Below, in pieces: positions 1 through 64,000 of a stretch of DNA of 64,000 nt. Below the pieces are notes generated by a model. That model was not told the origin of the DNA. It saw only the letters and a program-made list of their open reading frames with translations, and did no database searches. The position numbers were made by a program, and so were the translations under genes. Origin of the DNA: Streptococcus oralis (GTDB lineage Bacteria; Bacillota; Bacilli; Lactobacillales; Streptococcaceae); contig NZ_CP065707.1 of NCBI RefSeq assembly GCF_016028255.1, positions 1,193,001-1,257,000 of the forward strand, in the 5' to 3' direction. Position 1 is the first letter of the stretch. Every line of letters starts with the position of its first letter.

Positions 1-147
1 CATCCTGGAGTTTTGAAAGATCAAGTTTGTAGCCCAGGAGGTTCGACTATCGCTGGTGTAGCAAGTCTGGAGGAACATGCCTTTAGAGGAACAGTCATGG
101 ACGCAGTTCATCAATCTTACAAACGAACACAAGAACTAGGTAAATAA
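1..147 (+). CDS. proC: Pyrroline-5-carboxylate reductase, C-terminal fragment (cut by window start)
   Basis: This is the last 48 codons of a gene that begins before the window. The peptide contains the C-terminal ProC signature: a Pro-Gly-Gly-Ser-Thr segment followed by Ala-Gly and an acidic helix, the part of the enzyme that forms the dimeric active site. ProC reduces 1-pyrroline-5-carboxylate to proline with NAD(P)H in the cytosol. The stop codon TAA is followed at once by an intrinsic terminator, so it ends its transcription unit. Only the tail is visible, so the identification rests on this short but characteristic motif. Confidence 0.85.
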
Positions 148-176
148 GAGGTTGGATGACTCCCAGCCTCTTTTAT
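148..176 (+). terminator. Intrinsic terminator after proC
   Basis: GAGGTTGG (148-155) pairs with CCAGCCTC (163-170), with one G-T wobble, and is followed by TTTTA. It begins directly after the proC stop codon. Confidence 0.75.
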
Positions 177-206
177 GGTCGATTGAATGGAGAAGACACA
201 AAAAGA

Positions 207-237
207 TTGTCACAAAAACCTATTTTTTTGATAGAAT
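207..237 (+). promoter_or_regulatory. Possible promoter of the tmk operon
   Basis: TTGTCA (207-212) and TAGAAT (232-237) are separated by 19 bases, slightly longer than ideal. This is the best sigma-70-like match between the proC terminator and tmk. Confidence 0.35.
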
Positions 238-267
238 AGAAGGTAGAAAAAAAGAAATGAGTTAGAC

Positions 268-906
268 ATGTCAAAAGGATTTTTAGTCTCTCTTGAGGGA
301 CCAGAGGGAGCAGGGAAGACCAGTGTTTTAGAGGCTCTACTCCCAATTTTAGAGGAAAAAGGAGTAGAAGTGTTGACGACCCGTGAGCCAGGTGGAGTCT
401 TGATTGGGGAGAAGATTCGTCAAGTGATTTTGGATCCAAGTCATACTCAGATGGATCCTAAAACGGAACTCCTTCTCTATATCGCAAGTCGCAGACAGCA
501 CTTAGTGGAAAAAGTTCTCCCAGCCCTTGAAGCTGGTAAGTTGGTCATTATGGACCGCTTCATCGATAGTTCCGTTGCTTATCAGGGATTTGGCCGTGGC
601 TTGGACATTGATGCCATTGATTGGCTCAATCACTTTGCGACAGATGGACTTAAACCCGATTTGACACTCTATTTTGACATCGAGGTGGAAGAAGGATTGG
701 CTCGTATTGCTGCTAATAGTGATCGGGAGGTCAATCGTTTGGACTTGGAAGGTTTGGACTTGCATCAAAAAGTTCGTCAAGGCTATCTTTCTCTTCTGGA
801 CAAAGAAGGAAATCGCATTGTCAAGATTGATGCGAGTCTTCCTTTGGAGCAAGTTGTGGAAACGACCAAGGCTGTCTTATTTGACAGAATGGGCTTGGAT
901 AAATGA
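268..906 (+). CDS. tmk: Thymidylate kinase
   Basis: TMK phosphorylates dTMP to dTDP with ATP, the step shared by de novo and salvage routes to dTTP, in the cytosol. The 212-residue length is normal for the bacterial enzyme. The P-loop reads GPEGAGKT at residues 11-18 and the DR motif that positions the acceptor phosphate is at D96-R97, followed by the Ser-Ser-Val-Ala-Tyr-Gln substrate segment. It opens the tmk-holB-yabA-rsmI operon and overlaps holB by four bases, which implies translational coupling. The Shine-Dalgarno sequence before the ATG is weak. Identification is firm. Confidence 0.97.
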
Positions 907-1793
907 AACAAGATCAACTAAAGGCTTGGCAGCCAGACCAGTTTGATCGTTTTGTACGTATCCTAGAACAAGACCAGCTCAATCATGCTTATCTCTTTTC
1001 AGGTTTCTTTGGAAGCTTGGAAATGGCGCAGTTTTTGGCTAAGAGCCTCTTTTGTACGGATAAGGTAGGCGTTTTACCATGCGAGAAATGCCGAAACTGC
1101 AAGCTGATTGAACAGGAAGAATTTCCCGATGTTACTTTAATCAAGCCAGTCAATCAGGTCATTAAGACAGAACGGATTCGAGAATTGGTGGGTCAGTTTT
1201 CCCAAGCAGGGATTGAAAGTCAACAACAGGTTTTTGTTATCGAGCAGGCGGAGAAAATGCATCCCAACGCAGCCAATTCTCTGCTCAAGGTCATCGAAGA
1301 ACCCCAGAGTGAGGTTTATATTTTCTTCTTGACCAGCGATGAGGAAAAGATATTACCGACTATCCGAAGTCGTACCCAGATTTTCCACTTTAAAAAGCAG
1401 GAAGAAAAACTCATCTTGCTCCTAGAACAAATGGGACTGGTCAAGAAAAAAGCGACTCTTTTAGCCCAGTTTTGTCAATCGCGAGCTGAAGCAGAAAAGT
1501 TGGCAAATCAAGCTAGTTTTTGGACCTTGGTGGATGAAAGTGAACGCCTGCTGACATGGTTATTAGCCAAGAAAAAAGAGAGTTATCTTCAGGTTGCTAA
1601 ATTAGCCAACTTGGCTGATGATAAGGAAAAACAAGATCAGGTTTTACGAATCCTCGAAGTGCTCTGTGGACAGAACCTCTTGCAAGCAAGAGTAAGAGTG
1701 ATTTTACAAGATTTGCTAGAAGCTAGAAAAATGTGGCAGGCTAATGTCAGCTTTCAAAATGCCATGGAATATCTGGTCTTGAAAGAAATATAA
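903..1793 (+). CDS. holB: DNA polymerase III subunit delta' (clamp loader)
   Basis: The delta' subunit is the stator of the clamp-loader complex that places the beta clamp on primed DNA. The 296-residue protein has an AAA+ fold without a working Walker A: the expected GKT loop near residue 30 is degenerate, as usual for delta'. A zinc module is visible at C60, C63 and C66, and an Ile-Arg-Ser-Arg segment around residue 155 supplies the SRC-like sensor arginine. It overlaps tmk by four bases and precedes yabA by 36 bases, the same order as in other streptococci. Confidence 0.95.
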
Positions 1794-1829
1794 ACTCAAT
1801 GAAGGATAAAGAAAGGAAAGGGCTGGTTT

Positions 1830-2147
1830 ATGGACAAAAAAGAATTATTTGATGCACTAGACGATTTTTCCCAACAGTTACTGGTGACCTTGGCTGATGT
1901 AGAAGCCATCAAGAAAAATCTCAAGAGCCTAGTAGAGGAAAATACAGCTCTTCGCTTGGAAAATAGTAAATTGCGCGAACGCTTGGGCGAGGTGGAAGCA
2001 GATACACCCGTCAAAGCCAAGCATGTTCGTGAAAGCGTCCGTCGGATCTATAAAGACGGGTTTCACGTATGTAATGATTTTTATGGACAACGTCGAGAGC
2101 AGGACGAGGAATGTATGTTCTGTGATGAGTTGTTATACAGGGAGTGA
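1830..2147 (+). CDS. yabA: Replication initiation control protein YabA
   Basis: YabA restrains replication initiation by binding both DnaA and the beta clamp DnaN. The 105-residue protein has the family layout: an N-terminal coiled coil (about residues 5-55, heptad-rich, forms the tetramer core), a short linker, and a C-terminal zinc-binding module with ligands H79, C81, C95 and C98. Its place between holB and rsmI, within a replication operon, agrees with this role. Length and motifs match the family closely. Confidence 0.95.
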
Positions 2148-2149
2148 GC

Positions 2150-3019
2150 ATGCAGATTCAAAAAAGTTTTAAGGGGCAATCTTCCTATGGCAAGCTTTAT
2201 CTAGTGGCAACGCCGATTGGCAATCTAGACGATATGACCTTTCGTGCTATCCAGACTTTGAAAGAGGTGGACTGGATTGCGGCTGAGGACACGCGCAATA
2301 CAGGCCTTTTGCTCAAGCATTTTGACATTTCCACCAAGCAGATTAGTTTTCATGAGCACAATGCCAAGGAAAAAATTCCTGATTTGATTGAGTTCTTGAA
2401 AGCGGGGCAAAGTATTGCTCAGGTTTCTGATGCGGGTCTGCCTAGCATCTCGGATCCTGGTCATGATTTGGTCAAGGCAGCTATTGAGGAAGATATTGCA
2501 GTAGTGACAGTTCCAGGTGCTTCTGCAGGGATTTCTGCCTTAATTGCTAGTGGCCTAGCACCACAACCACATATCTTTTACGGTTTCTTACCTAGAAAAT
2601 CAGGACAGCAAAAGCAATTTTTCGACTTAAAAAAAGATTACCCAGAAACTCAGATTTTCTATGAATCCCCCCACCGTGTGGCAGATACATTGGAAAATAT
2701 GCTAGAAGTCTACGGTGACCGCTCGGTAGTCTTGGTCAGGGAATTGACTAAAATCTATGAAGAATATCAACGAGGAAAGATCTCTGAATTGCTAGAAAGC
2801 CTCGCTGAAACGCCACTCAAAGGCGAATGCCTTCTCATAGTTGAAGGTGCCAGTCAGGATGTGGAGGAAAAGGACGAGGAAGACTTGTTTTTAGAAATTC
2901 AAGCCCGTATCCAAGAAGGCATGAAGAAAAATCAAGCCATTAAGGAAGTTGCGAAACTCTACCAGTGGAATAAAAGCCAGCTCTACGCTGCCTACCACGA
3001 CTGGGAAGAAAATCAATAA
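2150..3019 (+). CDS. rsmI: 16S rRNA 2'-O-ribose C1402 methyltransferase
   Basis: RsmI methylates the 2'-hydroxyl of C1402 in the ribosomal decoding centre, using SAM. The protein (289 residues) carries the tetrapyrrole-methylase-like fold: a Leu-Val-Ala-Thr-Pro-Ile-Gly-Asn-Leu segment near the start, the AEDTRNT motif near residue 40, and an SDAGLPSISDPG motif near residue 95. I start at ATG 2150 because GGAG lies five bases upstream. A GTG at 2144 is in frame but sits inside that Shine-Dalgarno sequence. The start falls three bases after the yabA stop. Confidence 0.95.
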   Translation: MQIQKSFKGQSSYGKLYLVATPIGNLDDMTFRAIQTLKEVDWIAAEDTRNTGLLLKHFDISTKQISFHEHNAKEKIPDLIEFLKAGQSIAQVSDAGLPSISDPGHDLVKAAIEEDIAVVTVPGASAGISALIASGLAPQPHIFYGFLPRKSGQQKQFFDLKKDYPETQIFYESPHRVADTLENMLEVYGDRSVVLVRELTKIYEEYQRGKISELLESLAETPLKGECLLIVEGASQDVEEKDEEDLFLEIQARIQEGMKKNQAIKEVAKLYQWNKSQLYAAYHDWEENQ

Positions 3020-3106
3020 AATGACTAAACAGGGAAGTTTGCCTTCCTCCCGAAGTGAATATAGCAATCATAAGTATTTTACTACGAATGCTTATTTGGA
3101 GGGGAA

Positions 3107-4042
3107 ATGAAAAGCAAAATGATTAAGAAGGTAATTGGTTTACTGTTTCCTATTCTCACATTATTTATGTTATCTGCATGTAACAACAGAGTCGATCGTG
3201 ATTTAGCTAAAATAGCTATTTCAAACATTCGTTCCGTAGTAGAAGCTGCAGGACTAGAAGCAGAAGGATACTCGACAGCTGATGCATTTGGATATTATGG
3301 ATCTCCGTTTTACGTTGAAGGAAATACGAAATTTGTTGATGTCTATGTGGATTTTGAAAAAGATTATGTTGAGAGCACTCCAGTCCTTAAATACAATTCG
3401 AGGCTTAAAGAAGTTGAAAAGAAAAAATTCTTTGGTTTTTCTAAGAAAACAGTCTACCGTTTAGAAATGGAGTATGTTTCTGGTGATGACAACTATGACC
3501 GACTTAAGGAAGCTTATAATATATTACTTCAAAGTGGTAGCTTGACTTCAACATATTTAAGCGATGATGTGATTAGGAATCTTTATATTAAAAATTCAAT
3601 TGAATTGGACTCATTTGACTCCTATTATTCTTTGGTTCCAAAAGAAGAATATAGTGGCAACCCCAAAACCCGTCTTGAAGAGAGAGATAAAAGAGAGGCC
3701 ATTTTGAAGACGGATGTAGAAGAACTCACTCCCTTAATTGAGGACCTAGACTCAAGTAGAGTCAACAATCTTGATGAAGAGACGCTTGTTCGTAATCGAG
3801 ATCTACTTTTAAAAAGAGTTGCTGATAATCGTTCAACCTTTAGTATTGAGATAGACATTGATATAGAACAGGTACGAAGACAAAATCTTCAATTGACTAA
3901 TGAAGATATTGACAATTGGACAGAATCTGATTTTCAATACTTACTTGAACAAATACTTCAAAGCGATAAACTACCTAAGAATACAGAAGTACGTTTTACT
4001 ATAAAATATGGAAGCAAACTAAACTGGTATGATTTTAAATAA
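3107..4042 (+). CDS. Uncharacterised lipoprotein
   Basis: I do not recognise this family. The N-terminus is a lipoprotein signal: two lysines, a hydrophobic stretch (residues 9-22) and a Leu-Ser-Ala-Cys lipobox with C25 as the lipidated residue, so it should be anchored outside the membrane. The remaining 285 residues are hydrophilic and rich in Asp, Glu, Lys and Tyr, with an alpha-helical acidic middle part and no visible enzyme motif. The gene is more AT-rich than its neighbours and sits alone between rsmI and a terminator, so it looks like a lineage-specific surface gene. A good Shine-Dalgarno sequence (GGAGG, 3098-3102) supports ATG 3107. Confidence 0.8.
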   Translation: MKSKMIKKVIGLLFPILTLFMLSACNNRVDRDLAKIAISNIRSVVEAAGLEAEGYSTADAFGYYGSPFYVEGNTKFVDVYVDFEKDYVESTPVLKYNSRLKEVEKKKFFGFSKKTVYRLEMEYVSGDDNYDRLKEAYNILLQSGSLTSTYLSDDVIRNLYIKNSIELDSFDSYYSLVPKEEYSGNPKTRLEERDKREAILKTDVEELTPLIEDLDSSRVNNLDEETLVRNRDLLLKRVADNRSTFSIEIDIDIEQVRRQNLQLTNEDIDNWTESDFQYLLEQILQSDKLPKNTEVRFTIKYGSKLNWYDFK

Positions 4043-4068
4043 TTCAGCTTCAATAAACATTAGTTTAT

Positions 4069-4102
4069 GAAAGACATTCAGGAATTCTCCTGTCTGTCTT
4101 TT
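4069..4102 (+). terminator. Intrinsic terminator after the lipoprotein gene
   Basis: AAAGACA (4069-4075) pairs with TGTCTTT (4094-4100), with an inner CAGGA/TCCTG stem, and is followed by a T run. Confidence 0.75.
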
Positions 4103-4116
4103 TACTTAGCTTTTTG

Positions 4117-4122
4117 GTATAA
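4117..4122 (+). promoter_or_regulatory. Extended -10 promoter of trmFO
   Basis: TATAAT preceded by TGG forms an extended -10 element (TGGTATAAT). Transcription would start near 4129, leaving about 90 bases of leader before trmFO. Confidence 0.6.
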
Positions 4123-4220
4123 TGGACCAAGTATAAATTTAGAAAGATTTGTGGGTGTCAAACAGTCTAGTAGCTTGTTTTGATATGAACTTAGGTTCCA
4201 CCCAAAGAGGTATTAGTGTC

Positions 4221-5555
4221 GTGTCTCAATCTTATATCAATGTTATCGGTGCTGGCTTGGCAGGTTCTGAAGCAGCTTACCAAATCGCAGAACGTGGTAT
4301 TCCAGTTAAACTCTATGAAATGCGTGGTGTCAAGTCAACTCCTCAGCACAAAACAGACAATTTTGCTGAATTGGTTTGTTCCAATTCCTTACGTGGGGAT
4401 GCTTTGACAAATGCCGTTGGACTCCTCAAGGAAGAAATGCGTCGCTTGGGTTCTGTCATATTGGAATCTGCTGAAGCTACCCGTGTTCCTGCAGGCGGAG
4501 CCCTGGCGGTGGACCGCGATGGTTTCTCTCAAATGGTGACCGAAAAAGTAGCCAATCATCCCCTGATTGAAGTGGTTCGTGATGAAATTACAGAATTGCC
4601 AACTGACGTTATTACTGTGGTCGCTACAGGTCCTTTGACTAGCGATGCCTTGGCTGAGAAGATTCATGCCCTTAATGACGGTGATGGTTTCTATTTCTAC
4701 GACGCGGCGGCGCCAATTATCGATGTTAACACTATTGATATGAGTAAGGTCTATCTCAAGTCTCGTTATGATAAGGGAGAAGCAGCCTATCTCAACGCTC
4801 CCATGACCAAACAAGAATTTATGGATTTCCATGAAGCCTTGGTCAATGCGGAAGAAGCACCGCTGAATTCTTTTGAAAAAGAAAAATACTTTGAAGGATG
4901 TATGCCTATCGAAGTCATGGCCAAACGTGGTATTAAAACCATGCTTTATGGTCCGATGAAGCCAGTCGGTTTGGAGTATCCAGACGACTACACAGGACCT
5001 CGCGATGGGGAGTTCAAAACACCGTATGCTGTTGTCCAGCTTCGTCAGGATAATGCGGCTGGTAGCCTCTACAATATCGTCGGTTTCCAAACCCACCTCA
5101 AATGGGGAGAACAAAAGCGTGTCTTCCAAATGATTCCGGGTCTTGAAAATGCTGAGTTTGTTCGTTATGGTGTCATGCACCGCAATTCTTACATGGATTC
5201 ACCAAATCTTCTTGAGCAAACCTATCGTTCTAAGAAACAGCCCAACCTCTTCTTTGCTGGTCAAATGACGGGTGTGGAAGGCTATGTTGAGTCAGCAGCT
5301 TCAGGCTTGGTTGCAGGTATTAACGCGGCTCGTCTTTTTAAGGGAGAAGGAGAAGCTATCTTCCCAGAGACAACAGCGATTGGAAGTCTGGCTCATTACA
5401 TCGCCCATGCTGACAGCAAGCATTTCCAACCGATGAACGTCAATTTCGGGATTATCAAGGAGTTAGAAGGCGAGCGTATCCGTGATAAGAAGGCTCGTTA
5501 TGAAAAAATTGCAGAGCGTGCCCTTACCGACTTAGAGGAATTTTTAACGGTCTAA
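4221..5555 (+). CDS. trmFO: Methylenetetrahydrofolate--tRNA (uracil-54-C5)-methyltransferase
   Basis: TrmFO makes ribothymidine 54 in the tRNA T-loop using methylene-THF and FAD. I start at GTG 4221, giving 444 residues, the usual length. Upstream in-frame codons from 4149 encode an unrelated 24-residue extension. A GAGG sequence lies at 4207-4210, so spacing is rather long. The dinucleotide fold [10 protein letters not shown] begins at residue 9, the conserved Cys-Ser-Asn-Ser-Leu segment with the catalytic region follows near residue 53, and a second FAD-contacting segment with [16 protein letters not shown] is near residue 350. It has its own promoter and is not close enough to neighbours to share one with certainty. 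Confidence 0.95.
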
Positions 5556-5560
5556 TTTTT

Positions 5561-5588
5561 TTGAAAGAATTGCTCATGATACTATAAA
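5561..5588 (+). promoter_or_regulatory. Possible promoter of pyrH-frr
   Basis: TTGAAA (5561-5566) and TATAAA (5583-5588) with 16 bases between. A second candidate -10, TAAAAT, lies about 25 bases further down. The choice is uncertain. Confidence 0.35.
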
Positions 5589-5638
5589 AATCTTAGAAAT
5601 TGTGATAAAATAGGTAGGATAAAAAAAGGAGAGTAAAA

Positions 5639-6376
5639 ATGGCTAACCCCAAGTATAAACGTATTTTAATCAAGTTATCAGGTGAAGCCCTTGCCGGTGA
5701 ACGTGGCGTAGGGATTGATATCCAGACAGTTCAAAAAATCGCAAAAGAGATTCAAGAAGTTCATAGCTTAGGTATCGAAATTGCCCTTGTTATTGGTGGA
5801 GGAAATCTCTGGCGTGGAGAACCTGCAGCAGAAGCAGGAATGGACCGCGTTCAGGCAGATTACACTGGAATGCTTGGGACCGTGATGAATGCTCTTGTGA
5901 TGGCAGATTCATTGCAGCAAGTTGGCGTCGATACACGTGTGCAAACGGCTATCTCTATGCAACAAGTGGCAGAACCTTACGTACGTGGACGTGCCCTTCG
6001 TCATCTAGAAAAAGGCCGCATCGTTATCTTTGGTGCTGGAATTGGTTCACCTTACTTCTCAACAGATACAACAGCAGCCCTTCGTGCAGCTGAAATCGAA
6101 GCGGATGCCATTCTTATGGCTAAAAATGGCGTAGATGGTGTTTACAATGCCGATCCTAAGAAAGACAAGACTGCCGTTAAGTTTGAAGAATTGACCCACC
6201 GTGACGTTATCAACAAAGGTCTTCGTATCATGGACTCAACAGCTTCAACCCTCTCTATGGATAACGACATTGACTTGGTTGTCTTTAACATGAACCAACC
6301 AGGCAACATCAAACGTGTCGTATTTGGTGAAAATATCGGAACAACAGTTTCAAACAATATCGAAGAAAAGGAATAA
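5639..6376 (+). CDS. pyrH: UMP kinase
   Basis: PyrH phosphorylates UMP to UDP, a hexameric cytosolic enzyme of the amino-acid-kinase fold, regulated by GTP and UTP. The 245-residue protein begins with the kinase fold segment Leu-Ile-Lys-Leu-Ser-Gly-Glu-Ala, has the [10 protein letters not shown] nucleotide loop near residue 51, and the [17 protein letters not shown]-binding segment near residue 160. A clean AGGAGAG Shine-Dalgarno precedes the ATG. It is followed seven bases later by frr, the conserved pair in Firmicutes. Confidence 0.97.
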
Positions 6377-6383
6377 GAAAATT

Positions 6384-6941
6384 ATGGCTAATGCAATTGT
6401 AGAAAAAGCTAAAGAGAGAATGACCCAGTCTCACCAATCACTTGCTCGTGAATTTGGTGGAATCCGTGCCGGTCGTGCCAACGCAAGCTTGCTAGACCGT
6501 ATCCACGTAGAATACTATGGAGTCGAAACTCCTCTTAACCAAATCGCTTCAATTACCATTCCAGAAGCGCGTGTCTTGTTGGTAACACCATTTGACAAGT
6601 CTTCATTGAAAGACATCGAACGTGCCTTGAACGCTTCTGACCTTGGTATCACACCAGCTAATGACGGTTCTGTGATCCGCTTGGTTATCCCTGCTCTTAC
6701 TGAAGAGACTCGTCGTGACCTTGCCAAAGAAGTGAAGAAGGTCGGTGAAAATGCTAAAGTGGCTATCCGCAATATCCGTCGCGATGCTATGGACGAAGCC
6801 AAGAAACAAGAAAAAGCAAAAGAAATCACTGAAGACGAATTGAAGACTCTTGAAAAAGATATTCAAAAAGTAACAGACGACGCTGTGAAACACATCGACG
6901 ACATGACTGCCAATAAAGAAAAAGAAATCTTGGAAGTCTAA
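6384..6941 (+). CDS. frr: Ribosome recycling factor
   Basis: RRF, with EF-G, splits the ribosome after termination. I start at ATG 6384, giving exactly the 185 residues typical of RRF. An in-frame upstream start at 6315 would lie inside pyrH and add an unrelated extension. The sequence is the standard two-domain form: a three-helix bundle (N- and C-terminal parts) with the hinge region Ile-Pro-Glu-Ala-Arg near residue 55 and an Arg-Arg-Asp-Ala motif near residue 132. It is co-transcribed with pyrH. Confidence 0.97.
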
Positions 6942-6952
6942 AAATAAACAGA

Positions 6953-6985
6953 AAAACTCAGTTGGCATTGCTGGCTGAGTTTTAT
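6953..6985 (+). terminator. Terminator or attenuator between frr and cvfB
   Basis: AAAACTCAG (6953-6961) pairs with CTGAGTTTT (6975-6983). The 3' arm itself supplies the T run. cvfB starts only 16 bases later, so it may give partial read-through rather than full separation. Confidence 0.65.
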
Positions 6986-7000
6986 TCGAAAGAAGGAAAT

Positions 7001-7855
7001 ATGAATACAAATCTTGCTAGTTTTATCGTTGGACTTATCATCGATGAAAATGACCGTTTTTACTTTGTGCAAAAGGATGGTCAAACTTATGCTCTTGCTA
7101 AGGAAGAAGGTCAACATTCGGTAGGTGATACGGTCAAAGGTTTTGCCTATACCGATATGAAGCAAAAACTCCGCTTGACCACTCTAGAAGTGACTGCCAC
7201 TCAGGACCAATTTGGTTGGGGAACCGTAACGGAAGTTCGTAAGGACTTGGGTGTCTTTGTGGATACAGGTCTACCTGATAAGGAAATCGTTGTGTCACTC
7301 GATATCCTCCCTGAGCTCAAGGAACTCTGGCCAAAGAAAGGTGATCAACTTTACATCCGCCTTGAAGTAGATAAGAAAGACCGCATCTGGGGACTCTTGG
7401 CTTATCAAGAAGACTTTCAACGTTTGGCTTGTCCTGCCTACAACAATATGCAGAACCAAAACTGGCCAGCCATTGTATATCGTCTCAAGCTGTCAGGAAC
7501 CTTTGTTTACTTGCCAGAGAATAACATGCTTGGTTTTATCCACCCAAGTGAGCGCTACGCAGAGCCACGTTTGGGACAAGTGCTAGATGCGCGTGTTATC
7601 GGTTTCCGTGAAGTGGACCGTACCTTGAACCTATCCCTCAAACCACGTTCCTTTGAAATGTTGGAAAATGATGCTCAGATGATTTTGACCTACTTGGAAA
7701 GCAATGGCGGTTTCATGACCTTAAATGATAAGTCATCTCCTGATGACATCAAGGCAACCTTTGGCATCTCAAAAGGCCAGTTCAAGAAAGCACTCGGCGG
7801 CTTGATGAAGGCTGGTAAAATCAAGCAAGACCAGTTTGGGACAGAGTTGATTTAG
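7001..7855 (+). CDS. cvfB: S1-domain RNA-binding regulator CvfB
   Basis: CvfB-family proteins bind RNA through S1-like domains and a C-terminal winged helix, and affect virulence gene expression in staphylococci. The start at ATG 7001 follows AGAAGG and gives 284 residues, the family norm; the longer frame from 6962 runs through the terminator hairpin. Three S1-like OB modules occupy about residues 5-60, 65-140 and 145-215, and the winged-helix tail lies at about 220-284. No operon partner is obvious beyond possible read-through from frr. Confidence 0.93.
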   Translation: MNTNLASFIVGLIIDENDRFYFVQKDGQTYALAKEEGQHSVGDTVKGFAYTDMKQKLRLTTLEVTATQDQFGWGTVTEVRKDLGVFVDTGLPDKEIVVSLDILPELKELWPKKGDQLYIRLEVDKKDRIWGLLAYQEDFQRLACPAYNNMQNQNWPAIVYRLKLSGTFVYLPENNMLGFIHPSERYAEPRLGQVLDARVIGFREVDRTLNLSLKPRSFEMLENDAQMILTYLESNGGFMTLNDKSSPDDIKATFGISKGQFKKALGGLMKAGKIKQDQFGTELI

Positions 7856-7866
7856 GCCTTATAGAA

Positions 7867-8472
7867 ATGATAAAGAAACTTGAAGAAATGAGTTTAGAGG
7901 AACTCTGGCAACTTTTTCCTATTTTTCTAGTAGAGCACAAATCAGAGTGGGGAGACTGGTATGAATTGGAAAAAACAAATTTGAAAAAAATATTGGGTGC
8001 AAATGTTATTAAAAGAATAGAACATATCGGTAGCACTGCTATCCCTAATATTTGGGCCAAAAATATCGTTGATATTCTGCTAGAAGTAGGTAGAATAGAG
8101 GATTTAGCAAGAGTTAGGGATTTATTGGTGAAGAATGGTTGGCTAGTGATGTCGGAAAGTCCCAACAGGATTTCGCTAAATAAAGGATATACAGAGCAGG
8201 GATTTGCTGAGAAAGTTTTTCATTTACATTTGCGAATGGCGGGAGATCATGACGAGATTTATTTTAGAGATTATCTCTGCCAGCATCCAGATATTGCCCA
8301 AGCGTATCAGGAATTAAAACTAAGTTTGTGGAAAAAATTTGAACACAATCGAGACGCCTATACAGATGCAAAAACAGATTTTATAAACCACTACGTTTCA
8401 GAGGCTAAGTCCAGTAATTTTCAAGAATCAGAAAAGTGTCATCAAAAAACTCTTGATAGGAGAAAGAATTGA
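7867..8472 (+). CDS. GrpB family protein (nucleotidyltransferase-like)
   Basis: The 201-residue protein matches the GrpB/UPF0157 family, which has a nucleotidyltransferase-like fold and no settled function in most bacteria. The hallmark is [10 protein letters not shown] near residue 55, followed by Lys-Asn-Ile-Val-Asp-Ile that carries the fold's acidic residue, and a His-Leu-His segment near residue 120. It starts 11 bases after cvfB and overlaps the next gene by four bases, so the three genes are probably one transcript. Substrate cannot be told from the sequence. Confidence 0.85.
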
Positions 8473-8684
8473 GAAAATCATTTTACACTTGGCTCATGAC
8501 CGAGCGCAATCCTAAAAGTAATAGCCCCAAAGCCACCTTGGCAGACCTCGCTTTTGAAGAGTCAGCCTTCCCAAAACACACGGATGATTTTGATGAGGTG
8601 AGTCGCTTTTTGGAGGAGCATGCCAGCTTCTCTTTTAACCTAGGAGACTTTGACGCCATCTGGCAAGAATACTTAGAACACTAG
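8469..8684 (+). CDS. YozE SAM-like family protein
   Basis: A 71-residue protein of the YozE family (helical, SAM-domain-like fold, function unknown), conserved as a single small gene in Firmicutes. The opening Ser-Phe-Tyr-Thr-Trp-Leu-Met and the C-terminal Phe-Asp-Ala-Ile-Trp-Gln-Glu-Tyr segment are the family signature. The start is TTG 8469, which overlaps the TGA of the GrpB gene; AGGAG stands upstream at the right distance. No cysteine, signal or membrane segment is present. Confidence 0.9.
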
Positions 8685-8724
8685 AGACAATGAGATGAGG
8701 CTAGTATTTTATTGTTCTCTTTGC

Positions 8725-8730
8725 TATAAT
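8725..8730 (+). promoter_or_regulatory. Extended -10 promoter of phoH
   Basis: TATAAT preceded by TGC. It lies 35 bases before the phoH start. Confidence 0.6.
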
Positions 8731-8764
8731 AAAAAGAAATAAACGGATTAGAGAGGTTCTTTAT

Positions 8765-9751
8765 TTGAAGGAACATTCAATAGACATTCAACTAAGTCAT
8801 CCAGATGACTTGTTCCATCTTTTTGGTTCCAATGAGCGCCATCTTCGTTTGATGGAAGAAGAACTCGATGTGGTGATTCATGCTCGTACGGAGATTGTCC
8901 AGGTTTTGGGGGAAGAGACTGCCTGTGAGGAAGCCCGTCAGGTTATCCAGGCTTTGATGGTCTTGGTAAATCGTGGAATGACCATTGGCACGCCAGATGT
9001 GGTGACTGCGATTAGTATGGTCAAAAACGATGAAATTGACAAGTTTGTCGCCCTTTACGAAGAAGAAATTATCAAAGACAATACTGGGAAACCGATTCGT
9101 GTCAAAACCTTGGGTCAAAAACTTTATGTGGACAGTGTCAAACAGCATGATGTGACCTTTGGAATCGGACCTGCAGGGACAGGGAAGACCTTTCTTGCAG
9201 TGACCCTGGCAGTAACTGCCCTTAAACGTGGGCAGGTCAAGCGGATTATCCTTACTCGTCCAGCAGTGGAAGCAGGTGAGAGTCTAGGATTTCTTCCGGG
9301 TGATCTCAAGGAGAAGGTGGATCCTTATCTTCGACCAGTTTATGATGCCTTGTACCAGATTCTCGGGAAAGACCAGACGACTCGTCTCATGGAGCGTGAA
9401 ATTATCGAAATCGCGCCCCTTGCCTACATGCGTGGACGGACCTTGGATGATGCCTTTGTCATTCTTGATGAGGCGCAAAACACGACCATCATGCAGATGA
9501 AGATGTTCCTGACTCGTTTAGGATTTAATTCTAAGATGATTGTCAATGGAGATATCAGTCAGATTGACCTGCCACGAAATGTCAAGTCCGGTTTGATTGA
9601 TGCCCAAGAAAAACTCAAGAACATTCACCAAATCGACTTTGTTCATTTTTCAGCCAAGGATGTGGTTCGCCATCCAGTTGTCGCTCAGATTATCCGAGCT
9701 TATGAACCAGCTCCAGTTAAGGTTGAAGAAAGTAACCAAGAAACAGAATAG
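8765..9751 (+). CDS. phoH: PhoH family ATPase
   Basis: PhoH-like P-loop ATPases are linked to RNA metabolism (often next to ybeY), with helicase-like folds. The 328-residue protein has Walker A GPAGTGKT at residues 135-142 and a Walker B of the form Val-Ile-Leu-Asp-Glu-Ala-Gln-Asn about 95 residues later, and the conserved Asn-Gly-Asp motif near residue 260. The start is TTG 8765, with GAGAGG upstream; no in-frame ATG occurs before the conserved part. In this genome it is separated from ybeY, which lies at 39.4 kb. It ends in a strong terminator shared with ald. Confidence 0.94.
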   Translation: MKEHSIDIQLSHPDDLFHLFGSNERHLRLMEEELDVVIHARTEIVQVLGEETACEEARQVIQALMVLVNRGMTIGTPDVVTAISMVKNDEIDKFVALYEEEIIKDNTGKPIRVKTLGQKLYVDSVKQHDVTFGIGPAGTGKTFLAVTLAVTALKRGQVKRIILTRPAVEAGESLGFLPGDLKEKVDPYLRPVYDALYQILGKDQTTRLMEREIIEIAPLAYMRGRTLDDAFVILDEAQNTTIMQMKMFLTRLGFNSKMIVNGDISQIDLPRNVKSGLIDAQEKLKNIHQIDFVHFSAKDVVRHPVVAQIIRAYEPAPVKVEESNQETE

Positions 9752-9752
9752 C

Positions 9753-9787
9753 AAAAAAGCAGTTCAGATGTGAACTGCTTTTTTTAA
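9753..9787 (+). terminator. Terminator between phoH and ald, probably bidirectional
   Basis: AAAGCAGTTCA pairs with TGAACTGCTTT across a GATG loop, with A and T runs on both sides, so it can serve both convergent genes. Confidence 0.85.
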
Positions 9788-9800
9788 TGAGTGTCTAGCT

Positions 9801-10913
9801 TTAAATAAGTTCGTCGATAGACGTGTGCTCTTTATCGAGGCCTTGAGCAACTGGGAGGCTGGTCAAGTAACCTTGATAAGTGGTCACACCTTGACGCAAG
9901 CCCTCATCTTCAGCAATTGCTTGTGCGAAACCTTTGCCAGCCAGAGCTTCGATATAAGGAAGAGTGACATTGGTTAGGGCGATGGTTGAAGTACGGGCGA
10001 CCGCACCAGGGATATTGGCAACGGCATAGTGGAGAACACCGTGTTTCTCATAGACAGGCTCATCGTGCGTTGTCACACGGTCAGCTGTCTCGATAACACC
10101 ACCTTGGTCAACGGCAACATCAACGATGACAGAGCCTGGACGCATTTGTTTGACCATCTCATCTGTCACCAGTTTTGGTGCCTTGGCACCAGGGATGAGA
10201 ACCGCTCCAATCACCACATCAGCATCTTTCACACTTGCTTCGATGTTGAATGAATTAGACATAAGAGTTTGAATTTGGTTTCCAAAGACTTCTTCTAGAA
10301 CCGAGAGACGTTTAGCACTGATATCTAAAATAGTCACTTGAGCACCGAGTCCCAAGGCGATGCGGGCAGCATGTGTACCAACGACACCGCCACCGATGAT
10401 GGTTACTTTTCCTTTTGGAACACCCGGTACACCACCAAGTAAGACACCAGAGCCACCAGCTTGTTTGGTAAGGAAGTGAGCACCGATTTGAACTGCCATA
10501 CGACCGGCAACCTCACTCATAGGAACGAGGAGTGGTAGGTGACCTAGGGAGTCACGGACAGTCTCATAGGCAATTCCTGTTGTTTTGGCTGCTAACATGG
10601 CATCTGCTAACTCTGGAGCAGCAGCCATGTGCAAGTAGGTGAAGAGGAGCAAATCGTCGCGCAAATAAGCATATTCAGAAGCTAGTGGTTCTTTTACTTT
10701 TACGACTAACTCAGCTGCCCATGCTTCAGCAGCAGTAGCGACAATCTCAGCTCCTTGCTTTTGATAGTCTGCATCAGTAAATCCTGAACCGAGACCAGCA
10801 TTTGATTCGATGAGGACGCGGTGACCACGGATAACTAAGCTATAAACACCAGCAGGTGTGAGGGCAACACGGTTTTCATTGTTCTTAATTTCTTTTGGAA
10901 TTCCGATTAACAT
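9801..10913 (-). CDS. ald: Alanine dehydrogenase
   Basis: Ald interconverts L-alanine and pyruvate plus ammonia with NAD, a cytosolic catabolic enzyme. The reading frame is complete at 370 residues, the family length. The N-terminus has the Gly-Ile-Pro-Lys-Glu-Ile-Lys signature, the substrate-binding Lys in Val-Lys-Val-Lys-Glu-Pro, the catalytic His in Tyr-Leu-His-Met, and the NAD-binding [14 protein letters not shown] segment near residue 173. The gene faces phoH and diverges from an acetyltransferase. From memory, this gene carries a frameshift in at least one sequenced S. pneumoniae strain; here it is intact. Confidence 0.95.
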
Positions 10914-10954
10914 AGAGATAACCTACCTTTCAATTGACGGTATTGTTTTAGTTG

Positions 10955-11013
10955 TCACATTCCAGTTCATAAATCAAAAATGTGATGGTTTTATTGTATA
11001 TGAAACCGCTTCA
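10955..11013. promoter_or_regulatory. Operator-like palindromes between ald and the GNAT gene
   Basis: TCACATT (10955-10961) and AATGTGA (10979-10985) form an inverted repeat upstream of ald. Just beyond it, TGAAACCGCTTCA (11001-11013) is a near-palindrome that resembles a shortened CcpA cre site. Both are plausible regulator sites; neither matches a consensus fully. Confidence 0.35.
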
Positions 11014-11028
11014 AAAATCAAGAAAAAC

Positions 11029-11057
11029 TTGTCATCCAAATTTATTTATGCTAGACT
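11029..11057 (+). promoter_or_regulatory. Promoter of the GNAT acetyltransferase gene
   Basis: TTGTCA (11029-11034) and TAGACT (11052-11057) with a 17-base spacer. Confidence 0.55.
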
Positions 11058-11089
11058 AGTGAGAATCAAGCTCTAATGGAGGAAAAAGT

Positions 11090-11659
11090 ATGGAATCAAT
11101 ATTTGTGAAATTTGCCCAGTATCCAACTATAGAAACGAAGCGTTTATTGCTCCGACCTGTAACCTTGGATGATGCAGAAGCTATGTTTGAGTATGCTTCA
11201 GACAGAGAAAATACACGCTACACTTTTCCAACAAATCAAAGCTTAGAAGAAACTAAGAACAACATTGCTCAGTTTTACTTGGCTAATCCCTTGGGACGGT
11301 GGGGAATCGAACTAAAAAGCAATGGCAAGTTTATCGGTACTATTGACTTGCACAAGATCGACACCGTCCTTAAAAAGGCAGCTATCGGTTACATTATCAA
11401 CCAAAAGTATTGGAACCAAGGATTGACGACAGAAGCCAATCGTGCCGTGATTGAGCTGGCTTTTGAGAAGATTGGAATGAATAAGTTGACCGCCCTTCAC
11501 GATAAGGATAATCCCGCATCTGGAAGAGTCATGGAGAAATCAGGTATGCGTTTTTCACATGAAGAACCCTATGCTAGAATGGATAATAAAGAACCAGGGA
11601 GAATTGTTACAAGAGTTCATTATGCCTTGACCAAGGAAGAGTATTTTGCCAATAAATAA
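11090..11659 (+). CDS. GNAT family N-acetyltransferase (RimJ/RimL type)
   Basis: The 189-residue protein follows the RimL-like pattern: an opening Thr-Lys-Arg-Leu-Leu-Leu-Arg-Pro-Val, an Ala-Ile-Gly-Tyr core strand, the Tyr-Trp-Asn-Gln-Gly-Leu-Thr-Thr-Glu-Ala motif A near residue 104 that binds acetyl-CoA, and the Asn-Pro-Ala-Ser-Gly-Arg-Val-Met-Glu-Lys-Ser-Gly motif near residue 142. The target (protein N-terminus or small molecule) cannot be inferred. GGAGG precedes the ATG. A terminator follows directly. Confidence 0.9.
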   Translation: MESIFVKFAQYPTIETKRLLLRPVTLDDAEAMFEYASDRENTRYTFPTNQSLEETKNNIAQFYLANPLGRWGIELKSNGKFIGTIDLHKIDTVLKKAAIGYIINQKYWNQGLTTEANRAVIELAFEKIGMNKLTALHDKDNPASGRVMEKSGMRFSHEEPYARMDNKEPGRIVTRVHYALTKEEYFANK

Positions 11660-11660
11660 G

Positions 11661-11690
11661 CAGTTGAAAAGAAATTTTTGACTGTTTTTT
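11661..11690 (+). terminator. Terminator between the GNAT gene and comEA
   Basis: CAGTTGAAAA (11661-11670) pairs imperfectly with TTTTTGACTG (11675-11684), followed by six T. It insulates the competence operon from upstream transcription. Confidence 0.7.
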
Positions 11691-11698
11691 CTTTCTCT

Positions 11699-11706
11699 TA
11701 CGAATA
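11699..11706 (+). promoter_or_regulatory. cin-box (ComX/SigX promoter) of comEA-comEC
   Basis: TACGAATA is the exact -10 element recognised by the alternative sigma factor ComX in streptococci. It sits 20 bases before the comEA start, the expected place for a late competence operon. Confidence 0.9.
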
Positions 11707-11725
11707 AGTTAAGAGAGGAGAAAAA

Positions 11726-12376
11726 ATGGAAGTCATTATCGAGAAAATCAAAGAATATAAAATCATTGTCATCTGTGCTGGCTTGGGTTTAGCCTTAGGC
11801 GGATTTTTCCTGCTAAAGCCAACTTCACAAACACCTGTGAAAGAAACAAATTTGCAGGCTGAAGTTGCGGCCGTTTCAAAGGATTCATCGTCTGAAAAGG
11901 AAGTCAAGAAGGAAGAAAAGGAAGAGTCTCCTGAACAAGATCTAATCACAGTAGATGTCAAAGGTGCTGTCAAATCGCCAGGGATTTATGACTTGCCTCT
12001 TGGCAGTCGAGTTCACGATGCCGTTCAGAAGGCGGGTGGCTTGACAGAAGAAGCAGACAGCAAGTCGCTTAATCTAGCACAGAAAATCAGTGACGAGGCT
12101 CTTGTCTATGTTCCAACTAAGGGAGAAGAAGCAGCTAGTCAGCAGGCTGCCTCTGGAACGTCTCCTTCGACAAGTAAAGAAAAGAAGGTCAACCTCAATA
12201 AAGCCAGTCTGGAAGAACTCAAGCAGGTCAAAGGCTTGGGAGGAAAACGAGCACAGGATATTATCGACCATCGTGAGGCGAATGGCAAATTCAAGTCGGT
12301 AGATGAATTAAAGAAAGTCTCTGGCATTGGCGCTAAGACCATAGAAAAGCTAAAAGATTATGTCACAGTGGATTAA
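11726..12376 (+). CDS. comEA: Competence DNA receptor ComEA
   Basis: ComEA binds double-stranded DNA at the membrane and delivers it to ComEC during transformation. The 216-residue protein has a short cytoplasmic start, one membrane segment (about residues 12-30), an acidic Lys/Glu-rich linker, a SLBB domain (about 75-130), and a C-terminal pair of helix-hairpin-helix motifs (about 155-216; Asn-Lys-Ala-Ser-Leu-Glu-Glu-Leu and Val-Ser-Gly-Ile-Gly-Ala-Lys-Thr) that hold DNA. The last 17 bases overlap comEC. Expression should depend on the ComX cin-box upstream. Confidence 0.96.
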   Translation: MEVIIEKIKEYKIIVICAGLGLALGGFFLLKPTSQTPVKETNLQAEVAAVSKDSSSEKEVKKEEKEESPEQDLITVDVKGAVKSPGIYDLPLGSRVHDAVQKAGGLTEEADSKSLNLAQKISDEALVYVPTKGEEAASQQAASGTSPSTSKEKKVNLNKASLEELKQVKGLGGKRAQDIIDHREANGKFKSVDELKKVSGIGAKTIEKLKDYVTVD

Positions 12377-14600
12377 GAATTTCCCTATTCCTCTAATCTA
12401 TCTGAGCTTTCTGTTGCTCTGGCTTTACTATGCCATTTTTGGAGCGTCCTATCTCGCACTGCTAGGTTTTGTTTTTTTGCTCGTCTGTCTCTTTTTTCAA
12501 TTTCCTTGGAAATCTGCTGGAAAAGTTCTAGCGATTTGTGGAGTTTTTGGATTTTGGTTTCTGTTTCAAACTTGGCAACAGACACAAGCTAGTCAAAACC
12601 TAGTGGATTCTGTTGAAAAGGTGAAGATCTTGCCTGATACCATCAAAGTCAATGGAGACAGTCTGTCCTTTCGGGGCAAGGCTGACGGCCATACCTTCCA
12701 AGTTTACTATAAACTCCAGTCTGAGGAGGAGAAAGAGCAATTTCAAACCTTAACAGATCTTCATGAGATTGAACTAGAAGGGAAAGTTTCAGAGCCTGAA
12801 GGTCAGAGGAATTTTGGTGGATTTAACTACCAAGCCTACCTGAAGACTCAAGGGATTTACCAGACACTGACTATCAAGAGAATCCAGTCAGTTAAACAGA
12901 TTAGCAGTTGGGATATAGGTGAAAATTTATCAAGTTTACGTCGAAAGGCTGTAGTTTGGATCAAGACGCACTTTCCAGACCCTATGCGCAACTATATGAC
13001 AGGTCTTCTGTTAGGACATCTGGATACGGACTTTGAGGAGATGAATGAACTTTATTCCAGTCTAGGAATTATCCACCTCTTTGCCTTGTCGGGTATGCAG
13101 GTGGGATTCTTTATGGATGCCTTTAAGAAACTCCTCTTGCGATTGGGCTTGACTCAAGAAAAGTTGAAGTGGCTGACCTATCCCTTTTCCCTTATCTATG
13201 CAGGTCTGACAGGATTTTCAGCTTCAGTCATTCGCAGTCTCTTGCAAAAGTTACTAGCACAACATGGTATTAAGGGCTTGGATAATTTTGCCTTGACAGT
13301 CCTTGTCCTCTTTATCATCATGCCCAACTTTTTCTTGACAGCTGGAGGGGTCTTGTCCTGCGCTTATGCTTTTATCTTGACTATGACAAGCAAAGAAGGG
13401 GAGGGGCTCAAGGCTGTTGCCAGAGAAAGTTTGGTCATTTCCTTGGGAATATTGCCTATTTTGTCCTTTTATTTTGCAGAATTTCAGCCTTGGTCAATTC
13501 TTTTAACCTTTGTCTTTTCCTTTCTGTTTGATGTTGTCTTCTTGCCGCTTTTGTCCATCTTATTTATTCTGTCTTTTGTTTACCCAATCACCCAGCTTAA
13601 CCTTGTCTTTGAGTGGTTGGAGGACATCATTCGCTTGGTATCGCAGCTGGCAAGCAGGCCCCTGGTCTTTGGTCAACCCAACGCATGGCTGTTGATTCTA
13701 CTATTAATTTCCTTGGCAATACTGTATGATTTTAGGAAAAACATCAAAAGAGTAGCTGGAGTCAGCTTATTGATTATAGGTCTCTTTTTCCTAACCAAAC
13801 ATCCGCTGGAAAATGAAATCACCATGCTGGATGTCGGGCAAGGAGAAAGTATTTTCCTACGGGATGTAACTGGTAAAGCCATTCTCATAGATGTGGGAGG
13901 CAAGGCAGAGTCTGATAAGAAAATCGAAAAATGGCAAGAAAAGGCGACGACCAGCAATGCCCAGAGAACCTTGATTCCCTATCTTAAAAGTCGTGGGGTA
14001 GCCAAGATTGACCAGCTGATTTTGACCAACACAGATAAAGAACATGTTGGAGATTTGCTGGAGGTGACCAAGGCTTTCCATGTTGGGGAGATTTTAGTAT
14101 CAAAAGGAATTCTGACACAGAAGGAATTTGTAGCAGAACTAGAAGCAAGCCAAACCAAGGTGCGCAGTGTGACAGCAGGGGAGAACTTGCCAATTTTTGG
14201 AAGTCAGTTAGAAGTCCTATCTCCAAGGCAGATTGGAGATGGAGATCGTGATGGTTCCCTGGTTCTTTATGGAAAACTTTTGGATAAGCACTTTCTCTTT
14301 ACAGGAAACTTGAAAGAGAAGGGAGAGAAGGATATTCTAAAGCAATACCCTAACTTAGAGGTGGATGTCTTGAAAGTCGGTCAACATGGTTCTAAAACAT
14401 CATCAAATCCAGCTTTTCTAGAAAAACTTAAACCAGAGATTTCTCTCATCTCAGTTGGAAAGAACAATCGTGCGAAACTCCCCCATCAGGAAACCTTGAC
14501 TCGACTAGAGACCATCAAGAGTAAGATTTACCGAACTGACCAGCAAGGAGCTATTCGCTTTAAAGGATGGAATAGTTGGCGAATTGAAACGGTTCGATAA
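12360..14600 (+). CDS. comEC: Competence DNA channel ComEC
   Basis: ComEC forms the channel that carries single-stranded DNA across the membrane. The 746-residue protein has N-terminal membrane segments, an OB-like extracellular part (about 75-185), a polytopic Competence domain (about 210-480, with Leu-Phe-Ala-Leu-Ser-Gly-Met-Gln), and a C-terminal metallo-beta-lactamase-like domain (from about residue 488, Met-Leu-Asp-Val-Gly-Gln-Gly-Glu). In that domain the usual His-x-Asp-x-Asp-His motif reads Thr-Asn-Thr-Asp-Lys-Glu-His, so the first metal-binding His is absent. The start overlaps comEA, giving a coupled operon. Confidence 0.95.
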   Translation: MSQWIKNFPIPLIYLSFLLLWLYYAIFGASYLALLGFVFLLVCLFFQFPWKSAGKVLAICGVFGFWFLFQTWQQTQASQNLVDSVEKVKILPDTIKVNGDSLSFRGKADGHTFQVYYKLQSEEEKEQFQTLTDLHEIELEGKVSEPEGQRNFGGFNYQAYLKTQGIYQTLTIKRIQSVKQISSWDIGENLSSLRRKAVVWIKTHFPDPMRNYMTGLLLGHLDTDFEEMNELYSSLGIIHLFALSGMQVGFFMDAFKKLLLRLGLTQEKLKWLTYPFSLIYAGLTGFSASVIRSLLQKLLAQHGIKGLDNFALTVLVLFIIMPNFFLTAGGVLSCAYAFILTMTSKEGEGLKAVARESLVISLGILPILSFYFAEFQPWSILLTFVFSFLFDVVFLPLLSILFILSFVYPITQLNLVFEWLEDIIRLVSQLASRPLVFGQPNAWLLILLLISLAILYDFRKNIKRVAGVSLLIIGLFFLTKHPLENEITMLDVGQGESIFLRDVTGKAILIDVGGKAESDKKIEKWQEKATTSNAQRTLIPYLKSRGVAKIDQLILTNTDKEHVGDLLEVTKAFHVGEILVSKGILTQKEFVAELEASQTKVRSVTAGENLPIFGSQLEVLSPRQIGDGDRDGSLVLYGKLLDKHFLFTGNLKEKGEKDILKQYPNLEVDVLKVGQHGSKTSSNPAFLEKLKPEISLISVGKNNRAKLPHQETLTRLETIKSKIYRTDQQGAIRFKGWNSWRIETVR

Positions 14601-14635
14601 AATAGACAAACTTTTCGAAAAATTGACTTTTTATC

Positions 14636-14664
14636 TTGACAAGGGATAGAAAACTTGGTATCAT
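14636..14664 (+). promoter_or_regulatory. Promoter of infC-rpmI-rplT
   Basis: TTGACA (14636-14641) and TATCAT (14659-14664) with an ideal 17-base spacer. Transcription would start near 14671. Confidence 0.75.
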
Positions 14665-14670
14665 ATAAAA

Positions 14671-14828
14671 GTTGAGAAAAGCAGAAGTGAGAGCTTCTCG
14701 CCTTGTGACATCAAGTTGCCTGGCCCTACGGATGAAAAGTTTCTAAGAAACGCTATCATAACGTGCGGGCTTGTATTATTACGAGTCCGCTCTTGTTTTT
14801 CTCTAATAATAAAAAAGAGGTGAAAACC
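14671..14828 (+). promoter_or_regulatory. Ribosomal-protein leader of infC-rpmI-rplT (L20-type autoregulation candidate)
   Basis: About 150 bases of untranslated leader contain several pairings, among them GAGAA/TTCTC in the first part, and end in a terminator hairpin at 14765-14800 just before infC. This arrangement is that of the L20 leader of low-GC Gram-positives, in which excess L20 favours premature termination. I did not model the full fold. Confidence 0.6.
14765..14802 (+). terminator. Attenuator hairpin in the infC leader
   Basis: GCGGGCTTGT (14765-14774) pairs with ACGAGTCCGC (14781-14790), with two wobbles, followed by TCTTGTTTTT. Confidence 0.75.
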
Positions 14829-15350
14829 ATAGCAAAGCAAGACTTATTCATCAATGATGAAATTCGTGTACGTGAAGTTCGCTTGATCGGTCTTGAGGGA
14901 GAGCAGCTAGGCATCAAGCCACTCAGCGAAGCGCAAGCATTGGCTGATAGTGCAAATGTTGACTTAGTATTGATTCAACCCCAAGCAAAACCGCCTGTTG
15001 CTAAAATTATGGACTACGGTAAGTTCAAATTTGAGTATCAGAAAAAGCAAAAAGAACAACGTAAAAAACAAAGTGTTGTTACTGTGAAAGAGGTTCGTCT
15101 GAGTCCAACTATTGACAAGGGTGACTTTGACACAAAACTTCGCAATGCACGTAAATTCCTTGAAAAAGGGAACAAAGTTAAGGTATCTATCCGCTTTAAG
15201 GGTCGTATGATTACCCATAAAGAGATTGGTGCAAAAGTTTTAGCCGAGTTTGCTGAAGCAACACAAGATATTGCGATCATCGAACAACGAGCTAAGATGG
15301 ATGGACGCCAAATGTTCATGCAGTTGGCGCCAGCAACTGACAAAAAATAA
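14829..15350 (+). CDS. infC: Translation initiation factor IF-3 (probable AUA start)
   Basis: IF-3 binds the 30S subunit and checks start-codon choice. The body is standard: N domain beginning [11 protein letters not shown], a Lys-rich linker around residue 75, and a C domain ending in the Gly-Arg-Gln-Met segment. No ATG stands at the start. The only good Shine-Dalgarno sequence, AGAGGTG (14816-14822), is six bases before an in-frame ATA (14829) and overlaps the GTG at 14820, so ATA is the likelier start, like the AUU start of E. coli infC. Databases may place the start at GTG 14820 or further up. The gene leads the infC-rpmI-rplT operon. Confidence 0.93.
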
Positions 15351-15382
15351 TTGTCAGAAAGTTAAATAAAGGAGAAAAAATC

Positions 15383-15583
15383 ATGCCAAAACAAAAAACA
15401 CACCGCGCATCAGCTAAACGTTTCAAACGTACAGGTTCTGGTGGACTTAAACGTTTCCGTGCTTACACTTCTCACCGTTTCCACGGAAAAACTAAGAAAC
15501 AACGTCGTCATCTTCGTAAAGCATCTATGGTGCATTCAGGAGATTTCAAACGTATCAAAGCAATGCTTACTCGCTTGAAATAA
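15383..15583 (+). CDS. rpmI: 50S ribosomal protein L35
   Basis: L35 is a 66-residue, strongly basic protein of the large subunit. The sequence starts Pro-Lys-Gln-Lys-Thr-His-Arg and contains the conserved Ala-Lys-Arg-Phe-Lys and His-Arg-Phe-His-Gly-Lys-Thr segments. It is preceded by AAAGGAG and lies 32 bases after infC. Codon use is that of highly expressed genes. Confidence 0.97.
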
Positions 15584-15634
15584 TAGCCTAACAGTAAGTA
15601 AACAATTCTAGGAAATATTTGGAGGAAATAAAAC

Positions 15635-15994
15635 ATGGCACGTGTTAAAGGTGGCGTTGTATCACGCAAACGTCGTAAACGTATTCTTAAATTAGCAAAA
15701 GGTTACTATGGAGCTAAACACATCTTGTTCCGTACTGCAAAAGAACAAGTAATGAACTCTTACTACTATGCATACCGTGACCGTCGTCAGAAAAAACGTG
15801 ACTTCCGTAAATTGTGGATCACTCGTATCAATGCGGCAGCTCGTTTGAACGGACTTTCATACTCACAATTGATGCATGGTTTGAAATTGGCTGAAATCGA
15901 AGTTAACCGTAAAATGCTTGCTGACTTGGCTGTTAACGATGCAGCAGCTTTCACAGCTCTTGCAGATGCAGCTAAAGCAAAGCTTGGTAAATAA
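15635..15994 (+). CDS. rplT: 50S ribosomal protein L20
   Basis: L20 is needed early in 50S assembly and, in low-GC Gram-positives, represses its own operon by binding the leader RNA. The 119-residue sequence has the long basic N-terminal helix (Ser-Arg-Lys-Arg-Arg-Lys-Arg-Ile) that enters the ribosome and the globular C domain with Leu-Ala-Asp-Leu-Ala-Val-Asn-Asp. GGAGG precedes the ATG. A terminator 9 bases after the stop closes the operon. Confidence 0.97.
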
Positions 15995-16002
15995 TTACTT
16001 TT

Positions 16003-16034
16003 AAGACTGGAACAGGATTGTCCCAGTCTTTTTA
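16003..16034 (+). terminator. Terminator after rplT
   Basis: AAGACTGG (16003-16010) pairs with CCAGTCTT (16023-16030), followed by T residues. Confidence 0.85.
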
Positions 16035-16052
16035 GAAATAAAGGAGAAAGCT

Positions 16053-16433
16053 ATGGCTTCAAAAATGCTACACACTTGCTTGCGAGTAGAAAACCTTGAA
16101 AAATCAATCGCATTTTATCAAGATGCTTTTGGTTTTAAAGAATTACGTCGCAAGGATTTTCCAGATTATACCTTCACCATTGTCTATCTAGGACTTGAGG
16201 GTGATGACTACGAGTTGGAATTGACCTATAACTATGACCACGGTCCTTATGTGGTAGGTGATGGCTTTGCCCATATCGCCCTCAGTACACCTGATCTTGA
16301 AGCTCTTCATCAAGAACATAGTGCTAAAGGCTATGAGGTTACAGAGCCAAAAGGCCTACCAGGAACCCCACCAAACTATTACTTTGTCAAGGATCCTGAT
16401 GGCTACAAGGTCGAAGTGATTCGCGAAAAATAA
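16053..16433 (+). CDS. gloA: Lactoylglutathione lyase / VOC family protein
   Basis: A 126-residue glyoxalase I-type protein of the vicinal-oxygen-chelate superfamily; the annotated role is conversion of the methylglyoxal-glutathione hemithioacetal to lactoylglutathione. Two beta-alpha-beta-beta-beta modules are visible. Metal-binding candidates are the His in Leu-His-Thr-Cys-Leu-Arg-Val (residue 7), a Glu near residue 57, the His in Gly-Phe-Ala-His-Ile-Ala near 75 and the Glu in Lys-Val-Glu-Val-Ile near the end, matching GloA. It stands alone between two terminators, with no clear promoter other than read-through from rplT. Confidence 0.88.
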   Translation: MASKMLHTCLRVENLEKSIAFYQDAFGFKELRRKDFPDYTFTIVYLGLEGDDYELELTYNYDHGPYVVGDGFAHIALSTPDLEALHQEHSAKGYEVTEPKGLPGTPPNYYFVKDPDGYKVEVIREK

Positions 16434-16442
16434 TCCAGTAAG

Positions 16443-16478
16443 GTCAAGTAGAATGTTCGTTTTCTACTTGACTTTTTT
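16443..16478 (+). terminator. Terminator after gloA
   Basis: GTCAAGTAGAA (16443-16453) pairs with TTCTACTTGAC (16462-16472), followed by six T. The 3' arm overlaps the -35 element of the pyrK promoter. Confidence 0.85.
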
Positions 16479-16496
16479 ACTTTGAAAGAGTATACT
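16468..16496 (+). promoter_or_regulatory. Promoter of pyrK-pyrDB
   Basis: TTGACT (16468-16473) and TATACT (16491-16496) with a 17-base spacer. The -35 lies in the 3' arm of the gloA terminator. Confidence 0.75.
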
Positions 16497-16512
16497 AATA
16501 TAAATTTAACCT

Positions 16513-16650
16513 TTAAGGGGAGTCCAGAGAGACTCACAAGGTGTCAGATAAAAGGGATAGGGGGTTCTCTGTGAGGACTTTTTAAGTGTGCGCATGAGTT
16601 CTAGCCTAACCCAACTGAGGCCTTGCATTAGCAAGGTCTTTTCTTTATCT
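16513..16650 (+). promoter_or_regulatory. PyrR-dependent attenuator upstream of pyrK
   Basis: The leader contains AGTCCAGAGAGACT (16521-16534), close to the conserved PyrR-binding loop of pyr mRNA leaders. It is followed by a terminator in which GGCCTTGC (16619-16626) pairs with GCAAGGTC (16631-16638) before a T-rich run. With UMP bound, PyrR should hold the anti-antiterminator and let the terminator form, lowering pyrimidine synthesis. The intermediate antiterminator pairing was not traced base by base. Confidence 0.8.
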
Positions 16651-16679
16651 GATCCCCTTAAATTTAAGGAGGAAAAGTC

Positions 16680-18429
<1,750 letters not shown>

Positions 18430-18502
18430 GCTAGTCTTTCCTTATCGTCAACAAGAAATAGAATCTTCATCAATTTGTAATATTTCCGTTAGTCAACTAT
18501 GT

Positions 18503-18508
18503 TACAAT
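18503..18508 (+). promoter_or_regulatory. Extended -10 promoter of lytB
   Basis: TACAAT preceded by TGT. It lies about 50 bases before the lytB start. Confidence 0.5.
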
Positions 18509-18560
18509 AGGTTTTATAAAATAGTAATAGTGTAGATAGTTTTCTACTGAGGAGAATAAA

Positions 18561-20585
18561 ATGAAGAAGATACTACTTGCAAGTACTGTCGTTCTTTCTA
18601 TGGCAGGATTTGCAAAGACATCTGTATATGCTGAAGAATCTCAGGTTACGAAAAAAACTCAGACTACAGATGTAGTCGAGAAAAAAGAGGAAGCTACTCC
18701 CAAGAAAGAAGTTCCTAAAGTCGAGGCGAAGAAAGAGCCAGCTGTAAAAGAGGAAAATTCTTCTAAAGATGACTCATCCAAAAAGAAAAAAAATGAGGAC
18801 GTTATCAAGGAAGGTTGGAGAAAAGAGCAAGGAAACTGGCGTTTTTATGAAAATAACCAGCCCGTCGTAAACTGGAAAAAAATTAGTGGCACTTGGCATT
18901 ACTTTGACAAAAACGGTATTATGCTCAGTAATACTATAATTGATGGTTACCTTATCCAAGGTAATGGCGCAATGGTAGAAAATGCTTGGGTAAAAATATC
19001 TGACAAGTGGTACTATGCCACAGCTTCAGGCAAGATTTCTCGCGACAAATGGGAAAAGATTGAAGGTGTCTGGTATTACTTTGATCAAGATGGTGTTATG
19101 CTTAGCCGTACTGTCTACAATGACTACCTCTTTCAAGGCAGTGGTGCCATGGCAGAAAATGATTGGGTGAAAATATCTGACAAGTGGTACTATGCAACAG
19201 CTTCAGGCAAGATTTCTCGCAACAAATGGGAAAAGATTGAAGGCAGCTGGTATTACTTTGATCAAGATGGTGTCATGCTTAGCCGTACCATCTATAATGA
19301 CTATCTTTTCCAAGGTAGTGGTGCCATGGCAGAAAATGATTGGGTGAAAATATCTGACAAGTGGTACTATGCCACAACTTCAGGCAAGATTTCTCGCAAC
19401 AAATGGGAAAAAATCAAAGGAACATGGTACTATTTTAATAGCGATGGTGTGATGGCAAGTAGCCAGTGGAAAAGTGACTACTATCTGAAAGATAGTGGCG
19501 CAATGGCGGAAAAAGAGTGGATTTTTGATAAATCCTACAATAGCTGGTTCTACTTGAAGTCAGGTGGTGCCTACGCTTCCCGCGAATGGGTTGGTTCATA
19601 CTACCTTAAATCTGGTGGCTATATGGCCAAAAATGAATGGATTTTTGACAAAGATTACGATGCTTGGTACTATCTAAAAGATGATGGTCGATATGTAACA
19701 GGTACTTTTACGATCAAAGGTAAAGAGTATTCCTTCCAGAATAATGGGAAGTGGATCTCAGAGGCAAAATATTACAAAGTAAAACCGATTACTGCTTATG
19801 TTTATAGCGCTTCTGGTGAAAGATTGAGTTATGTATCACAGGGAACCATAGTCTCGCTTGGAGATGCACAATCTAAAAAAGATAGTCAAATACCAGTCAA
19901 TATTTCTGGTTTATCCGGCTTCATGAATAAAAGTGATTTAGTAGCTATTGATAAAGATAGTGAATTTGTCCCTCATTATACAAGTGATGGCAAGTATTTT
20001 TACCATGAGTTATCACCTTATGTGAGTCTCCGTGTTGCGCCACATAGCTCAGCTATGACTATTGGTAAGAAATATTATTCAACTGATGGAATTCATTTTG
20101 ATGGCTTTACCATTGAAAATCCCTTCCTCTTTAGAAATTTGACTAAGCCAAGTAATTACAGCGCAGCTGAATTGGATAAAATTTATTCTTTGATGAATAT
20201 TCGGGATAGTCGCCTCGCTGGTAAGGGAGCTGTTTTTAAGGAAGCTGAGAAACGCTATGGTGTGAATGCTCTTTACTTAATGGCTCATAGTGCACTTGAG
20301 AGTGCTTGGGGACGGAGCCAGATTGCCAAGGATAAGAATAACTTCTTTGGAATTGCAGCTTATGATTCGAGCCCATATACCTCGGCCAAAAAATTTGATG
20401 ATGTGGATAAGGGGATCCTCGGCGCGGCTAAGTGGATTCGTGAGAACTACATTGACTATGGACGAGACCATCTTGGAAACAAGGCTTCTGGTATGAATGT
20501 ACGCTATGCTTCTGACCCATACTGGGGAGAGAAAATTGCCAGTATCATGATGACTATCAATAGCAAACTTGGTGGGAAAGACTAG
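18561..20585 (+). CDS. lytB: Choline-binding endo-beta-N-acetylglucosaminidase (LytB type)
   Basis: LytB cleaves the glycan between GlcNAc and MurNAc at the cell poles and lets daughter cells separate. The 674-residue protein has a signal peptide (residues 1-25, cut after Val-Tyr-Ala), a Lys/Glu-rich low-complexity linker (about 28-80), a run of aromatic choline-binding repeats (about 82-395; Trp-Tyr-Tyr and Gly-x-Met-Ala motifs), then an SH3-like and a GH73 catalytic part (about 400-674) with the probable catalytic E580 in Ala-Leu-Glu-Ser-Ala-Trp-Gly. The repeat region differs from the pneumococcal form I remember: it opens with the charged linker and holds three nearly identical 59-residue units. 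It follows pyrDB, as in S. pneumoniae. Confidence 0.94.
   Translation: MKKILLASTVVLSMAGFAKTSVYAEESQVTKKTQTTDVVEKKEEATPKKEVPKVEAKKEPAVKEENSSKDDSSKKKKNEDVIKEGWRKEQGNWRFYENNQPVVNWKKISGTWHYFDKNGIMLSNTIIDGYLIQGNGAMVENAWVKISDKWYYATASGKISRDKWEKIEGVWYYFDQDGVMLSRTVYNDYLFQGSGAMAENDWVKISDKWYYATASGKISRNKWEKIEGSWYYFDQDGVMLSRTIYNDYLFQGSGAMAENDWVKISDKWYYATTSGKISRNKWEKIKGTWYYFNSDGVMASSQWKSDYYLKDSGAMAEKEWIFDKSYNSWFYLKSGGAYASREWVGSYYLKSGGYMAKNEWIFDKDYDAWYYLKDDGRYVTGTFTIKGKEYSFQNNGKWISEAKYYKVKPITAYVYSASGERLSYVSQGTIVSLGDAQSKKDSQIPVNISGLSGFMNKSDLVAIDKDSEFVPHYTSDGKYFYHELSPYVSLRVAPHSSAMTIGKKYYSTDGIHFDGFTIENPFLFRNLTKPSNYSAAELDKIYSLMNIRDSRLAGKGAVFKEAEKRYGVNALYLMAHSALESAWGRSQIAKDKNNFFGIAAYDSSPYTSAKKFDDVDKGILGAAKWIRENYIDYGRDHLGNKASGMNVRYASDPYWGEKIASIMMTINSKLGGKD
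18957..19440 (+). repeat. Three tandem 177-bp repeats inside lytB
   Basis: The same block, beginning in the codons for Asp-Lys-Trp-Tyr-Tyr-Ala-Thr, recurs at 19001, 19178 and 19355, an exact 177-base period (59 codons). The second and third copies are almost identical in DNA, which points to recent unit duplication or gene conversion. Each unit encodes about three choline-binding motifs. Confidence 0.9.
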
Positions 20586-20595
20586 GGAAGAACAA

Positions 20596-20632
20596 AATCG
20601 GGAACCATGATAGATTGGTTGTCGATTTTTTG
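20596..20632 (+). terminator. Terminator after lytB
   Basis: AATCG (20596-20600) pairs with CGATT (20623-20627), with an inner ACCA/TGGT stem, followed by T residues. Confidence 0.65.
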
Positions 20633-20633
20633 T

Positions 20634-20639
20634 TATAAT
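20634..20639 (+). promoter_or_regulatory. Extended -10 promoter of the DUF2829-ASCH gene run
   Basis: TATAAT preceded by TGT lies directly after the lytB terminator and 30 bases before the DUF2829 gene. Confidence 0.6.
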
Positions 20640-20668
20640 AAAAAAAGTAGACAACAAAGGAGACACTC

Positions 20669-20905
20669 ATGACATTTGAAGAAATCCTGCCTGGATTAAA
20701 GGCTAAGAAAAAATATGTACGAACTGGTTGGGGAGGGGCTGAAAACTATGTCCAACTTTTTGACACCATCGAACAAAACGGAGTTGCACTTGAAGTGACG
20801 CCCTATTTTCTAATCAACGTGTCCGGAGAAGGGGAAGGTTTTTCCATGTGGAGTCCGACACCTTGTGATGTTTTGGCGACAGATTGGGTAGAAGTGCATG
20901 ACTAA
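20669..20905 (+). CDS. DUF2829 family protein (Tad2-like)
   Basis: A 78-residue protein with the DUF2829 layout: an opening Met-Thr-Phe-Glu-Glu-Ile-Leu helix, a basic turn and R18-T-G-W21 strand, and a C-terminal Met-Trp61-Ser-Pro segment leading to Asp67-Val-Leu-Ala-x-Asp-Trp73. DUF2829 is the domain of Tad2, a phage protein that sequesters the cyclic ADP-ribose isomer used as signal by Thoeris defence. Chromosomal members are common and their role is not settled, so the anti-defence function is only a possibility here. It overlaps the following SDR gene by eight bases. Confidence 0.8.
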   Translation: MTFEEILPGLKAKKKYVRTGWGGAENYVQLFDTIEQNGVALEVTPYFLINVSGEGEGFSMWSPTPCDVLATDWVEVHD

Positions 20906-21596
20906 ACGTGTATTGATCACGGGAGTGAGTTTAGGGATCGGTCTGGCTCAAGCTCGACTCTTTTTAGAGAATGGCTATCAAGTTTACGGTGTGGATCAAG
21001 TCGAAAAGCCAATCTTAGACGGTGATTTCCACTTTTTACAGAGAGATTTAACTCTTGATTTAGAGCCTGTTTTTGACTGGTGCCCTCAGGTGGATGTCTT
21101 GTGTAATACTGCAGGAGTTTTGGATGCTTATAAGCCCCTATTGGAACAATCAGCGCGGGAAATTCAAGAGATTTTTGAAATCAACTACATAACTCCTGTT
21201 GAGCTAACTCGACATTATTTGACAAAAATGCTAGAAAATAAAAAAGGAATTATTATCAATATGTGTTCGATTGCCTCAAGCCTAGCTGGCGGAGGTGGTC
21301 ATGCCTATACCTCGTCTAAGCACGCCTTGGCTGGCTTTACCAAGCAGTTGGCTCTAGACTATGCAGAGGCAGGTATTCAGGTCTTTGGTATCGCTCCAGG
21401 AGCTGTTAAGACAGCTATGACCGCCGCGGATTTTGAGCCAGGTGGGTTGGCAGACTGGGTGGCTAGTGAAACGCCCATCAAGCGCTGGATTGATCCAGAG
21501 GAAGTAGCAGAGCTTAGCTTTTTCTTAGCAAGTGGAAAAGCAAGCGCCATGCAAGGACAAATCATTACGATTGATGGTGGTTGGTCTTTGAAGTAG
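20898..21596 (+). CDS. Short-chain dehydrogenase/reductase (FabG-like, 3-oxoacyl-ACP reductase annotated)
   Basis: A 232-residue classical SDR. The cofactor loop reads Thr-Gly-Val-Ser-Leu-Gly-Ile-Gly at residues 8-15, slightly unlike the common TGASSGIG; an Asn-Thr-Ala-Gly motif follows near residue 71, the catalytic Ser in Met-Cys-Ser-Ile-Ala-Ser near 121, and Tyr-Thr-Ser-Ser-Lys near 137. It ends with the usual Ile-Asp-Gly-Gly-Trp. It is not in the fatty-acid synthesis cluster, so it is more likely a paralogue with another alcohol or ketone substrate. It overlaps the DUF2829 gene and precedes the NUDIX gene by ten bases. Confidence 0.9.
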   Translation: MTKRVLITGVSLGIGLAQARLFLENGYQVYGVDQVEKPILDGDFHFLQRDLTLDLEPVFDWCPQVDVLCNTAGVLDAYKPLLEQSAREIQEIFEINYITPVELTRHYLTKMLENKKGIIINMCSIASSLAGGGGHAYTSSKHALAGFTKQLALDYAEAGIQVFGIAPGAVKTAMTAADFEPGGLADWVASETPIKRWIDPEEVAELSFFLASGKASAMQGQIITIDGGWSLK

Positions 21597-21606
21597 GAGA
21601 AGTTGG

Positions 21607-22107
21607 ATGGAAATCAAAAATCACTTTGGAGTCTATGGCATTTGCTTTGAAAATGAGAAGCTTCTCTGCATTGAAAAAACGAGAGGCCCTTATCAACATC
21701 GTTATGATCTACCGGGTGGTAGTCAGCAACTTGGTGAAGGACTGACGAAAACTCTGATTAGAGAAGTTTTGGAAGAGACAGGATATAAGCTTAAGGGTTA
21801 CGCTAATCCTAGGATTTATGATGTGCTGGTTCAAGAAGATGGGCAAGACTTTGCAGTACATCATATCATGGCCTTTTATGATATAGTACTCGATTTTGAA
21901 CACTCTCAAAATTCAATTCCTCAGGAGGTTCTTGATGGAAGTAATGATTCAGCAAATGTACTTTGGTTGAATTTGGAAGAACTTACTACAGAAAATGCAT
22001 CGCCATTAGTTTTGAAGGTTAAGTCTGAATTACTAGGATTTCCAGAATTAGATATGACAAGCTATAGAAATTGGAAGGTGAGAGATGAAAAATTATTTAA
22101 TGAATGA
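21607..22107 (+). CDS. NUDIX hydrolase
   Basis: A 166-residue NUDIX protein. The box is complete: Gly-Gly-Ser-Gln-Gln-Leu-Gly-Glu, seven residues, then Arg-Glu-Val-Leu-Glu-Glu-Thr-Gly-Tyr (about residues 38-61), so metal-dependent hydrolysis of a nucleoside diphosphate linked to another group X is expected. Candidates are oxidised nucleotides, ADP-ribose or NAD derivatives; the substrate cannot be read from sequence. GGAGAA precedes the ATG. It overlaps the next gene by 23 bases. Confidence 0.92.
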   Translation: MEIKNHFGVYGICFENEKLLCIEKTRGPYQHRYDLPGGSQQLGEGLTKTLIREVLEETGYKLKGYANPRIYDVLVQEDGQDFAVHHIMAFYDIVLDFEHSQNSIPQEVLDGSNDSANVLWLNLEELTTENASPLVLKVKSELLGFPELDMTSYRNWKVRDEKLFNE

Positions 22108-22444
22108 AAGTATATTTCAGTATCCTGAATCATTTAAAAAAATGGTAGAACTCAATTTAGTTGATTTTGATATTTGGTATTTTTTAGATTCAGAATGGGC
22201 GCTATCTCTGTACAAGGGGTTGCAGGAAAGGTATCCAACAAGAAAGTTGATTCCATTCGCTAAAAGAGGAGATTGTGATGATACTGCTTGTTTTGAAATA
22301 GGAAAGAGCAATAGGGTTCAACTCATTCATGACTTTGCTGCAGAAGGCTGGGAGCAACGGGAAGAGTTTAATGACTTTTGGGAATGGGGAGAATATGCAG
22401 TCAACTGCATGATAGAATATAATAAAGATGATGGGATAGAGTAA
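22085..22444 (+). CDS. SMI1/KNR4 (SUKH)-like protein, possible immunity protein
   Basis: A 119-residue acidic, aromatic-rich protein. The central Leu-Ile-Pro-Phe-Ala-x-Arg-x-Asp-x-Asp-Asp-x-Ala-Cys-Phe-Glu stretch and the following His-Asp-Phe-Ala-x-x-Gly-Trp-Glu segment resemble SUKH superfamily proteins, many of which neutralise polymorphic toxins. No toxin gene is visible nearby, so it would be an orphan immunity gene if the assignment is right. The match is by pattern only. The start codon lies inside the NUDIX gene, with GGTGAGAG just upstream. Confidence 0.65.
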   Translation: MKNYLMNESIFQYPESFKKMVELNLVDFDIWYFLDSEWALSLYKGLQERYPTRKLIPFAKRGDCDDTACFEIGKSNRVQLIHDFAAEGWEQREEFNDFWEWGEYAVNCMIEYNKDDGIE

Positions 22445-22477
22445 AGGCTTATTGTAAGTATTAAAAGGAGTAGATAC

Positions 22478-23074
22478 ATGAATGTTAAAGAACTAATCGA
22501 AGAGGTTGAAAACGATGCTGAGTTAGTATCGTATTTAAACCTGGTCCCCAAAAAGAATAAAAAAACTCAGATGGATGCTATGCATGTTCTCAATCGCTTA
22601 AGTTATATCTTGTATCTGTCCGATAATACTGCTTTAGCTCAGTCAATGATTGATAAAATGGTTCAAGTTAACTTTGACGGTGATTATCGCTATTGGGAAC
22701 CTGTGCAAAATTCTGCTTTACTGGCTATTCTGATAGATGAAGAAAAATATCTAACACAAGTAAGAGATAGGATTCTCTATGCATTAAATTATAGTGATGA
22801 AGTGAGTGTATTTGGGAAAAGAAAGGTACACAAACGTTTTTTGACAGGTTTTAGATTAAACTCTCTTCAAACAGAGTTAGAGAAAGCCAAGGATGAAGTT
22901 TCGCAAATGAATAAAAGAATGGGAATCTTATTTCATTTATTGTATTTAAAAACTTTTTCCAATGAATTGGAAATCGATCGGGATTTAGTTAATAATGAGA
23001 TTCAAAGCATGATTTTAATTCTTCGTGACTATATTTTAATAAATGGATTTAAGCAACTCTATCCCTTTAAATAA
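22478..23074 (+). CDS. Hypothetical protein, helical
   Basis: I do not recognise this 198-residue protein. It is predicted to be mostly alpha-helical, with no signal peptide, membrane segment or cysteine. The first 90 residues contain Leu-Asn-Arg-Leu-Ser-Tyr-Ile-Leu-Tyr-Leu and Gly-Asp-Tyr-Arg-Tyr-Trp-Glu-Pro; a Lys/Glu-rich coiled stretch follows around residue 130. AAAGGAG precedes the ATG. It lies 33 bases after the SUKH-like gene and 24 before the ASCH gene, probably in the same transcript. Its base composition is AT-rich like the SUKH-like gene, which suggests that the two were acquired together. Confidence 0.75.
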   Translation: MNVKELIEEVENDAELVSYLNLVPKKNKKTQMDAMHVLNRLSYILYLSDNTALAQSMIDKMVQVNFDGDYRYWEPVQNSALLAILIDEEKYLTQVRDRILYALNYSDEVSVFGKRKVHKRFLTGFRLNSLQTELEKAKDEVSQMNKRMGILFHLLYLKTFSNELEIDRDLVNNEIQSMILILRDYILINGFKQLYPFK

Positions 23075-23098
23075 AAAAGTAAATGAAAAGGAGTACCC

Positions 23099-23539
23099 AT
23101 GACACCTCAAGAAATGTGGAAAGCATACAAGCAAATCAACCCCTCTATCGGCGATGAGATAGATGCCTGGGCTTTTGGAGTGGAAGCCGATCTCTTGGCA
23201 GATTTGGTTTTAAAAGGCGAAAAGACAGCAACCGCCTCAGCCTACGATCTCTACGCATTAGAAGGCGAATCTCTACCGCAAGAAGGGACATTTGACGTCA
23301 TTTTAGATAGTCAAAATCAGGCTGTCTGCATTGTCGAAATTACAAAGGTTTCCGTTCAGCCCTTTCATCAAGTTTCTGCTGACCATGCCTTTAAGGAAGG
23401 GGAAGGTGACAAATCCCTAGCCTATTGGCGTCAGGTTCATGAGGACTGTTTCGCTGACTGGCTGAGAGAGGCAGGACTAACTTTTACGCCTGACAGCAAG
23501 GTCGTTTTGGAAGAGTTTCGCAAGGTCTACCCTCTGTAG
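23099..23539 (+). CDS. ASCH domain protein
   Basis: A 146-residue ASCH protein, a PUA-like beta-barrel fold thought to bind or process RNA or modified nucleosides. The family segment Leu-Lys-Gly-Glu-Lys-Thr-Ala-Thr-Ala-Ser (about residues 38-47) and the later Ile-Val-Glu-Ile-Thr-Lys-Val and Glu-Gly-Glu-Gly-Asp-Lys-Ser-Leu-Ala-Tyr-Trp segments are present. GGAG precedes the ATG. Some relatives hydrolyse N4-acetylcytidine; whether this one does cannot be said. It ends the accessory gene run. Confidence 0.9.
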   Translation: MTPQEMWKAYKQINPSIGDEIDAWAFGVEADLLADLVLKGEKTATASAYDLYALEGESLPQEGTFDVILDSQNQAVCIVEITKVSVQPFHQVSADHAFKEGEGDKSLAYWRQVHEDCFADWLREAGLTFTPDSKVVLEEFRKVYPL

Positions 23540-23603
23540 ACAGATAGAAGGAAGAAAGTTTTGGAAATCGCCGCCCAATCCTTTTTTCTTAAGCAAAACA
23601 TGA

Positions 23604-23609
23604 TATAAT
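23604..23609 (+). promoter_or_regulatory. Extended -10 promoter of pepN
   Basis: TATAAT preceded by TGA, 52 bases before pepN. Confidence 0.6.
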
Positions 23610-23661
23610 AAGTTTGTTTGAAGAAGAGCAACAGCTCTTAAACTTAGAATAGGAGAAAACT

Positions 23662-26208
23662 ATGCAAGCAGTTGAACATTTTATTACGCAATTTGTTCCT
23701 GAACACTATGATTTATTTTTAGACTTGAGTCGTGAGACCAAGACGTTTTCTGGGAAGGTGACCATTACTGGTCAAGCACAGGGTGACCGTATTTCCCTTC
23801 ACCAAAAAGACTTGGAAATCGCTTCTGTAGAAGTTGCGGGTCAAGCTCGTCCGTTTACAGTTGACCATGACAATGAAGCCCTTCATATCGAATTGGCTGA
23901 GGCTGGTCAAGTTGAATTGATTATTGTTTTTTCAGGAAAAATTACAGACAACATGACAGGGATTTACCCTTCTTACTACACAGTTGATGGAGTGAAGAAG
24001 GAAGTCTTGTCTACTCAGTTCGAGAGCCATTTTGCGCGTGAAGCCTTCCCATGTGTGGACGAGCCTGAAGCCAAAGCAACTTTTGATCTTTCTCTACGTT
24101 TTGACCAAGCAGAAGGTGAATTGGCCTTGTCAAACATGCCAGAAATTGATGTTGAAAACCGTAAGGAAACGGGTATCTGGAAGTTTGAGACAACACCTCG
24201 CATGTCTTCTTACTTGTTAGCCTTTGGTGCTGGTGATTTACAGGGGGTAACAGCTAAAACTAAAAACGGTACCCTCGTAGGTGTCTACTCAACCAAAGCC
24301 CACCCACTATCTAACCTTGATTTCTCACTAGACATCGCCGTTCGCTCAATCGAGTTTTACGAAGATTACTACGGAGTTAAGTATCCAATTCCTCAATCTC
24401 TCCATATTGCCCTTCCTGATTTCTCAGCAGGTGCTATGGAAAACTGGGGTCTTGTCACTTACCGTGAAGTTTACTTGGTTGTGGATGAGAACTCAACCTT
24501 TGCTAGCCGCCAACAAGTTGCCCTTGTTATCGCTCACGAACTTGCCCATCAATGGTTTGGAAACCTTGTGACTATGAAATGGTGGGATGACCTTTGGCTC
24601 AATGAAAGCTTCGCTAACATGATGGAATACGTCTGTGTCGATGCCATCGAGCCAACTTGGAATATCTTTGAAGACTTCCAAACAGGTGGTGTGCCGGGAG
24701 CACTTAAACGTGATGCGACTGATGGCGTTCAGTCTGTCCACGTCGAAGTTAAACACCCAGATGAAATCAATACGCTCTTTGACGGAGCTATCGTCTATGC
24801 CAAAGGAAGTCGCCTCATGCACATGCTTCGTCGTTGGCTCGGCGATGCTGATTTTGCTAAAGGTTTGCATGCCTACTTTGAAAAACACCAATATGGAAAT
24901 ACCATTGGTCGTGACCTATGGAATGCCCTTGGACAAGCGTCTGGTCGTGATGTGGCAGCCTTCATGGATTCTTGGTTGGAGCAACCTGGTTATCCAGTTC
25001 TTACTGTTAAAGTTGAGAATGATGTCTTGAAGATTTCGCAAAAACAATTCTTTATCGGTGAGCACGAAGACAAGAATCGTCTCTGGGTTGTGCCACTCAA
25101 CAGCAACTGGAAAGGATTACCAGATACACTCGAAACTGAAAGTATTGAAATTCCTGGCTATGCAGCTCTTCTTGCTGAAAATGAAGGAGCTCTTCGTCTC
25201 AACACTGAAAATACTGCCCACTACATTACCGACTATCAAGGAGACTTGTTAGAAGCTGTTCTTGCTGAGCTAGAGACACTTGATAATACAAGCAAACTGC
25301 AAATCGTGCAAGAACGTCGTTTGCTTGCTGAGGCAGGTCACATTTCTTATGCTGACTTGCTACCTGTGCTTGATAAACTTGCTAAGGAAGAGTCTTACCT
25401 TGTGGTTTCAGCTGTTTCTCAAGTGATTTCTGCCCTTGAGCGCTTTATTGATGAAGGAACAGAAACTGAGAAATCCTTTAACCGTCTCGTTGCTAAATTG
25501 GCTCGTCATAACTATGACCGTCTTGGTTTTGAAGCTAAAGATGGTGAATCAGATGAAGATGAATTGGTTCGTCAGTTGACCATTTCCATGATGATTCGCT
25601 CCAATGATGCAGAAGCTAGTCAAGTCGCTAGCCAAATCTTTGCGACTCACAAGGAAAATCTTGCAGGACTTCCAGCAGCAATTCGCGCTCAAGTTCTCAT
25701 CAATGAAATGAAACACCATGAGACCAAGGATTTGGTGGCAACTTATCTGGACCTCTACACTCATGCGACGGATGCAGTCTTCAAACGTCAGTTGGCAGGG
25801 GCTCTTGCCTATAGTAAAGATACGGATAATATCCAAACCTTGATTAGTTCATGGAAAGATAAATTTGTGGTGAAACCACAAGACCTTTCTTCATGGTATC
25901 TCCAATTCCTAGGACACCAAGCTACCCAAGAAACTGTTTGGGTTTGGGCGCGTGAAAACTGGGACTGGATTAAGGCAGCCCTTGGTGGTGATATGAGCTT
26001 TGATAGCTTTGTCATCTTCCCATCGCATATCTTTAAAACAGATCAACGCTTGGCAGAGTACAAGGAATTCTTTGAACCACAACTCTCTGACCTTGCTCTT
26101 AGCCGTAATATCAAGATGGGAATCAAGGATATTGCAGCGCGTGTTGACTTGATTAAGCGTGAGAAAGCGGCAGTAGAAGCTGTTGTAGCCCAATATGCTA
26201 AAGCTTAA
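23662..26208 (+). CDS. pepN: Aminopeptidase N (lysyl aminopeptidase, M1 family)
   Basis: PepN removes N-terminal residues from peptides in the cytosol and feeds amino-acid supply. The 848-residue protein has the M1 layout: a beta-rich N domain, the catalytic domain with GAMEN (about residue 257) and the zinc site H292-E293-x-x-H296 with the distal Glu in Trp-Leu-Asn-Glu-Ser about 18 residues on, and a helical C-terminal domain. No signal peptide. It stands alone between its own promoter and a strong terminator, directly before ciaRH, the same order as in S. pneumoniae. Confidence 0.97.
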   Translation: MQAVEHFITQFVPEHYDLFLDLSRETKTFSGKVTITGQAQGDRISLHQKDLEIASVEVAGQARPFTVDHDNEALHIELAEAGQVELIIVFSGKITDNMTGIYPSYYTVDGVKKEVLSTQFESHFAREAFPCVDEPEAKATFDLSLRFDQAEGELALSNMPEIDVENRKETGIWKFETTPRMSSYLLAFGAGDLQGVTAKTKNGTLVGVYSTKAHPLSNLDFSLDIAVRSIEFYEDYYGVKYPIPQSLHIALPDFSAGAMENWGLVTYREVYLVVDENSTFASRQQVALVIAHELAHQWFGNLVTMKWWDDLWLNESFANMMEYVCVDAIEPTWNIFEDFQTGGVPGALKRDATDGVQSVHVEVKHPDEINTLFDGAIVYAKGSRLMHMLRRWLGDADFAKGLHAYFEKHQYGNTIGRDLWNALGQASGRDVAAFMDSWLEQPGYPVLTVKVENDVLKISQKQFFIGEHEDKNRLWVVPLNSNWKGLPDTLETESIEIPGYAALLAENEGALRLNTENTAHYITDYQGDLLEAVLAELETLDNTSKLQIVQERRLLAEAGHISYADLLPVLDKLAKEESYLVVSAVSQVISALERFIDEGTETEKSFNRLVAKLARHNYDRLGFEAKDGESDEDELVRQLTISMMIRSNDAEASQVASQIFATHKENLAGLPAAIRAQVLINEMKHHETKDLVATYLDLYTHATDAVFKRQLAGALAYSKDTDNIQTLISSWKDKFVVKPQDLSSWYLQFLGHQATQETVWVWARENWDWIKAALGGDMSFDSFVIFPSHIFKTDQRLAEYKEFFEPQLSDLALSRNIKMGIKDIAARVDLIKREKAAVEAVVAQYAKA

Positions 26209-26226
26209 TTCGTTCGAAATGTAAAT

Positions 26227-26276
26227 AAAAACTCAACTTTCTATCTGAAAACAAGAGAGAGTTGAGTTTTTTTTAA
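26227..26276 (+). terminator. Terminator after pepN
   Basis: AAAAACTCAAC (26227-26237) pairs with GTTGAGTTTTT (26261-26271), followed by further T. The end of the T run overlaps a TTTAAG hexamer upstream of ciaR. Confidence 0.85.
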
Positions 26277-26293
26277 GGCAATTTTGGTATAAT
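26272..26293 (+). promoter_or_regulatory. ciaRH promoter with a possible CiaR half-site
   Basis: TATAAT (26288-26293) preceded by TGG is an extended -10. A single TTTAAG hexamer lies just upstream (26272-26277); the second repeat of the CiaR consensus (TTTAAG-N5-TTTAAG) is degenerate here. CiaR autoregulation is known in pneumococcus. Confidence 0.5.
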
Positions 26294-26317
26294 AATCATA
26301 ACAAGGAGGAGTTTCTG

Positions 26318-26992
26318 ATGATAAAAATCTTATTAGTAGAAGATGACCTAGGTCTGTCAAACTCAGTATTTGACTTTTTAGATGATTTTGCTGATGTCAT
26401 GCAGGTCTTTGATGGTGAAGAAGGACTTTACGAAGCTGAGAGTGGCGTTTATGACTTGATTCTGCTTGACCTCATGTTGCCTGAAAAAAATGGCTTCCAA
26501 GTTTTGAAAGAATTGCGTGAAAAAGGAATTACAACCCCTGTCCTTATCATGACTGCTAAGGAAAGTTTGGATGACAAGGGACATGGTTTTGAGTTGGGAG
26601 CAGATGATTATCTGACCAAGCCTTTCTACCTTGAAGAACTCAAAATGCGGATCCAAGCCCTTCTCAAACGTTCAGGTAAGTTTAACGAAAATACCTTGAC
26701 CTATGGGGATATTGTCGTCAACCTTTCAACGAATGAAGTAAAAGTGGAAGATACTCCTGTGGAACTGCTTGGAAAAGAGTTTGAGTTATTGGTTTACTTC
26801 CTTCAAAATCAAAATGTCATTCTTCCCAAGACACAAATTTTTGACCGTCTATGGGGATTTGATAGCGATACGACTATTTCCGTTGTAGAAGTCTATGTCT
26901 CAAAAGTTCGTAAGAAATTGAAGGGGACAGCCTTTGCTGAGAATCTTCAAACCTTGCGTAGTGTCGGGTATATTTTAAAAGATGTTCAATAA
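26318..26992 (+). CDS. ciaR: Response regulator CiaR
   Basis: CiaR is the OmpR-type regulator that, in pneumococcus, controls competence, beta-lactam tolerance, stress genes and small csRNAs. The 224-residue protein has a receiver domain (1-115) with the acidic pocket near E8-D9-D10, phospho-acceptor D51 and the conserved Lys in Thr-Lys-Pro-Phe near residue 101, and a winged-helix DNA-binding domain (about 125-222). GGAGGA precedes the ATG. It overlaps ciaH by 11 bases. Confidence 0.97.
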
Positions 26993-28319
26993 ACTAAAAA
27001 AAACATGGTATGCGGATGATTTCAGTTATTTCATTCGAAACTTTGGAGTGTTCACCCTGATCTTCTCTGCTATGACCTTGATTATCCTTCAGGTCATGCA
27101 CTCGAGTCTCTACACTTCTGTAGATGAAAAACTACAAGCCCTTAGCACTAGCCCTCAAGCTGTCATCCAATTAGCCCTTAATCGGGCAACTGAAGAAGTC
27201 AAAGATATTCAACCAGCAACAGCGGATGCCAGCAAGGCTGAAATCAAGCCCAATGTCAGCTCCAATACGGAAGTCTTGCTCTTTGACAAGGATTTTAACC
27301 AACTCTTACTGGGTAACCGCTTTTTAGGCTTGGACAAGATCAAACTGGACAAGAAAGAGTTGAATCATATTCGGCAAATCCAAGTTGTCAATAGCTACGG
27401 TCAGGAAGAAACCTACCGAATGATCTTGATGGAAACAAATTCGTCCACTGTTTCAAGCAATGTTAAATATGCGGCGGTTCTAATCAATACCAGCCAGCTT
27501 GAGCAAATCAGCCAAAATCACGAGCATTTAATTGTTGTAGTCATGGCTAGTTTCTGGCTCCTGTCTTTAATTGCCAGTGTTTACTTGGCACGTGTCAGTG
27601 TCAAACCCTTGCTGGAAAGTATGCAAAAGCAGAAGTCCTTTGTTGAAAATGCAAGCCACGAACTGAGAACACCTTTGGCTGTTTTACAAAATCGTTTAGA
27701 GACTCTCTTTCGAAAACCAGAAGCGACGATCATGGAATCCAGCGAAAGTATTGCTTCTAGCCTCGAAGAAGTTCGGAATATGCGTTTCCTTACAACCAAC
27801 CTTCTCAATTTAGCACGTCGAGATGATGGACTTAAGCCAGAAATAGCAGAAGTTTCTCCACAATTCTTTAAAACCACCTTTACCAACTATGAGTTAATTG
27901 CTTCTGAAAATGATCGAGTTTTTGACTATGAAAATCGGATTTATCGTCCCTTCATGACCGATCAGTTGCTCTTAAAACAACTCATGACCATCTTGTTTGA
28001 TAATGCCATCAAGTATACCGAAGAAGATGGAAAAATTGAGTTTGTGGTTTATGCTACAGATCGCCACCTCTATCTAACAGTAGCGGATAATGGGATTGGA
28101 ATCTCAGCTGCTGACAAGAAGAAAATCTTTGACCGTTTTTACCGTGTAGACAAGGCGAGAACCCGTCAGAAAGGTGGCTTTGGCCTTGGATTATCTTTGG
28201 CCAAGCAGATTGTTGATGCCTTACGAGGAACGATTAGCGTAAAAGATAACAAACCTAGAGGAACGATTTTTGAAGTTAAAGTCGCTATCCAATCTCCTCC
28301 AAAACGAAAGAATAAATAA
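26982..28319 (+). CDS. ciaH: Sensor histidine kinase CiaH
   Basis: CiaH is the membrane kinase partner of CiaR. The 445-residue protein has two membrane segments (about residues 22-42 and 180-202) that flank an extracellular domain, then a dimerisation domain with the phospho-acceptor H226 in Ser-His-Glu-Leu-Arg-Thr-Pro, and an ATPase domain with N box (Asp-Asn-Ala-Ile-Lys-Tyr), G1 (Asp-Asn-Gly-Ile-Gly-Ile) and G2 (Gly-Phe-Gly-Leu-Gly-Leu) motifs. All catalytic motifs are intact. The start lies inside ciaR, with coupled translation. Confidence 0.97.
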
Positions 28320-28347
28320 AAAAGACAGTTTTATAACTGTCTTTTCA
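28320..28347 (+). terminator. Terminator after ciaH
   Basis: AAAAGACAGTT (28320-28330) pairs with AACTGTCTTTT (28335-28345) across a four-base loop. Confidence 0.85.
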
Positions 28348-28354
28348 GATAACT

Positions 28355-28383
28355 AGAAAATAGGTTGGTAGTAGTACCAACCT
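28355..28383 (-). terminator. Terminator of the DUF3270 gene
   Basis: AGGTTGGTA (28362-28370) pairs with TACCAACCT (28375-28383). Read on the minus strand, it directly follows the stop codon and ends in T-rich DNA. Confidence 0.75.
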
Positions 28384-28668
28384 TTATTTTAGAATCTTTT
28401 GTTTAATAATCTTTCGTTGAAGTTGTAAAAGTGCGAAGCTTGTTCCCATAGCAACAATAAATGATAAAGCTGTATTTAGTTTTAAGGCCAAAAAGATAAA
28501 ACTAAAAAGTGCCATAAAAATACAAAAACAAGCAATATTTACAAAAAATAAAATCTCTTTTAAGCCAGGGCCGACTGGGGCTTCCGGTGTATAATCTTGA
28601 TAAAGCGGAGTTTGTTTTGATTCGGGAATTTGTTCAAACTCATAAGCTTCTAATTTTCTTGCGGGCAT
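28384..28668 (-). CDS. DUF3270 family membrane protein
   Basis: A 94-residue streptococcal protein of the DUF3270 type, function unknown. The first 40 residues are hydrophilic (Pro/Glu/Gln-rich); two membrane segments follow (about residues 40-60 and 64-82), and the tail is strongly basic (Lys-Ile-Ile-Lys-Gln-Lys). It lies on the minus strand right after ciaRH, a place it also keeps in S. pneumoniae as far as I remember. GGAGAG precedes the ATG. Confidence 0.85.
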   Translation of the reverse strand: MPARKLEAYEFEQIPESKQTPLYQDYTPEAPVGPGLKEILFFVNIACFCIFMALFSFIFLALKLNTALSFIVAMGTSFALLQLQRKIIKQKILK

Positions 28669-28694
28669 GATTCTCTCCTTAACAGTACCTAACT

Positions 28695-28700
28695 ATTTTA
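28695..28700 (-). promoter_or_regulatory. Extended -10 promoter of the DUF3270 gene
   Basis: On the minus strand the sequence reads TGATAAAAT, an extended -10, 27 bases before the start codon. Confidence 0.5.
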
Positions 28701-29053
28701 TCATTTTTTATGCAGAGAATTGTTACAGAATGGTTACAAAACTACTAAAGTCTCTTATCATCTTCTAAGTCACTCTTCTTGACACCCACTAGAGAAAGTG
28801 ATAACATGGATGCTACACTTAAAACAGATGACCTGACTTTCTCTATTATAAATATACTGAGAAAGGAAAGGATAACTTATATAAATTGATAGCAAGCTGA
28901 GGCTTTTTCCTAAGATGATTTGTTAAGTTGCTACCTGGATACTTTTGAAGAGTATTGGTAGGAGTTGTTTTGAATGGATGGAAGGACAGAGATTCTGTCT
29001 ATTGGACTGGGTGGCCTTCTTGCTACCTCTCGGGAAAGTAAAAGGAGATAAGC
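28701..29053 (+). other. 353-base gap with a structured leader of the ABC exporter
   Basis: No coding frame with a Shine-Dalgarno sequence is visible. Structural elements are: AGAGAAAGT and ACTTTCTCT as an inverted repeat about 45 bases apart (around 28792-28846), a weak AAGC/GCTT hairpin with T run (28894-28908), a two-step stem CTACC-ATACT / AGTAT-GGTAG (28931-28961), and GACAGA-GAT-TCTGTC (28985-28999). The last 150 bases probably form the 5' leader of the ABC transporter mRNA and could sense a ligand or drug. Confidence 0.5.
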
Positions 29054-30109
29054 ATGTATCTTGCTATCAAAGAGATATTACGAAACAAACTTCGATATAG
29101 TTTGATTCTAACGACCATTTTTCTTATCGCTTTTATGGTCTTTTTTATGACCAGTCTAGCTCTTGGTCTTGTGCGAAACAACCGAGCAGCTATTGATAAT
29201 TGGCAAGCAACAGGTGTCGTTTTATCCGACTACGCAAATGATAATTTGACGGCATCCTTTATTCCTGAAAAGGACTACAAGGATAAGAATTCTGAAGAGG
29301 CTGCTCCATTGGGCTATATGTTCGCTGTAACCAATCTAGTCGATGGTAGTGAAAAGATCAACGTTTCCATCTTTGCTCAAAACTGGGATTCTTTTATCTC
29401 TCCTAGTTTGACGGAGGGTCGTTATCCTGAAGGAGATGATGAGGTTGTCGTGGATCAGTCTTTTGAGAACTATGGGATGAAGCTAGGTGATGCCATTCAG
29501 CTCAATGGAAGCGAGGCAAGTTACAAGATTGTAGGCCTGACTCAAGGAAATAAATTTTTCACTGAGCCTGTTGTCTTTACGAGTCTGACAACTTATTGGA
29601 CCTTACAAGGAACCTTGAAAGCCAATCGTTCCATCTCTGCCTTGGTATTGAAAAATGACATAGAAGTGGTCGGCGATGGACTGAAACAGATTTCCATCCC
29701 AAAAATGATATCAAAAATTCCTGGTTACACCCCTCAGGTTAATGTATTTTCAGGGATGATTCTCGCTATGATTGTCATCTCAGGCTTGATTGTAGGTATT
29801 TTTGTTTATATCATTACCATCCAAAAACTAGGACTATATGGAATAATGCGGGCTCAGGGTATACAGATCAAAACCATTGTTTGGTCTCTTTTCTGTCAAA
29901 TCTTCCTCTTAGCTGGTATGGGGATTGCTTTAGCCTTGCTTTCTATTGGTGGAGTGATTTTAGTTTTACCAGCTACCTTCTTTTTCTACCCAAGTTGGAT
30001 AGCCTACTCTGTCCTAAGCTTGGTGATTTGCTTGATGGCCCTTCTAGGTGGTGTCATTTCACTTCCACGCTTGCTAAAGGTGGACCCGATTACTGCGATT
30101 GCAGAATGA
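29054..30109 (+). CDS. ABC transporter permease (MacB/FtsX-like)
   Basis: A 351-residue type VII-style permease: one N-terminal membrane segment (about residues 16-40), a large extracellular domain (about 45-230, with a MacB-like core containing Ser-Leu-Thr-Glu-Gly-Arg-Tyr-Pro), and three membrane segments in the FtsX domain (about 238-262, 283-312, 318-345). It ends with Asp-Pro-Ile-Thr-Ala-Ile, usual for this family. With the ATPase that follows 13 bases later it should act as an exporter or mechanotransmitter for peptides, lipids or drugs. No periplasmic-adaptor-like third gene is present. Confidence 0.9.
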   Translation: MYLAIKEILRNKLRYSLILTTIFLIAFMVFFMTSLALGLVRNNRAAIDNWQATGVVLSDYANDNLTASFIPEKDYKDKNSEEAAPLGYMFAVTNLVDGSEKINVSIFAQNWDSFISPSLTEGRYPEGDDEVVVDQSFENYGMKLGDAIQLNGSEASYKIVGLTQGNKFFTEPVVFTSLTTYWTLQGTLKANRSISALVLKNDIEVVGDGLKQISIPKMISKIPGYTPQVNVFSGMILAMIVISGLIVGIFVYIITIQKLGLYGIMRAQGIQIKTIVWSLFCQIFLLAGMGIALALLSIGGVILVLPATFFFYPSWIAYSVLSLVICLMALLGGVISLPRLLKVDPITAIAE

Positions 30110-30122
30110 TAAGGAGAATAGT

Positions 30123-30803
30123 ATGACAGCATTGATTGAAATGACTCAAGTGACAAAAACGTATGGGGAAGGAAAGATGAAAGTCGTGGCCCTGCATGAA
30201 ACGAATTTTCAGCTAAATGCGGGAGAGTTCGTTGCTATCGTTGGGCCTTCTGGCTCTGGAAAGACGACCTTTTTAACAACTCTTGGACAACTTCAGGAAG
30301 CATCGAGTGGAAAGATTTTGGTAAAGGGGAAAGAAACAGGCAATTTGACGGAGAAGGAGAAAACAGACCTCCGTTTTAGAGAGTTTGGCTTTATTCTACA
30401 AGCTTCAAACTTAATTCCTTTTCTAACGGTCAAGGAACAGCTGGATTTGATTGACAGACTGGATAAGGGGAAAAATAGTAAAAGTGATCGAAAAGAGTTA
30501 CTTGACTTGTTGGATTTGGAAAAGGTACAAGATCAGTATCCCAAGGCTCTATCAGGTGGTGAACGTCAACGTGCGGCGATTGCCAGAGCGCTCTATAACA
30601 ATCCGAGCATCGTTCTTGCAGATGAGCCGACAGCCAGTCTAGACACCGAGCGTGCTTACCAAGTAACGGAGATGTTGGCCGCCATTGCCCATGAACAAGG
30701 TAGAGGAGTTGTTATGATTACGCATGATACTCGTCTTCTTGATAAGGTTGATCGTATTTATGTTATGAACGATGGCCACCTAGTTGAAGAAACACATGTA
30801 TAA
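30123..30803 (+). CDS. ABC transporter ATP-binding protein (MacB/LolD-like)
   Basis: The 226-residue ATPase partners the preceding permease. Walker A is GPSGSGKT (about residues 41-48), the Q loop lies in Phe-Ile-Leu-Gln-Ala, the signature is Leu-Ser-Gly-Gly-Glu-Arg-Gln-Arg (about 141-148), and Walker B is Val-Leu-Ala-Asp-Glu-Pro-Thr, with the switch His in Ile-Thr-His-Asp. I start at ATG 30123, preceded by AAGGAG; an upstream in-frame start at 30099 lies in the permease gene. A terminator follows. Confidence 0.93.
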   Translation: MTALIEMTQVTKTYGEGKMKVVALHETNFQLNAGEFVAIVGPSGSGKTTFLTTLGQLQEASSGKILVKGKETGNLTEKEKTDLRFREFGFILQASNLIPFLTVKEQLDLIDRLDKGKNSKSDRKELLDLLDLEKVQDQYPKALSGGERQRAAIARALYNNPSIVLADEPTASLDTERAYQVTEMLAAIAHEQGRGVVMITHDTRLLDKVDRIYVMNDGHLVEETHV

Positions 30804-30808
30804 AATAG

Positions 30809-30841
30809 AGTGAATAGTACAAGTTACTGTTCACTTTTTTG
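30809..30841 (+). terminator. Terminator after the ABC exporter genes
   Basis: AGTGAATAGTA (30809-30819) pairs with TACTGTTCACT (30825-30835), one wobble, followed by five T. Confidence 0.85.
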
Positions 30842-30913
30842 ATTGGGAAAGATAGAGATATGTTTAACATTTTGTGAAACTCCCAGTAACCATAGCTGAT
30901 TTTTGAGAAATAT

Positions 30914-30921
30914 GGTATAAT
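30914..30921 (+). promoter_or_regulatory. Extended -10 promoter giving a leaderless U32 mRNA
   Basis: TGGTATAAT (TATAAT at 30916-30921) ends seven bases before the ATG at 30929. Normal start-site spacing places +1 at or next to the A of the start codon. Confidence 0.6.
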
Positions 30922-30928
30922 TTTTCTT

Positions 30929-31858
30929 ATGGAAAAGATTATCATTACAGCAACTGCTGAAAGTATTGAACAAGTTGAACAGTTACTCGAAGTTGGCGTA
31001 GACCGTATCTATGTCGGTGAGAAAGATTTTGGACTTCGTCTGCCAACGACCTTTAGTCATGAAGACTTACGCACCATCGCTAAGTTGGTTCATGAAGCAG
31101 GCAAGGAATTGATTGTCGCGGTTAATGCCCTCATGCACCAAGATATGATGGACCGTATCAAGCCATTCCTAGACTTCTTGGAAGAAATCAAGACAGACTA
31201 TATTACTGTTGGGGACGCAGGTGTCTTTTACGTGGTCAACCGTGATGGCTATTCCTTCAAGACTATCTACGATGCTTCAACTATGGTAACTAGTAGTCGT
31301 CAGATTAATTTCTGGGGTCAAAAGGCAGGAGCTTCTGAGGCGGTTTTAGCGCGTGAAATTCCATCTGCTGAACTCTTTAAAATGCCAGAGATTTTGGAAA
31401 TTCCTGCTGAAGTCTTGGTTTATGGTGCCAGTGTCATTCACCATTCTAAGCGTCCGCTCTTACAAAACTACTATAACTTTACGCATATTGATGATGAAAA
31501 GACACGTAAGCGTGACCTTTTCTTGGCAGAACCAAGTGATCCAGAGAGCCATTATTCTATCTTTGAAGATAATCATGGTACCCATATCTTTGCCAACAAT
31601 GACCTTGATTTGATGACCAAATTGACAGAATTGGTGGAGCATGGTTTCACCCATTGGAAGCTAGAAGGACTATACACTCCAGGTCAGAACTTTGTTGAGA
31701 TTGCTAAACTCTTTATCCAGGCGCGTAGCTTGATCCAAGAGGGTAACTTTAGCCATGATCAAGCCTTCTTGCTGGATGAAGAAGTCCGTAAACTTCACCC
31801 TAAAAATCGTTTCCTTGATACAGGATTCTATGATTACGATCCTGATATGGTTAAATAG
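30929..31858 (+). CDS. U32 family protein, probable tRNA 5-hydroxyuridine synthesis (TrhP1-like)
   Basis: A 309-residue peptidase-U32-family protein of the short type (YrrN/TrhP1 in B. subtilis), which takes part in prephenate-dependent hydroxylation of wobble U34 in tRNA. Typical segments are the opening Ile-Ile-Ile-Thr-Ala, Val-Asp-Arg-Ile-Tyr-Val-Gly-Glu-Lys-Phe-like strand and Lys-Leu-Glu-Gly-Leu-Tyr near residue 250. The usual partner of the long type is not beside it. TrmR, the methylase of the same pathway, is encoded at 52.4 kb. No Shine-Dalgarno sequence precedes the ATG and the promoter abuts it, so the mRNA is probably leaderless. Confidence 0.88.
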   Translation: MEKIIITATAESIEQVEQLLEVGVDRIYVGEKDFGLRLPTTFSHEDLRTIAKLVHEAGKELIVAVNALMHQDMMDRIKPFLDFLEEIKTDYITVGDAGVFYVVNRDGYSFKTIYDASTMVTSSRQINFWGQKAGASEAVLAREIPSAELFKMPEILEIPAEVLVYGASVIHHSKRPLLQNYYNFTHIDDEKTRKRDLFLAEPSDPESHYSIFEDNHGTHIFANNDLDLMTKLTELVEHGFTHWKLEGLYTPGQNFVEIAKLFIQARSLIQEGNFSHDQAFLLDEEVRKLHPKNRFLDTGFYDYDPDMVK

Positions 31859-31864
31859 GACACC

Positions 31865-31894
31865 AAAACCCGAAATAAAAATGTTCGGGTTTTC
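31865..31894 (+). terminator. Terminator after the U32 gene
   Basis: AAAACCCGAA (31865-31874) pairs with TTCGGGTTTT (31884-31893). Confidence 0.8.
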
Positions 31895-31927
31895 CAGTGT
31901 ATCCATGAAATAAAAACGGATACATGT

Positions 31928-31933
31928 TATAAT
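31928..31933 (+). promoter_or_regulatory. Extended -10 promoter of the rpiA-punA operon
   Basis: TATAAT preceded by TGT, 30 bases before rpiA. Confidence 0.6.
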
Positions 31934-31962
31934 GAAAGTAGCTATTTGATGGAGGTGTTTGA

Positions 31963-32646
31963 GTGGAGAATCTGAAAAAGATGGCAGGTATCAAGGCTGC
32001 TGAGTTTGTCAAGGATGGCATGGTTGTCGGACTGGGAACGGGTTCTACTGCCTACTATTTCGTAGAAGAAATCGGTCGTCGGATTAAGGAAGAAGGATTG
32101 CAGATCACAGCTGTAACGACTTCTAGTGTGACCAGTAAACAGGCAGAAGGACTCAAAATTCCACTCAAGTCGATTGACCAAGTAGACTTTGTCGATCTGA
32201 CAGTCGATGGAGCAGATGAAGTGGATAGCCAGTTTAATGGAATCAAAGGTGGTGGGGGCGCCCTTCTCATGGAGAAGGTTGTAGCAACGCCATCTAAAGA
32301 ATACATCTGGGTTGTTGATGAAAGCAAGCTTGTAAACAAACTAGGTGCTTTTAAATTGCCTGTGGAAGTGGTTCAGTATGGCGCAGAACAGGTCTTTCGT
32401 CGTTTTGAGCGAGCTGGCTACAAACCAAGTTTCCGTGAAAAAGACGGCCAACGTTTTGTGACAGATATGCAGAATTTTATCATTGATCTAGCCTTGGAAG
32501 TCATCGAAGACCCAATTGCTTTCGGACAAGAATTGGACCATGTCGTTGGTGTCGTAGAGCATGGCTTATTCAACCAAATGGTGGATGAGGTCATCGTAGC
32601 GGGACGGGATGGCGTTCAGATTTTAACTTCAACAAAAGCAAGATAA
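31963..32646 (+). CDS. rpiA: Ribose-5-phosphate isomerase A
   Basis: RpiA interconverts ribulose-5-phosphate and ribose-5-phosphate. The 227-residue protein has the phosphate loop Leu-Gly-Thr-Gly-Ser-Thr-Ala near residue 25, Asp-Gly-Ala-Asp-Glu near 84 with the acidic active-site residues, and Lys-Gly-Gly-Gly-Gly-Ala near 97. The start is GTG 31963 with GGAGG upstream. It opens an operon with deoB and punA, which links pentose phosphates released from nucleosides to central metabolism. Confidence 0.97.
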
Positions 32647-32669
32647 CTAAAATAATAAGGAGACAGATT

Positions 32670-33881
32670 ATGTCAAAATTTAATCGAATTCACTTGGTGG
32701 TACTGGATTCTGTAGGAATTGGTGCTGCACCAGATGCCAATAACTTTGTCAATGCAGGGGTTCCAGATGGAGCTTCTGACACACTAGGACACATTTCCAA
32801 AACAGTTGGTTTGAATGTGCCAAACATGGCTAAAATCGGTCTAGGAAATATTCCTCGCGAAACGCCTCTTAAGACTGTACCAGCTGAAAGCAATCCAACA
32901 GGTTATGCAACAAAATTGGAAGAAGTATCTCTAGGCAAGGATACCATGACTGGTCACTGGGAAATCATGGGACTCAATATTACTGAGCCATTCGATACTT
33001 TCTGGAACGGATTCCCAGAAGAAATCCTGACAAAAATCGAAGAATTTTCAGGACGCAAGGTCATTCGTGAAGCCAACAAACCTTACTCAGGAACAGCTGT
33101 TATCGATGATTTTGGACCACGTCAGATGGAAACTGGGGAGTTGATTATCTACACTTCAGCTGACCCTGTTTTGCAGATTGCTGCCCATGAAGATATCATT
33201 CCTTTAGATGAATTGTACCGTATCTGTGAATATGCTCGTTCGATTACCCTTGAGCGTCCAGCTCTTCTAGGTCGTATCATTGCCCGTCCATATGTTGGTG
33301 AACCAGGTAACTTCACTCGTACAGCAAACCGTCGTGACTTGGCAGTATCTCCATTTGCACCAACTGTTTTGGATAAATTGAACGAAGCTGGCATCGATAC
33401 TTATGCTGTTGGTAAAATCAACGATATCTTTAACGGTGCTGGTATCAACCATGACATGGGCCACAACAAGTCAAATAGTCATGGAATTGATACACTTTTG
33501 AAAACGATGGGACTTGCTGAGTTTGAAAAAGGATTCTCATTTACAAACTTGGTAGACTTTGATGCCCTTTACGGTCACCGCCGTAACGCTCATGGTTACC
33601 GTGATTGCTTGCATGAGTTTGATGAGCGCTTGCCTGAAATTATCGCAGCCATGAGAGAGAACGACCTTCTCTTGATTACTGCGGACCATGGAAATGACCC
33701 GACTTATGCGGGAACTGACCACACTCGTGAATATATTCCACTTTTAGCTTACAGTCCTGCCTTTAAAGGAAACGGTTTGATTCCAGTTGGACATTTTGCA
33801 GATATCTCAGCGACAGTTGCGGATAACTTTGGTGTTGAAACTGCCATGATTGGGGAAAGTTTCTTAGATAAATTGGTATAA
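32670..33881 (+). CDS. deoB: Phosphopentomutase
   Basis: DeoB converts (deoxy)ribose-1-phosphate, made by nucleoside phosphorylases, into the 5-phosphate. The 403-residue protein belongs to the alkaline-phosphatase superfamily. Metal ligands are visible in Val-Leu-Asp-Ser-Val-Gly-Ile-Gly at the start, in the Ala-Asp-His-Gly-Asn-Asp-Pro motif near residue 335 and in Gly-Thr-Asp-His-Thr-Arg-Glu; the phospho-acceptor Thr lies in Lys-Asp-Thr-Met-Thr-Gly-His-Trp near residue 90. AAGGAG precedes the ATG. It is followed by the DUF1697 gene after one base. Confidence 0.97.
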
Positions 33882-33882
33882 G

Positions 33883-34443
33883 ATGACGAGATATGCTTTA
33901 CTTGTTCGGGGCATTAATGTCGGAGGGAAAAATAGGGTTGTCATGGCGCAACTTCGTCAAGAATTGACAGAGTTGGGACTGGAAAAGATTGAAACCTACA
34001 TCAACAGTGGCAACATTTTCTTTACTTCGACTGTTCCCAAAGCCCAATTGGTTGAAAAGTTAGAGGCTTTCTTTGAAGTCCATTATCCATTTATTCAGAG
34101 CTTTTCTTTACTGGGTCTAGAGGACTTTGAGGCGGAGCTTGACAATCTACCAGATTGGTGGACAAAAGACATGGCACGAAAAGATGTCCTCTTCTACACG
34201 GAGGGCTTGGATGTGGATCAAGTCATCGAGAAAGTGGACAGTTTGGAACTGGAAGATGAAGTGGTTCATTTTGGAAGACTTGGGATTTTCTGGGGGAAAT
34301 TTTCTGAAGAATCTTACTATGCAACTGCCTATCACAAGTACTTGCTAAAGATGCCTTTCTACCGCCAAATCACCATTCGCAATGCTAAAACTTTTGACAA
34401 AATCGGTCAAATGCTAAAAAATAATAAAGGAGACACACAATGA
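33883..34443 (+). CDS. DUF1697 family protein
   Basis: The 186-residue protein shows the DUF1697 start: Tyr-Ala-Leu-Leu-Val-Arg-Gly-Ile-Asn-Val-Gly-Gly-Lys-Asn, then Ile-Asn-Ser-Gly-Asn-Ile-Phe-Phe near residue 41. The family has a ferredoxin-like double fold and no assigned function. It sits between deoB and punA, overlaps punA by four bases and follows deoB by one, so it is translated as part of the nucleoside-salvage operon. That position may be a hint to nucleoside metabolism but proves nothing. Confidence 0.9.
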   Translation: MTRYALLVRGINVGGKNRVVMAQLRQELTELGLEKIETYINSGNIFFTSTVPKAQLVEKLEAFFEVHYPFIQSFSLLGLEDFEAELDNLPDWWTKDMARKDVLFYTEGLDVDQVIEKVDSLELEDEVVHFGRLGIFWGKFSEESYYATAYHKYLLKMPFYRQITIRNAKTFDKIGQMLKNNKGDTQ

Positions 34444-35249
34444 CATTTTTAGACAAAATCAAGGAAACAGCTGCCTTCCTGAAAGACAAGGGTATTCAAG
34501 CACCTGAGTTCGGTCTAATCCTTGGATCGGGTCTTGGAGAATTGGCGGAAGAAATCGAGAATCCAGTTGTAGTAGACTATGCAGACATTCCAAACTGGGG
34601 TCGTTCGACAGTAGTCGGTCACGCTGGTAAATTGGTATATGGTGACCTTGCAGGTCGCAAGGTCTTGGCTCTTCAAGGTCGTTTTCATTTCTACGAAGGC
34701 AATCCTCTGGAAGTCGTGACTTTCCCAGTACGTGTGATGAAAGTTCTCGGATGTGAAGGTGTCATTGTAACCAATGCAGCTGGCGGTATTGGTTATGGTC
34801 CTGGTACCTTGATGGCTATCTCAGACCATATCAATATGACGGGGCAGAACCCATTGATGGGTGAAAATTTGGATGATTTTGGTCCACGTTTCCCAGATAT
34901 GTCTAAAGCCTACACTCCAGAGTATCGTGCTACTGCCCATGAAGTGGCTAAGAAACTTGGTATCAAGCTTGATGAAGGTGTCTATATTGGTGTAACAGGT
35001 CCGACATATGAAACACCTGCAGAGATTCGTGCCTATAAGACACTTGGAGCAGATGCAGTTGGTATGTCCACTGTTCCTGAAGTTATTGTGGCAGCCCACT
35101 CAGGCTTGAAAGTTCTCGGTATTTCATGTATCACTAACCATGCTGCTGGTTTCCAAGAAGAACTCAACCACGAAGAAGTTGTAGAAGTGACTGAGCGTGT
35201 CAAAGGTGACTTCAAAGGTTTGCTTAAAGCGATTCTTGCTGAATTGTAA
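34440..35249 (+). CDS. punA: Purine nucleoside phosphorylase, trimeric type
   Basis: PunA splits guanosine, inosine and their deoxy forms with phosphate into base and (deoxy)ribose-1-phosphate. At 269 residues it is the trimeric (class I, PNP/MTAP) type. Typical segments are Leu-Gly-Ser-Gly-Leu-Gly near residue 29, Ala-Leu-Gln-Gly-Arg-Phe-His-Phe-Tyr-Glu-Gly near 79, and Val-Gly-Met-Ser-Thr-Val-Pro-Glu-Val near 207. The genome also encodes the hexameric DeoD at 36.9 kb, so both purine types exist. A ClC gene starts three bases after its stop. Confidence 0.96.
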   Translation: MTFLDKIKETAAFLKDKGIQAPEFGLILGSGLGELAEEIENPVVVDYADIPNWGRSTVVGHAGKLVYGDLAGRKVLALQGRFHFYEGNPLEVVTFPVRVMKVLGCEGVIVTNAAGGIGYGPGTLMAISDHINMTGQNPLMGENLDDFGPRFPDMSKAYTPEYRATAHEVAKKLGIKLDEGVYIGVTGPTYETPAEIRAYKTLGADAVGMSTVPEVIVAAHSGLKVLGISCITNHAAGFQEELNHEEVVEVTERVKGDFKGLLKAILAEL

Positions 35250-35251
35250 TC

Positions 35252-36535
35252 ATGTTAATAGAATTGAGGAGTATTTTTCGAAAAATCCCTTATAATTTTA
35301 GATTATTCGTAGCAGTGATTCTGCAAGGAATAGTTTCGGGTTTATCTGGTATATTTCTCCATTATCTTTTAGAGATGGTGGAGGGGCTAGCTTTTGGTCA
35401 GTCAGAGCACCATAGTGGATTTTTGACAGATGGAGTTTCCTCCTCACGGATAGGACTAAGTTTAATAATCGTGGGTCTTAGCTCGTCCTTAGTCTGGTAC
35501 TTCTTGCAAAAAGGGTCGAAGATTTATTCCATCAAAGCTCAGATGAAGGATGAGACTTCACAATACAAGCTTCATTTTTTAAGACAGCTATTTCATTCAA
35601 TTTGGCAGATTATTGCAGTTGGAGGGGGAGCGCCTATTGGCAAAGAAGCTGCGCCACGAGAGATTGGAACTCTATTTGCAGGGCCAATTGGAAAAATATG
35701 TATACTGTCTATGAAGGATCGCATCTTTCTCCTTGCTTGTGGTGCTGGTGCTGGTTTAGCGGCTGTCTATCAGGTTCCATTAACAAGTGTTTTCTTCGTT
35801 TTTGAGACTCTAGGAATTACTTTATCTATCAAGCGATTTGTCTTAGTCGGTTTGACTACCTATGTGTCAACCTATATAGCAGGCTGGGTTATTTCAGATC
35901 ATGCTCTCTACCAGATTCCAGCTATTGCATGGTCATTAAAGGAAGTGTGGTTTGCCCCTTTATTACTTCTCTTCTTAACCCCCCTAGCTTGGCTTTTTGG
36001 TCGTTTAAGTAAAGAAGTGTCTTCAAACAGGATAAAAGATAAACGAATACTTCTCACATTGCCTTCAGCTTTTCTTTTTCTTGTTGGTCTGGCAATTTAC
36101 TTTCCGCATCTACTTGGCAATGGACGCATGATGGCTCAGGAAATTTTAAATGGTAGCGATGGTAAAACAGTGCTTCTCATGTTTTTCCTAAAAGCAGTGG
36201 TCGTTCTTATTATCCTTTGGGCAGGGGCCTATGGTGGTACTCTTACGCCATCTTTTGCCTTGGGGATGGCTGGAGCTGCTCTCTTAGGCATGATTCTAGG
36301 TTTGGACAGCCAGCCAAGCATTTTGCTTTTGGGATCGGTTTGCTTTTTATCTGTGACCTTGAGGGCACCCATTTCTGCAACCGGATTAGTTATAGGTTTC
36401 ACTGGGCTAGGTATAGATTCTCTTCCGTATCTCTTAGTAACTGCTTTCCTGGCTTATGGTTTTGCAAAAGTGTTAGATCGCTTTCCTTGGGCTAGCATAC
36501 TGTGTAAGATGTCAAAGAACAAAGTAATTAGGTAG
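35252..36535 (+). CDS. ClC family chloride/anion channel or exchanger
   Basis: A 427-residue integral membrane protein of the voltage-gated chloride channel family with about ten hydrophobic segments. The selectivity motif near residue 130 reads Ile-Gly-Lys-Glu-Ala-Ala-Pro, a variant of Gly-Lys-Glu-Gly-Pro that keeps the gating Glu; the Gly-Gly-Thr-Leu-Thr-Pro-Ser-Phe-Ala-Leu-Gly motif lies near residue 329. It is short for an exchanger with no CBS domains. It follows punA by two bases, so it is probably read through from the operon; a role in purine salvage is not implied. Confidence 0.9.
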   Translation: MLIELRSIFRKIPYNFRLFVAVILQGIVSGLSGIFLHYLLEMVEGLAFGQSEHHSGFLTDGVSSSRIGLSLIIVGLSSSLVWYFLQKGSKIYSIKAQMKDETSQYKLHFLRQLFHSIWQIIAVGGGAPIGKEAAPREIGTLFAGPIGKICILSMKDRIFLLACGAGAGLAAVYQVPLTSVFFVFETLGITLSIKRFVLVGLTTYVSTYIAGWVISDHALYQIPAIAWSLKEVWFAPLLLLFLTPLAWLFGRLSKEVSSNRIKDKRILLTLPSAFLFLVGLAIYFPHLLGNGRMMAQEILNGSDGKTVLLMFFLKAVVVLIILWAGAYGGTLTPSFALGMAGAALLGMILGLDSQPSILLLGSVCFLSVTLRAPISATGLVIGFTGLGIDSLPYLLVTAFLAYGFAKVLDRFPWASILCKMSKNKVIR

Positions 36536-36937
36536 GAAATGCCCGTTTCTTCTAATCAAGGATTTATCTTAAAAGATTAAAAACTATTGTCAGTTTATCA
36601 ATAACTGTTTTAAATAAAAATGTAGTAGGCTTATCGGAGTCATGATTGAATACGATTTTTCCTAGCTATGAAATATAAAAATAAAAAAAAGAAAGGTAGA
36701 GCGAGATGTTCAGATTTGAACACGAGCGGAAAACTTTTCTAAAAAAATTGAAAGGTAGGTAGTTTGGGTTTGAATTGAACCCGTGCTGTTCTCCTATTTG
36801 TCATCAAAATTAAGAAAGAAAGGAATTGAACCCACCCTAAAAGCAGTGGGAAAAAGATAGTTGGTCTAGCGAGCATCGCTCACTGCACCCAACTCCTATT
36901 TTCCCTTTGCTTTTTGACGGGTTTGGTATCTTATATT
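36536..36937 (+). other. 402-base gap: imperfect repeats and a long hairpin before deoD
   Basis: No credible gene. GAAAGGTAG recurs at 36691 and 36750, and TTGAAC at 36716, 36775 and 36826 (periods 59 and 51), each followed by C-rich DNA, so the stretch is an imperfect tandem repeat. It ends in a long stem: 36848-36864 pairs with 36889-36905 (17 positions, 3 mismatches), and an inner AGCGA/TCGCT hairpin (36868-36880) sits in the loop. TTTGCTTTTT follows, so the hairpin could terminate transcription. Confidence 0.55.
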
Positions 36938-37648
36938 ATGTCTATCCATATTGCTGCTAAGCAGGGTGAAATTGCTGATAAAATTCTTCTTCCGGGGGAT
37001 CCTCTTCGTGCGAAATTTATTGCGGAGAATTTCCTTGAAGATGCTGTTTGTTTTAACGAAGTGCGTAACATGTTTGGTTACACTGGTACTTATAAGGGTC
37101 ACCGTGTATCTGTCATGGGAACTGGGATGGGGATGCCATCGATTTCGATTTATGCACGCGAGTTGATTGTGGACTACGGGGTGAAAAAATTGATCCGCGT
37201 GGGAACTGCGGGTTCGTTAAATGAGGATGTCCATGTCCGTGAATTGGTCTTGGCACAGGCTGCTGCAACTAACTCAAACATCATTCGCAACGACTGGCCA
37301 CAGTATGATTTCCCACAAATCGCTAGCTTTGATTTGCTAGATAAGGCCTACCATATCGCCAAAGAACTCGGTATGACAACCCACGTTGGGAACGTCTTGT
37401 CTTCAGATGTCTTTTACTCAAACTATTTTGAAAAGAACATCGAGCTTGGTAAATGGGGAGTCAAGGCTGTGGAGATGGAAGCAGCAGCTCTTTACTATCT
37501 TGCTGCCCAACACCACGTTGATGCACTTGCTATTATGACCATCTCCGATAGTTTGGTCAATCCAGATGAAGACACTACTGCAGAAGAACGCCAAAACACC
37601 TTCACCGATATGATGAAGGTTGGTTTGGAAACCTTGATTGCAGAGTAA
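36938..37648 (+). CDS. deoD: Purine nucleoside phosphorylase, hexameric DeoD type
   Basis: DeoD phosphorolyses adenosine, inosine, guanosine and deoxy forms. I start at ATG 36938 (236 residues), where the conserved Ser-Ile-His-Ile-Ala-Ala begins. Key segments are Leu-Pro-Gly-Asp-Pro-Leu-Arg-Ala near residue 18, Gly-Thr-Gly-Met-Gly-Met-Pro-Ser near 63, Val-Glu-Met-Glu-Ala-Ala-Ala near 178 and the catalytic Asp in Ile-Ser-Asp-Ser near 204. No Shine-Dalgarno sequence precedes the start. TGGTATCTT ends six bases before the ATG, so a leaderless or unusual start is possible. It is separated from punA by the ClC gene and a structured gap. Confidence 0.96.
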
Positions 37649-37658
37649 AATGTAAACG

Positions 37659-37692
37659 AAAATCCTGATTTCAAGTGGAATCAGGATTTTTT
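37659..37692. terminator. Bidirectional terminator between deoD and pavA
   Basis: AAAATCCTGATT (37659-37670) pairs with AATCAGGATTTT (37679-37690). T runs stand on both strands. The stop codon of pavA (37681-37683, minus) lies inside the stem. Confidence 0.88.
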
Positions 37693-39336
37693 CATAGATG
37701 CGATTTTTTCGGGGTCTGGTGTGACACGGAGGGTCTTTTGTCCTGTGTAGGTTACAAAACCGGGTTTTCCTCCAGTTGGTTTGTTGAGTTTTTTGACTTC
37801 TATCATATCCACTTGCACGAGATTTGACAAGCGCCCTTTGGAGAAGTAGGCAGCTAGTTCGGCCGCATCTGTTTTAACTTCATCAGATGGATCAAGATTC
37901 CCTGAGATGACGACATGGCTTCCAGGGATGTCCTTGGCATGGAACCAAAGTTCCTCCTTGCGAGCCATTTTAAAGGTTAGTTCCTCGTTTTGCAGGTTAT
38001 TGCGTCCGACATAGATGATGGTCTTGCCATCGCTCGCCAGATATTGTTCTGGTTTTTTGCGTTTGTGGATTTTCTCCCGCTGTCTTCTTCGGATGAAACC
38101 TGTTTGGATCAATTCTTCACGGATTTCAGCGATTTCCTCCAGCCCAGCTTGGTTGAGAACCGTTTCAACGCTTTCCAGATAAAGAATGGTGGCCTTGGTT
38201 TCTTCAATCAGTTCAGTCAGATATTTGACAGCTTCTTTGAGCTTCTGGTAACGTTTAAAATAGCGTTGGGCATTCTGGCTGGGAGTTAGTGCCTTATCAA
38301 GAGCAATTGTGATAGGCTGATTGGTGTAGTAGTTGTCCAAGGTAACCTGATCTTGGTCATTAGGTACTTGGTGGAGGAAGGTTGTCAGCAATTCTCCTTT
38401 TTGACGAAACTCCTCAGCATTGTCTGTCGCCAGTAACTCTTTTTCTTGTTTTTTCAGCTTATGTCGATTTTTCTGAAGTTCATTTTCAACACGACGAATC
38501 AGTTCACTGGCTTGCTGCTTAACGCGGTCTCGTTCAGCCTTGTCCTTATAGTAGGTGTCCAGCAAGTCAGAAAGACTGGTAAAAGGCTCTCCTACACGAT
38601 TGGCAAAAGGAACTGGACTGAAAGAAGTCTCTGTTAGGTAAGGTTTGGTTTCTTGTCCAAAAAAGTGACGGAAAGTAGACAGTTTGTCATGAACCAATAG
38701 ACTTTCCAGTTCGTTTGCCGTATCTCGCCCCAAACCTTGAAAGAGACTTTGAAGATTTTTTGCAGTTAGTTCTTGGGTTTGCAGGATTTCAAAGAGCTTT
38801 TCATCCTTGACAGTAAAAGGATTGAGAGACTCGGTACTTGGTGGAGCGATATAGGTCGATCCAGGAAGCAAGGTGCGGTAGCTATTTTGTGAAAAGCCGA
38901 CGTGTTTGATGACTTCGAGGATTTTATGGCTACTTTTATCTACGAGGAGAATATTGCTGTGTTTGCCCATGATTTCGATAATCAGAGTCGCCTGAATATG
39001 ATCCCCAATTTCGTTTTTATTGGAAACGGTGATCTCCACGATACGGTCGTTTTCCACTTGCTCAATTGATTCAATCAGGGCACCTTGCAAATACTTTCTC
39101 AAAACCATGATAAAAGTAGAAGGTTGGGCTGGATTTTCAAAAGTCGTTTGCGTCAGCTGGACGCGACCAAAAACGGGATGAGCAGAGAGGAGCAGGCGAT
39201 GGCTTTGGCGATTGCTGCGGATTTGCAAGACCAACTCTTGTTCAAAAGGCTGATTGATTTTTTGGATGCGACCATTGACCAACTCTCTTCGCAATTCCTC
39301 AACCATGTGGTGTAAAAAAAATCCGTCAAATGACAT
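37681..39336 (-). CDS. pavA: Ribosome quality control factor RqcH / fibronectin-binding protein PavA
   Basis: This NFACT-family protein adds C-terminal Ala tails to nascent chains on split 50S subunits and was first described as the pneumococcal adhesin PavA, which lacks a signal peptide. I start at the ATG at 39336 (AAGGAG upstream), giving 551 residues; the frame runs nine codons further up without support. Order: NFACT-N (about 1-180, opening Ser-Phe-Asp-Gly-Phe-Phe), a helix-hairpin-helix part, a long coiled coil (about 270-420), and NFACT-R near 440-530 with Trp-Phe-His-Ala-Lys-Asp-Ile-Pro-Gly-Ser-His. It is divergent from ybeY. Confidence 0.95.
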   Translation of the reverse strand: MSFDGFFLHHMVEELRRELVNGRIQKINQPFEQELVLQIRSNRQSHRLLLSAHPVFGRVQLTQTTFENPAQPSTFIMVLRKYLQGALIESIEQVENDRIVEITVSNKNEIGDHIQATLIIEIMGKHSNILLVDKSSHKILEVIKHVGFSQNSYRTLLPGSTYIAPPSTESLNPFTVKDEKLFEILQTQELTAKNLQSLFQGLGRDTANELESLLVHDKLSTFRHFFGQETKPYLTETSFSPVPFANRVGEPFTSLSDLLDTYYKDKAERDRVKQQASELIRRVENELQKNRHKLKKQEKELLATDNAEEFRQKGELLTTFLHQVPNDQDQVTLDNYYTNQPITIALDKALTPSQNAQRYFKRYQKLKEAVKYLTELIEETKATILYLESVETVLNQAGLEEIAEIREELIQTGFIRRRQREKIHKRKKPEQYLASDGKTIIYVGRNNLQNEELTFKMARKEELWFHAKDIPGSHVVISGNLDPSDEVKTDAAELAAYFSKGRLSNLVQVDMIEVKKLNKPTGGKPGFVTYTGQKTLRVTPDPEKIASMKKS

Positions 39337-39366
39337 CGTTCTCTCCTTGTGATTGTATTCCATAGT

Positions 39367-39372
39367 ATTATA
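39367..39372 (-). promoter_or_regulatory. Extended -10 promoter of pavA
   Basis: The minus strand reads TGATATAAT, with TATAAT at 39372-39367, 31 bases before the pavA start. Confidence 0.6.
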
Positions 39373-39405
39373 TCAAAAAGGTAGAATAAAATCATGGAAA
39401 TATGG

Positions 39406-39411
39406 TATAAT
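39406..39411 (+). promoter_or_regulatory. Extended -10 promoter of ybeY-dgkA-era
   Basis: TATAAT preceded by TGG, 30 bases before ybeY and back to back with the pavA promoter. Confidence 0.65.
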
Positions 39412-39440
39412 AAAGCCAAGTAAAGAGAATCGAGAAGTAC

Positions 39441-39938
39441 ATGTATATTGAAATGGTAGATGAAACTGGTCAAGTTTCACAAGAAATCTTGCAACAAACC
39501 CAAGAAATTTTGGAATTTGCAGCCCAAAAAATAGGAAAAGAAGACAAGGAGATGGCAGTCACTTTTGTGACCAACGATCGTAGCCACGAACTCAACCTCG
39601 AGTACCGTGATACGGATCGTCCGACAGATGTCATCAGCCTTGAGTATAAACCAGAGTTGGATATTGCCTTTGATGAAGAGGATTTGCTTGAAAATCCTGA
39701 ATTAGTAGAGATGATGTCTGAGTTTGATGCCTATATTGGGGAACTTTTCATCTCTATCGATAAAGCACATGAGCAGGCTGAGGAATATGGTCACAGCTTT
39801 GAGCGTGAGATGGGCTTCTTGGCAGTACACGGCTTTTTACACATTAACGGCTACGATCACTACACTCCGGAAGAAGAAGCGGAGATGTTCGGTTTACAAG
39901 AAGAAATTTTGACAGCCTATGGACTCACAAGACAATAA
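39441..39938 (+). CDS. ybeY: Endoribonuclease YbeY
   Basis: YbeY is a zinc-dependent endoribonuclease needed for 16S rRNA 3'-end maturation and ribosome quality control. The 165-residue protein contains the metal site [11 protein letters not shown] (H-x3-H-x5-H, about residues 130-140) and the upstream Arg-Pro-Thr-Asp-Val-Ile-Ser segment. It leads the ybeY-dgkA-era operon and overlaps dgkA by 20 bases. Era acts in the same 16S 3'-end pathway. Confidence 0.96.
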
Positions 39939-40314
39939 ACGAAAATGGAAAAATCGTGACCTGGTATCCAGTTTAGAATTTGCCATCACAGGGATTCTGA
40001 CTGCGATCAAGGAAGAACGCAATATGCGAAAACATGCAGTGACGGCTCTAGTAGTTATCCTTGCAGGTTTTGTTTTTCAGGTGTCACGAATCGAATGGCT
40101 CTTTCTCCTAATGAGCATTTTCTTAGTAGTAGCCTTTGAGATTATAAACTCTGCTATTGAAAATGTGGTGGATCTAGCCAGTCACTATCACTTTTCTATG
40201 TTGGCAAAGAAAGCCAAGGACATGGCAGCAGGTGCCGTGCTTGTGGTTTCCCTTCTTGCCGCAGTGACAGGTGCACTTATCTTTCTCCCACGCATTTGGG
40301 ATTTACTATTTTAA
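39919..40314 (+). CDS. dgkA: Undecaprenol kinase / diacylglycerol kinase
   Basis: A 131-residue membrane kinase of the DgkA family; in Gram-positives the main substrate is undecaprenol, which restores the lipid carrier for wall synthesis. Three membrane segments are visible (about 43-60, 64-80, 105-125), with the catalytic Glu in Glu-Glu-Arg-Asn-Met-Arg (about residue 34) and the Glu-Ile-Ile-Asn-Ser-Ala-Ile-Glu motif (about 75). The start lies inside ybeY; era begins 16 bases after the stop. Confidence 0.94.
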
Positions 40315-40330
40315 ACAATAAGAGGAAATT

Positions 40331-41230
40331 ATGACATTTAAATCAGGCTTTGTAGCCATTTTAGGACGTCCCAATGTTGGGAAGTCAACCTTTTTGAATC
40401 ACGTCATGGGGCAAAAGATTGCCATCATGAGTGACAAGGCGCAGACAACGCGCAATAAAATCATGGGTATTTACACCACGGATAAGGAGCAAATCGTCTT
40501 TATCGACACACCTGGAATTCATAAGCCTAAGACGGCTCTTGGAGATTTCATGGTGGAATCTGCCTACAGTACTCTGCGTGAAGTGGATACTGTTCTATTC
40601 ATGGTGCCAGCTGATGAGCCACGTGGTAAGGGCGACGATATGATTATTGAGCGTCTGAAAGCTGCTAAGGTTCCTGTGATTCTAGTGGTGAATAAGATTG
40701 ACAAGGTCCATCCAGACCAGCTTTTGGCTCAGATTGATGACTTCTGTAACCAGATGGACTTTAAGGAAATTGTTCCTATCTCAGCCCTTCAGGGAAATAA
40801 CGTTTCTCATCTAATCGATATTTTGAGTGAGAATCTGGAGGAAGGTTTCCAGTACTTCCCATCTGATCAGATCACAGACCATCCTGAGCGTTTCTTGGTT
40901 TCAGAAATGATTCGTGAGAAGGTTCTCCATTTGACTCGTGAAGAGATTCCTCACTCAGTCGCAGTAGTAGTTGACTCTATGAAGCGTGACGAAGAGACAG
41001 ACAAGGTTCATATCCGGGCAACCATCATGGTTGAGCGCGATAGCCAAAAGGGCATCATCATCGGAAAAGGTGGCGCAATGCTCAAGAAAATTGGGACCAT
41101 GGCCCGTCGTGATATCGAACTCATGCTAGGGGACAAGGTTTTCCTAGAAACTTGGGTCAAGGTCAAGAAAAACTGGCGTGATAAAAAGCTAGATTTGGCT
41201 GACTTTGGCTATAATGAGAAAGAATATTAA
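40331..41230 (+). CDS. era: GTPase Era
   Basis: Era binds the 3' end of 16S rRNA and helps 30S assembly. The 299-residue protein has the G domain with G1 GRPNVGKS at residues 12-19, a G2 Thr in Ala-Gln-Thr-Thr-Arg, G3 Asp-Thr-Pro-Gly near 59, and G4 Asn-Lys-Ile-Asp near 122, then a C-terminal KH domain with Ile-Ile-Gly-Lys-Gly-Gly-Ala-Met near residue 235. All motifs are intact. It is in the operon with ybeY and dgkA, and mutM follows after 48 bases. Confidence 0.97.
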
Positions 41231-41278
41231 GTAGAGGTGGGCTCATGCCTGCTTCTTGTTTTTACGGAAGGAGGACTT

Positions 41279-42103
41279 ATGCCTGAATTACCAGAGGTTG
41301 AAACGGTTCGTCGTGGCTTAGAGAAATTAATTTTGGGAAAGAAGATTTCTAGTATAGAGATTGCTTATCCCAAGATGATTAAGACGGATTTGGACGAGTT
41401 TCAAAAGGAAGTGCCTGGCCAAGTAATTGAGTCCATGGGGCGCCGTGGCAAGTATCTGCTTTTCTACCTGACAGATAAGGTATTGATTTCCCATCTGCGG
41501 ATGGAGGGCAAGTATTTTTACTATCCGGACCAGGTTCCTGAACGCAAGCATGCCCATGTTTTCTTCCAGTTTGAGGATGGTGGGACGCTTGTTTATGAGG
41601 ATGTGCGCAAGTTTGGTACTATGGAACTGCTGGCGCCAGATCTTTTGGGCGCCTACTTTGTTTCTAAAAAATTAGGACCTGAGCCAAGAGAGCAGGACTT
41701 TGATTTGCAGGTCTTTCAAACTGCTCTAGCCAAGTCTAAAAAGCCTATCAAATCCCATCTCCTAGACCAGACCTTGGTAGCTGGTCTTGGCAATATCTAT
41801 GTGGATGAGGTCCTCTGGCGAGCTCAGGTTCATCCAGCTAGACCTTCCCAGACTTTGACGGTAGAAGAAGCGTCGGCTATTCATGACCAAACCATTGCTG
41901 TTTTGGGACAGGCAGTTGAAAAGGGCGGTTCCACCATTCGAACCTATACCAATGCCTTTGGGGAAGACGGAACCATGCAGGATTTCCATCAGGTCTATGA
42001 TAAGACTGGTCAAGAATGTGCACGCTGTGGAACTCTAATTGAGAAAATCCAATTAGGCGGACGTGGAACCCACTTTTGTCCAACTTGTCAAAGGAGAGAC
42101 TGA
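41279..42103 (+). CDS. mutM: Formamidopyrimidine-DNA glycosylase
   Basis: MutM (Fpg) excises 8-oxoguanine and formamidopyrimidines and nicks the abasic site. I start at ATG 41279 (GGAGG upstream), giving 274 residues with the catalytic P2 and E3 directly after Met, as the mechanism requires; the longer frame from 41237 would bury them. The H2TH domain and a four-Cys zinc finger (Cys-Ala-Arg-Cys near residue 245, then Cys-Pro-Thr-Cys) complete the protein. The stop codon shares one base with the coaE start. Confidence 0.97.
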
Positions 42104-42708
42104 TGGGAAAAATTATCGGAATCACAGGAGGAATTGCTTCTGGTAAGTCAACTGTGACAAATTTCCTAAGAGAGCAAGGCTTTCAAGTGGTGGATGCTGA
42201 TGCAGTCGTCCATCAGCTACAAAGACCTGGTGGGCGTCTTTATCAGCTCTTAGTTCAGCACTTTGGACAGGAAATTCTCTTAGAAAATGGAGAACTCAAT
42301 CGCCCTCTCCTGGCTAGCCTCATCTTTTCAAATCCTGAGGAGCGGGAATGGTCTAAACAAACCCAAGGAGAGATTATTCGTGAGGAATTGACTGCACTGA
42401 GAGAACAGTTGGCTCAGACAGAAGCGATTTTTTTCATGGATATTCCCCTGCTTTTTGAACAGGACTACAGTGCTTGGTTTGATGAAACATGGCTGGTCTA
42501 TGTGGACTGTGATATACAACTAGAACGTTTCATGAAACGGGATCATCTTTCTAAAGAAGTAGCAGAGTCCCGTCTGGCCGCCCAGTGGTCTTTAGAAGAA
42601 AAGAAAAAATTGGCGAGTCATGTCCTGGACAACAATGGAAATCGAGATCAACTTCTAGATCAGGTATCTTTTCTGCTTGATGGAGGTGAACATGATGACA
42701 GAGATTAG
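42103..42708 (+). CDS. coaE: Dephospho-CoA kinase
   Basis: CoaE phosphorylates dephospho-CoA in the last step of CoA synthesis. The start at ATG 42103 gives 201 residues with the P-loop region Gly-Ile-Thr-Gly-Gly-Ile-Ala-Ser-Gly-Lys-Ser-Thr at residues 6-17, the Asp-Ala-Asp segment near 34 and Ile-Pro-Leu-Leu-Phe-Glu near 113. It overlaps mutM by one base and pmrA by 14, so this is a tightly coupled run. Confidence 0.96.
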   Translation: MGKIIGITGGIASGKSTVTNFLREQGFQVVDADAVVHQLQRPGGRLYQLLVQHFGQEILLENGELNRPLLASLIFSNPEEREWSKQTQGEIIREELTALREQLAQTEAIFFMDIPLLFEQDYSAWFDETWLVYVDCDIQLERFMKRDHLSKEVAESRLAAQWSLEEKKKLASHVLDNNGNRDQLLDQVSFLLDGGEHDDRD

Positions 42709-43903
42709 TTGGAAAGAGAATCTTCGTGTCGCCTGGTTCGGTAGTTTTCTAACGGGAGCTAGTATTTCCCTGGTCGTTCCTTTCATGCCTATCTTTGTAG
42801 AGCAGTTGGGAATCGAGAGTAACCAAGTTGCTTTCTATGCTGGATTAGCTATCTCAGTTTCGGCAGTTTCAGCAGCTTTGATTTCTCCTATCTGGGGTAT
42901 TCTTGCTGACAAATATGGTCGAAAGCCCATGATGATTCGAGCTGGGCTTGCTATGACCATCACCATGGGAGGCTTGGCCTTTGTGCCGAACATCTATTGG
43001 CTAATCTTTCTTAGATTACTAAATGGCGTATTTACAGGTTTCGTACCGAATGCGACAGCTTTAATAGCCAGTCAAGTTCCCAAGGATAAGTCTGGCTATG
43101 CTTTGGGGACTTTATCAACTGGAGTAGTAGCTGGAACCCTAACCGGGCCCTTTGTGGGTGGCTTGATTGCTGAAATTTTTGGTATTCGCAATGTCTTTTT
43201 ATTGGTGGGTGCTTTCCTATTTTTAGCTGCAATCCTAACCATTTTCTTCATCAAGGAAGATTTTCAACCAGTAGCTAAGGAGAAGGCTATCCCAACAAAA
43301 GAGTTGTTTAGTTCTATTAAACACTCTCATCTTTTGATTAACTTGTTTTTAACCAGCTTTGTCATTCAATTTTCAGCTCAATCAATTGGTCCCATTCTAG
43401 CTCTCTATGTTCGGGACTTAGGGCAGACTGAAAATCTCCTCTTTGTATCTGGTTTGATAGTATCCAGTATGGGATTTTCTAGCATGATGAGTGCTGGAGT
43501 GATGGGAAAACTAGGAGATAAGGTGGGAAATCATAGACTTTTAGTTGCAGCGCAGATTTATTCAGTCATCATTTACCTTCTTTGTGCCCATGCAACCAGC
43601 CCCCTTCAACTTGGCTTGTATCGTTTTCTCTTTGGTTTGGGAACGGGTGCTCTGATACCAGGTGTTAATGCATTGCTTAGTAAGATGACTCCCAAAGTAG
43701 GCATTTCAAGGATTTTTGCCTTTAACCAAGTCTTTTTCTACCTTGGGGGTGTTGTTGGTCCCATGACTGGTTCAGCAGTAGCAGGGCAATTCGGCTACCA
43801 CTCTGTTTTTTATGCGACAGCAGCCTGTGTAGCTTTCAGTTGTTTATTTAACTTAGTTCAATTTAGATCATTATTAAAAGTAAAGGAAATCTCGTGCGAG
43901 TAA
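42695..43903 (+). CDS. pmrA: Multidrug efflux MFS transporter PmrA
   Basis: PmrA is a 12-segment major-facilitator efflux pump that exports fluoroquinolones and dyes in pneumococcus. The 402-residue protein has the MFS motif A [11 protein letters not shown] between segments 2 and 3 (about residues 69-79) and the antiporter motif C region near residue 150. Two adjacent ATG codons (42692, 42695) fit the GGAGG at 42682-42686; I chose the second for spacing. The start lies inside coaE and the end overlaps rpmG. Confidence 0.93.
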
Positions 43904-44043
43904 AAATTAATCTCAAATGCTCCTCTTGTGGCAGTATTAATTACCTAACCAGTAAAAACTCCAAAACCCATCCAGACAAGATTGAGGTTTTAAAGTATTG
44001 TCCCAAGGAAAGAAAAGTAACCCTACATCTTGAATCTAAGTAG
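43894..44043 (+). CDS. rpmG: 50S ribosomal protein L33
   Basis: A 49-residue L33, too short for usual ORF cut-offs. It begins at GTG 43894, inside the end of pmrA (10 bases overlap), with AAAGGAA upstream. The sequence Met-Arg-Val-Lys-Ile-Asn-Leu is followed by C9 and C12; the C-terminal half has a single Cys (C36) in Tyr-Cys-Pro-Lys, then Thr-Leu-His. Thus three of the four zinc-ligand positions are Cys. secG follows 39 bases later. Confidence 0.92.
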
Positions 44044-44052
44044 AATTTATGG

Positions 44053-44058
44053 TAAAAT
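44053..44058 (+). promoter_or_regulatory. Extended -10 promoter of secG
   Basis: TAAAAT preceded by TGG, 25 bases before secG. Confidence 0.5.
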
Positions 44059-44082
44059 AATAGGGATTTTAAGGAGTTTGAT

Positions 44083-44316
44083 ATGTACAACCTATTATTA
44101 ACCATTTTATTAGTATTATCTGTTGTGATTGTGATTGCGATTTTCATGCAACCAACTAAAAACCAATCCAGCAATGTATTTGATGCCAGCTCAGGTGATT
44201 TGTTTGAACGTAGTAAAGCACGTGGTTTTGAAGCCGTGATGCAACGTTTGACAGGTATTTTAGTCTTTTTCTGGCTAGCCATTGCCTTAGCATTGACGGT
44301 ATTATCAAGTAGATAA
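44083..44316 (+). CDS. secG: Preprotein translocase subunit SecG
   Basis: SecG is the small non-essential subunit of SecYEG. The 77-residue protein has two membrane segments (about residues 2-20 and 52-74) with a polar loop containing Gln-Pro-Thr-Lys-Asn-Gln-Ser-Ser, the family pattern. AAGGAG precedes the ATG. It is followed by a terminator and a BOX repeat; the conserved neighbours rnr and smpB come next. Confidence 0.93.
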   Translation: MYNLLLTILLVLSVVIVIAIFMQPTKNQSSNVFDASSGDLFERSKARGFEAVMQRLTGILVFFWLAIALALTVLSSR

Positions 44317-44317
44317 G

Positions 44318-44356
44318 AAATGGGCAGGACTAGGTCTTTGCCTATTTTTATTTTTA
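44318..44356 (+). terminator. Terminator after secG
   Basis: GGGCA-GGAC pairs with GGTC-TTTGCCT (44322-44330 with 44334-44343), followed by a T-rich run. Its end abuts the BOX element. Confidence 0.65.
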
Positions 44357-44461
44357 TACTCTTCAAAAATCAAATTCAAACCACGTCAGCGTCGGCTTGT
44401 CGTACTCAAGTACTGCCTGCGCCTAGCTTTCTAGTTTGCTCTTTGATTTTTATTGAGTATT
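44355..44461. repeat. BOX element (boxA-boxC, no boxB)
   Basis: The 105-base block begins ATACTCTTC and ends TTGAGTAT, with terminal ATACTC/GAGTAT inverted ends. Its left part contains CGTCAGCGTCGGCTTGTCG, which is close to the complement of the classical boxA sequence; the right part, CTAGTTTGCTCTTTGATTTT, is boxC. BOX repeats are typical of S. pneumoniae and close relatives. Lying between secG and rnr, it could form an RNA stem in the leader of rnr. Confidence 0.85.
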
Positions 44462-44518
44462 AAATGATGTTTGAGAAGGTCTTACAGTAAAAGAAAATTA
44501 AAAATCTAGAAAGAAAAC

Positions 44519-46873
44519 ATGAAAGATAAAATTAAAGAATATTTGCAAGAGAAGGGGCGAGTGACGGTAAATGACCTGGCTCAGGTTCTCGGAAAGGATG
44601 GATCCAAGGATTTCCGTGAGTTGATTAAAACCCTGTCTCTGATGGAAAGAAAGCACCAGATTCGTTTTGAAGATGATGGTAGCCTTGCCTTGGATCAGAA
44701 GAAGAAACATGAAATCACCCTCAAAGGGATTTTTCATGCCCATAAAAATGGCTTTGGTTTTGTCAGTCTAGAAGGGGAAGAGGACGATCTTTTTGTAGGA
44801 AAAAACGATGTCAACTATGCCATTGATGGCGATACCGTTGAGGTGGTCATCAAGAAAGTCGCTGACCGTAACAAGGGAACTGCTGCCGAAGCCAAAATTA
44901 TTGATATTCTAGAACACAGTCTGACAACTGTTGTCGGGCAAATCGTTCTGGATCAGGAAAAGCCCAAGTATGCGGGCTACATTCGTTCAAAAAATCAGAA
45001 AATCAGCCAACCCATCTATGTTAAGAAACCAGCTATCAAGTTGGAAGGTACTGAGGTTCTCAAGGTCTTTATCGATAAATACCCAAGTAAGAAACATGAT
45101 TTCTTTGTTGCTAGTGTCCTTGATGTGGTGGGGCACTCGACTGATGCTGGGATTGACGTTCTTGAAGTCTTGGAATCCATGGATATTGTCTCAGAATTCC
45201 CAGAAGCTGCTCTCAAGGAGGTTGAAAGTGTGCCGAATGCTCCATCAGAGAAGGATATGGAAGGTCGTCTTGATTTGAGAGATGAGCTTACCTTCACCAT
45301 TGACGGCGCAGATGCCAAGGACTTGGACGACGCAGTTCACATTAAGCCTTTGAAAAATGGCAATATGGAACTCGGAGTTCACATCGCGGATGTTTCCTAC
45401 TATGTGACAGAGGGTTCTGCACTTGACAAGGAAGCCCTTAACCGCGCGACTTCTGTTTATGTGACAGACCGTGTAGTTCCAATGCTTCCAGAACGACTGT
45501 CAAATGGTATCTGCTCTCTCAATCCTCAAGTAGATCGCTTGACCCAGTCTGCTATTATGGAAATTGATAAACATGGTCGTGTGGTTCATTACACCATTAC
45601 CCAAACGGTTATCAAGACTAGTTTCCGTATGACCTATAGCGCTGTCAATGACATCCTGGCTGGCGACGAGGAAAAAAGACAAGAGTTTAAGAAAATTGTT
45701 CCTGGTATCGAACTCATGGCCAAGCTTCATGAAAGGCTAGAAAACATGCGTGAGAAACGTGGAGCTCTCAATTTTGATACTAATGAAGCTAAGATTCTAG
45801 TGGATAAAAAAGGCAAGCCTGTGGATATCGTTCTTCGCCAACGTGGCATTGCAGAGCGGATGATTGAGTCCTTCATGTTGATTGCTAACGAAACGGTTGC
45901 CGAGCACTTCAGTAAACTGGACCTACCTTTCATTTATCGGATTCACGAGGAGCCCAAGGCTGAAAAAGTTCAGAAGTTTATTGATTATGCTTCGAGCTTT
46001 GGTTTGCGGATTTATGGGACTGCCAGTGAGATTAGCCAGGAGGCGCTTCAAGACATCATGCGTGCTGTTGAGGGAGAACCCTATGCGGATGTATTGTCCA
46101 TGATGCTTTTGCGTTCTATGCAGCAGGCTCGTTATTCTGAGCATAATCATGGTCACTATGGACTAGCTGCGGACTATTACACTCACTTTACCAGCCCAAT
46201 TCGTCGTTATCCTGACCTTCTTGTTCATCGGATGATTCGTGACTATGGACGTTCCAAGGACGTAGCCGAGCATTTTGAACAGGTTATTCCTGAGATTGCT
46301 ACCCAGTCTTCTAATCGTGAGCGTCGTGCCATCGAGGCAGAGCGTGAAGTCGAAGCAATGAAAAAGGCTGAGTACATGGAAGAATACGTGGGCGAAGAGT
46401 ACGATGCGGTTGTGTCTAGCATCGTTAAATTCGGTCTCTTTGTCGAATTGCCAAATACAGTCGAAGGATTGATTCACATTACCAATTTGCCTGAATTTTA
46501 TCATTTTAATGAACGGGATTTGACTCTTCGTGGGGAAAAATCAGGAACAACTTTCCGTGTAGGACAGCAAATTCGAATTCGAGTTGAAAGAGCGGATAAG
46601 ATGACAGGTGAGATTGACTTCTCTTATATCCCAAGTGAGTTTGATGTCATCGAAAAAGGTTTGAAACAAGCTGGGCGCAAAGACAGAGGTCGTGGTTCAA
46701 GTCGTCGTTCAGACAAGAAGGAAGACAAGAGAAAATCAGGGCGCTCAAATGATAAGCACAAGCATTCACAAAAGGATAAAAAGAAAAAAGGCAAGAAACC
46801 TTTTTACAAGGAAGTAGCTAAGAAAGGAGCCAAGTATGGCAAAGGGCGAGGGAAAGGTCGTCGCACAAAATAA
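44519..46873 (+). CDS. rnr: Ribonuclease R
   Basis: RNase R is a processive 3'-5' exoribonuclease that digests structured RNA and works with SmpB and tmRNA on stalled messages. The 784-residue protein has an N-terminal helix-turn-helix part, cold-shock domains (about 60-220), the RNB catalytic domain (about 255-580, with Asp-Ala-Lys-Asp-Leu-Asp-Asp-Ala near 265 supplying the metal-binding Asp residues), an S1 domain (about 625-705) and a very basic Lys/Arg/Gly-rich tail. smpB starts within its last 38 bases. Confidence 0.97.
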
Positions 46874-47303
46874 AAAGGCGCACCACGACTATACAATCGT
46901 AGATACGCTAGAGGCAGGAATGGTCCTGACAGGAACGGAAATCAAGAGCGTTCGAGCTGCTCGAATCAATCTCAAGGACGGCTTTGCCCAAGTAAAAAAT
47001 GGGGAAGTCTGGCTGAGCAATGTTCATATTGCCCCTTACGAAGAGGGCAATATCTGGAACCAGGAACCAGAACGCCGTCGTAAACTCCTGCTCCATAAGA
47101 AGCAAATTCAAAAATTGGAACAAGAGACCAAAGGGACAGGAATGACCCTTGTTCCCCTTAAAGTCTATATCAAAGATGGCTACGCCAAGCTTCTTTTAGG
47201 ACTTGCTAAAGGGAAACATGACTATGATAAACGGGAGTCTATCAAGCGTCGTGAACAAAACCGCGACATCGCGCGTGTGATGAAAGCTGTCAACCAGCGT
47301 TAA
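46836..47303 (+). CDS. smpB: SsrA-binding protein SmpB
   Basis: SmpB binds tmRNA and brings it to stalled ribosomes. The 155-residue protein shows Asn-Lys-Lys-Ala-His-His-Asp-Tyr near residue 12, the Gly-Thr-Glu-Ile-Lys-Ser-Val-Arg motif near 34 and the disordered basic tail with Arg-Arg-Glu-Gln-Asn-Arg near 140. The start lies inside rnr, with AAAGGAG upstream, a conserved rnr-smpB coupling. tehB starts 14 bases after its end. Confidence 0.97.
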
Positions 47304-47317
47304 GAAGAGGAAGTAAA

Positions 47318-48178
47318 ATGGAAAAATTAATTGCCTATAAACGGATGCCCTTGTGGAATAAACAGACCATGCCTGAAGCAGTTCAGCAAAAGCACAATAC
47401 TAAAGTCGGCACCTGGGGAAAAATTACTGTCTTGAAGGGGGCACTCAAGTTTATTGAGTTGACAGAAGATGGTGAGGTTCTAGCTGAGCACCTCTTTGAG
47501 GCAGGGGCTGACAATCCCATGGCGCAACCGCAAGCCTGGCACCGAGTAGAGGCTGCAACAGACGATGTAGAATGGTACTTGGAATTTTATTGTAAACCTG
47601 AGGATTATTTCCCTAAGAAATACCAGACCAATCCAGTCCATTCAGAGGTCCTAGAGGCTGTGCAAACGGTGAAACCAGGAAGAGCCTTGGATTTGGGTTG
47701 TGGTCAAGGCCGTAACTCTCTCTTTCTCGCACAGAATGGTTTTGATGTGACAGCTGTGGATCAAAATGAATTGTCCCTTGAAATCTTGCAAAGCATTGTG
47801 GAACAAGAGGATCTAGACATGCCTGTCGGACTTTATGATATCAATTCAGCCAGCATTAGCCAAGACTATGATTTCATCGTATCGACAGTTGTTCTGATGT
47901 TCCTACAAGCGGACCGCATTCCAGCTATTATCCAAAATATGCAGGAGCACACCACGGTCGGTGGCTACAATCTTATCGTCTGTGCCATGGATACAGAGGA
48001 TTATCCTTGCTCAGTGAATTTCCCATTCACCTTTAAAGAAGGGGAGCTAGCCGACTACTACAAGGATTGGGAATTGGTCAAGTATAATGAAAACCCAGGA
48101 CATCTGCACCGTCGTGATGAAAATGGCAATCGCATTCAATTACGCTTTGCGACTATGCTAGCTAAAAAAATCAAGTAA
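47318..48178 (+). CDS. tehB: TehB-like SAM-dependent methyltransferase with N-terminal cupin-like domain
   Basis: The 286-residue protein is the two-domain TehB form: an N-terminal beta-rich domain (about 1-95, Met-Pro-Leu-Trp-Asn, ending in Tyr-Leu-Glu-Phe-Tyr) of the tellurite-resistance/DUF1971 type, then a class I methyltransferase domain with the SAM motif [10 protein letters not shown] (about 126-135). TehB methylates tellurite and related oxyanions in resistance assays; the natural substrate is open. GAAGAGGAAG precedes the ATG. It follows smpB closely and ends in a terminator. Confidence 0.92.
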
Positions 48179-48194
48179 ATCAAACCTATACCAG

Positions 48195-48233
48195 CGAATA
48201 GAAACCACTTTGCAAGGTCTCTATTCGTTTTTG
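48195..48233 (+). terminator. Terminator after tehB
   Basis: CGAATAG (48195-48201) pairs with CTATTCG (48221-48227), with partial pairing inside, followed by TTTTTG. Confidence 0.75.
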
Positions 48234-48267
48234 TTTGCGTTGGTTGATTGGGGCGAGCAGGATTTTA

Positions 48268-48277
48268 TGCTATACTA
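48268..48277 (+). promoter_or_regulatory. Extended -10 promoter of the Card1-like gene
   Basis: TGCTATACT (TATACT at 48272-48277). No good -35 at the usual distance. Leader of about 70 bases before the start at 48356. Confidence 0.55.
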
Positions 48278-48355
48278 GAAGTAGGAAATCTGAGCAGTAG
48301 GGCTGTATTGCTGATACACTCAGCGCAAGAAAGTCTTTATGATGGAGGTGGTCGA

Positions 48356-49516
48356 ATGACGAGTCTTTTGGTGGAATTGTATGATCGGCATGTATTGGAA
48401 AAGAATGTCTACCAAGCCTTTATCAGTGATTGTGACGAGATTCTTTTTCTATCTTTGATAAAAATAAGCAATGAAGAGAAAGTTTCTCTCCGTCAGTTTA
48501 TCCTTGAAGAAGTCCCCCATATCCAGCGTGTGACCTTTCGTCAGCTATCTTTAGAACAATTAACAGACCAGTTAGATTATTGCCTTGCAGGCTATGACCA
48601 AGTCCTTCTCGATGTTTTTGGCGGAGATTCACTACTAGCCTTATCTCTCTATCAATATGGCTTGGATCGCCACCTCCCCATCGTAGCCATGGATGTCGAG
48701 CGGGGAAAACAATACAAGTGGGTAGCTGGTCAGTTGGAAAAAGAAGACTTGGACATCCCTACCCTAAGCATCCAACAGTTGATAGCCTTGCGTGGTGGAA
48801 AAATGCTCAAATCAAAACGCCCTATCCACTCAGTTGAGCAAATTGCTGCCATCAAAAAATTAGCCAGCTCTGCCATTTCCAATCCTGCTCACTGGTATCA
48901 AGTGACCCAATTTTTCTCTCTAGCTAAGACCAATGACCTTCATGCTGAAACCGAAAAGATACTGGAAAACAATGGCAAGTATTATCACTACCCAGAATCT
49001 CTCATCCCTTTACTTGTGGAGGCTGGGATGATTCGTATTGAAAGTGAAGACAAGAAACGAGTAGCATACAGCTTTCCAAGTCAAGAAGCTCAAGTTTTTT
49101 GTCGCAACAAGGGGCATATTTTAGAGGTGTATCTCTATCTCTTGGCGCTTGAATCTCAGCTGTTTGATGAGTGCATGATAGGCGGTGAAATTGATTGGAA
49201 CGGCATCTTTCCAGAGGCAGACAATGTTCAAAATGAGATTGATGTCATTCTGAGAAAGGGGCGCTCGATTACCTTTATCTCCTGCAAGATGACAGATTTA
49301 TCAGTTGAAGCCATCAACGAACTAGAAGTCTACGCCAATCATTTTGCTGGGGAGAGTTGCCTCAAGTTAATTGTCTGTACGGGGAAAATCAATCCCGTTT
49401 ATGCCAATCGTTGTCAGGAATATGGCGTGCTCGTCATTAGAAGCGAGCAGATCCCCAATCTCATTCCTATACTAAAAAATACTCTAAGAGATTTAAAAGA
49501 TAAAAAAGCAATATGA
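48356..49516 (+). CDS. Card1-like (DUF1887) protein: CARF domain plus PD-(D/E)xK nuclease domain
   Basis: I start at ATG 48356 because GGAGG lies at 48344-48348; 36 in-frame codons upstream have no support. The 386 residues follow the DUF1887/Card1 plan. Residues 1-150 look like a Rossmann-type CARF sensor, with the ligand-loop region Asp86-Val-Phe-Gly-Gly-Asp-Ser92 standing where relatives have Thr-Gly-Gly-Thr-Lys. A linker with Leu-Arg-Gly-Gly-Lys-Met follows, then a winged part (about 165-250), and a nuclease fold near 255-386 with Asn-Glu-Ile-Asp296 and Ile-Ser309-Cys-Lys311. In Card1 the catalytic set is Asp, Glu, Lys with nearly the same spacing; here Ser replaces the Glu. Card1 of type III CRISPR is switched on by cyclic tetra-adenylate. 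No cas gene or array is in the window. The gene sits between tehB and the competence gene coiA, with its own promoter and terminator. Confidence 0.75.
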   Translation: MTSLLVELYDRHVLEKNVYQAFISDCDEILFLSLIKISNEEKVSLRQFILEEVPHIQRVTFRQLSLEQLTDQLDYCLAGYDQVLLDVFGGDSLLALSLYQYGLDRHLPIVAMDVERGKQYKWVAGQLEKEDLDIPTLSIQQLIALRGGKMLKSKRPIHSVEQIAAIKKLASSAISNPAHWYQVTQFFSLAKTNDLHAETEKILENNGKYYHYPESLIPLLVEAGMIRIESEDKKRVAYSFPSQEAQVFCRNKGHILEVYLYLLALESQLFDECMIGGEIDWNGIFPEADNVQNEIDVILRKGRSITFISCKMTDLSVEAINELEVYANHFAGESCLKLIVCTGKINPVYANRCQEYGVLVIRSEQIPNLIPILKNTLRDLKDKKAI

Positions 49517-49541
49517 AAGGCTGGAATTCCAGCCTTTTTTA
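49516..49541 (+). terminator. Terminator after the Card1-like gene
   Basis: AAAGGCTGGAATTCCAGCC is a perfect palindrome followed by TTTTTT. It separates the gene from the coiA cin-box. Confidence 0.9.
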
Positions 49542-49548
49542 CTTCTTT

Positions 49549-49556
49549 TTCGAATA
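49549..49556 (+). promoter_or_regulatory. cin-box (ComX promoter) of coiA
   Basis: TTCGAATA matches the streptococcal cin-box (T[A/T]CGAATA) and lies 22 bases before coiA. Confidence 0.85.
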
Positions 49557-49577
49557 AATGAGAAAAGGAGGTAGACC

Positions 49578-50534
49578 ATGTTTGTAGCCAGAGATGCCAA
49601 GGGAAATTTGGTGAATGCCCTCGAAAAAGATGTGACCAAGCAGCCTTACACCTGCCCAGTTTGTGGGGGCGGACTACGCTTACGCCAAGGACAGAGTGTT
49701 CGAACGCACTTTGCCCATGAAAGGTTAAGGGATTGTATCGCTATTTTCGAGAATGAAAGTCCAGAACACTTAGGCAACAAAGAGGCCCTTTATCACTGGG
49801 CCAAGAAGGACAGTCAGGTCGCCTTAGAATATAGTTTGCCCGAGATTCAGCAGATAGCGGATGTTCTCGTCAATGAGAAACTAGCTCTGGAGGTTCAGTG
49901 TAGTCCCTTGTCTCAAAAGATTTTAGGCGATAGAAGCCAAGGATACCGTAGCCAGGGCTATCAGGTTATCTGGCTACTGGGAGAAAAACTCTGGTTAAAA
50001 GAGCGATTAACACAACTGCAAAGGGGATTTCTCTATTTTAGTCAAAATATGGGTTTCTATGTTTGGGAACTGGATCTCAAAAGGAAAATTTTGAGACTCA
50101 AATATCTTCTGCATCAGGATCTACGTGGCAAGCTTCATTTTCAGGTCAAGGAATTTCCCTATGGCCAAGGAAATCTCTTGGAAATTCTACGATTTCCTTA
50201 TCAAAAACAAAAACTGCCTCATTTTGCAGTTGTACAAGATTCATCTATCTGTCACTACATTCGTCAGCAGTTGTACTACCAAACGCCTTACTGGATGAAG
50301 AAGCAGGAGGAGGCCTATCAGCAAGGAGACAATCTATTAAACCGTCAACTGGACGACTGGTATCCCCAGGTCAGACCGATAGCATCAGGTGATTTTTTGC
50401 AGATTGAAACGGATCTGACTAGCTATTATAGAAATTTTCAGGCATACTATCAAAAAAATCCGAAAAATAATCGCCAAAAGCTCTATCCACCAGCCTTTTA
50501 TCACTTATATTTCTCAAGAAATATGGTAAAATAG
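49578..50534 (+). CDS. coiA: Competence protein CoiA
   Basis: CoiA is needed for recombination of incoming single-stranded DNA in competent cells. The 318-residue protein has an N-terminal zinc-ribbon-like Tyr-Thr-Cys-Pro-Val-Cys (about residues 24-29) and Arg-Thr-His-Phe-Ala-His, followed by a PD-(D/E)xK nuclease-like core: Glu-His-Leu-Gly-Asn-Lys near residue 58, then Ala-Leu-Glu-Val-Gln-Cys-Ser near 98 and Gln-Val-Ile-Trp-Leu-Leu-Gly near 128. GGAGG precedes the ATG. Expression should be ComX-dependent. pepF follows after 18 bases and has its own -10. Confidence 0.94.
   Translation: MFVARDAKGNLVNALEKDVTKQPYTCPVCGGGLRLRQGQSVRTHFAHERLRDCIAIFENESPEHLGNKEALYHWAKKDSQVALEYSLPEIQQIADVLVNEKLALEVQCSPLSQKILGDRSQGYRSQGYQVIWLLGEKLWLKERLTQLQRGFLYFSQNMGFYVWELDLKRKILRLKYLLHQDLRGKLHFQVKEFPYGQGNLLEILRFPYQKQKLPHFAVVQDSSICHYIRQQLYYQTPYWMKKQEEAYQQGDNLLNRQLDDWYPQVRPIASGDFLQIETDLTSYYRNFQAYYQKNPKNNRQKLYPPAFYHLYFSRNMVK
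50527..50532 (+). promoter_or_regulatory. Extended -10 promoter of pepF-trmR
   Basis: TAAAAT preceded by TGG inside the last codons of coiA. It would give pepF expression outside competence. Confidence 0.45.
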
Positions 50535-50552
50535 AAAGGATGGAGGAATCTT

Positions 50553-52355
50553 ATGGTATTACAACGACATGAAATAAATGAAAAAGATACATGGGATCTT
50601 TCAACAATCTACCCAACAGATCATGCTTGGGAAGAAGCCTTGAAAGACTTAACTGAAAAAGTACAAACAGCAGCCCAGTATGAGGGGCATCTCTTGGATA
50701 GCGCAGACAGTTTGCTTGAGATTACAGAATTCTCACTTGACTTGGAACGCCAAGTTGAAAAGCTTTATGTCTATGCGCATATGAAAAATGACCAGGACAC
50801 GCGTGAGGCCAAGTATCAAGAGTACTATGCTAAGGCAATGACCCTATACAGTCAGTTAGAACAAGCCTTTTCATTCTATGAACCTGAGTTTATGGAGATT
50901 AGTGAAGAGCAGTATGCGGCCTTCCTAGAAGCTCAACCAAAACTCCAAGTTTACAAGCACTTTTTTGACAAGCTCTTGCAAAAGAAAGACCATGTTCTTT
51001 CGCAACGTGAGGAAGAATTGCTTGCTGGAGCAGGAGAAATCTTTGGCGCTGCTAGTGAAACCTTCGCTATTTTGGACAACGCGGATATTAGCTTCCCATA
51101 TGTCCTTGATGACGAAGGCAAGGAAGTGCAACTCTCACACAGTACTTACATTCGCTTGATGGAGTCTAAAAACCGTGAGGTGCGCCGTGGTGCCTATGAA
51201 GCCCTTTATGCGACTTATGAGCAATTCCAGCATACTTACGCTAAGACTTTGCAGACAAATGTTAAGGTGCAAAACTACCGCGCAAAAGTTCGTAACTATA
51301 AGAGTGCTCGCCATGCAGCCCTCGCAGCAAATTTTGTTCCAGAAAGTGTCTATGACAATCTAGTAGCAGCAGTTCGCAAGCATTTGCCACTCTTACATCG
51401 TTACCTTAAACTTCGTTCTAAAATCTTGGGGATTTCAGATCTCAAGATGTATGATGTCTACACTCCGCTCTCGTCAGTAGATTATAGCTTTACTTACGAA
51501 GAAGCCTTGAAAAAGGCAGAAGAGGCCTTGGCGGTCTTGGGTGACGACTACTTGAGCCGTGTTAAACGGGCCTTCAGTGAGCGTTGGATTGATGTCTATG
51601 AAAATCAAGGCAAGCGTTCTGGTGCCTACTCTGGTGGTTCATACGATACCAATGCCTTTATGCTCCTCAACTGGCAGGACAATCTAGACAATCTCTTTAC
51701 CCTTGTCCATGAAACAGGTCATAGTATGCACTCAAGCTATACTCGTGAAACCCAACCATATGTTTACGGGGATTATTCTATCTTCTTGGCAGAGATTGCC
51801 TCAACGACCAATGAAAATATCTTGACGGAGAAATTATTGGAGGAAGTGGAAGACGATGCAACTCGCTTTGCTATTCTCAATAACTTCCTAGACGGTTTCC
51901 GTGGAACAGTCTTCCGTCAAACTCAATTCGCTGAGTTTGAACACGCCATCCACCAAGCAGACCAAAATGGAGAAGTCTTGACAAGTGATTTCCTCAATAA
52001 ACTCTACGCTGACTTGAACCAAGAGTACTATGGACTCAGCAAGGAAGACAATCCTCAAATCCAATACGAGTGGGCGCGCATTCCACACTTCTACTATAAC
52101 TACTACGTATACCAGTATTCGACTGGTTTTGCAGCGGCTTCAGCCTTGGCTGAGAAGATTGTCCATGGTAGTCAGGAAGACCGTGACCGTTATATCGACT
52201 ACCTCAAGGCAGGTAAGTCAGACTATCCACTCAATGTCATGAGAAAAGCGGGAGTAGATATGGAGAAGGAAGACTATCTCAACGACGCCTTTGCAGTCTT
52301 TGAACGCCGCTTGAATGAGTTTGAAGCCTTAGTTGAAAAATTGGGACTAGCTTAA
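50553..52355 (+). CDS. pepF: Oligoendopeptidase F (PepF/PepB, M3 family)
   Basis: PepF cleaves short peptides inside the cell; streptococcal relatives are known as PepB. The 600-residue, mostly helical protein has the zinc site H386-E387-x-x-H390 in Val-His-Glu-Thr-Gly-His-Ser, with the third ligand Glu in Ala-Glu-Ile-Ala-Ser-Thr about 25 residues on. GGAGG precedes the ATG. No signal peptide. It is followed one base later by trmR, so the two share a transcript. Confidence 0.96.
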
Positions 52356-52356
52356 G

Positions 52357-53070
52357 ATGGTAGAGTCTTATAGTAAAAACGCCAATCATAACATGCGTCG
52401 TCCCGTTGTCAAGGAAGAAATCGTAGAGTTCATGCGCCAGCGTCAAAAGCAGGTGACAGGTTCCTTGAAAGAATTGGAAACCTTCGCTCGTAAGGAAAAT
52501 ATTCCCATTATTCCTCATGAAACAGTCGCATATTTCCGTTTTCTCATGGAAAGTCTGCAGCCCAAGAACATTTTGGAGATTGGAACGGCAATTGGCTTTT
52601 CTGCCCTCCTGATGGCGGAACATGCACCAAATGCTAAGATTACAACCATTGACCGCAATCCTGAGATGATAGGCTTTGCCAAGGAAAACTTTGCCCAGTT
52701 TGACAGTCGCAAACAAATCACCCTCCTAGAGGGAGACGCAGTCGATGTCTTGTTAACCTTGACTGAAACATATGACTTTGTCTTTATGGATTCAGCCAAG
52801 TCCAAGTACATCGTCTTTCTACCAGAAATCCTTAAACACTTGGAAGTTGGTGGAGTAGTGGTTTTGGATGATATTTTCCAAGGAGGCGATGTTGCCAAGG
52901 ACATCATGGAAGTCCGTCGGGGTCAACGCACCATTTACCGTGGTTTGCAAAGACTGTTCGACGCAACGTTAGACAATCCAGATTTAACAGCGACTTTAGT
53001 TCCACTTGGAGACGGTATTCTTATGCTACGAAAGAATGTGGAAAATGTAACTTTACCAGAAATGGAATAA
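52357..53070 (+). CDS. trmR: O-methyltransferase, TrmR-like (tRNA 5-hydroxyuridine methyltransferase)
   Basis: A 237-residue class I methyltransferase of the YrrM/TrmR type, which in B. subtilis converts 5-hydroxyuridine 34 into 5-methoxyuridine. The SAM motif is Ile-Leu-Glu-Ile-Gly-Thr-Ala-Ile-Gly-Phe-Ser (about 68-78), and the metal-binding acidic segment Phe-Met-Asp-Ser-Ala-Lys and Leu-Asp-Asp-Ile follow. The family also contains catechol-type enzymes, so the tRNA role is by homology. It starts one base after the pepF stop. The U32 gene at 30.9 kb would supply its substrate. Confidence 0.88.
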   Translation: MVESYSKNANHNMRRPVVKEEIVEFMRQRQKQVTGSLKELETFARKENIPIIPHETVAYFRFLMESLQPKNILEIGTAIGFSALLMAEHAPNAKITTIDRNPEMIGFAKENFAQFDSRKQITLLEGDAVDVLLTLTETYDFVFMDSAKSKYIVFLPEILKHLEVGGVVVLDDIFQGGDVAKDIMEVRRGQRTIYRGLQRLFDATLDNPDLTATLVPLGDGILMLRKNVENVTLPEME

Positions 53071-53082
53071 TATTAAAAATCG

Positions 53083-53118
53083 TATAATCCTTCTGTATCA
53101 AAAACAGGAGGATTTTTA
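53083..53118 (+). promoter_or_regulatory. Overlapping promoter, terminator and Shine-Dalgarno element before the recombinase
   Basis: AATCCTTCTG (53086-53095) pairs with CAGGAGGATT (53105-53114), followed by TTTT: an intrinsic terminator for pepF-trmR. Its 3' arm contains the Shine-Dalgarno AGGAGG of the recombinase (ATG at 53118). A -10 TATAAT (53083-53088) overlaps the 5' arm, so a transcript started there (near 53095) would lack that arm and leave the ribosome site free. Confidence 0.7.
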
Positions 53119-53741
53119 TGTCTCAAAACATCATCAATATTGGCTATGCACGCGTTTCAACCCACAAGCAAGATTTGGGCTTAGAGGTGCAAATCGATGC
53201 TCTCAAGCATTGTGACCAGCTTTTTATCGAGCGTGAATCTGGCTCAAATAATGCACGCTCAGAACTCGAAAAGGCTCTAAAATTGGCTCAAACGCTTTCG
53301 AAAAAAGGAACGCAAGTCACTTTCACCATCTACAAGCTTGATAGGCTTACGCGCTCTATGTTTAAATTGCTAGAACTGATTGAACAATTTAATGATTCGG
53401 ATATTCAGCTAGTCAGTTTGCATGAAAAGCTGGAAACCGATTCGCTCATTGGTAGGTTACTTTGTGTCATTTTAGGATTTGTGGCAGAAAGTGAGCTGGA
53501 AAACTTGCGATTTCGTACTCGTGAAGGGCTTCGTAAAGCTAAGGAAAAAGGTGTCAAACTGGGTGCTAAGCGAATTTCGAAAAAGAAGGAGGAGAGAATT
53601 ATTGAGCAGTATTTGGCAGGTGGATTAAGCATAAGAAAAATTGCAAAAACAGAACAAATTTCGACCTCAACCATCTATAAAGTGTTGGAACGCAACGATG
53701 TGGCCAACAATCGAAAAAAAGTTTCGCAAAATTCTTGCTAA
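53118..53741 (+). CDS. Serine recombinase (resolvase/invertase family)
   Basis: A 207-residue small serine recombinase. The N-terminal catalytic domain opens with Ile-Gly-Tyr-Ala-Arg-Val-S14, the nucleophile, and has the conserved Tyr-Lys-Leu-Asp-Arg-Leu-Thr-Arg-Ser near residue 72 and Glu-Ser-Glu-Leu-Glu-Asn-Leu-Arg on the long helix near 124. The C-terminal helix-turn-helix (about 160-195, Leu-Ser-Ile-Arg-Lys-Ile-Ala ... Ser-Thr-Ile-Tyr-Lys-Val-Leu) is intact. Such enzymes resolve or invert DNA between short inverted-repeat sites; two candidate sites lie just downstream. It has no visible transposase partner and appears to have been inserted between trmR and prsA. Confidence 0.93.
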   Translation: MSQNIINIGYARVSTHKQDLGLEVQIDALKHCDQLFIERESGSNNARSELEKALKLAQTLSKKGTQVTFTIYKLDRLTRSMFKLLELIEQFNDSDIQLVSLHEKLETDSLIGRLLCVILGFVAESELENLRFRTREGLRKAKEKGVKLGAKRISKKKEERIIEQYLAGGLSIRKIAKTEQISTSTIYKVLERNDVANNRKKVSQNSC

Positions 53742-53777
53742 AAACAAGACAAAATGGTAGAATAAAGGCGTAAATTT

Positions 53778-53925
53778 GTGTCGATTAACGACCGTTTGGC
53801 GAAACATTCAAAATAACAATGTGAATATTTCAGAAAATACGAATTTAACAAGGTTTTGAGCCTGTGTTGGATTGGTATTTTTTGTTTTTTTAAGTGTATC
53901 GTTTAACGGTCTTTACGCGATACAC
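53778..53925. repeat. Two res-like imperfect inverted-repeat copies after the recombinase
   Basis: Copy A (53778-53806) begins GTGTCGATTAACGACCG and ends GCGAAACA. Copy B (53894-53925) begins GTGTATCGTTTAACGGTC and ends GCGATACAC. They agree at about three quarters of the positions, lie in the same direction 116 bases apart, and each has inverted ends (in B, GTGTATCG against CGATACAC, exact). This is what subsites of a resolvase target look like. A further inverted repeat, AAATACTA (53966-53973) and TAGTATTT (53997-54004), stands closer to the surface-protein gene. No gene lies in 53742-54046. Confidence 0.55.
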
Positions 53926-54046
53926 CAAAACCCTTGTCGCTCAAGTGGTTGAGGTGAATTTTACGAAATACTAAAATCAAAAAATTAGGCTTTTTATAGT
54001 ATTTGCGCACATTAAAAAGTAATTCTACATTCCTAAGGAGGAAATT

Positions 54047-55198
54047 ATGAAAACGAATAAAGTGACCAAACTTGGTATTTCTTTGCTTTCTGTTGCAGCT
54101 CTTGGTGTTGTTGCGCCAGCTTTGACTGATGTGCCTGTTTTAGGGGCTACTGTCGTAAAAGCTGAAGAACAACAGAGGTCAATTAATTTCCGTATCTCTT
54201 TTTATGACGCGGAGACAGGAGAAGAAATTGCTCCTGAAATGACGGGCACTATAAGACCTGGTGAATCCATTAATATACATAAAGAGATTAGCGGATATCA
54301 AATTGTCTCAAAGATCAGCTGGATGCCTAATTATGTCATAACCTATGATATGGTGAGTCTTTATTTCCACGGTGATCCAGATGGATACCACGGAATGTAT
54401 CTGGATTATAGAAAATTAAATACAGATGTCAAACCTTCAGAGACTTCAAAACCAGAAGTAAAACCGGAAACTAAACCTTCTGATACGTCAAAACCAGAAG
54501 TAAAACCGGAAACTAAACCTTCTGATACGCCAAAACCAGAAGTAAAACCGGGACCAGCACCAAAAGATGAAGAAAAGCAGGAGCCCCTCAAATACCGCAT
54601 CACTTATTATGATATTGAAACAAGAGAGATGCTTGGTCAAATGACGGGCGTGATAAATCCCGGGCAGACTATCAATATCTATAAAAAATTTAATGGACAT
54701 GAGATAATCTCAAAGGATAGCTGGATGCCAAACTATGACATGACGTATGACATAGTTAATGAATACTTCTATGGCTCGGCAGACGGATACAATGATCTGC
54801 GCCTAGAATACAAGAAAGTAGAGGAGCCAACTCCGGAACCAGCGCCAACGCCAACTCCGATTCCGACTCCGAAACCAGCGCCAACGCCAACTCCGACTCC
54901 GGAACCAACGCCAACTCCGACTCCAGAACCAGAAGTAAAACCGGCACCTAAACCTTCTGATACTTCAAAACCAGAAGTTAAGCCAGAGCTTAAACCACAA
55001 ACTAATTCGAATACTGCTCCAACAGCTCCTGTCAAACCTGTTGGGCAAACTTCAAACTCTAAAGCTGACAAACCTACGTCGAAAAAAGAAACTCCAGCTC
55101 TTCCAAACACGGGTGAACAAAGTTCTTCACTTTCTCTAGTAGGTCTTCTCCTAGCAAGTCTTGGCTTAGCAGGTCTAACTTACAAAGGACGTCACTAA
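54047..55198 (+). CDS. LPXTG-anchored surface protein with a duplicated domain
   Basis: A 383-residue cell-wall protein. Residues 1-41 form a long signal peptide without a YSIRK motif. Two copies of a roughly 80-residue domain (about 48-125 and 181-262) share Arg-Ile-[Ser/Thr]-[Phe/Tyr]-Tyr-Asp, Met-Thr-Gly, Ile-x-Pro-Gly-[Glu/Gln]-[Ser/Thr]-Ile-Asn-Ile and Ser-Trp-Met-Pro-Asn-Tyr; the opening resembles MucBP-type repeats, but I would not call it so with certainty. Between and after them are Lys-Pro-Glu-Val-Lys-Pro repeats and a Pro-Thr-Pro run. It ends in LPNTG (352-356), a hydrophobic segment and Lys-Gly-Arg-His, so sortase A should attach it to peptidoglycan. AAGGAGG precedes the ATG. The gene appears to belong to the recombinase insert. 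Confidence 0.9.
   Translation: MKTNKVTKLGISLLSVAALGVVAPALTDVPVLGATVVKAEEQQRSINFRISFYDAETGEEIAPEMTGTIRPGESINIHKEISGYQIVSKISWMPNYVITYDMVSLYFHGDPDGYHGMYLDYRKLNTDVKPSETSKPEVKPETKPSDTSKPEVKPETKPSDTPKPEVKPGPAPKDEEKQEPLKYRITYYDIETREMLGQMTGVINPGQTINIYKKFNGHEIISKDSWMPNYDMTYDIVNEYFYGSADGYNDLRLEYKKVEEPTPEPAPTPTPIPTPKPAPTPTPTPEPTPTPTPEPEVKPAPKPSDTSKPEVKPELKPQTNSNTAPTAPVKPVGQTSNSKADKPTSKKETPALPNTGEQSSSLSLVGLLLASLGLAGLTYKGRH
54446..54930 (+). repeat. Proline-rich coding repeats in the LPXTG gene
   Basis: A 42-base unit (14 codons, Ser-Lys-Pro-Glu-Val-Lys-Pro-Glu-Thr-Lys-Pro-Ser-Asp-Thr) occurs at 54446 and 54488 with almost identical DNA, and a partial copy returns near 54966. Around 54835-54930 a short Pro-Thr-Pro codon repeat (CCAACTCCGACT-type) follows. 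Both are prone to length change by slippage. Confidence 0.85.
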
Positions 55199-55218
55199 AA
55201 AATTAACATACGATAAAC

Positions 55219-55249
55219 AAGAACTTGAACTGTTGTTCAGGTTCTTTTT
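55219..55249 (+). terminator. Terminator after the LPXTG gene
   Basis: AAGAACTTGAAC (55219-55230) pairs with GTTCAGGTTCTT (55235-55246), one wobble, followed by T. Confidence 0.85.
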
Positions 55250-55293
55250 GGAATAAGAAAAAATGGAATCATTTAAAATTTAAAAGCTAGTAT

Positions 55294-55336
55294 TTTTAGT
55301 CTTATTTAAGTTATCTGCTATAAAATATGGTATAAT
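55294..55336 (+). promoter_or_regulatory. prsA promoter with a CiaR-like box
   Basis: TTTTAG (55294-55299), five bases, then TTTAAG (55305-55310) differs from the CiaR consensus TTTAAG-N5-TTTAAG at one position. It precedes an extended -10 TGGTATAAT (TATAAT at 55331-55336). From memory, the pneumococcal homologue ppmA belongs to the CiaR regulon. Confidence 0.55.
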
Positions 55337-55388
55337 GATTGAGTTGGTCTAGAGAAATTTTTGACCGTTTTTAGAAAAAGGAGTAAAC

Positions 55389-56330
55389 ATGAAGAAAAAA
55401 CTATTGGCAGGAGCCATTACCTTATTATCTGTAGCGACTTTGGCTGCTTGTTCAAAAAGTTCTGAAGGGGCTGACCTCATCAGCATGAAGGGTGATGTCG
55501 TCACTGAACACCAATTTTATGAACAAGTCAAAAACAATCCAACTGCGCAACAAGTCTTGCTTAATATGACCATCCAAAAAGTATTTGAAAAACAATATGG
55601 TTCAGAAGTGACTGACAAAGAGGTGGATGATGCCGTTGCTGAGGAACAAAAGAAATACGGCGATAGCTACAACAGCGTACTTCAACGTGCGGGTATGACT
55701 CCTGAGACTCGTAAAGCTCAAATTCGCACAAGTAAGTTGGTCGAATTGGCAGTTAAAAAAGCCGCAGAGAGTGAATTGACTGACGAAGCTTACCAAAAAG
55801 CTTTTGAGTCTTATACACCAGATGTAACAGCTCAGATCATCCGTATGGATAATGAAGACAAGGCAAAAGAAGTTCTTGAAAAAGCAAAAGCTGAAGGAGC
55901 GGATTTTGCCCAGTTGGCAAAAGACAACTCAAACGATGACAAGACAAAAGAAAATGGTGGCGAAATCACTTTTGACTCTGCATCAACAGAACTTCCAGAA
56001 CAAGTCAAGAAGGCGGCCTTTGCCTTGGATGTGAATGGTGTCTCTGATGTCATCACAGCGACTGGAACACAAGCCTACAGTACCCAATACTACATTATTA
56101 AGCTAACCAAGAAAACAGAAAAATCATCAAACCTAGATGATTACAAAGAAAAATTGAAAACGGTCATCCTGGCTCAGAAACAAAACGATTCATCTTTCGT
56201 TCAGAGCGTTATCGGAAAAGAATTCCAAGCTGCAAATATTAAAGTGAAAGATCCTGTTTTCCAAAATATCTTTGCCCAATACGTTGGTGGTGCAGACTCA
56301 AACTCAAGCAGTAGCTCATCAGCAGAATAA
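55389..56330 (+). CDS. prsA: Foldase lipoprotein PrsA (PpmA), parvulin-type peptidyl-prolyl isomerase
   Basis: PrsA helps secreted proteins fold at the outer face of the membrane; the pneumococcal form is called PpmA. The 313-residue protein has a lipoprotein signal ending Leu-Ala-Ala-C21, an N-terminal helical domain, a parvulin-like domain (about 140-240, with Asp-Phe-Ala-Gln-Leu-Ala and Gly-Gly-Glu-Ile), and a Ser-rich tail. The parvulin part lacks several catalytic residues of active isomerases, which fits reports of chaperone activity without strong isomerase activity. It has its own promoter and terminator. Confidence 0.95.
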   Translation: MKKKLLAGAITLLSVATLAACSKSSEGADLISMKGDVVTEHQFYEQVKNNPTAQQVLLNMTIQKVFEKQYGSEVTDKEVDDAVAEEQKKYGDSYNSVLQRAGMTPETRKAQIRTSKLVELAVKKAAESELTDEAYQKAFESYTPDVTAQIIRMDNEDKAKEVLEKAKAEGADFAQLAKDNSNDDKTKENGGEITFDSASTELPEQVKKAAFALDVNGVSDVITATGTQAYSTQYYIIKLTKKTEKSSNLDDYKEKLKTVILAQKQNDSSFVQSVIGKEFQAANIKVKDPVFQNIFAQYVGGADSNSSSSSSAE

Positions 56331-56335
56331 AAAAG

Positions 56336-56370
56336 AAAATACAAACTTCGTCTTGAAGTTTGTATTTTTT
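56336..56370 (+). terminator. Terminator after prsA
   Basis: AAAATACAAACTTC pairs with GAAGTTTGTATTTT across a five-base loop, with further T residues. Confidence 0.9.
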
Positions 56371-56444
56371 AGTAATCAATTTTGTCCAAATAGCAAAATT
56401 CGAAGGATTGGAGGATAAGAGTTTTTTTCTTTCTGAAAAAATGG

Positions 56445-56450
56445 TATAAT
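56445..56450 (+). promoter_or_regulatory. Extended -10 promoter of ftsW
   Basis: TATAAT preceded by TGG, 70 bases before ftsW. Confidence 0.6.
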
Positions 56451-56519
56451 AGCAATCAAAACTAGAAAATAAAACGGAATTAGGAACAGTTTTCTCTGTT
56501 TCTATTAGAGTGGTGACAT

Positions 56520-57743
56520 ATGAAAATTAGTAAAAGGCACCTATTGAACTATTCCATTTTGATTCCTTACCTCCTTTTATCGATTTTGGGTCTAATTGTT
56601 GTTTACTCAACGACGAGTGCTACCTTGATCCAAGAAGGGAAAAGTGCTCTTCAGTTAGCTCGGAACCAAGGAATGTTTTGGGTAGTTAGTTTGGTTTTGA
56701 TTGCCTTAATTTATAAACTGAAACTTGGTTTTTTAAGAAATGAACGCTTGATTTTTATCGTTATGTTTGTAGAGATGATTCTCCTAGCTTTGGCTCGGCT
56801 AATTGGAACACCAGTAAATGGTGCCTACGGTTGGATTTCTGTAGGACCTGTAACGATTCAGCCTGCAGAGTATCTTAAGATTATCATTATTTGGTACCTA
56901 GCCCATCGATTCTCAAAACAGCAAGATGAGATAGCTGTTTACGACTTCCAAGTCTTGACTCAGAATCAGTGGTTACCTCGAGCTTTTAACGACTGGCGTT
57001 TCGTTTTACTGGTTCTGATTGGTAGTTTGGGGATTTTCCCCGACTTGGGAAATGCGACCATCTTGGTTTTGGTGGCTCTCATCATGTATACGGTTAGTGG
57101 AATCGCCTATCGTTGGTTTTCGACTATTCTGACTCTCTTGGCGGGCAGTTCGATTTTGGTCTTGTCTGTCATTCGCTTTGTCGGGGTTGAAAAGTTTTCT
57201 CAAATTCCGGTATTTGGTTACGTTGCCAAACGTTTTAGTGCCTTCTTTAATCCCTTTAATGACTTGGCGGGTGCAGGACACCAGCTCGCAAATTCCTACT
57301 ATGCAATGGTAAATGGTGGCTGGTTTGGACTTGGATTAGGAAATTCCATTGAGAAACGTGGTTATTTGCCAGAAGCGCATACGGATTTCGTCTTTTCAAT
57401 CGTCATCGAGGAATTTGGATTTGTAGGAGCGGGTATGATTTTGGCACTTCTCTTCTTCTTGATTTTGAGAATCATTCTAGTCGGTATTCGAGCTAAGGAT
57501 CCCTTTAACTCCATGGTTGCTATCGGTGTCGGAGGGATGATCCTTGTTCAGGTCTTTGTCAATATCGGTGGAATTTCCGGTTTGATTCCTTCTACAGGGG
57601 TAACCTTCCCCTTCCTTTCACAAGGGGGGAATAGTCTTCTGGTCTTATCTGTAGCCATTGCCTTTGTACTAAATATCGATGCCAGCGAAAAACGTGCCAA
57701 ACTTATCAGAGAATATGAAGGTCAAACTTCTGTTACTCTATAA
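56520..57743 (+). CDS. ftsW: Septal peptidoglycan glycosyltransferase FtsW
   Basis: FtsW is the SEDS-family polymerase that works with a class B PBP at the division septum. The 407-residue protein has about ten membrane segments, the Asn-Gly-Ala-x-x-Trp-Ile segment near residue 102, and a large extracellular loop (about 235-295) with the catalytic-loop sequence Ala-Gly-Ala-Gly-His-Gln-Leu. The C-terminal membrane part has [14 protein letters not shown], the SEDS signature. The neighbour ppc, 23 bases on, supports FtsW rather than RodA, since ftsW-ppc is the streptococcal order. Confidence 0.95.
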
Positions 57744-57766
57744 GGATTGAATGGAAAGGAAAGTTT

Positions 57767-60463
57767 ATGTCACTTCAAAAATTAGAAAACTATAGCAATA
57801 AAGCAGTCGTCCAAGAAGAAGTCTTGATTTTGACTGAGCTGTTAGAAGACATCACTAAAAATATGCTTGCGCCAGAGACTTTTGATAAAATCATGCAGTT
57901 GAAGGACTTGTCTACAAGCGAAAACTATCAAGGACTCAATAAATTGGTGACCAGCCTTTCAAACGAGGAAATGATCTATATTTCTCGCTATTTCTCAATC
58001 CTTCCACTCTTGATCAATATCTCTGAAGATGTGGATTTGGCTTATGAAATCAATCACCAAAATAATGTAGACCAAGACTATCTAGGAAAACTGTCAACAA
58101 CCATTAAGATGGTGGCTGAAAAAGAAAATGCGGCTGCAATTTTGGAGCAGCTGAATGTAGTTCCAGTTTTGACTGCCCACCCGACTCAAGTACAACGCAA
58201 GAGTATGCTGGACTTAACCAATCATATCCATACACTCTTACGGAAGTACCGTGATGTCAAACTCGGCTTGATCAACAAAGAAAAATGGCACACAGATCTC
58301 CGTCGTTACATTGAAATTATCATGCAAACGGATATGATTCGCGAGAAGAAATTGAAGGTAACCAACGAAATCACCAACGTGATGGAGTACTATCAGAGTT
58401 CTTTCTTGAATGCTGTTCCACGTTTGACGGCTGAGTATAAGAAACTAGCTAAGGAACAAGGTATCGAGCTCCAACATCCAAAACCGATTACCATGGGGAT
58501 GTGGATCGGAGGAGACCGTGATGGAAATCCTTTCGTAACAGCGGAAACCCTCAACAAATCAGCCTTGACTCAGTGCGAAGTCATCATGAACTACTACGAT
58601 GAGAAGATTTATAACCTTTATCGTGAATTTTCACTTTCAACCAGCATCGTGAATGTCAGTGACAAGGTTCGTGAGATGGCGCTGAAGTCTCAGGACAACT
58701 CGATTTATCGTGAAAAAGAACTCTATCGTCGTGCTCTCTTTGACATCCAAGCTAAGATGCAGGCAACCAAGGCTTATCTTATTGAAGACAAGGATCTTCA
58801 ACCTAGATATGCCACTGCAGATGAATTCTACCAAGACTTGTTAGCCATCCGAGATTCTCTATTAGAGAACAAAGGTGAGTACCTGATTTCAGGAGAATTT
58901 GTCGAGTTGATGCAGGCGGTTGAAATCTTTGGCTTCTATCTTGCCTCTATCGACATGCGCCAAGATTCTAGTGTTCACGAAGCCTGTGTGGCAGAATTGC
59001 TAGCATCCGCAGGGATCAACGACCACTATAGCGATTTGTCTGAAGATGAAAAATGCGCCCTCCTCTTAAAAGAGTTGGAAGAAGATCCTCGTATCCTCTC
59101 AGCCACTCATGCTGAAAAGTCAGAACTACTTGAGAAAGAACTATCTATCTTTAAAGCCGCTCGCAAGTTGAAGGATAAATTAGGTGAAAACGTCATTCGT
59201 CAAACCATCATTTCTCACGCAACAAGTGTATCCGATATGCTCGAATTAGCCATTATGCTTAAGGAAGTCGGCTTGGTGGATGCTCAAAAAGCCCGCGTTC
59301 AGATTGTTCCCCTATTTGAAACGATTGAGGACTTGGATCACTCAGAAGAAACCATGAGAAGATATTTCTCTCTTCCTTTGGCTAAAAAATGGATTGCTTC
59401 AAAAGACAACTACCAAGAAATCATGCTTGGCTATTCTGATAGTAACAAGGACGGTGGTTACCTGTCATCATGTTGGACCCTCTACAAGGCGCAACAACAA
59501 CTAACTGCTATCGGTGATGAATTTGGCGTTAAAGTTACCTTCTTCCACGGTCGTGGTGGTACCGTGGGTCGTGGTGGTGGCCCAACTTATGAAGCTATCA
59601 CATCCCAACCACTCAAGTCTATCAAAGACCGCATCCGTCTGACTGAGCAGGGAGAAGTGATTGGAAACAAATACGGTAACAAAGACGCTGCTTATTATAA
59701 CCTTGAAATGTTGGTTTCTGCAGCCATTAACCGTATGATTACAAAGAAGAAGAGTGATACTAATACGTCAAATCGTTACGAAGCTATCATGGATCAAGTA
59801 GTGGACCGCAGCTACGATATCTACCGTGATTTGGTCTTTGGAAATGAACATTTCTATGATTATTTCTTTGAATCAAGTCCAATCAAGGCTATTTCAAGCT
59901 TCAATATCGGTTCGCGTCCAGCAGCTCGTAAGACCATCACTGAAATCGGCGGTTTGCGTGCTATTCCTTGGGTCTTCTCATGGTCACAAAGCCGTGTCAT
60001 GTTCCCTGGCTGGTATGGCGTAGGTTCAAGCTTCAAAGAATTTATTGATCAAGATCCTGATAATATTGAGATCCTCCGTGACATGTACCAAAACTGGCCT
60101 TTCTTTCAATCTCTGCTCTCTAATGTGGACATGGTCTTATCTAAGTCTAACATGAACATTGCCTTCGAATATGCCAAGCTCTGTGAAGATGAAGAAGTGC
60201 AGGCTATCTACTACACTATTTTAGATGAATGGCAGTTGACTAAGGACGTTATTTTAGCTATCGAAGGTTATGACGAACTCTTGGCAGAAAACTCTTACCT
60301 AAAAGACAGTCTAAACTATCGTATGCCTTACTTTAATATCCTTAACTACATCCAGTTGGAGTTGATCAAACGTCAACGTCGCGGCGAATTGTCGGCAGAC
60401 GAAGAAAGATTGATTCATACAACCATTAACGGAATTGCAACAGGTTTGCGTAATTCAGGCTGA
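57767..60463 (+). CDS. ppc: Phosphoenolpyruvate carboxylase
   Basis: PPC carboxylates PEP to oxaloacetate, the anaplerotic route to aspartate in streptococci that lack a full TCA cycle. The 898-residue protein shows the catalytic H138 in Thr-Ala-His-Pro-Thr-Gln, the [14 protein letters not shown] loop from residue 593, and the C-terminal Arg-Asn-Ser-Gly that ends almost all PPCs. GGAAAG precedes the ATG. It is the last gene before a terminator and the T-box leader. Confidence 0.97.
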
Positions 60464-60471
60464 TATTCTAC

Positions 60472-60502
60472 AAACTTCCTCTTTTATAAAGGGGAAGTTT
60501 TT
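60472..60502 (+). terminator. Terminator after ppc
   Basis: AAACTTCC (60472-60479) pairs with GGAAGTTT (60493-60500), followed by T. Confidence 0.7.
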
Positions 60503-60531
60503 GAATTGTTTAAAAAATTCTAAAAATAAGC

Positions 60532-60559
60532 TTGACAAGTAGTTGAAAAATGATATAAT
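60532..60559 (+). promoter_or_regulatory. Promoter of the T-box-controlled transporter operon
   Basis: TTGACA (60532-60537), 16 bases, then TATAAT (60554-60559) preceded by TGA, so it has both a consensus -35 and an extended -10. Confidence 0.8.
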
Positions 60560-60566
60560 TTAAACA

Positions 60567-60802
60567 TTCAGAAAGTAATCATGCTCATTTTTTAGAGAGT
60601 CTGTGGTTGGTGAAAGCAGATAGATGAAATTGATGAAATTGGGCTGAATGTACTTAAGAATTTGAAATCATAAAAATTCGGTGAGCACACCTTACAGTGC
60701 AACTCGTTATTGCGAGAAAGAGCGATAGGGATATTCCCTATAATTGAGGTGGCACCGCGCATCGACGTCCTCACACAAGTTTTTTGTGTGAGGACTTTTT
60801 CT
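60567..60802 (+). promoter_or_regulatory. T-box riboswitch upstream of the trpXYZ-type operon
   Basis: The leader contains AAGTA (60570s) pairing with TACTT (60651-60655) to close stem I, an AGAGAGTC box near 60595 and the apical GGTTGGTG motif. The diagnostic T-box sequence AGGTGGCACCGCG follows at 60747-60759, and then a terminator: GTCCTCACACAA (60767-60778) pairs with TTGTGTGAGGAC (60784-60795), then TTTTT. Uncharged tRNA should favour the antiterminator and read-through. Comparative work assigns Trp to such transporters. I could not fix the specifier codon: a TGG stands at 60640-60642, but the internal loop as I draw it also offers ATG at 60648-60650. Confidence 0.88.
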
Positions 60803-60818
60803 ATGGGGAGGAAAGACT

Positions 60819-60854
60819 ATGAAATTTAAACGATGGCGTCGCTTGATGATGTGA
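60819..60854 (+). CDS. Candidate 11-residue leader peptide containing Trp
   Basis: Directly after the T-box terminator a short frame reads Met-Lys-Phe-Lys-Arg-Trp-Arg-Arg-Leu-Met-Met, with a very strong Shine-Dalgarno sequence (GGGGAGGAAAG) at the right distance. It ends 40 bases before trpX. The basic peptide with one Trp codon could add a second, translation-based check on tryptophan, or only feed ribosomes to trpX. Nothing but position and the ribosome site supports it. Confidence 0.45.
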   Translation: MKFKRWRRLMM

Positions 60855-60893
60855 TTTAAAAAGTTAAGGTAAAAGAATTAAGGAGAAAGAAAA

Positions 60894-61889
60894 ATGAAAA
60901 ATAAACGTTTGATTGGAATTGTCGCTGGATTAGCAGTATTGGTAGTGGCTAGCTTGATTTATTCATCAATGAACAAGCCAGCAGCTAAGGAAGAGCAAAA
61001 GGTTGCTAAGGTTGGTGTCCTTCAATTTGTTAGTCACCCATCCTTGGACTTGATTTACCAAGGGATTCAAGATGGACTAGCTGAAGAAGGCTATAAGGAC
61101 GATCAAGTAAAAATCGACTTTATGAACTCTGAAGGTGATCAGAGCAAGGTTGCAACCATGAGTAAACAATTGGTGGCAAATGGAAATGACGTCGTTGTTG
61201 GGATTGCGACTCCAGCGGCTCAAGGACTCGCAAGTGCTACAAAAGACCTACCAGTTATCATGGCTGCTATTACAGACCCAATCGGTGCTAACTTGGTCAA
61301 AGATTTGAAAAAACCAGGTGGCAACATCACAGGGGTATCAGACCACAACCCTGCTGAACAACAAGTAGAGTTGATAAAAACTCTCACACCAAATGTCAAA
61401 ACAATCGGAGCTCTTTACTCAAGTAGCGAAGATAACTCAAAAACACAGGTAGAAGAATTCAAGGCTTATGCTGAAAAAGCTGGTTTAACAGTCGAGACCT
61501 TTGCAGTTCCATCAACAAATGAAATTGCTTCAACAGTCAATGTCATGACAAGCAAGGTCGATGCAATCTGGGTTCCAATTGACAACACCATTGCATCCGC
61601 ATTCTCAACAGTTGTTTCAAGCAACCAAACAGCTAAAAAGCCAATCTACCCAAGTGCCACTGCCATGGTAGAAGCAGGTGGATTAGCATCTGTAGTAGTT
61701 GACCAACACGATCTTGGAGTGGCTACTGGTAAGATGATTGCCAAAGTTTTGAAAGGTGAAAAACCAGCTGATACGCCAGTTAATGTCTTTTCAACTGGTA
61801 AGTCAGTGATTAATAAAAAACTAGCGCAGGAACTTGGTATCACCATTCCTGAGTCCGTTCTAAAAGAAGCAGGACAAGTGATTGAATAA
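60894..61889 (+). CDS. trpX: ABC transporter substrate-binding protein (TrpX type)
   Basis: The 331-residue protein belongs to the ABC_sub_bind family (COG2984). An N-terminal membrane segment (about residues 5-25) anchors it; there is no lipobox Cys. Typical segments are Val-Gly-Val-Leu-Gln-Phe-Val-Ser-His-Pro-Ser-Leu-Asp near residue 40, Gly-Ile-Ala-Thr-Pro-Ala-Ala near 102 and Thr-Gly-Val-Ser-Asp near 145. With the next two genes it forms an importer predicted to carry tryptophan in streptococci, a prediction that fits the T-box here. AAGGAG precedes the ATG. Confidence 0.88.
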   Translation: MKNKRLIGIVAGLAVLVVASLIYSSMNKPAAKEEQKVAKVGVLQFVSHPSLDLIYQGIQDGLAEEGYKDDQVKIDFMNSEGDQSKVATMSKQLVANGNDVVVGIATPAAQGLASATKDLPVIMAAITDPIGANLVKDLKKPGGNITGVSDHNPAEQQVELIKTLTPNVKTIGALYSSSEDNSKTQVEEFKAYAEKAGLTVETFAVPSTNEIASTVNVMTSKVDAIWVPIDNTIASAFSTVVSSNQTAKKPIYPSATAMVEAGGLASVVVDQHDLGVATGKMIAKVLKGEKPADTPVNVFSTGKSVINKKLAQELGITIPESVLKEAGQVIE

Positions 61890-61954
61890 AGATAAAGGAG
61901 GAGCTGGGCACATCTCCTCCCATTTTTACTAAAGAAAGAAATGAGTGAAAGATT

Positions 61955-62821
61955 ATGATAGTATCCATTATTTCTCAGGGGATGGTCTGGGCGATTCTAG
62001 GTTTGGGAATCTTTATGACTTTTCGAATTTTGAATTTTCCAGATATGACTACTGAAGGTTCTTTTCCTCTAGGGGGAGCAGTAGCTGTAACCTTGATAAC
62101 ACAGGGAGTCAATCCATTCTTAGCGACCTTAGCTGCAGTAGGAGCGGGCTGTCTAGCTGGAATGGCGACGGGACTCTTATATACCAAAGGAAAAATCCCA
62201 ACCCTCTTATCAGGGATTCTGGTCATGACTTCCTGCCATTCCATCATGCTCATGATTATGGGGCGTGCCAATCTGGGGCTTCTTGGAACTAAACAAATAC
62301 AGGATGTCTTGCCTTTCGATTCAGATCTTAACCAACTCCTGACTGGATTAATCTTTGTAGCTCTTGTTATTGGCCTTATGCTCTTTTTCCTTGATACCAA
62401 ACTAGGTCAGGCCTACATCGCTACAGGTGACAATCCCGATATGGCTCGTAGCTTTGGTATCAATACGGGTCGTATGGAACTTATGGGTTTGGTTCTCTCA
62501 AATGGGATTATCGCGCTTGCAGGAGCCTTAATTGCTCAACAAGAAGGATACGCGGATGTTTCTCGAGGAATTGGCGTGATTGTCGTAGGGCTTGCTAGCT
62601 TGATTATTGGTGAGGTTTTGTTCAAGAGTTTGACTTTGGCAGAGCGACTCATGACCATCGTTGTAGGGTCTATTGCTTATCAGTTCCTCGTTTGGGGAGT
62701 GATTGCTCTTGGGTTTAATACAAGTTATCTTCGTTTGTACAGCGCCTTGATTTTGGCAGTTTGCCTCATGATTCCAACCTTCAAAAGCAAATACCTGAAA
62801 GGAGTCAAGTTTAGCAGATGA
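61955..62821 (+). CDS. trpY: ABC transporter permease (TrpY type)
   Basis: A 288-residue permease of the COG4120 branch of the branched-chain-type permeases, with about eight membrane segments. It starts Ile-Val-Ser-Ile-Ile-Ser-Gln-Gly-Met-Val-Trp, contains Asp-Met-Thr-Thr-Glu-Gly-Ser-Phe-Pro-Leu-Gly-Gly near residue 29 and Gly-Asn-Asn-like Gly-Asp-Asn-Pro-Asp-Met-Ala near 156, the loop that meets the ATPase. It follows trpX by 65 bases and overlaps trpZ by four. Confidence 0.9.
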   Translation: MIVSIISQGMVWAILGLGIFMTFRILNFPDMTTEGSFPLGGAVAVTLITQGVNPFLATLAAVGAGCLAGMATGLLYTKGKIPTLLSGILVMTSCHSIMLMIMGRANLGLLGTKQIQDVLPFDSDLNQLLTGLIFVALVIGLMLFFLDTKLGQAYIATGDNPDMARSFGINTGRMELMGLVLSNGIIALAGALIAQQEGYADVSRGIGVIVVGLASLIIGEVLFKSLTLAERLMTIVVGSIAYQFLVWGVIALGFNTSYLRLYSALILAVCLMIPTFKSKYLKGVKFSR

Positions 62822-63576
62822 CAGCAATTGTAGAATTAAAAAATGCCACCAAAGTCATCACGAATGGCTTTGACGAGGAAAAAATCATTCTGAATGATGT
62901 TTCTCTTGAAATTTTTGAACATGATTTCATTACTATCCTAGGTGGAAATGGAGCAGGGAAGTCAACGCTTTTTAACACTATTGCAGGTACCTTGCCCTTA
63001 ACAAGTGGAAGTATCCGTATCATGGGCGAGGATGTGACGCATTTTTCACCTGAAAAGCGGGCTAAGTACTTGTCTCGTGTTTTTCAGGATCCTAAGATGG
63101 GTACGGCTCCCCGTATGACGGTGGCGGAAAATCTCTTAATTGCCAAGTTTCGTGGTGAGAAGAGAGGACTCCTGCCTAGAAGGCTATCAAGTCATCGGGA
63201 AGAGTTTCAGGCTACCATTGAAAAAGTGGGAAATGGGCTTGAGAAACATCTAGATACTCCGATTGAGTTTCTATCAGGTGGTCAACGCCAGGCCTTGAGT
63301 CTCTTGATGGCAACCTTGAAGCGACCAGAGTTGCTCTTGTTGGATGAACACACAGCAGCTCTTGACCCAAAAACAAGTGTTGCCTTGATGGAGTTAACAG
63401 ATGACTTTGTCAGCAAGGATCATCTAACAGCCTTGATGATTACCCACCATATGGAGGATGCACTGAAGTATGGAAATCGTCTGATAGTCATGAAGGAAGG
63501 TCGTATTATCCAAGACCTCAATAAAGAAGAAAAAGCTAAGATGAAAATCTCAGACTACTATCAATTATTTGAATAG
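62818..63576 (+). CDS. trpZ: ABC transporter ATP-binding protein (TrpZ type)
   Basis: The 252-residue ATPase of the same importer (COG1101). Walker A is Gly-Gly-Asn-Gly-Ala-Gly-Lys-Ser-Thr (about 42-50), the Q loop is Val-Phe-Gln-Asp-Pro-Lys-Met-Gly, the signature Leu-Ser-Gly-Gly-Gln-Arg-Gln-Ala near 156, and Walker B ends Leu-Leu-Asp-Glu-His-Thr-Ala-Ala-Leu-Asp, with His in place of the common Pro after the catalytic Glu, as in this subfamily. The start overlaps trpY. A terminator follows. Confidence 0.92.
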   Translation: MTAIVELKNATKVITNGFDEEKIILNDVSLEIFEHDFITILGGNGAGKSTLFNTIAGTLPLTSGSIRIMGEDVTHFSPEKRAKYLSRVFQDPKMGTAPRMTVAENLLIAKFRGEKRGLLPRRLSSHREEFQATIEKVGNGLEKHLDTPIEFLSGGQRQALSLLMATLKRPELLLLDEHTAALDPKTSVALMELTDDFVSKDHLTALMITHHMEDALKYGNRLIVMKEGRIIQDLNKEEKAKMKISDYYQLFE

Positions 63577-63612
63577 GTGAGTTAAATAATCATCAAAAAA
63601 TAGTGAAAATTA

Positions 63613-63645
63613 ACTTAGAAACATGAAAGTGTTTCTGAGTTTTTT
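63613..63645 (+). terminator. Terminator after trpZ
   Basis: ACTTAGAAACA (63613-63623) pairs with TGTTTCTGAGT (63630-63640), one wobble, followed by five T. Confidence 0.85.
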
Positions 63646-63705
63646 ATCTCCTCTTTCTATCTGGAAAAATAAGGCAAAGAGAATTACGGAAAGCGTATGA
63701 AATGG

Positions 63706-63734
63706 TTTACTTTTTTTCAGAAATAAGCTATACT
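63706..63734 (+). promoter_or_regulatory. Promoter of dnaG (macromolecular synthesis operon)
   Basis: TTTACT (63706-63711) and TATACT (63729-63734) with a 17-base spacer. Confidence 0.6.
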
Positions 63735-63772
63735 AGTTTACGTGAAACTATGATAAGATGGAGGTATTGTGT

Positions 63773-64000
63773 ATGGTTGACAAGCAAGTCATTGAAGAAA
63801 TCAAAAACAATGCCAACATTGTGGAAGTCATAGGTGATGTGATTTCTTTACAGAAGGCTGGACGGAACTATTTAGGGCTCTGTCCTTTTCATGGTGAAAA
63901 GACCCCCTCTTTCAACGTTGTGGAAGACAAGCAGTTTTATCACTGTTTTGGATGTGGGCGTTCAGGAGATGTCTTTAAGTTTATCGAAGAATACCAAGGC
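63773..64000 (+). CDS. dnaG: DNA primase, N-terminal fragment (cut by window end)
   Basis: DnaG makes RNA primers at the replication fork. The first 76 residues are visible: Val-Asp-Lys-Gln-Val-Ile-Glu-Glu-Ile, then the CHC2 zinc motif with Cys-Pro-Phe-His and, after the Lys-Thr-Pro-Ser-Phe segment, Cys-Phe-Gly-Cys-Gly. The start is ATG 63773 with GGAGG some 20 bases up and GTATTG between, so ribosome-site spacing is long. rpoD usually follows dnaG in streptococci, beyond this window. Confidence 0.93.
   Translation, partial: MVDKQVIEEIKNNANIVEVIGDVISLQKAGRNYLGLCPFHGEKTPSFNVVEDKQFYHCFGCGRSGDVFKFIEEYQG

Follow-up and report, generated by a model that had tools for sequence, protein, structure and literature searches.

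A Card1/Can2-like CARF nuclease of Streptococcus oralis with a predicted permuted active site and a possible link to SAM-AMP-type CRISPR signalling

The closest described relatives of the protein considered here are the Can2 and Card1 nucleases (SthCan2 7bdv, Card1 6wxw, T. brockii Can2 8q3z, 8bao). These carry an ExK motif in the active site and keep a lysine and a tyrosine that bind cA4. In SthCan2, Lys99 and Tyr118 hold the cA4 phosphates (PMC7969007), and the Can1-2 nucleases are assumed to be cA4-activated as a class (PMC11229360). Cdn1 (9u49, 8z4i), which is activated by cA4 and cA6 (PMC12825302), keeps the loop TGGTK and the motif ECK. VC1899 of Vibrio cholerae (1xmx) is also of the ExK type and, according to its published description, has an arginine at the position of the loop lysine. 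Another kind of signalling is used by the CorA-1 type III-B systems, where the messenger is SAM-AMP and the known effector is CorA; a CARF nuclease is not described as an effector in the parts of the CorA-1 paper drawn on here (PMC10600005). The same source links SAM-AMP synthesis to the acidic Cas10 residues D70/E151 (Bfr), where P. furiosus has Asn/Arg. S. oralis has already been named among these systems (Chi et al. 2023, PMC10600005, Fig. 1 legend). In the part of the literature on the B. fragilis locus cited here, its NYN ribonuclease is not thought to be directly defensive (PMC11346440). Among open-access titles and abstract openings on SAM-AMP signalling, no SAM-AMP-activated CARF nuclease is reported, and the open-access literature consulted on the topic contains no SAM-AMP-activated effector other than CorA.

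The window, i.e. the whole 64-kb stretch of S. oralis DNA analysed here, encodes a 386-aa protein that an initial annotation, made from the sequence letters, had described as a CARF-type sensor joined to a PD-(D/E)xK nuclease. This layout is borne out. The PADLOC model CARF4--CARF_PDDEXK (PDLC01884) matches the protein at 817.7 bits, and the AlphaFold model (mean pLDDT 91.3) has its best PDB matches, among those listed, in VC1899, Cdn1, Can2 and Card1, over nearly the full length, which includes the two structures with which a comparison had been suggested. The profile PF09002 (Card1_endonuc) gives a result that points both ways, being significant (E 5.8e-4) but at 19.9 bits below the gathering score of 26.4, so that the Pfam cut-off is not reached. 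The N-terminal part is a CARF Rossmann domain, and the C-terminal part is a restriction-endonuclease-like domain with a near-full-length match to a solved member, both as defined for the CARF4 superfamily (DUF1887/Can2/Card1); by profile and model together, membership of this superfamily is close to certain. The NCBIfam match to PurL, with E 0.046 and 12 bits where 1047 are required, is chance. Unlike Can2 and Card1 proper, the protein has SxK and E322 in place of the catalytic (D/E)xK glutamate, lacks the counterparts of Lys99 and Tyr118, and is encoded outside a type III operon; it also differs from Cdn1 in both the loop and the ECK motif. The features of the gene and its surroundings are collected in Table 1.

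Table 1. Features of the nuclease gene and its neighbours, in window coordinates
Feature	Position	Strand	Basis
Card1/Can2-like (CARF4) CARF + PD-(D/E)XK nuclease gene, 386 aa, ATG start	48356..49516	+	ORF, profile, AlphaFold model
Ribosome-binding site GGAGG, ATG 7 nt further on	48344..48348	+	seen in sequence
Ligand loop F88-G-G-D-S92 (SthCan2 counterpart TGGTK)	48617..48631	+	alignments
Nuclease active-site E294-I-D296	49235..49243	+	alignments
S309-C-K311, SxK in place of ExK	49280..49288	+	alignments
E322 in the next helix, proposed stand-in for the missing Glu	49319..49321	+	alignments, AlphaFold model
Terminator-like hairpin, gap between nuclease gene and coiA	49515..49538	+	terminator scan
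tehB-like methyltransferase, upstream edge of slot	47318..48178	+	ORF; name from initial annotation
coiA, downstream edge of slot	49578..50534	+	ORF; name from initial annotation
TTCGAATA box ahead of coiA	49549..49556	+	4 matches in window vs 2.4 expected; weak alone

The gene boundaries and the residues singled out earlier (the FGGDS loop, D296, S309 and K311) all proved correct, and a terminator-like site does lie at the end of the gene, as claimed. The claim that the gene has its own promoter did not hold up: only two promoter-like sites occur between 48100 and 49700, against 3.0 expected by chance, and neither lies within the gap upstream of the gene. A candidate extended -10-like sequence, TGCTATACT, can be picked out upstream by eye. 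The TTCGAATA box ahead of coiA, which we take to be of the ComX type, is no more frequent in the window than chance allows. A link to competence had also been raised, and this is unsupported because the terminator and the TTCGAATA box intervene between the nuclease gene and coiA, and because relatives have nothing, or a HicB-like ORF, in this slot; a competence operon was rejected on these grounds. Elsewhere in the window, a resolvase-like ORF (a serine recombinase, by eye) is found at 53118-53741, shortly downstream of pepF and methyltransferase genes, and at 54414-54986 a Pro/Lys/Thr-rich coding stretch resembling the stalk of a surface protein contains direct repeats, spaced by 42 nt and by 24-36 nt.

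In the nuclease domain, Ser309 occupies the column of the ExK glutamate, and a different glutamate, E322, lies 13 residues beyond it. ExK-type relatives have no Glu at that place: the four solved chains that were aligned all keep the ExK Glu, and at column 322 they have Lys (1xmx, 8z4i, 8bao) or Pro (7bdv). The AlphaFold model places S309 and K311 in strand 304-311 and E322 in helix 317-331. Both S309 and E322 are invariant in the 51 rows of the homologue alignment A4. The phylum-wide set, which partly overlaps with A4 so that the two counts are not summed, and from which the fragments L173 and the first part of L188 are excluded, has Ser at column 309 in 31 rows, 30 of them with Glu at column 322, and Glu at 309 in two rows, both with Lys at 322. 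The coupling is not absolute, since one homologue (L185) pairs Ser with Lys. That copy (L185:8247-9521, in G813) reads SCK, with Lys replacing the helix Glu, and is possibly inactive; another homologue, L150, is without the catalytic Lys at 311.

Such an arrangement is already known from Cfr10I, NgoMIV, AgeI and other CCGG-family restriction enzymes, in which the site is a permuted PD...K...E and the carboxylate has shifted from strand to helix (PMC6344858, PMC551604). Because of this likeness, Ser309 is read here as part of a permuted and, by prediction, working site, and it is probably not a lost catalytic residue. The likeness is one of site arrangement; the CCGG-family enzymes are sequence-specific and not CARF-gated. 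None is among the 50 VIA matches listed, which is no evidence either way. The initial annotation had considered altered nuclease chemistry, or a protein acting as a sensor only. A loss of the chemistry, or a role as sensor only, is not supported, because E322 co-varies with Ser309 and because the nuclease domain is the most constrained part of the gene, with dN/dS of 0.028 in the S. oralis rows and 0.060 in the S. infantis rows. For the whole gene the corresponding values are 0.081 and 0.135, which indicate that it is under purifying selection.

The ligand pocket has changed as well. SthCan2 Lys99 and Tyr118 align to S92 and A111 of the window protein, and D91, the neighbour of S92, is invariant in the homologue alignment. 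As this Lys and Tyr are lost, the pocket probably does not take cA4 in the way of Can2, and the suggestion made earlier that the protein answers a different signal is therefore plausible.

Homologues were found in 56 of 284 genomes of the genus, the named carriers being S. oralis, S. infantis, S. taonis, unnamed Streptococcus and one record labelled S. pseudopneumoniae. The loci fetched with a match comprise 30 from the genus survey (own genome included) and 21 named records, several of which are the same genomes. In these the gene has coiA and pepF as neighbours, together with smpB and tehB in all but L025 and L040 (apparently one genome), where neither was found; the sole exception to the whole arrangement is G064, described below. 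In a survey centred on coiA, which was found in all 59 relatives and for which 30 loci were kept (own genome included), the nuclease lies between tehB and coiA in eight loci, three have no nuclease and a tehB-coiA gap of 65-73 nt, and one has a HicB-like ORF; in 18 of the 30, tehB was not found upstream within the locus. The occupancy of this interval, a survey of which had been proposed, is thus variable, and the nuclease is a resident chromosomal gene in a small variable slot. Since the HicB-like ORF (135 residues, by eye; L107, G219) fills the slot where the nuclease is absent, this seems to be a small hot spot of accessory genes. At least four of the 56 copies look broken (G069, G074, G125, G245). 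A reading as phage or plasmid cargo was rejected: no relatives were found in viral contigs scanned with alignment A4 (one degenerate pattern, so a weak scan), and a plasmid search with the L136 homologue gave no match. A search for CorA in plasmids returned 4 distant records.

It had been stated that there is no CRISPR system in sight, and as regards arrays and Cas10 this is correct, but for the window only. The direct repeats of the 64 kb include no CRISPR-like array, and the gene sits in the tehB-coiA slot and not inside a CRISPR locus, as claimed. The whole-genome search for cas10 that had been recommended gives a single Cas10 match, outside the window, within a type III-B Cmr locus at C1:1326929-1337869 (L057:5930-16870), about 84 kb from the nuclease gene. 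This locus has matches to models of Cas6, Cmr1, Cas10/Cmr2, Cmr3, Cmr4 and Cmr6, a 143-aa ORF in the Cmr5 position, an array for which 38 repeat copies were reported, and a membrane protein resembling CorA (L057:15302-16870; PADLOC CorA, 184 bits). Its 532-aa Cas10/Cmr2 has an intact GGDD and the acidic pair D73/E157. In these respects the locus is like the CorA-1 SAM-AMP systems. A DEDD-like exonuclease (by eye) lies at L057:1793-2383, in the same chromosomal site as the III-B locus, and is also present at this site in L060 and L174, beside loci in which CorA was not detected. A type III locus elsewhere in the genome had been named as something that would turn the nuclease into an ordinary accessory effector. 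Such a locus exists in this strain, but that explanation is incomplete, because the III-B locus has its own CorA-like effector and a SAM-AMP-linked Cas10, and because no Cas10 palm exceeds the cut-off in 46 of the 56 carriers.

Across the genus, the Cas10 palm exceeds the cut-off in 26 of 284 genomes, ten of them carriers of the nuclease, and most carriers are thus without a detected type III system. SMODS cyclases occur in 8/56 carriers, two of these also with Cas10, and 40/56 have neither. No obligate partner is known, since so many carriers lack both, and a CBASS cyclase in this role was rejected given the eight carriers with SMODS. Any Cas10 is present in 10/56 carriers against 16/228 non-carriers (p 0.019), an acidic-pair III-B system in 5/56 against 3/228 (Fisher p 0.009) and Csm1 in 6/56 against 11/228 (p 0.11), all uncorrected for kinship; for this reason these statistics are given little weight, the operon evidence being stronger. 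Among the five carriers with an acidic-pair III-B system, the search for CorA was positive in G000, G064 and G225 and negative in G114 and G201. A type III locus of another kind, which includes a CARF-like gene of its own (by eye), is present in G026 and G198, where the window nuclease has no homologue. A TIGR02578 match in G210 was taken as a false positive, the ORF resembling RNase Y by eye. In a further genome (G283), a 719-residue protein with a DUF3800-like start and a repeat-like rest (by eye) occupies the place of CorA (L059:11817-13976), adjoining the acidic-pair III-B Cas10 gene; partial ORFs of this protein are seen in L060 and L174, the copies in G201 and G114 being apparently in pieces.

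Beyond the genus, with query genomes counted in each case, homologues were found in 10/398 Bacillota genomes with profile A2 and in 15/398 with PF09002, in 4/101 genomes of the family of G600 and in 12/100 of the family of G505. Nine of the homologues sampled in Bacillota have the loop Lys, and each of the nine has a Cas10 gene in its genome, at a distance of about 1-31 kb. Lys is absent from 23 other homologues with the loop column filled (L144, which has no CARF part in frame, is excluded from this count); L137 has Arg, as VC1899 does. These Lys-less homologues are of two kinds, either solitary or within a III-B operon. The solitary set outside the genus comprises 17 genomes (the broken G772 being excluded). 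Six have no Cas10-palm match, nine have weak ones (some above the 27-bit cut-off, up to 31.9 bits), the best in each genome being an ordinary GGDEF diguanylate cyclase, and in the remaining two (G471 and G832) the weak matches stay under the cut-off. The 12 genomes of the family of G505 (L135, L177-L187) carry Lys-less CARF nucleases without a recognised Cas10 and form a large orphan clade.

The copies within III-B operons number four, three with CorA (L058, L136, L171) and one without (L172), and three of the four form one clade. The Streptococcus genome G064 (L058), the nearest outgroup of the streptococcal clade at 53% identity, has the CARF nuclease in a III-B operon together with CorA, a WDGH-domain gene and RT-Cas1. 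The WDGH-domain protein (PF25311, ~127 residues, L058:9877-10263) is encoded between CorA and the CARF nuclease. In L136 and L171 (G600, G754) the CARF gene directly precedes corA with nothing between, and on the 16.3-kb contig of G736 (L172), where no CorA was found, it is the sole non-cas gene seen between Cas6 and Cas2. Three of the four operon copies thus combine a Cmr locus, a CorA-like protein and an acidic-pair Cas10, as in the CorA-1 systems (PMC10600005). Equivalents of D73/E157 are present in 11 of 11 Cmr2-type Cas10s compared (eight of the genus, the window's genome included, and those of G600, G754 and G736). At these positions Asn and Ala/Gly stand in the three Cas10s compared from the nine beside Lys-bearing homologues, L151 being one whose Cas10 did not align. 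In a 34-row tree, from which the loop and active-site columns were removed and L144, L173 and L188 left out, the streptococcal copies fall with G064 in one clade (100/100) and the three III-B copies of the family of G600 in another (100/100). The branches that part the III-B/CorA copies are well supported and call for two separate origins. Two changes are required for the loop Lys on this tree, and deeper placements, on long branches, are unsure.

We propose that the protein is a signal-gated CARF4 nuclease with a permuted site and a pocket that does not take cA4, which responds to a SAM-AMP-type signal and is kept as a stand-alone chromosomal defence gene; we give this reading as a whole a probability of about 0.5. 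It would be a dimer, dimerisation and defence being assumed from its relatives. The nuclease would be active through E294-D296-K311-E322, with E322 supplying the carboxylate missing at Ser309, which co-variation, conservation and the precedent of other enzymes make likely. The signal would be SAM-AMP or the product of acidic-pair type III-B Cas10s. This part of the proposal is made because of the two independent operon links and the III-B/CorA locus in the same genome, and on such genomic association it stays tentative, at somewhat less than even odds. Binding of the signal would make the nuclease domains close in the manner reported for Can2 and Cdn1, whereupon nucleic acid would be cut and the phage slowed. 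In strains without Cas10, the nuclease would await an incoming system or use another source of signal. It is conceivable, at a still lower level of confidence, that the whole Lys-less, permuted-site clade serves SAM-AMP-type CRISPR signalling as its soluble nuclease effectors (or as switches), kept by oral streptococci and many other Bacillota as free-standing chromosomal genes available to transient III-B systems.

The main rival to a SAM-AMP-type link is a role independent of CRISPR, in which an orphan nuclease resembling VC1899 responds to some other nucleotide, of cellular origin or triggered by phage, or shows little regulation of its activity; the III-B links would then be secondary recruitments. 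Most of the clade are solitary Lys-less copies, and in the genus the gene is syntenic and constrained even though 46/56 carriers lack Cas10. VC1899 itself has been described as an orphan whose pocket is unfriendly to cA4 and whose weak RNase activity does not depend on cA4 (PMC7969007). The position of G064, the nearest outgroup, in a III-B/CorA operon speaks against such a role, as does the second, independent lineage in a III-B operon, and we regard it as possible and not as probable. That the protein is dead or decaying because of Ser in place of Glu, the sensor-only option already mentioned, agrees with the Ser at the canonical Glu column and with the broken-looking copies; it is very unlikely, as conservation is highest in the active-site region and E322 changes together with Ser309.

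It is also improbable that the protein serves in trans, as an ordinary cA4/cA6 effector, any type III system present in the strain, III-A Csm or III-B Cmr. The somewhat higher frequency of any Cas10 among carriers, and the six carriers with Csm1 over the cut-off, would fit this, but Csm1 alone is not significantly enriched, and the ligands of the cA4 phosphates are replaced by S92 and A111, next to the acidic D91. In a further alternative, the protein would be the off-switch of SAM-AMP signalling, its CARF or nuclease domain degrading the messenger in place of the NrN, DEDD or lyase enzyme usual with CorA. CorA seems to be obligately tied to a degrading enzyme (PMC10600005), and the gene immediately before corA in L136 and L171 would suit this; such enzymes may be nearby, the search having covered DEDD, with a one-sequence profile. 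In L172, however, an off-switch alone would be pointless, there being a CARF gene and no CorA in the contig, and the predicted active site is that of a nuclease acting on nucleic acid, so that we consider this, too, improbable.

The exchange between Ser309 and E322 is a warning that homologues without the ExK glutamate may be miscalled as inactive. If the Lys-less clade senses SAM-AMP, the pathway would gain a nuclease arm, the CARF fold a new class of ligand, and a large set of 'orphan' DUF1887 genes a function that can be tested. In that case the ligands of CARF pockets would have changed in class, from cyclic oligoadenylates, which are anionic, to a conjugate that bears a sulfonium, by the same kind of basic-to-acidic change as is seen in Cas10.
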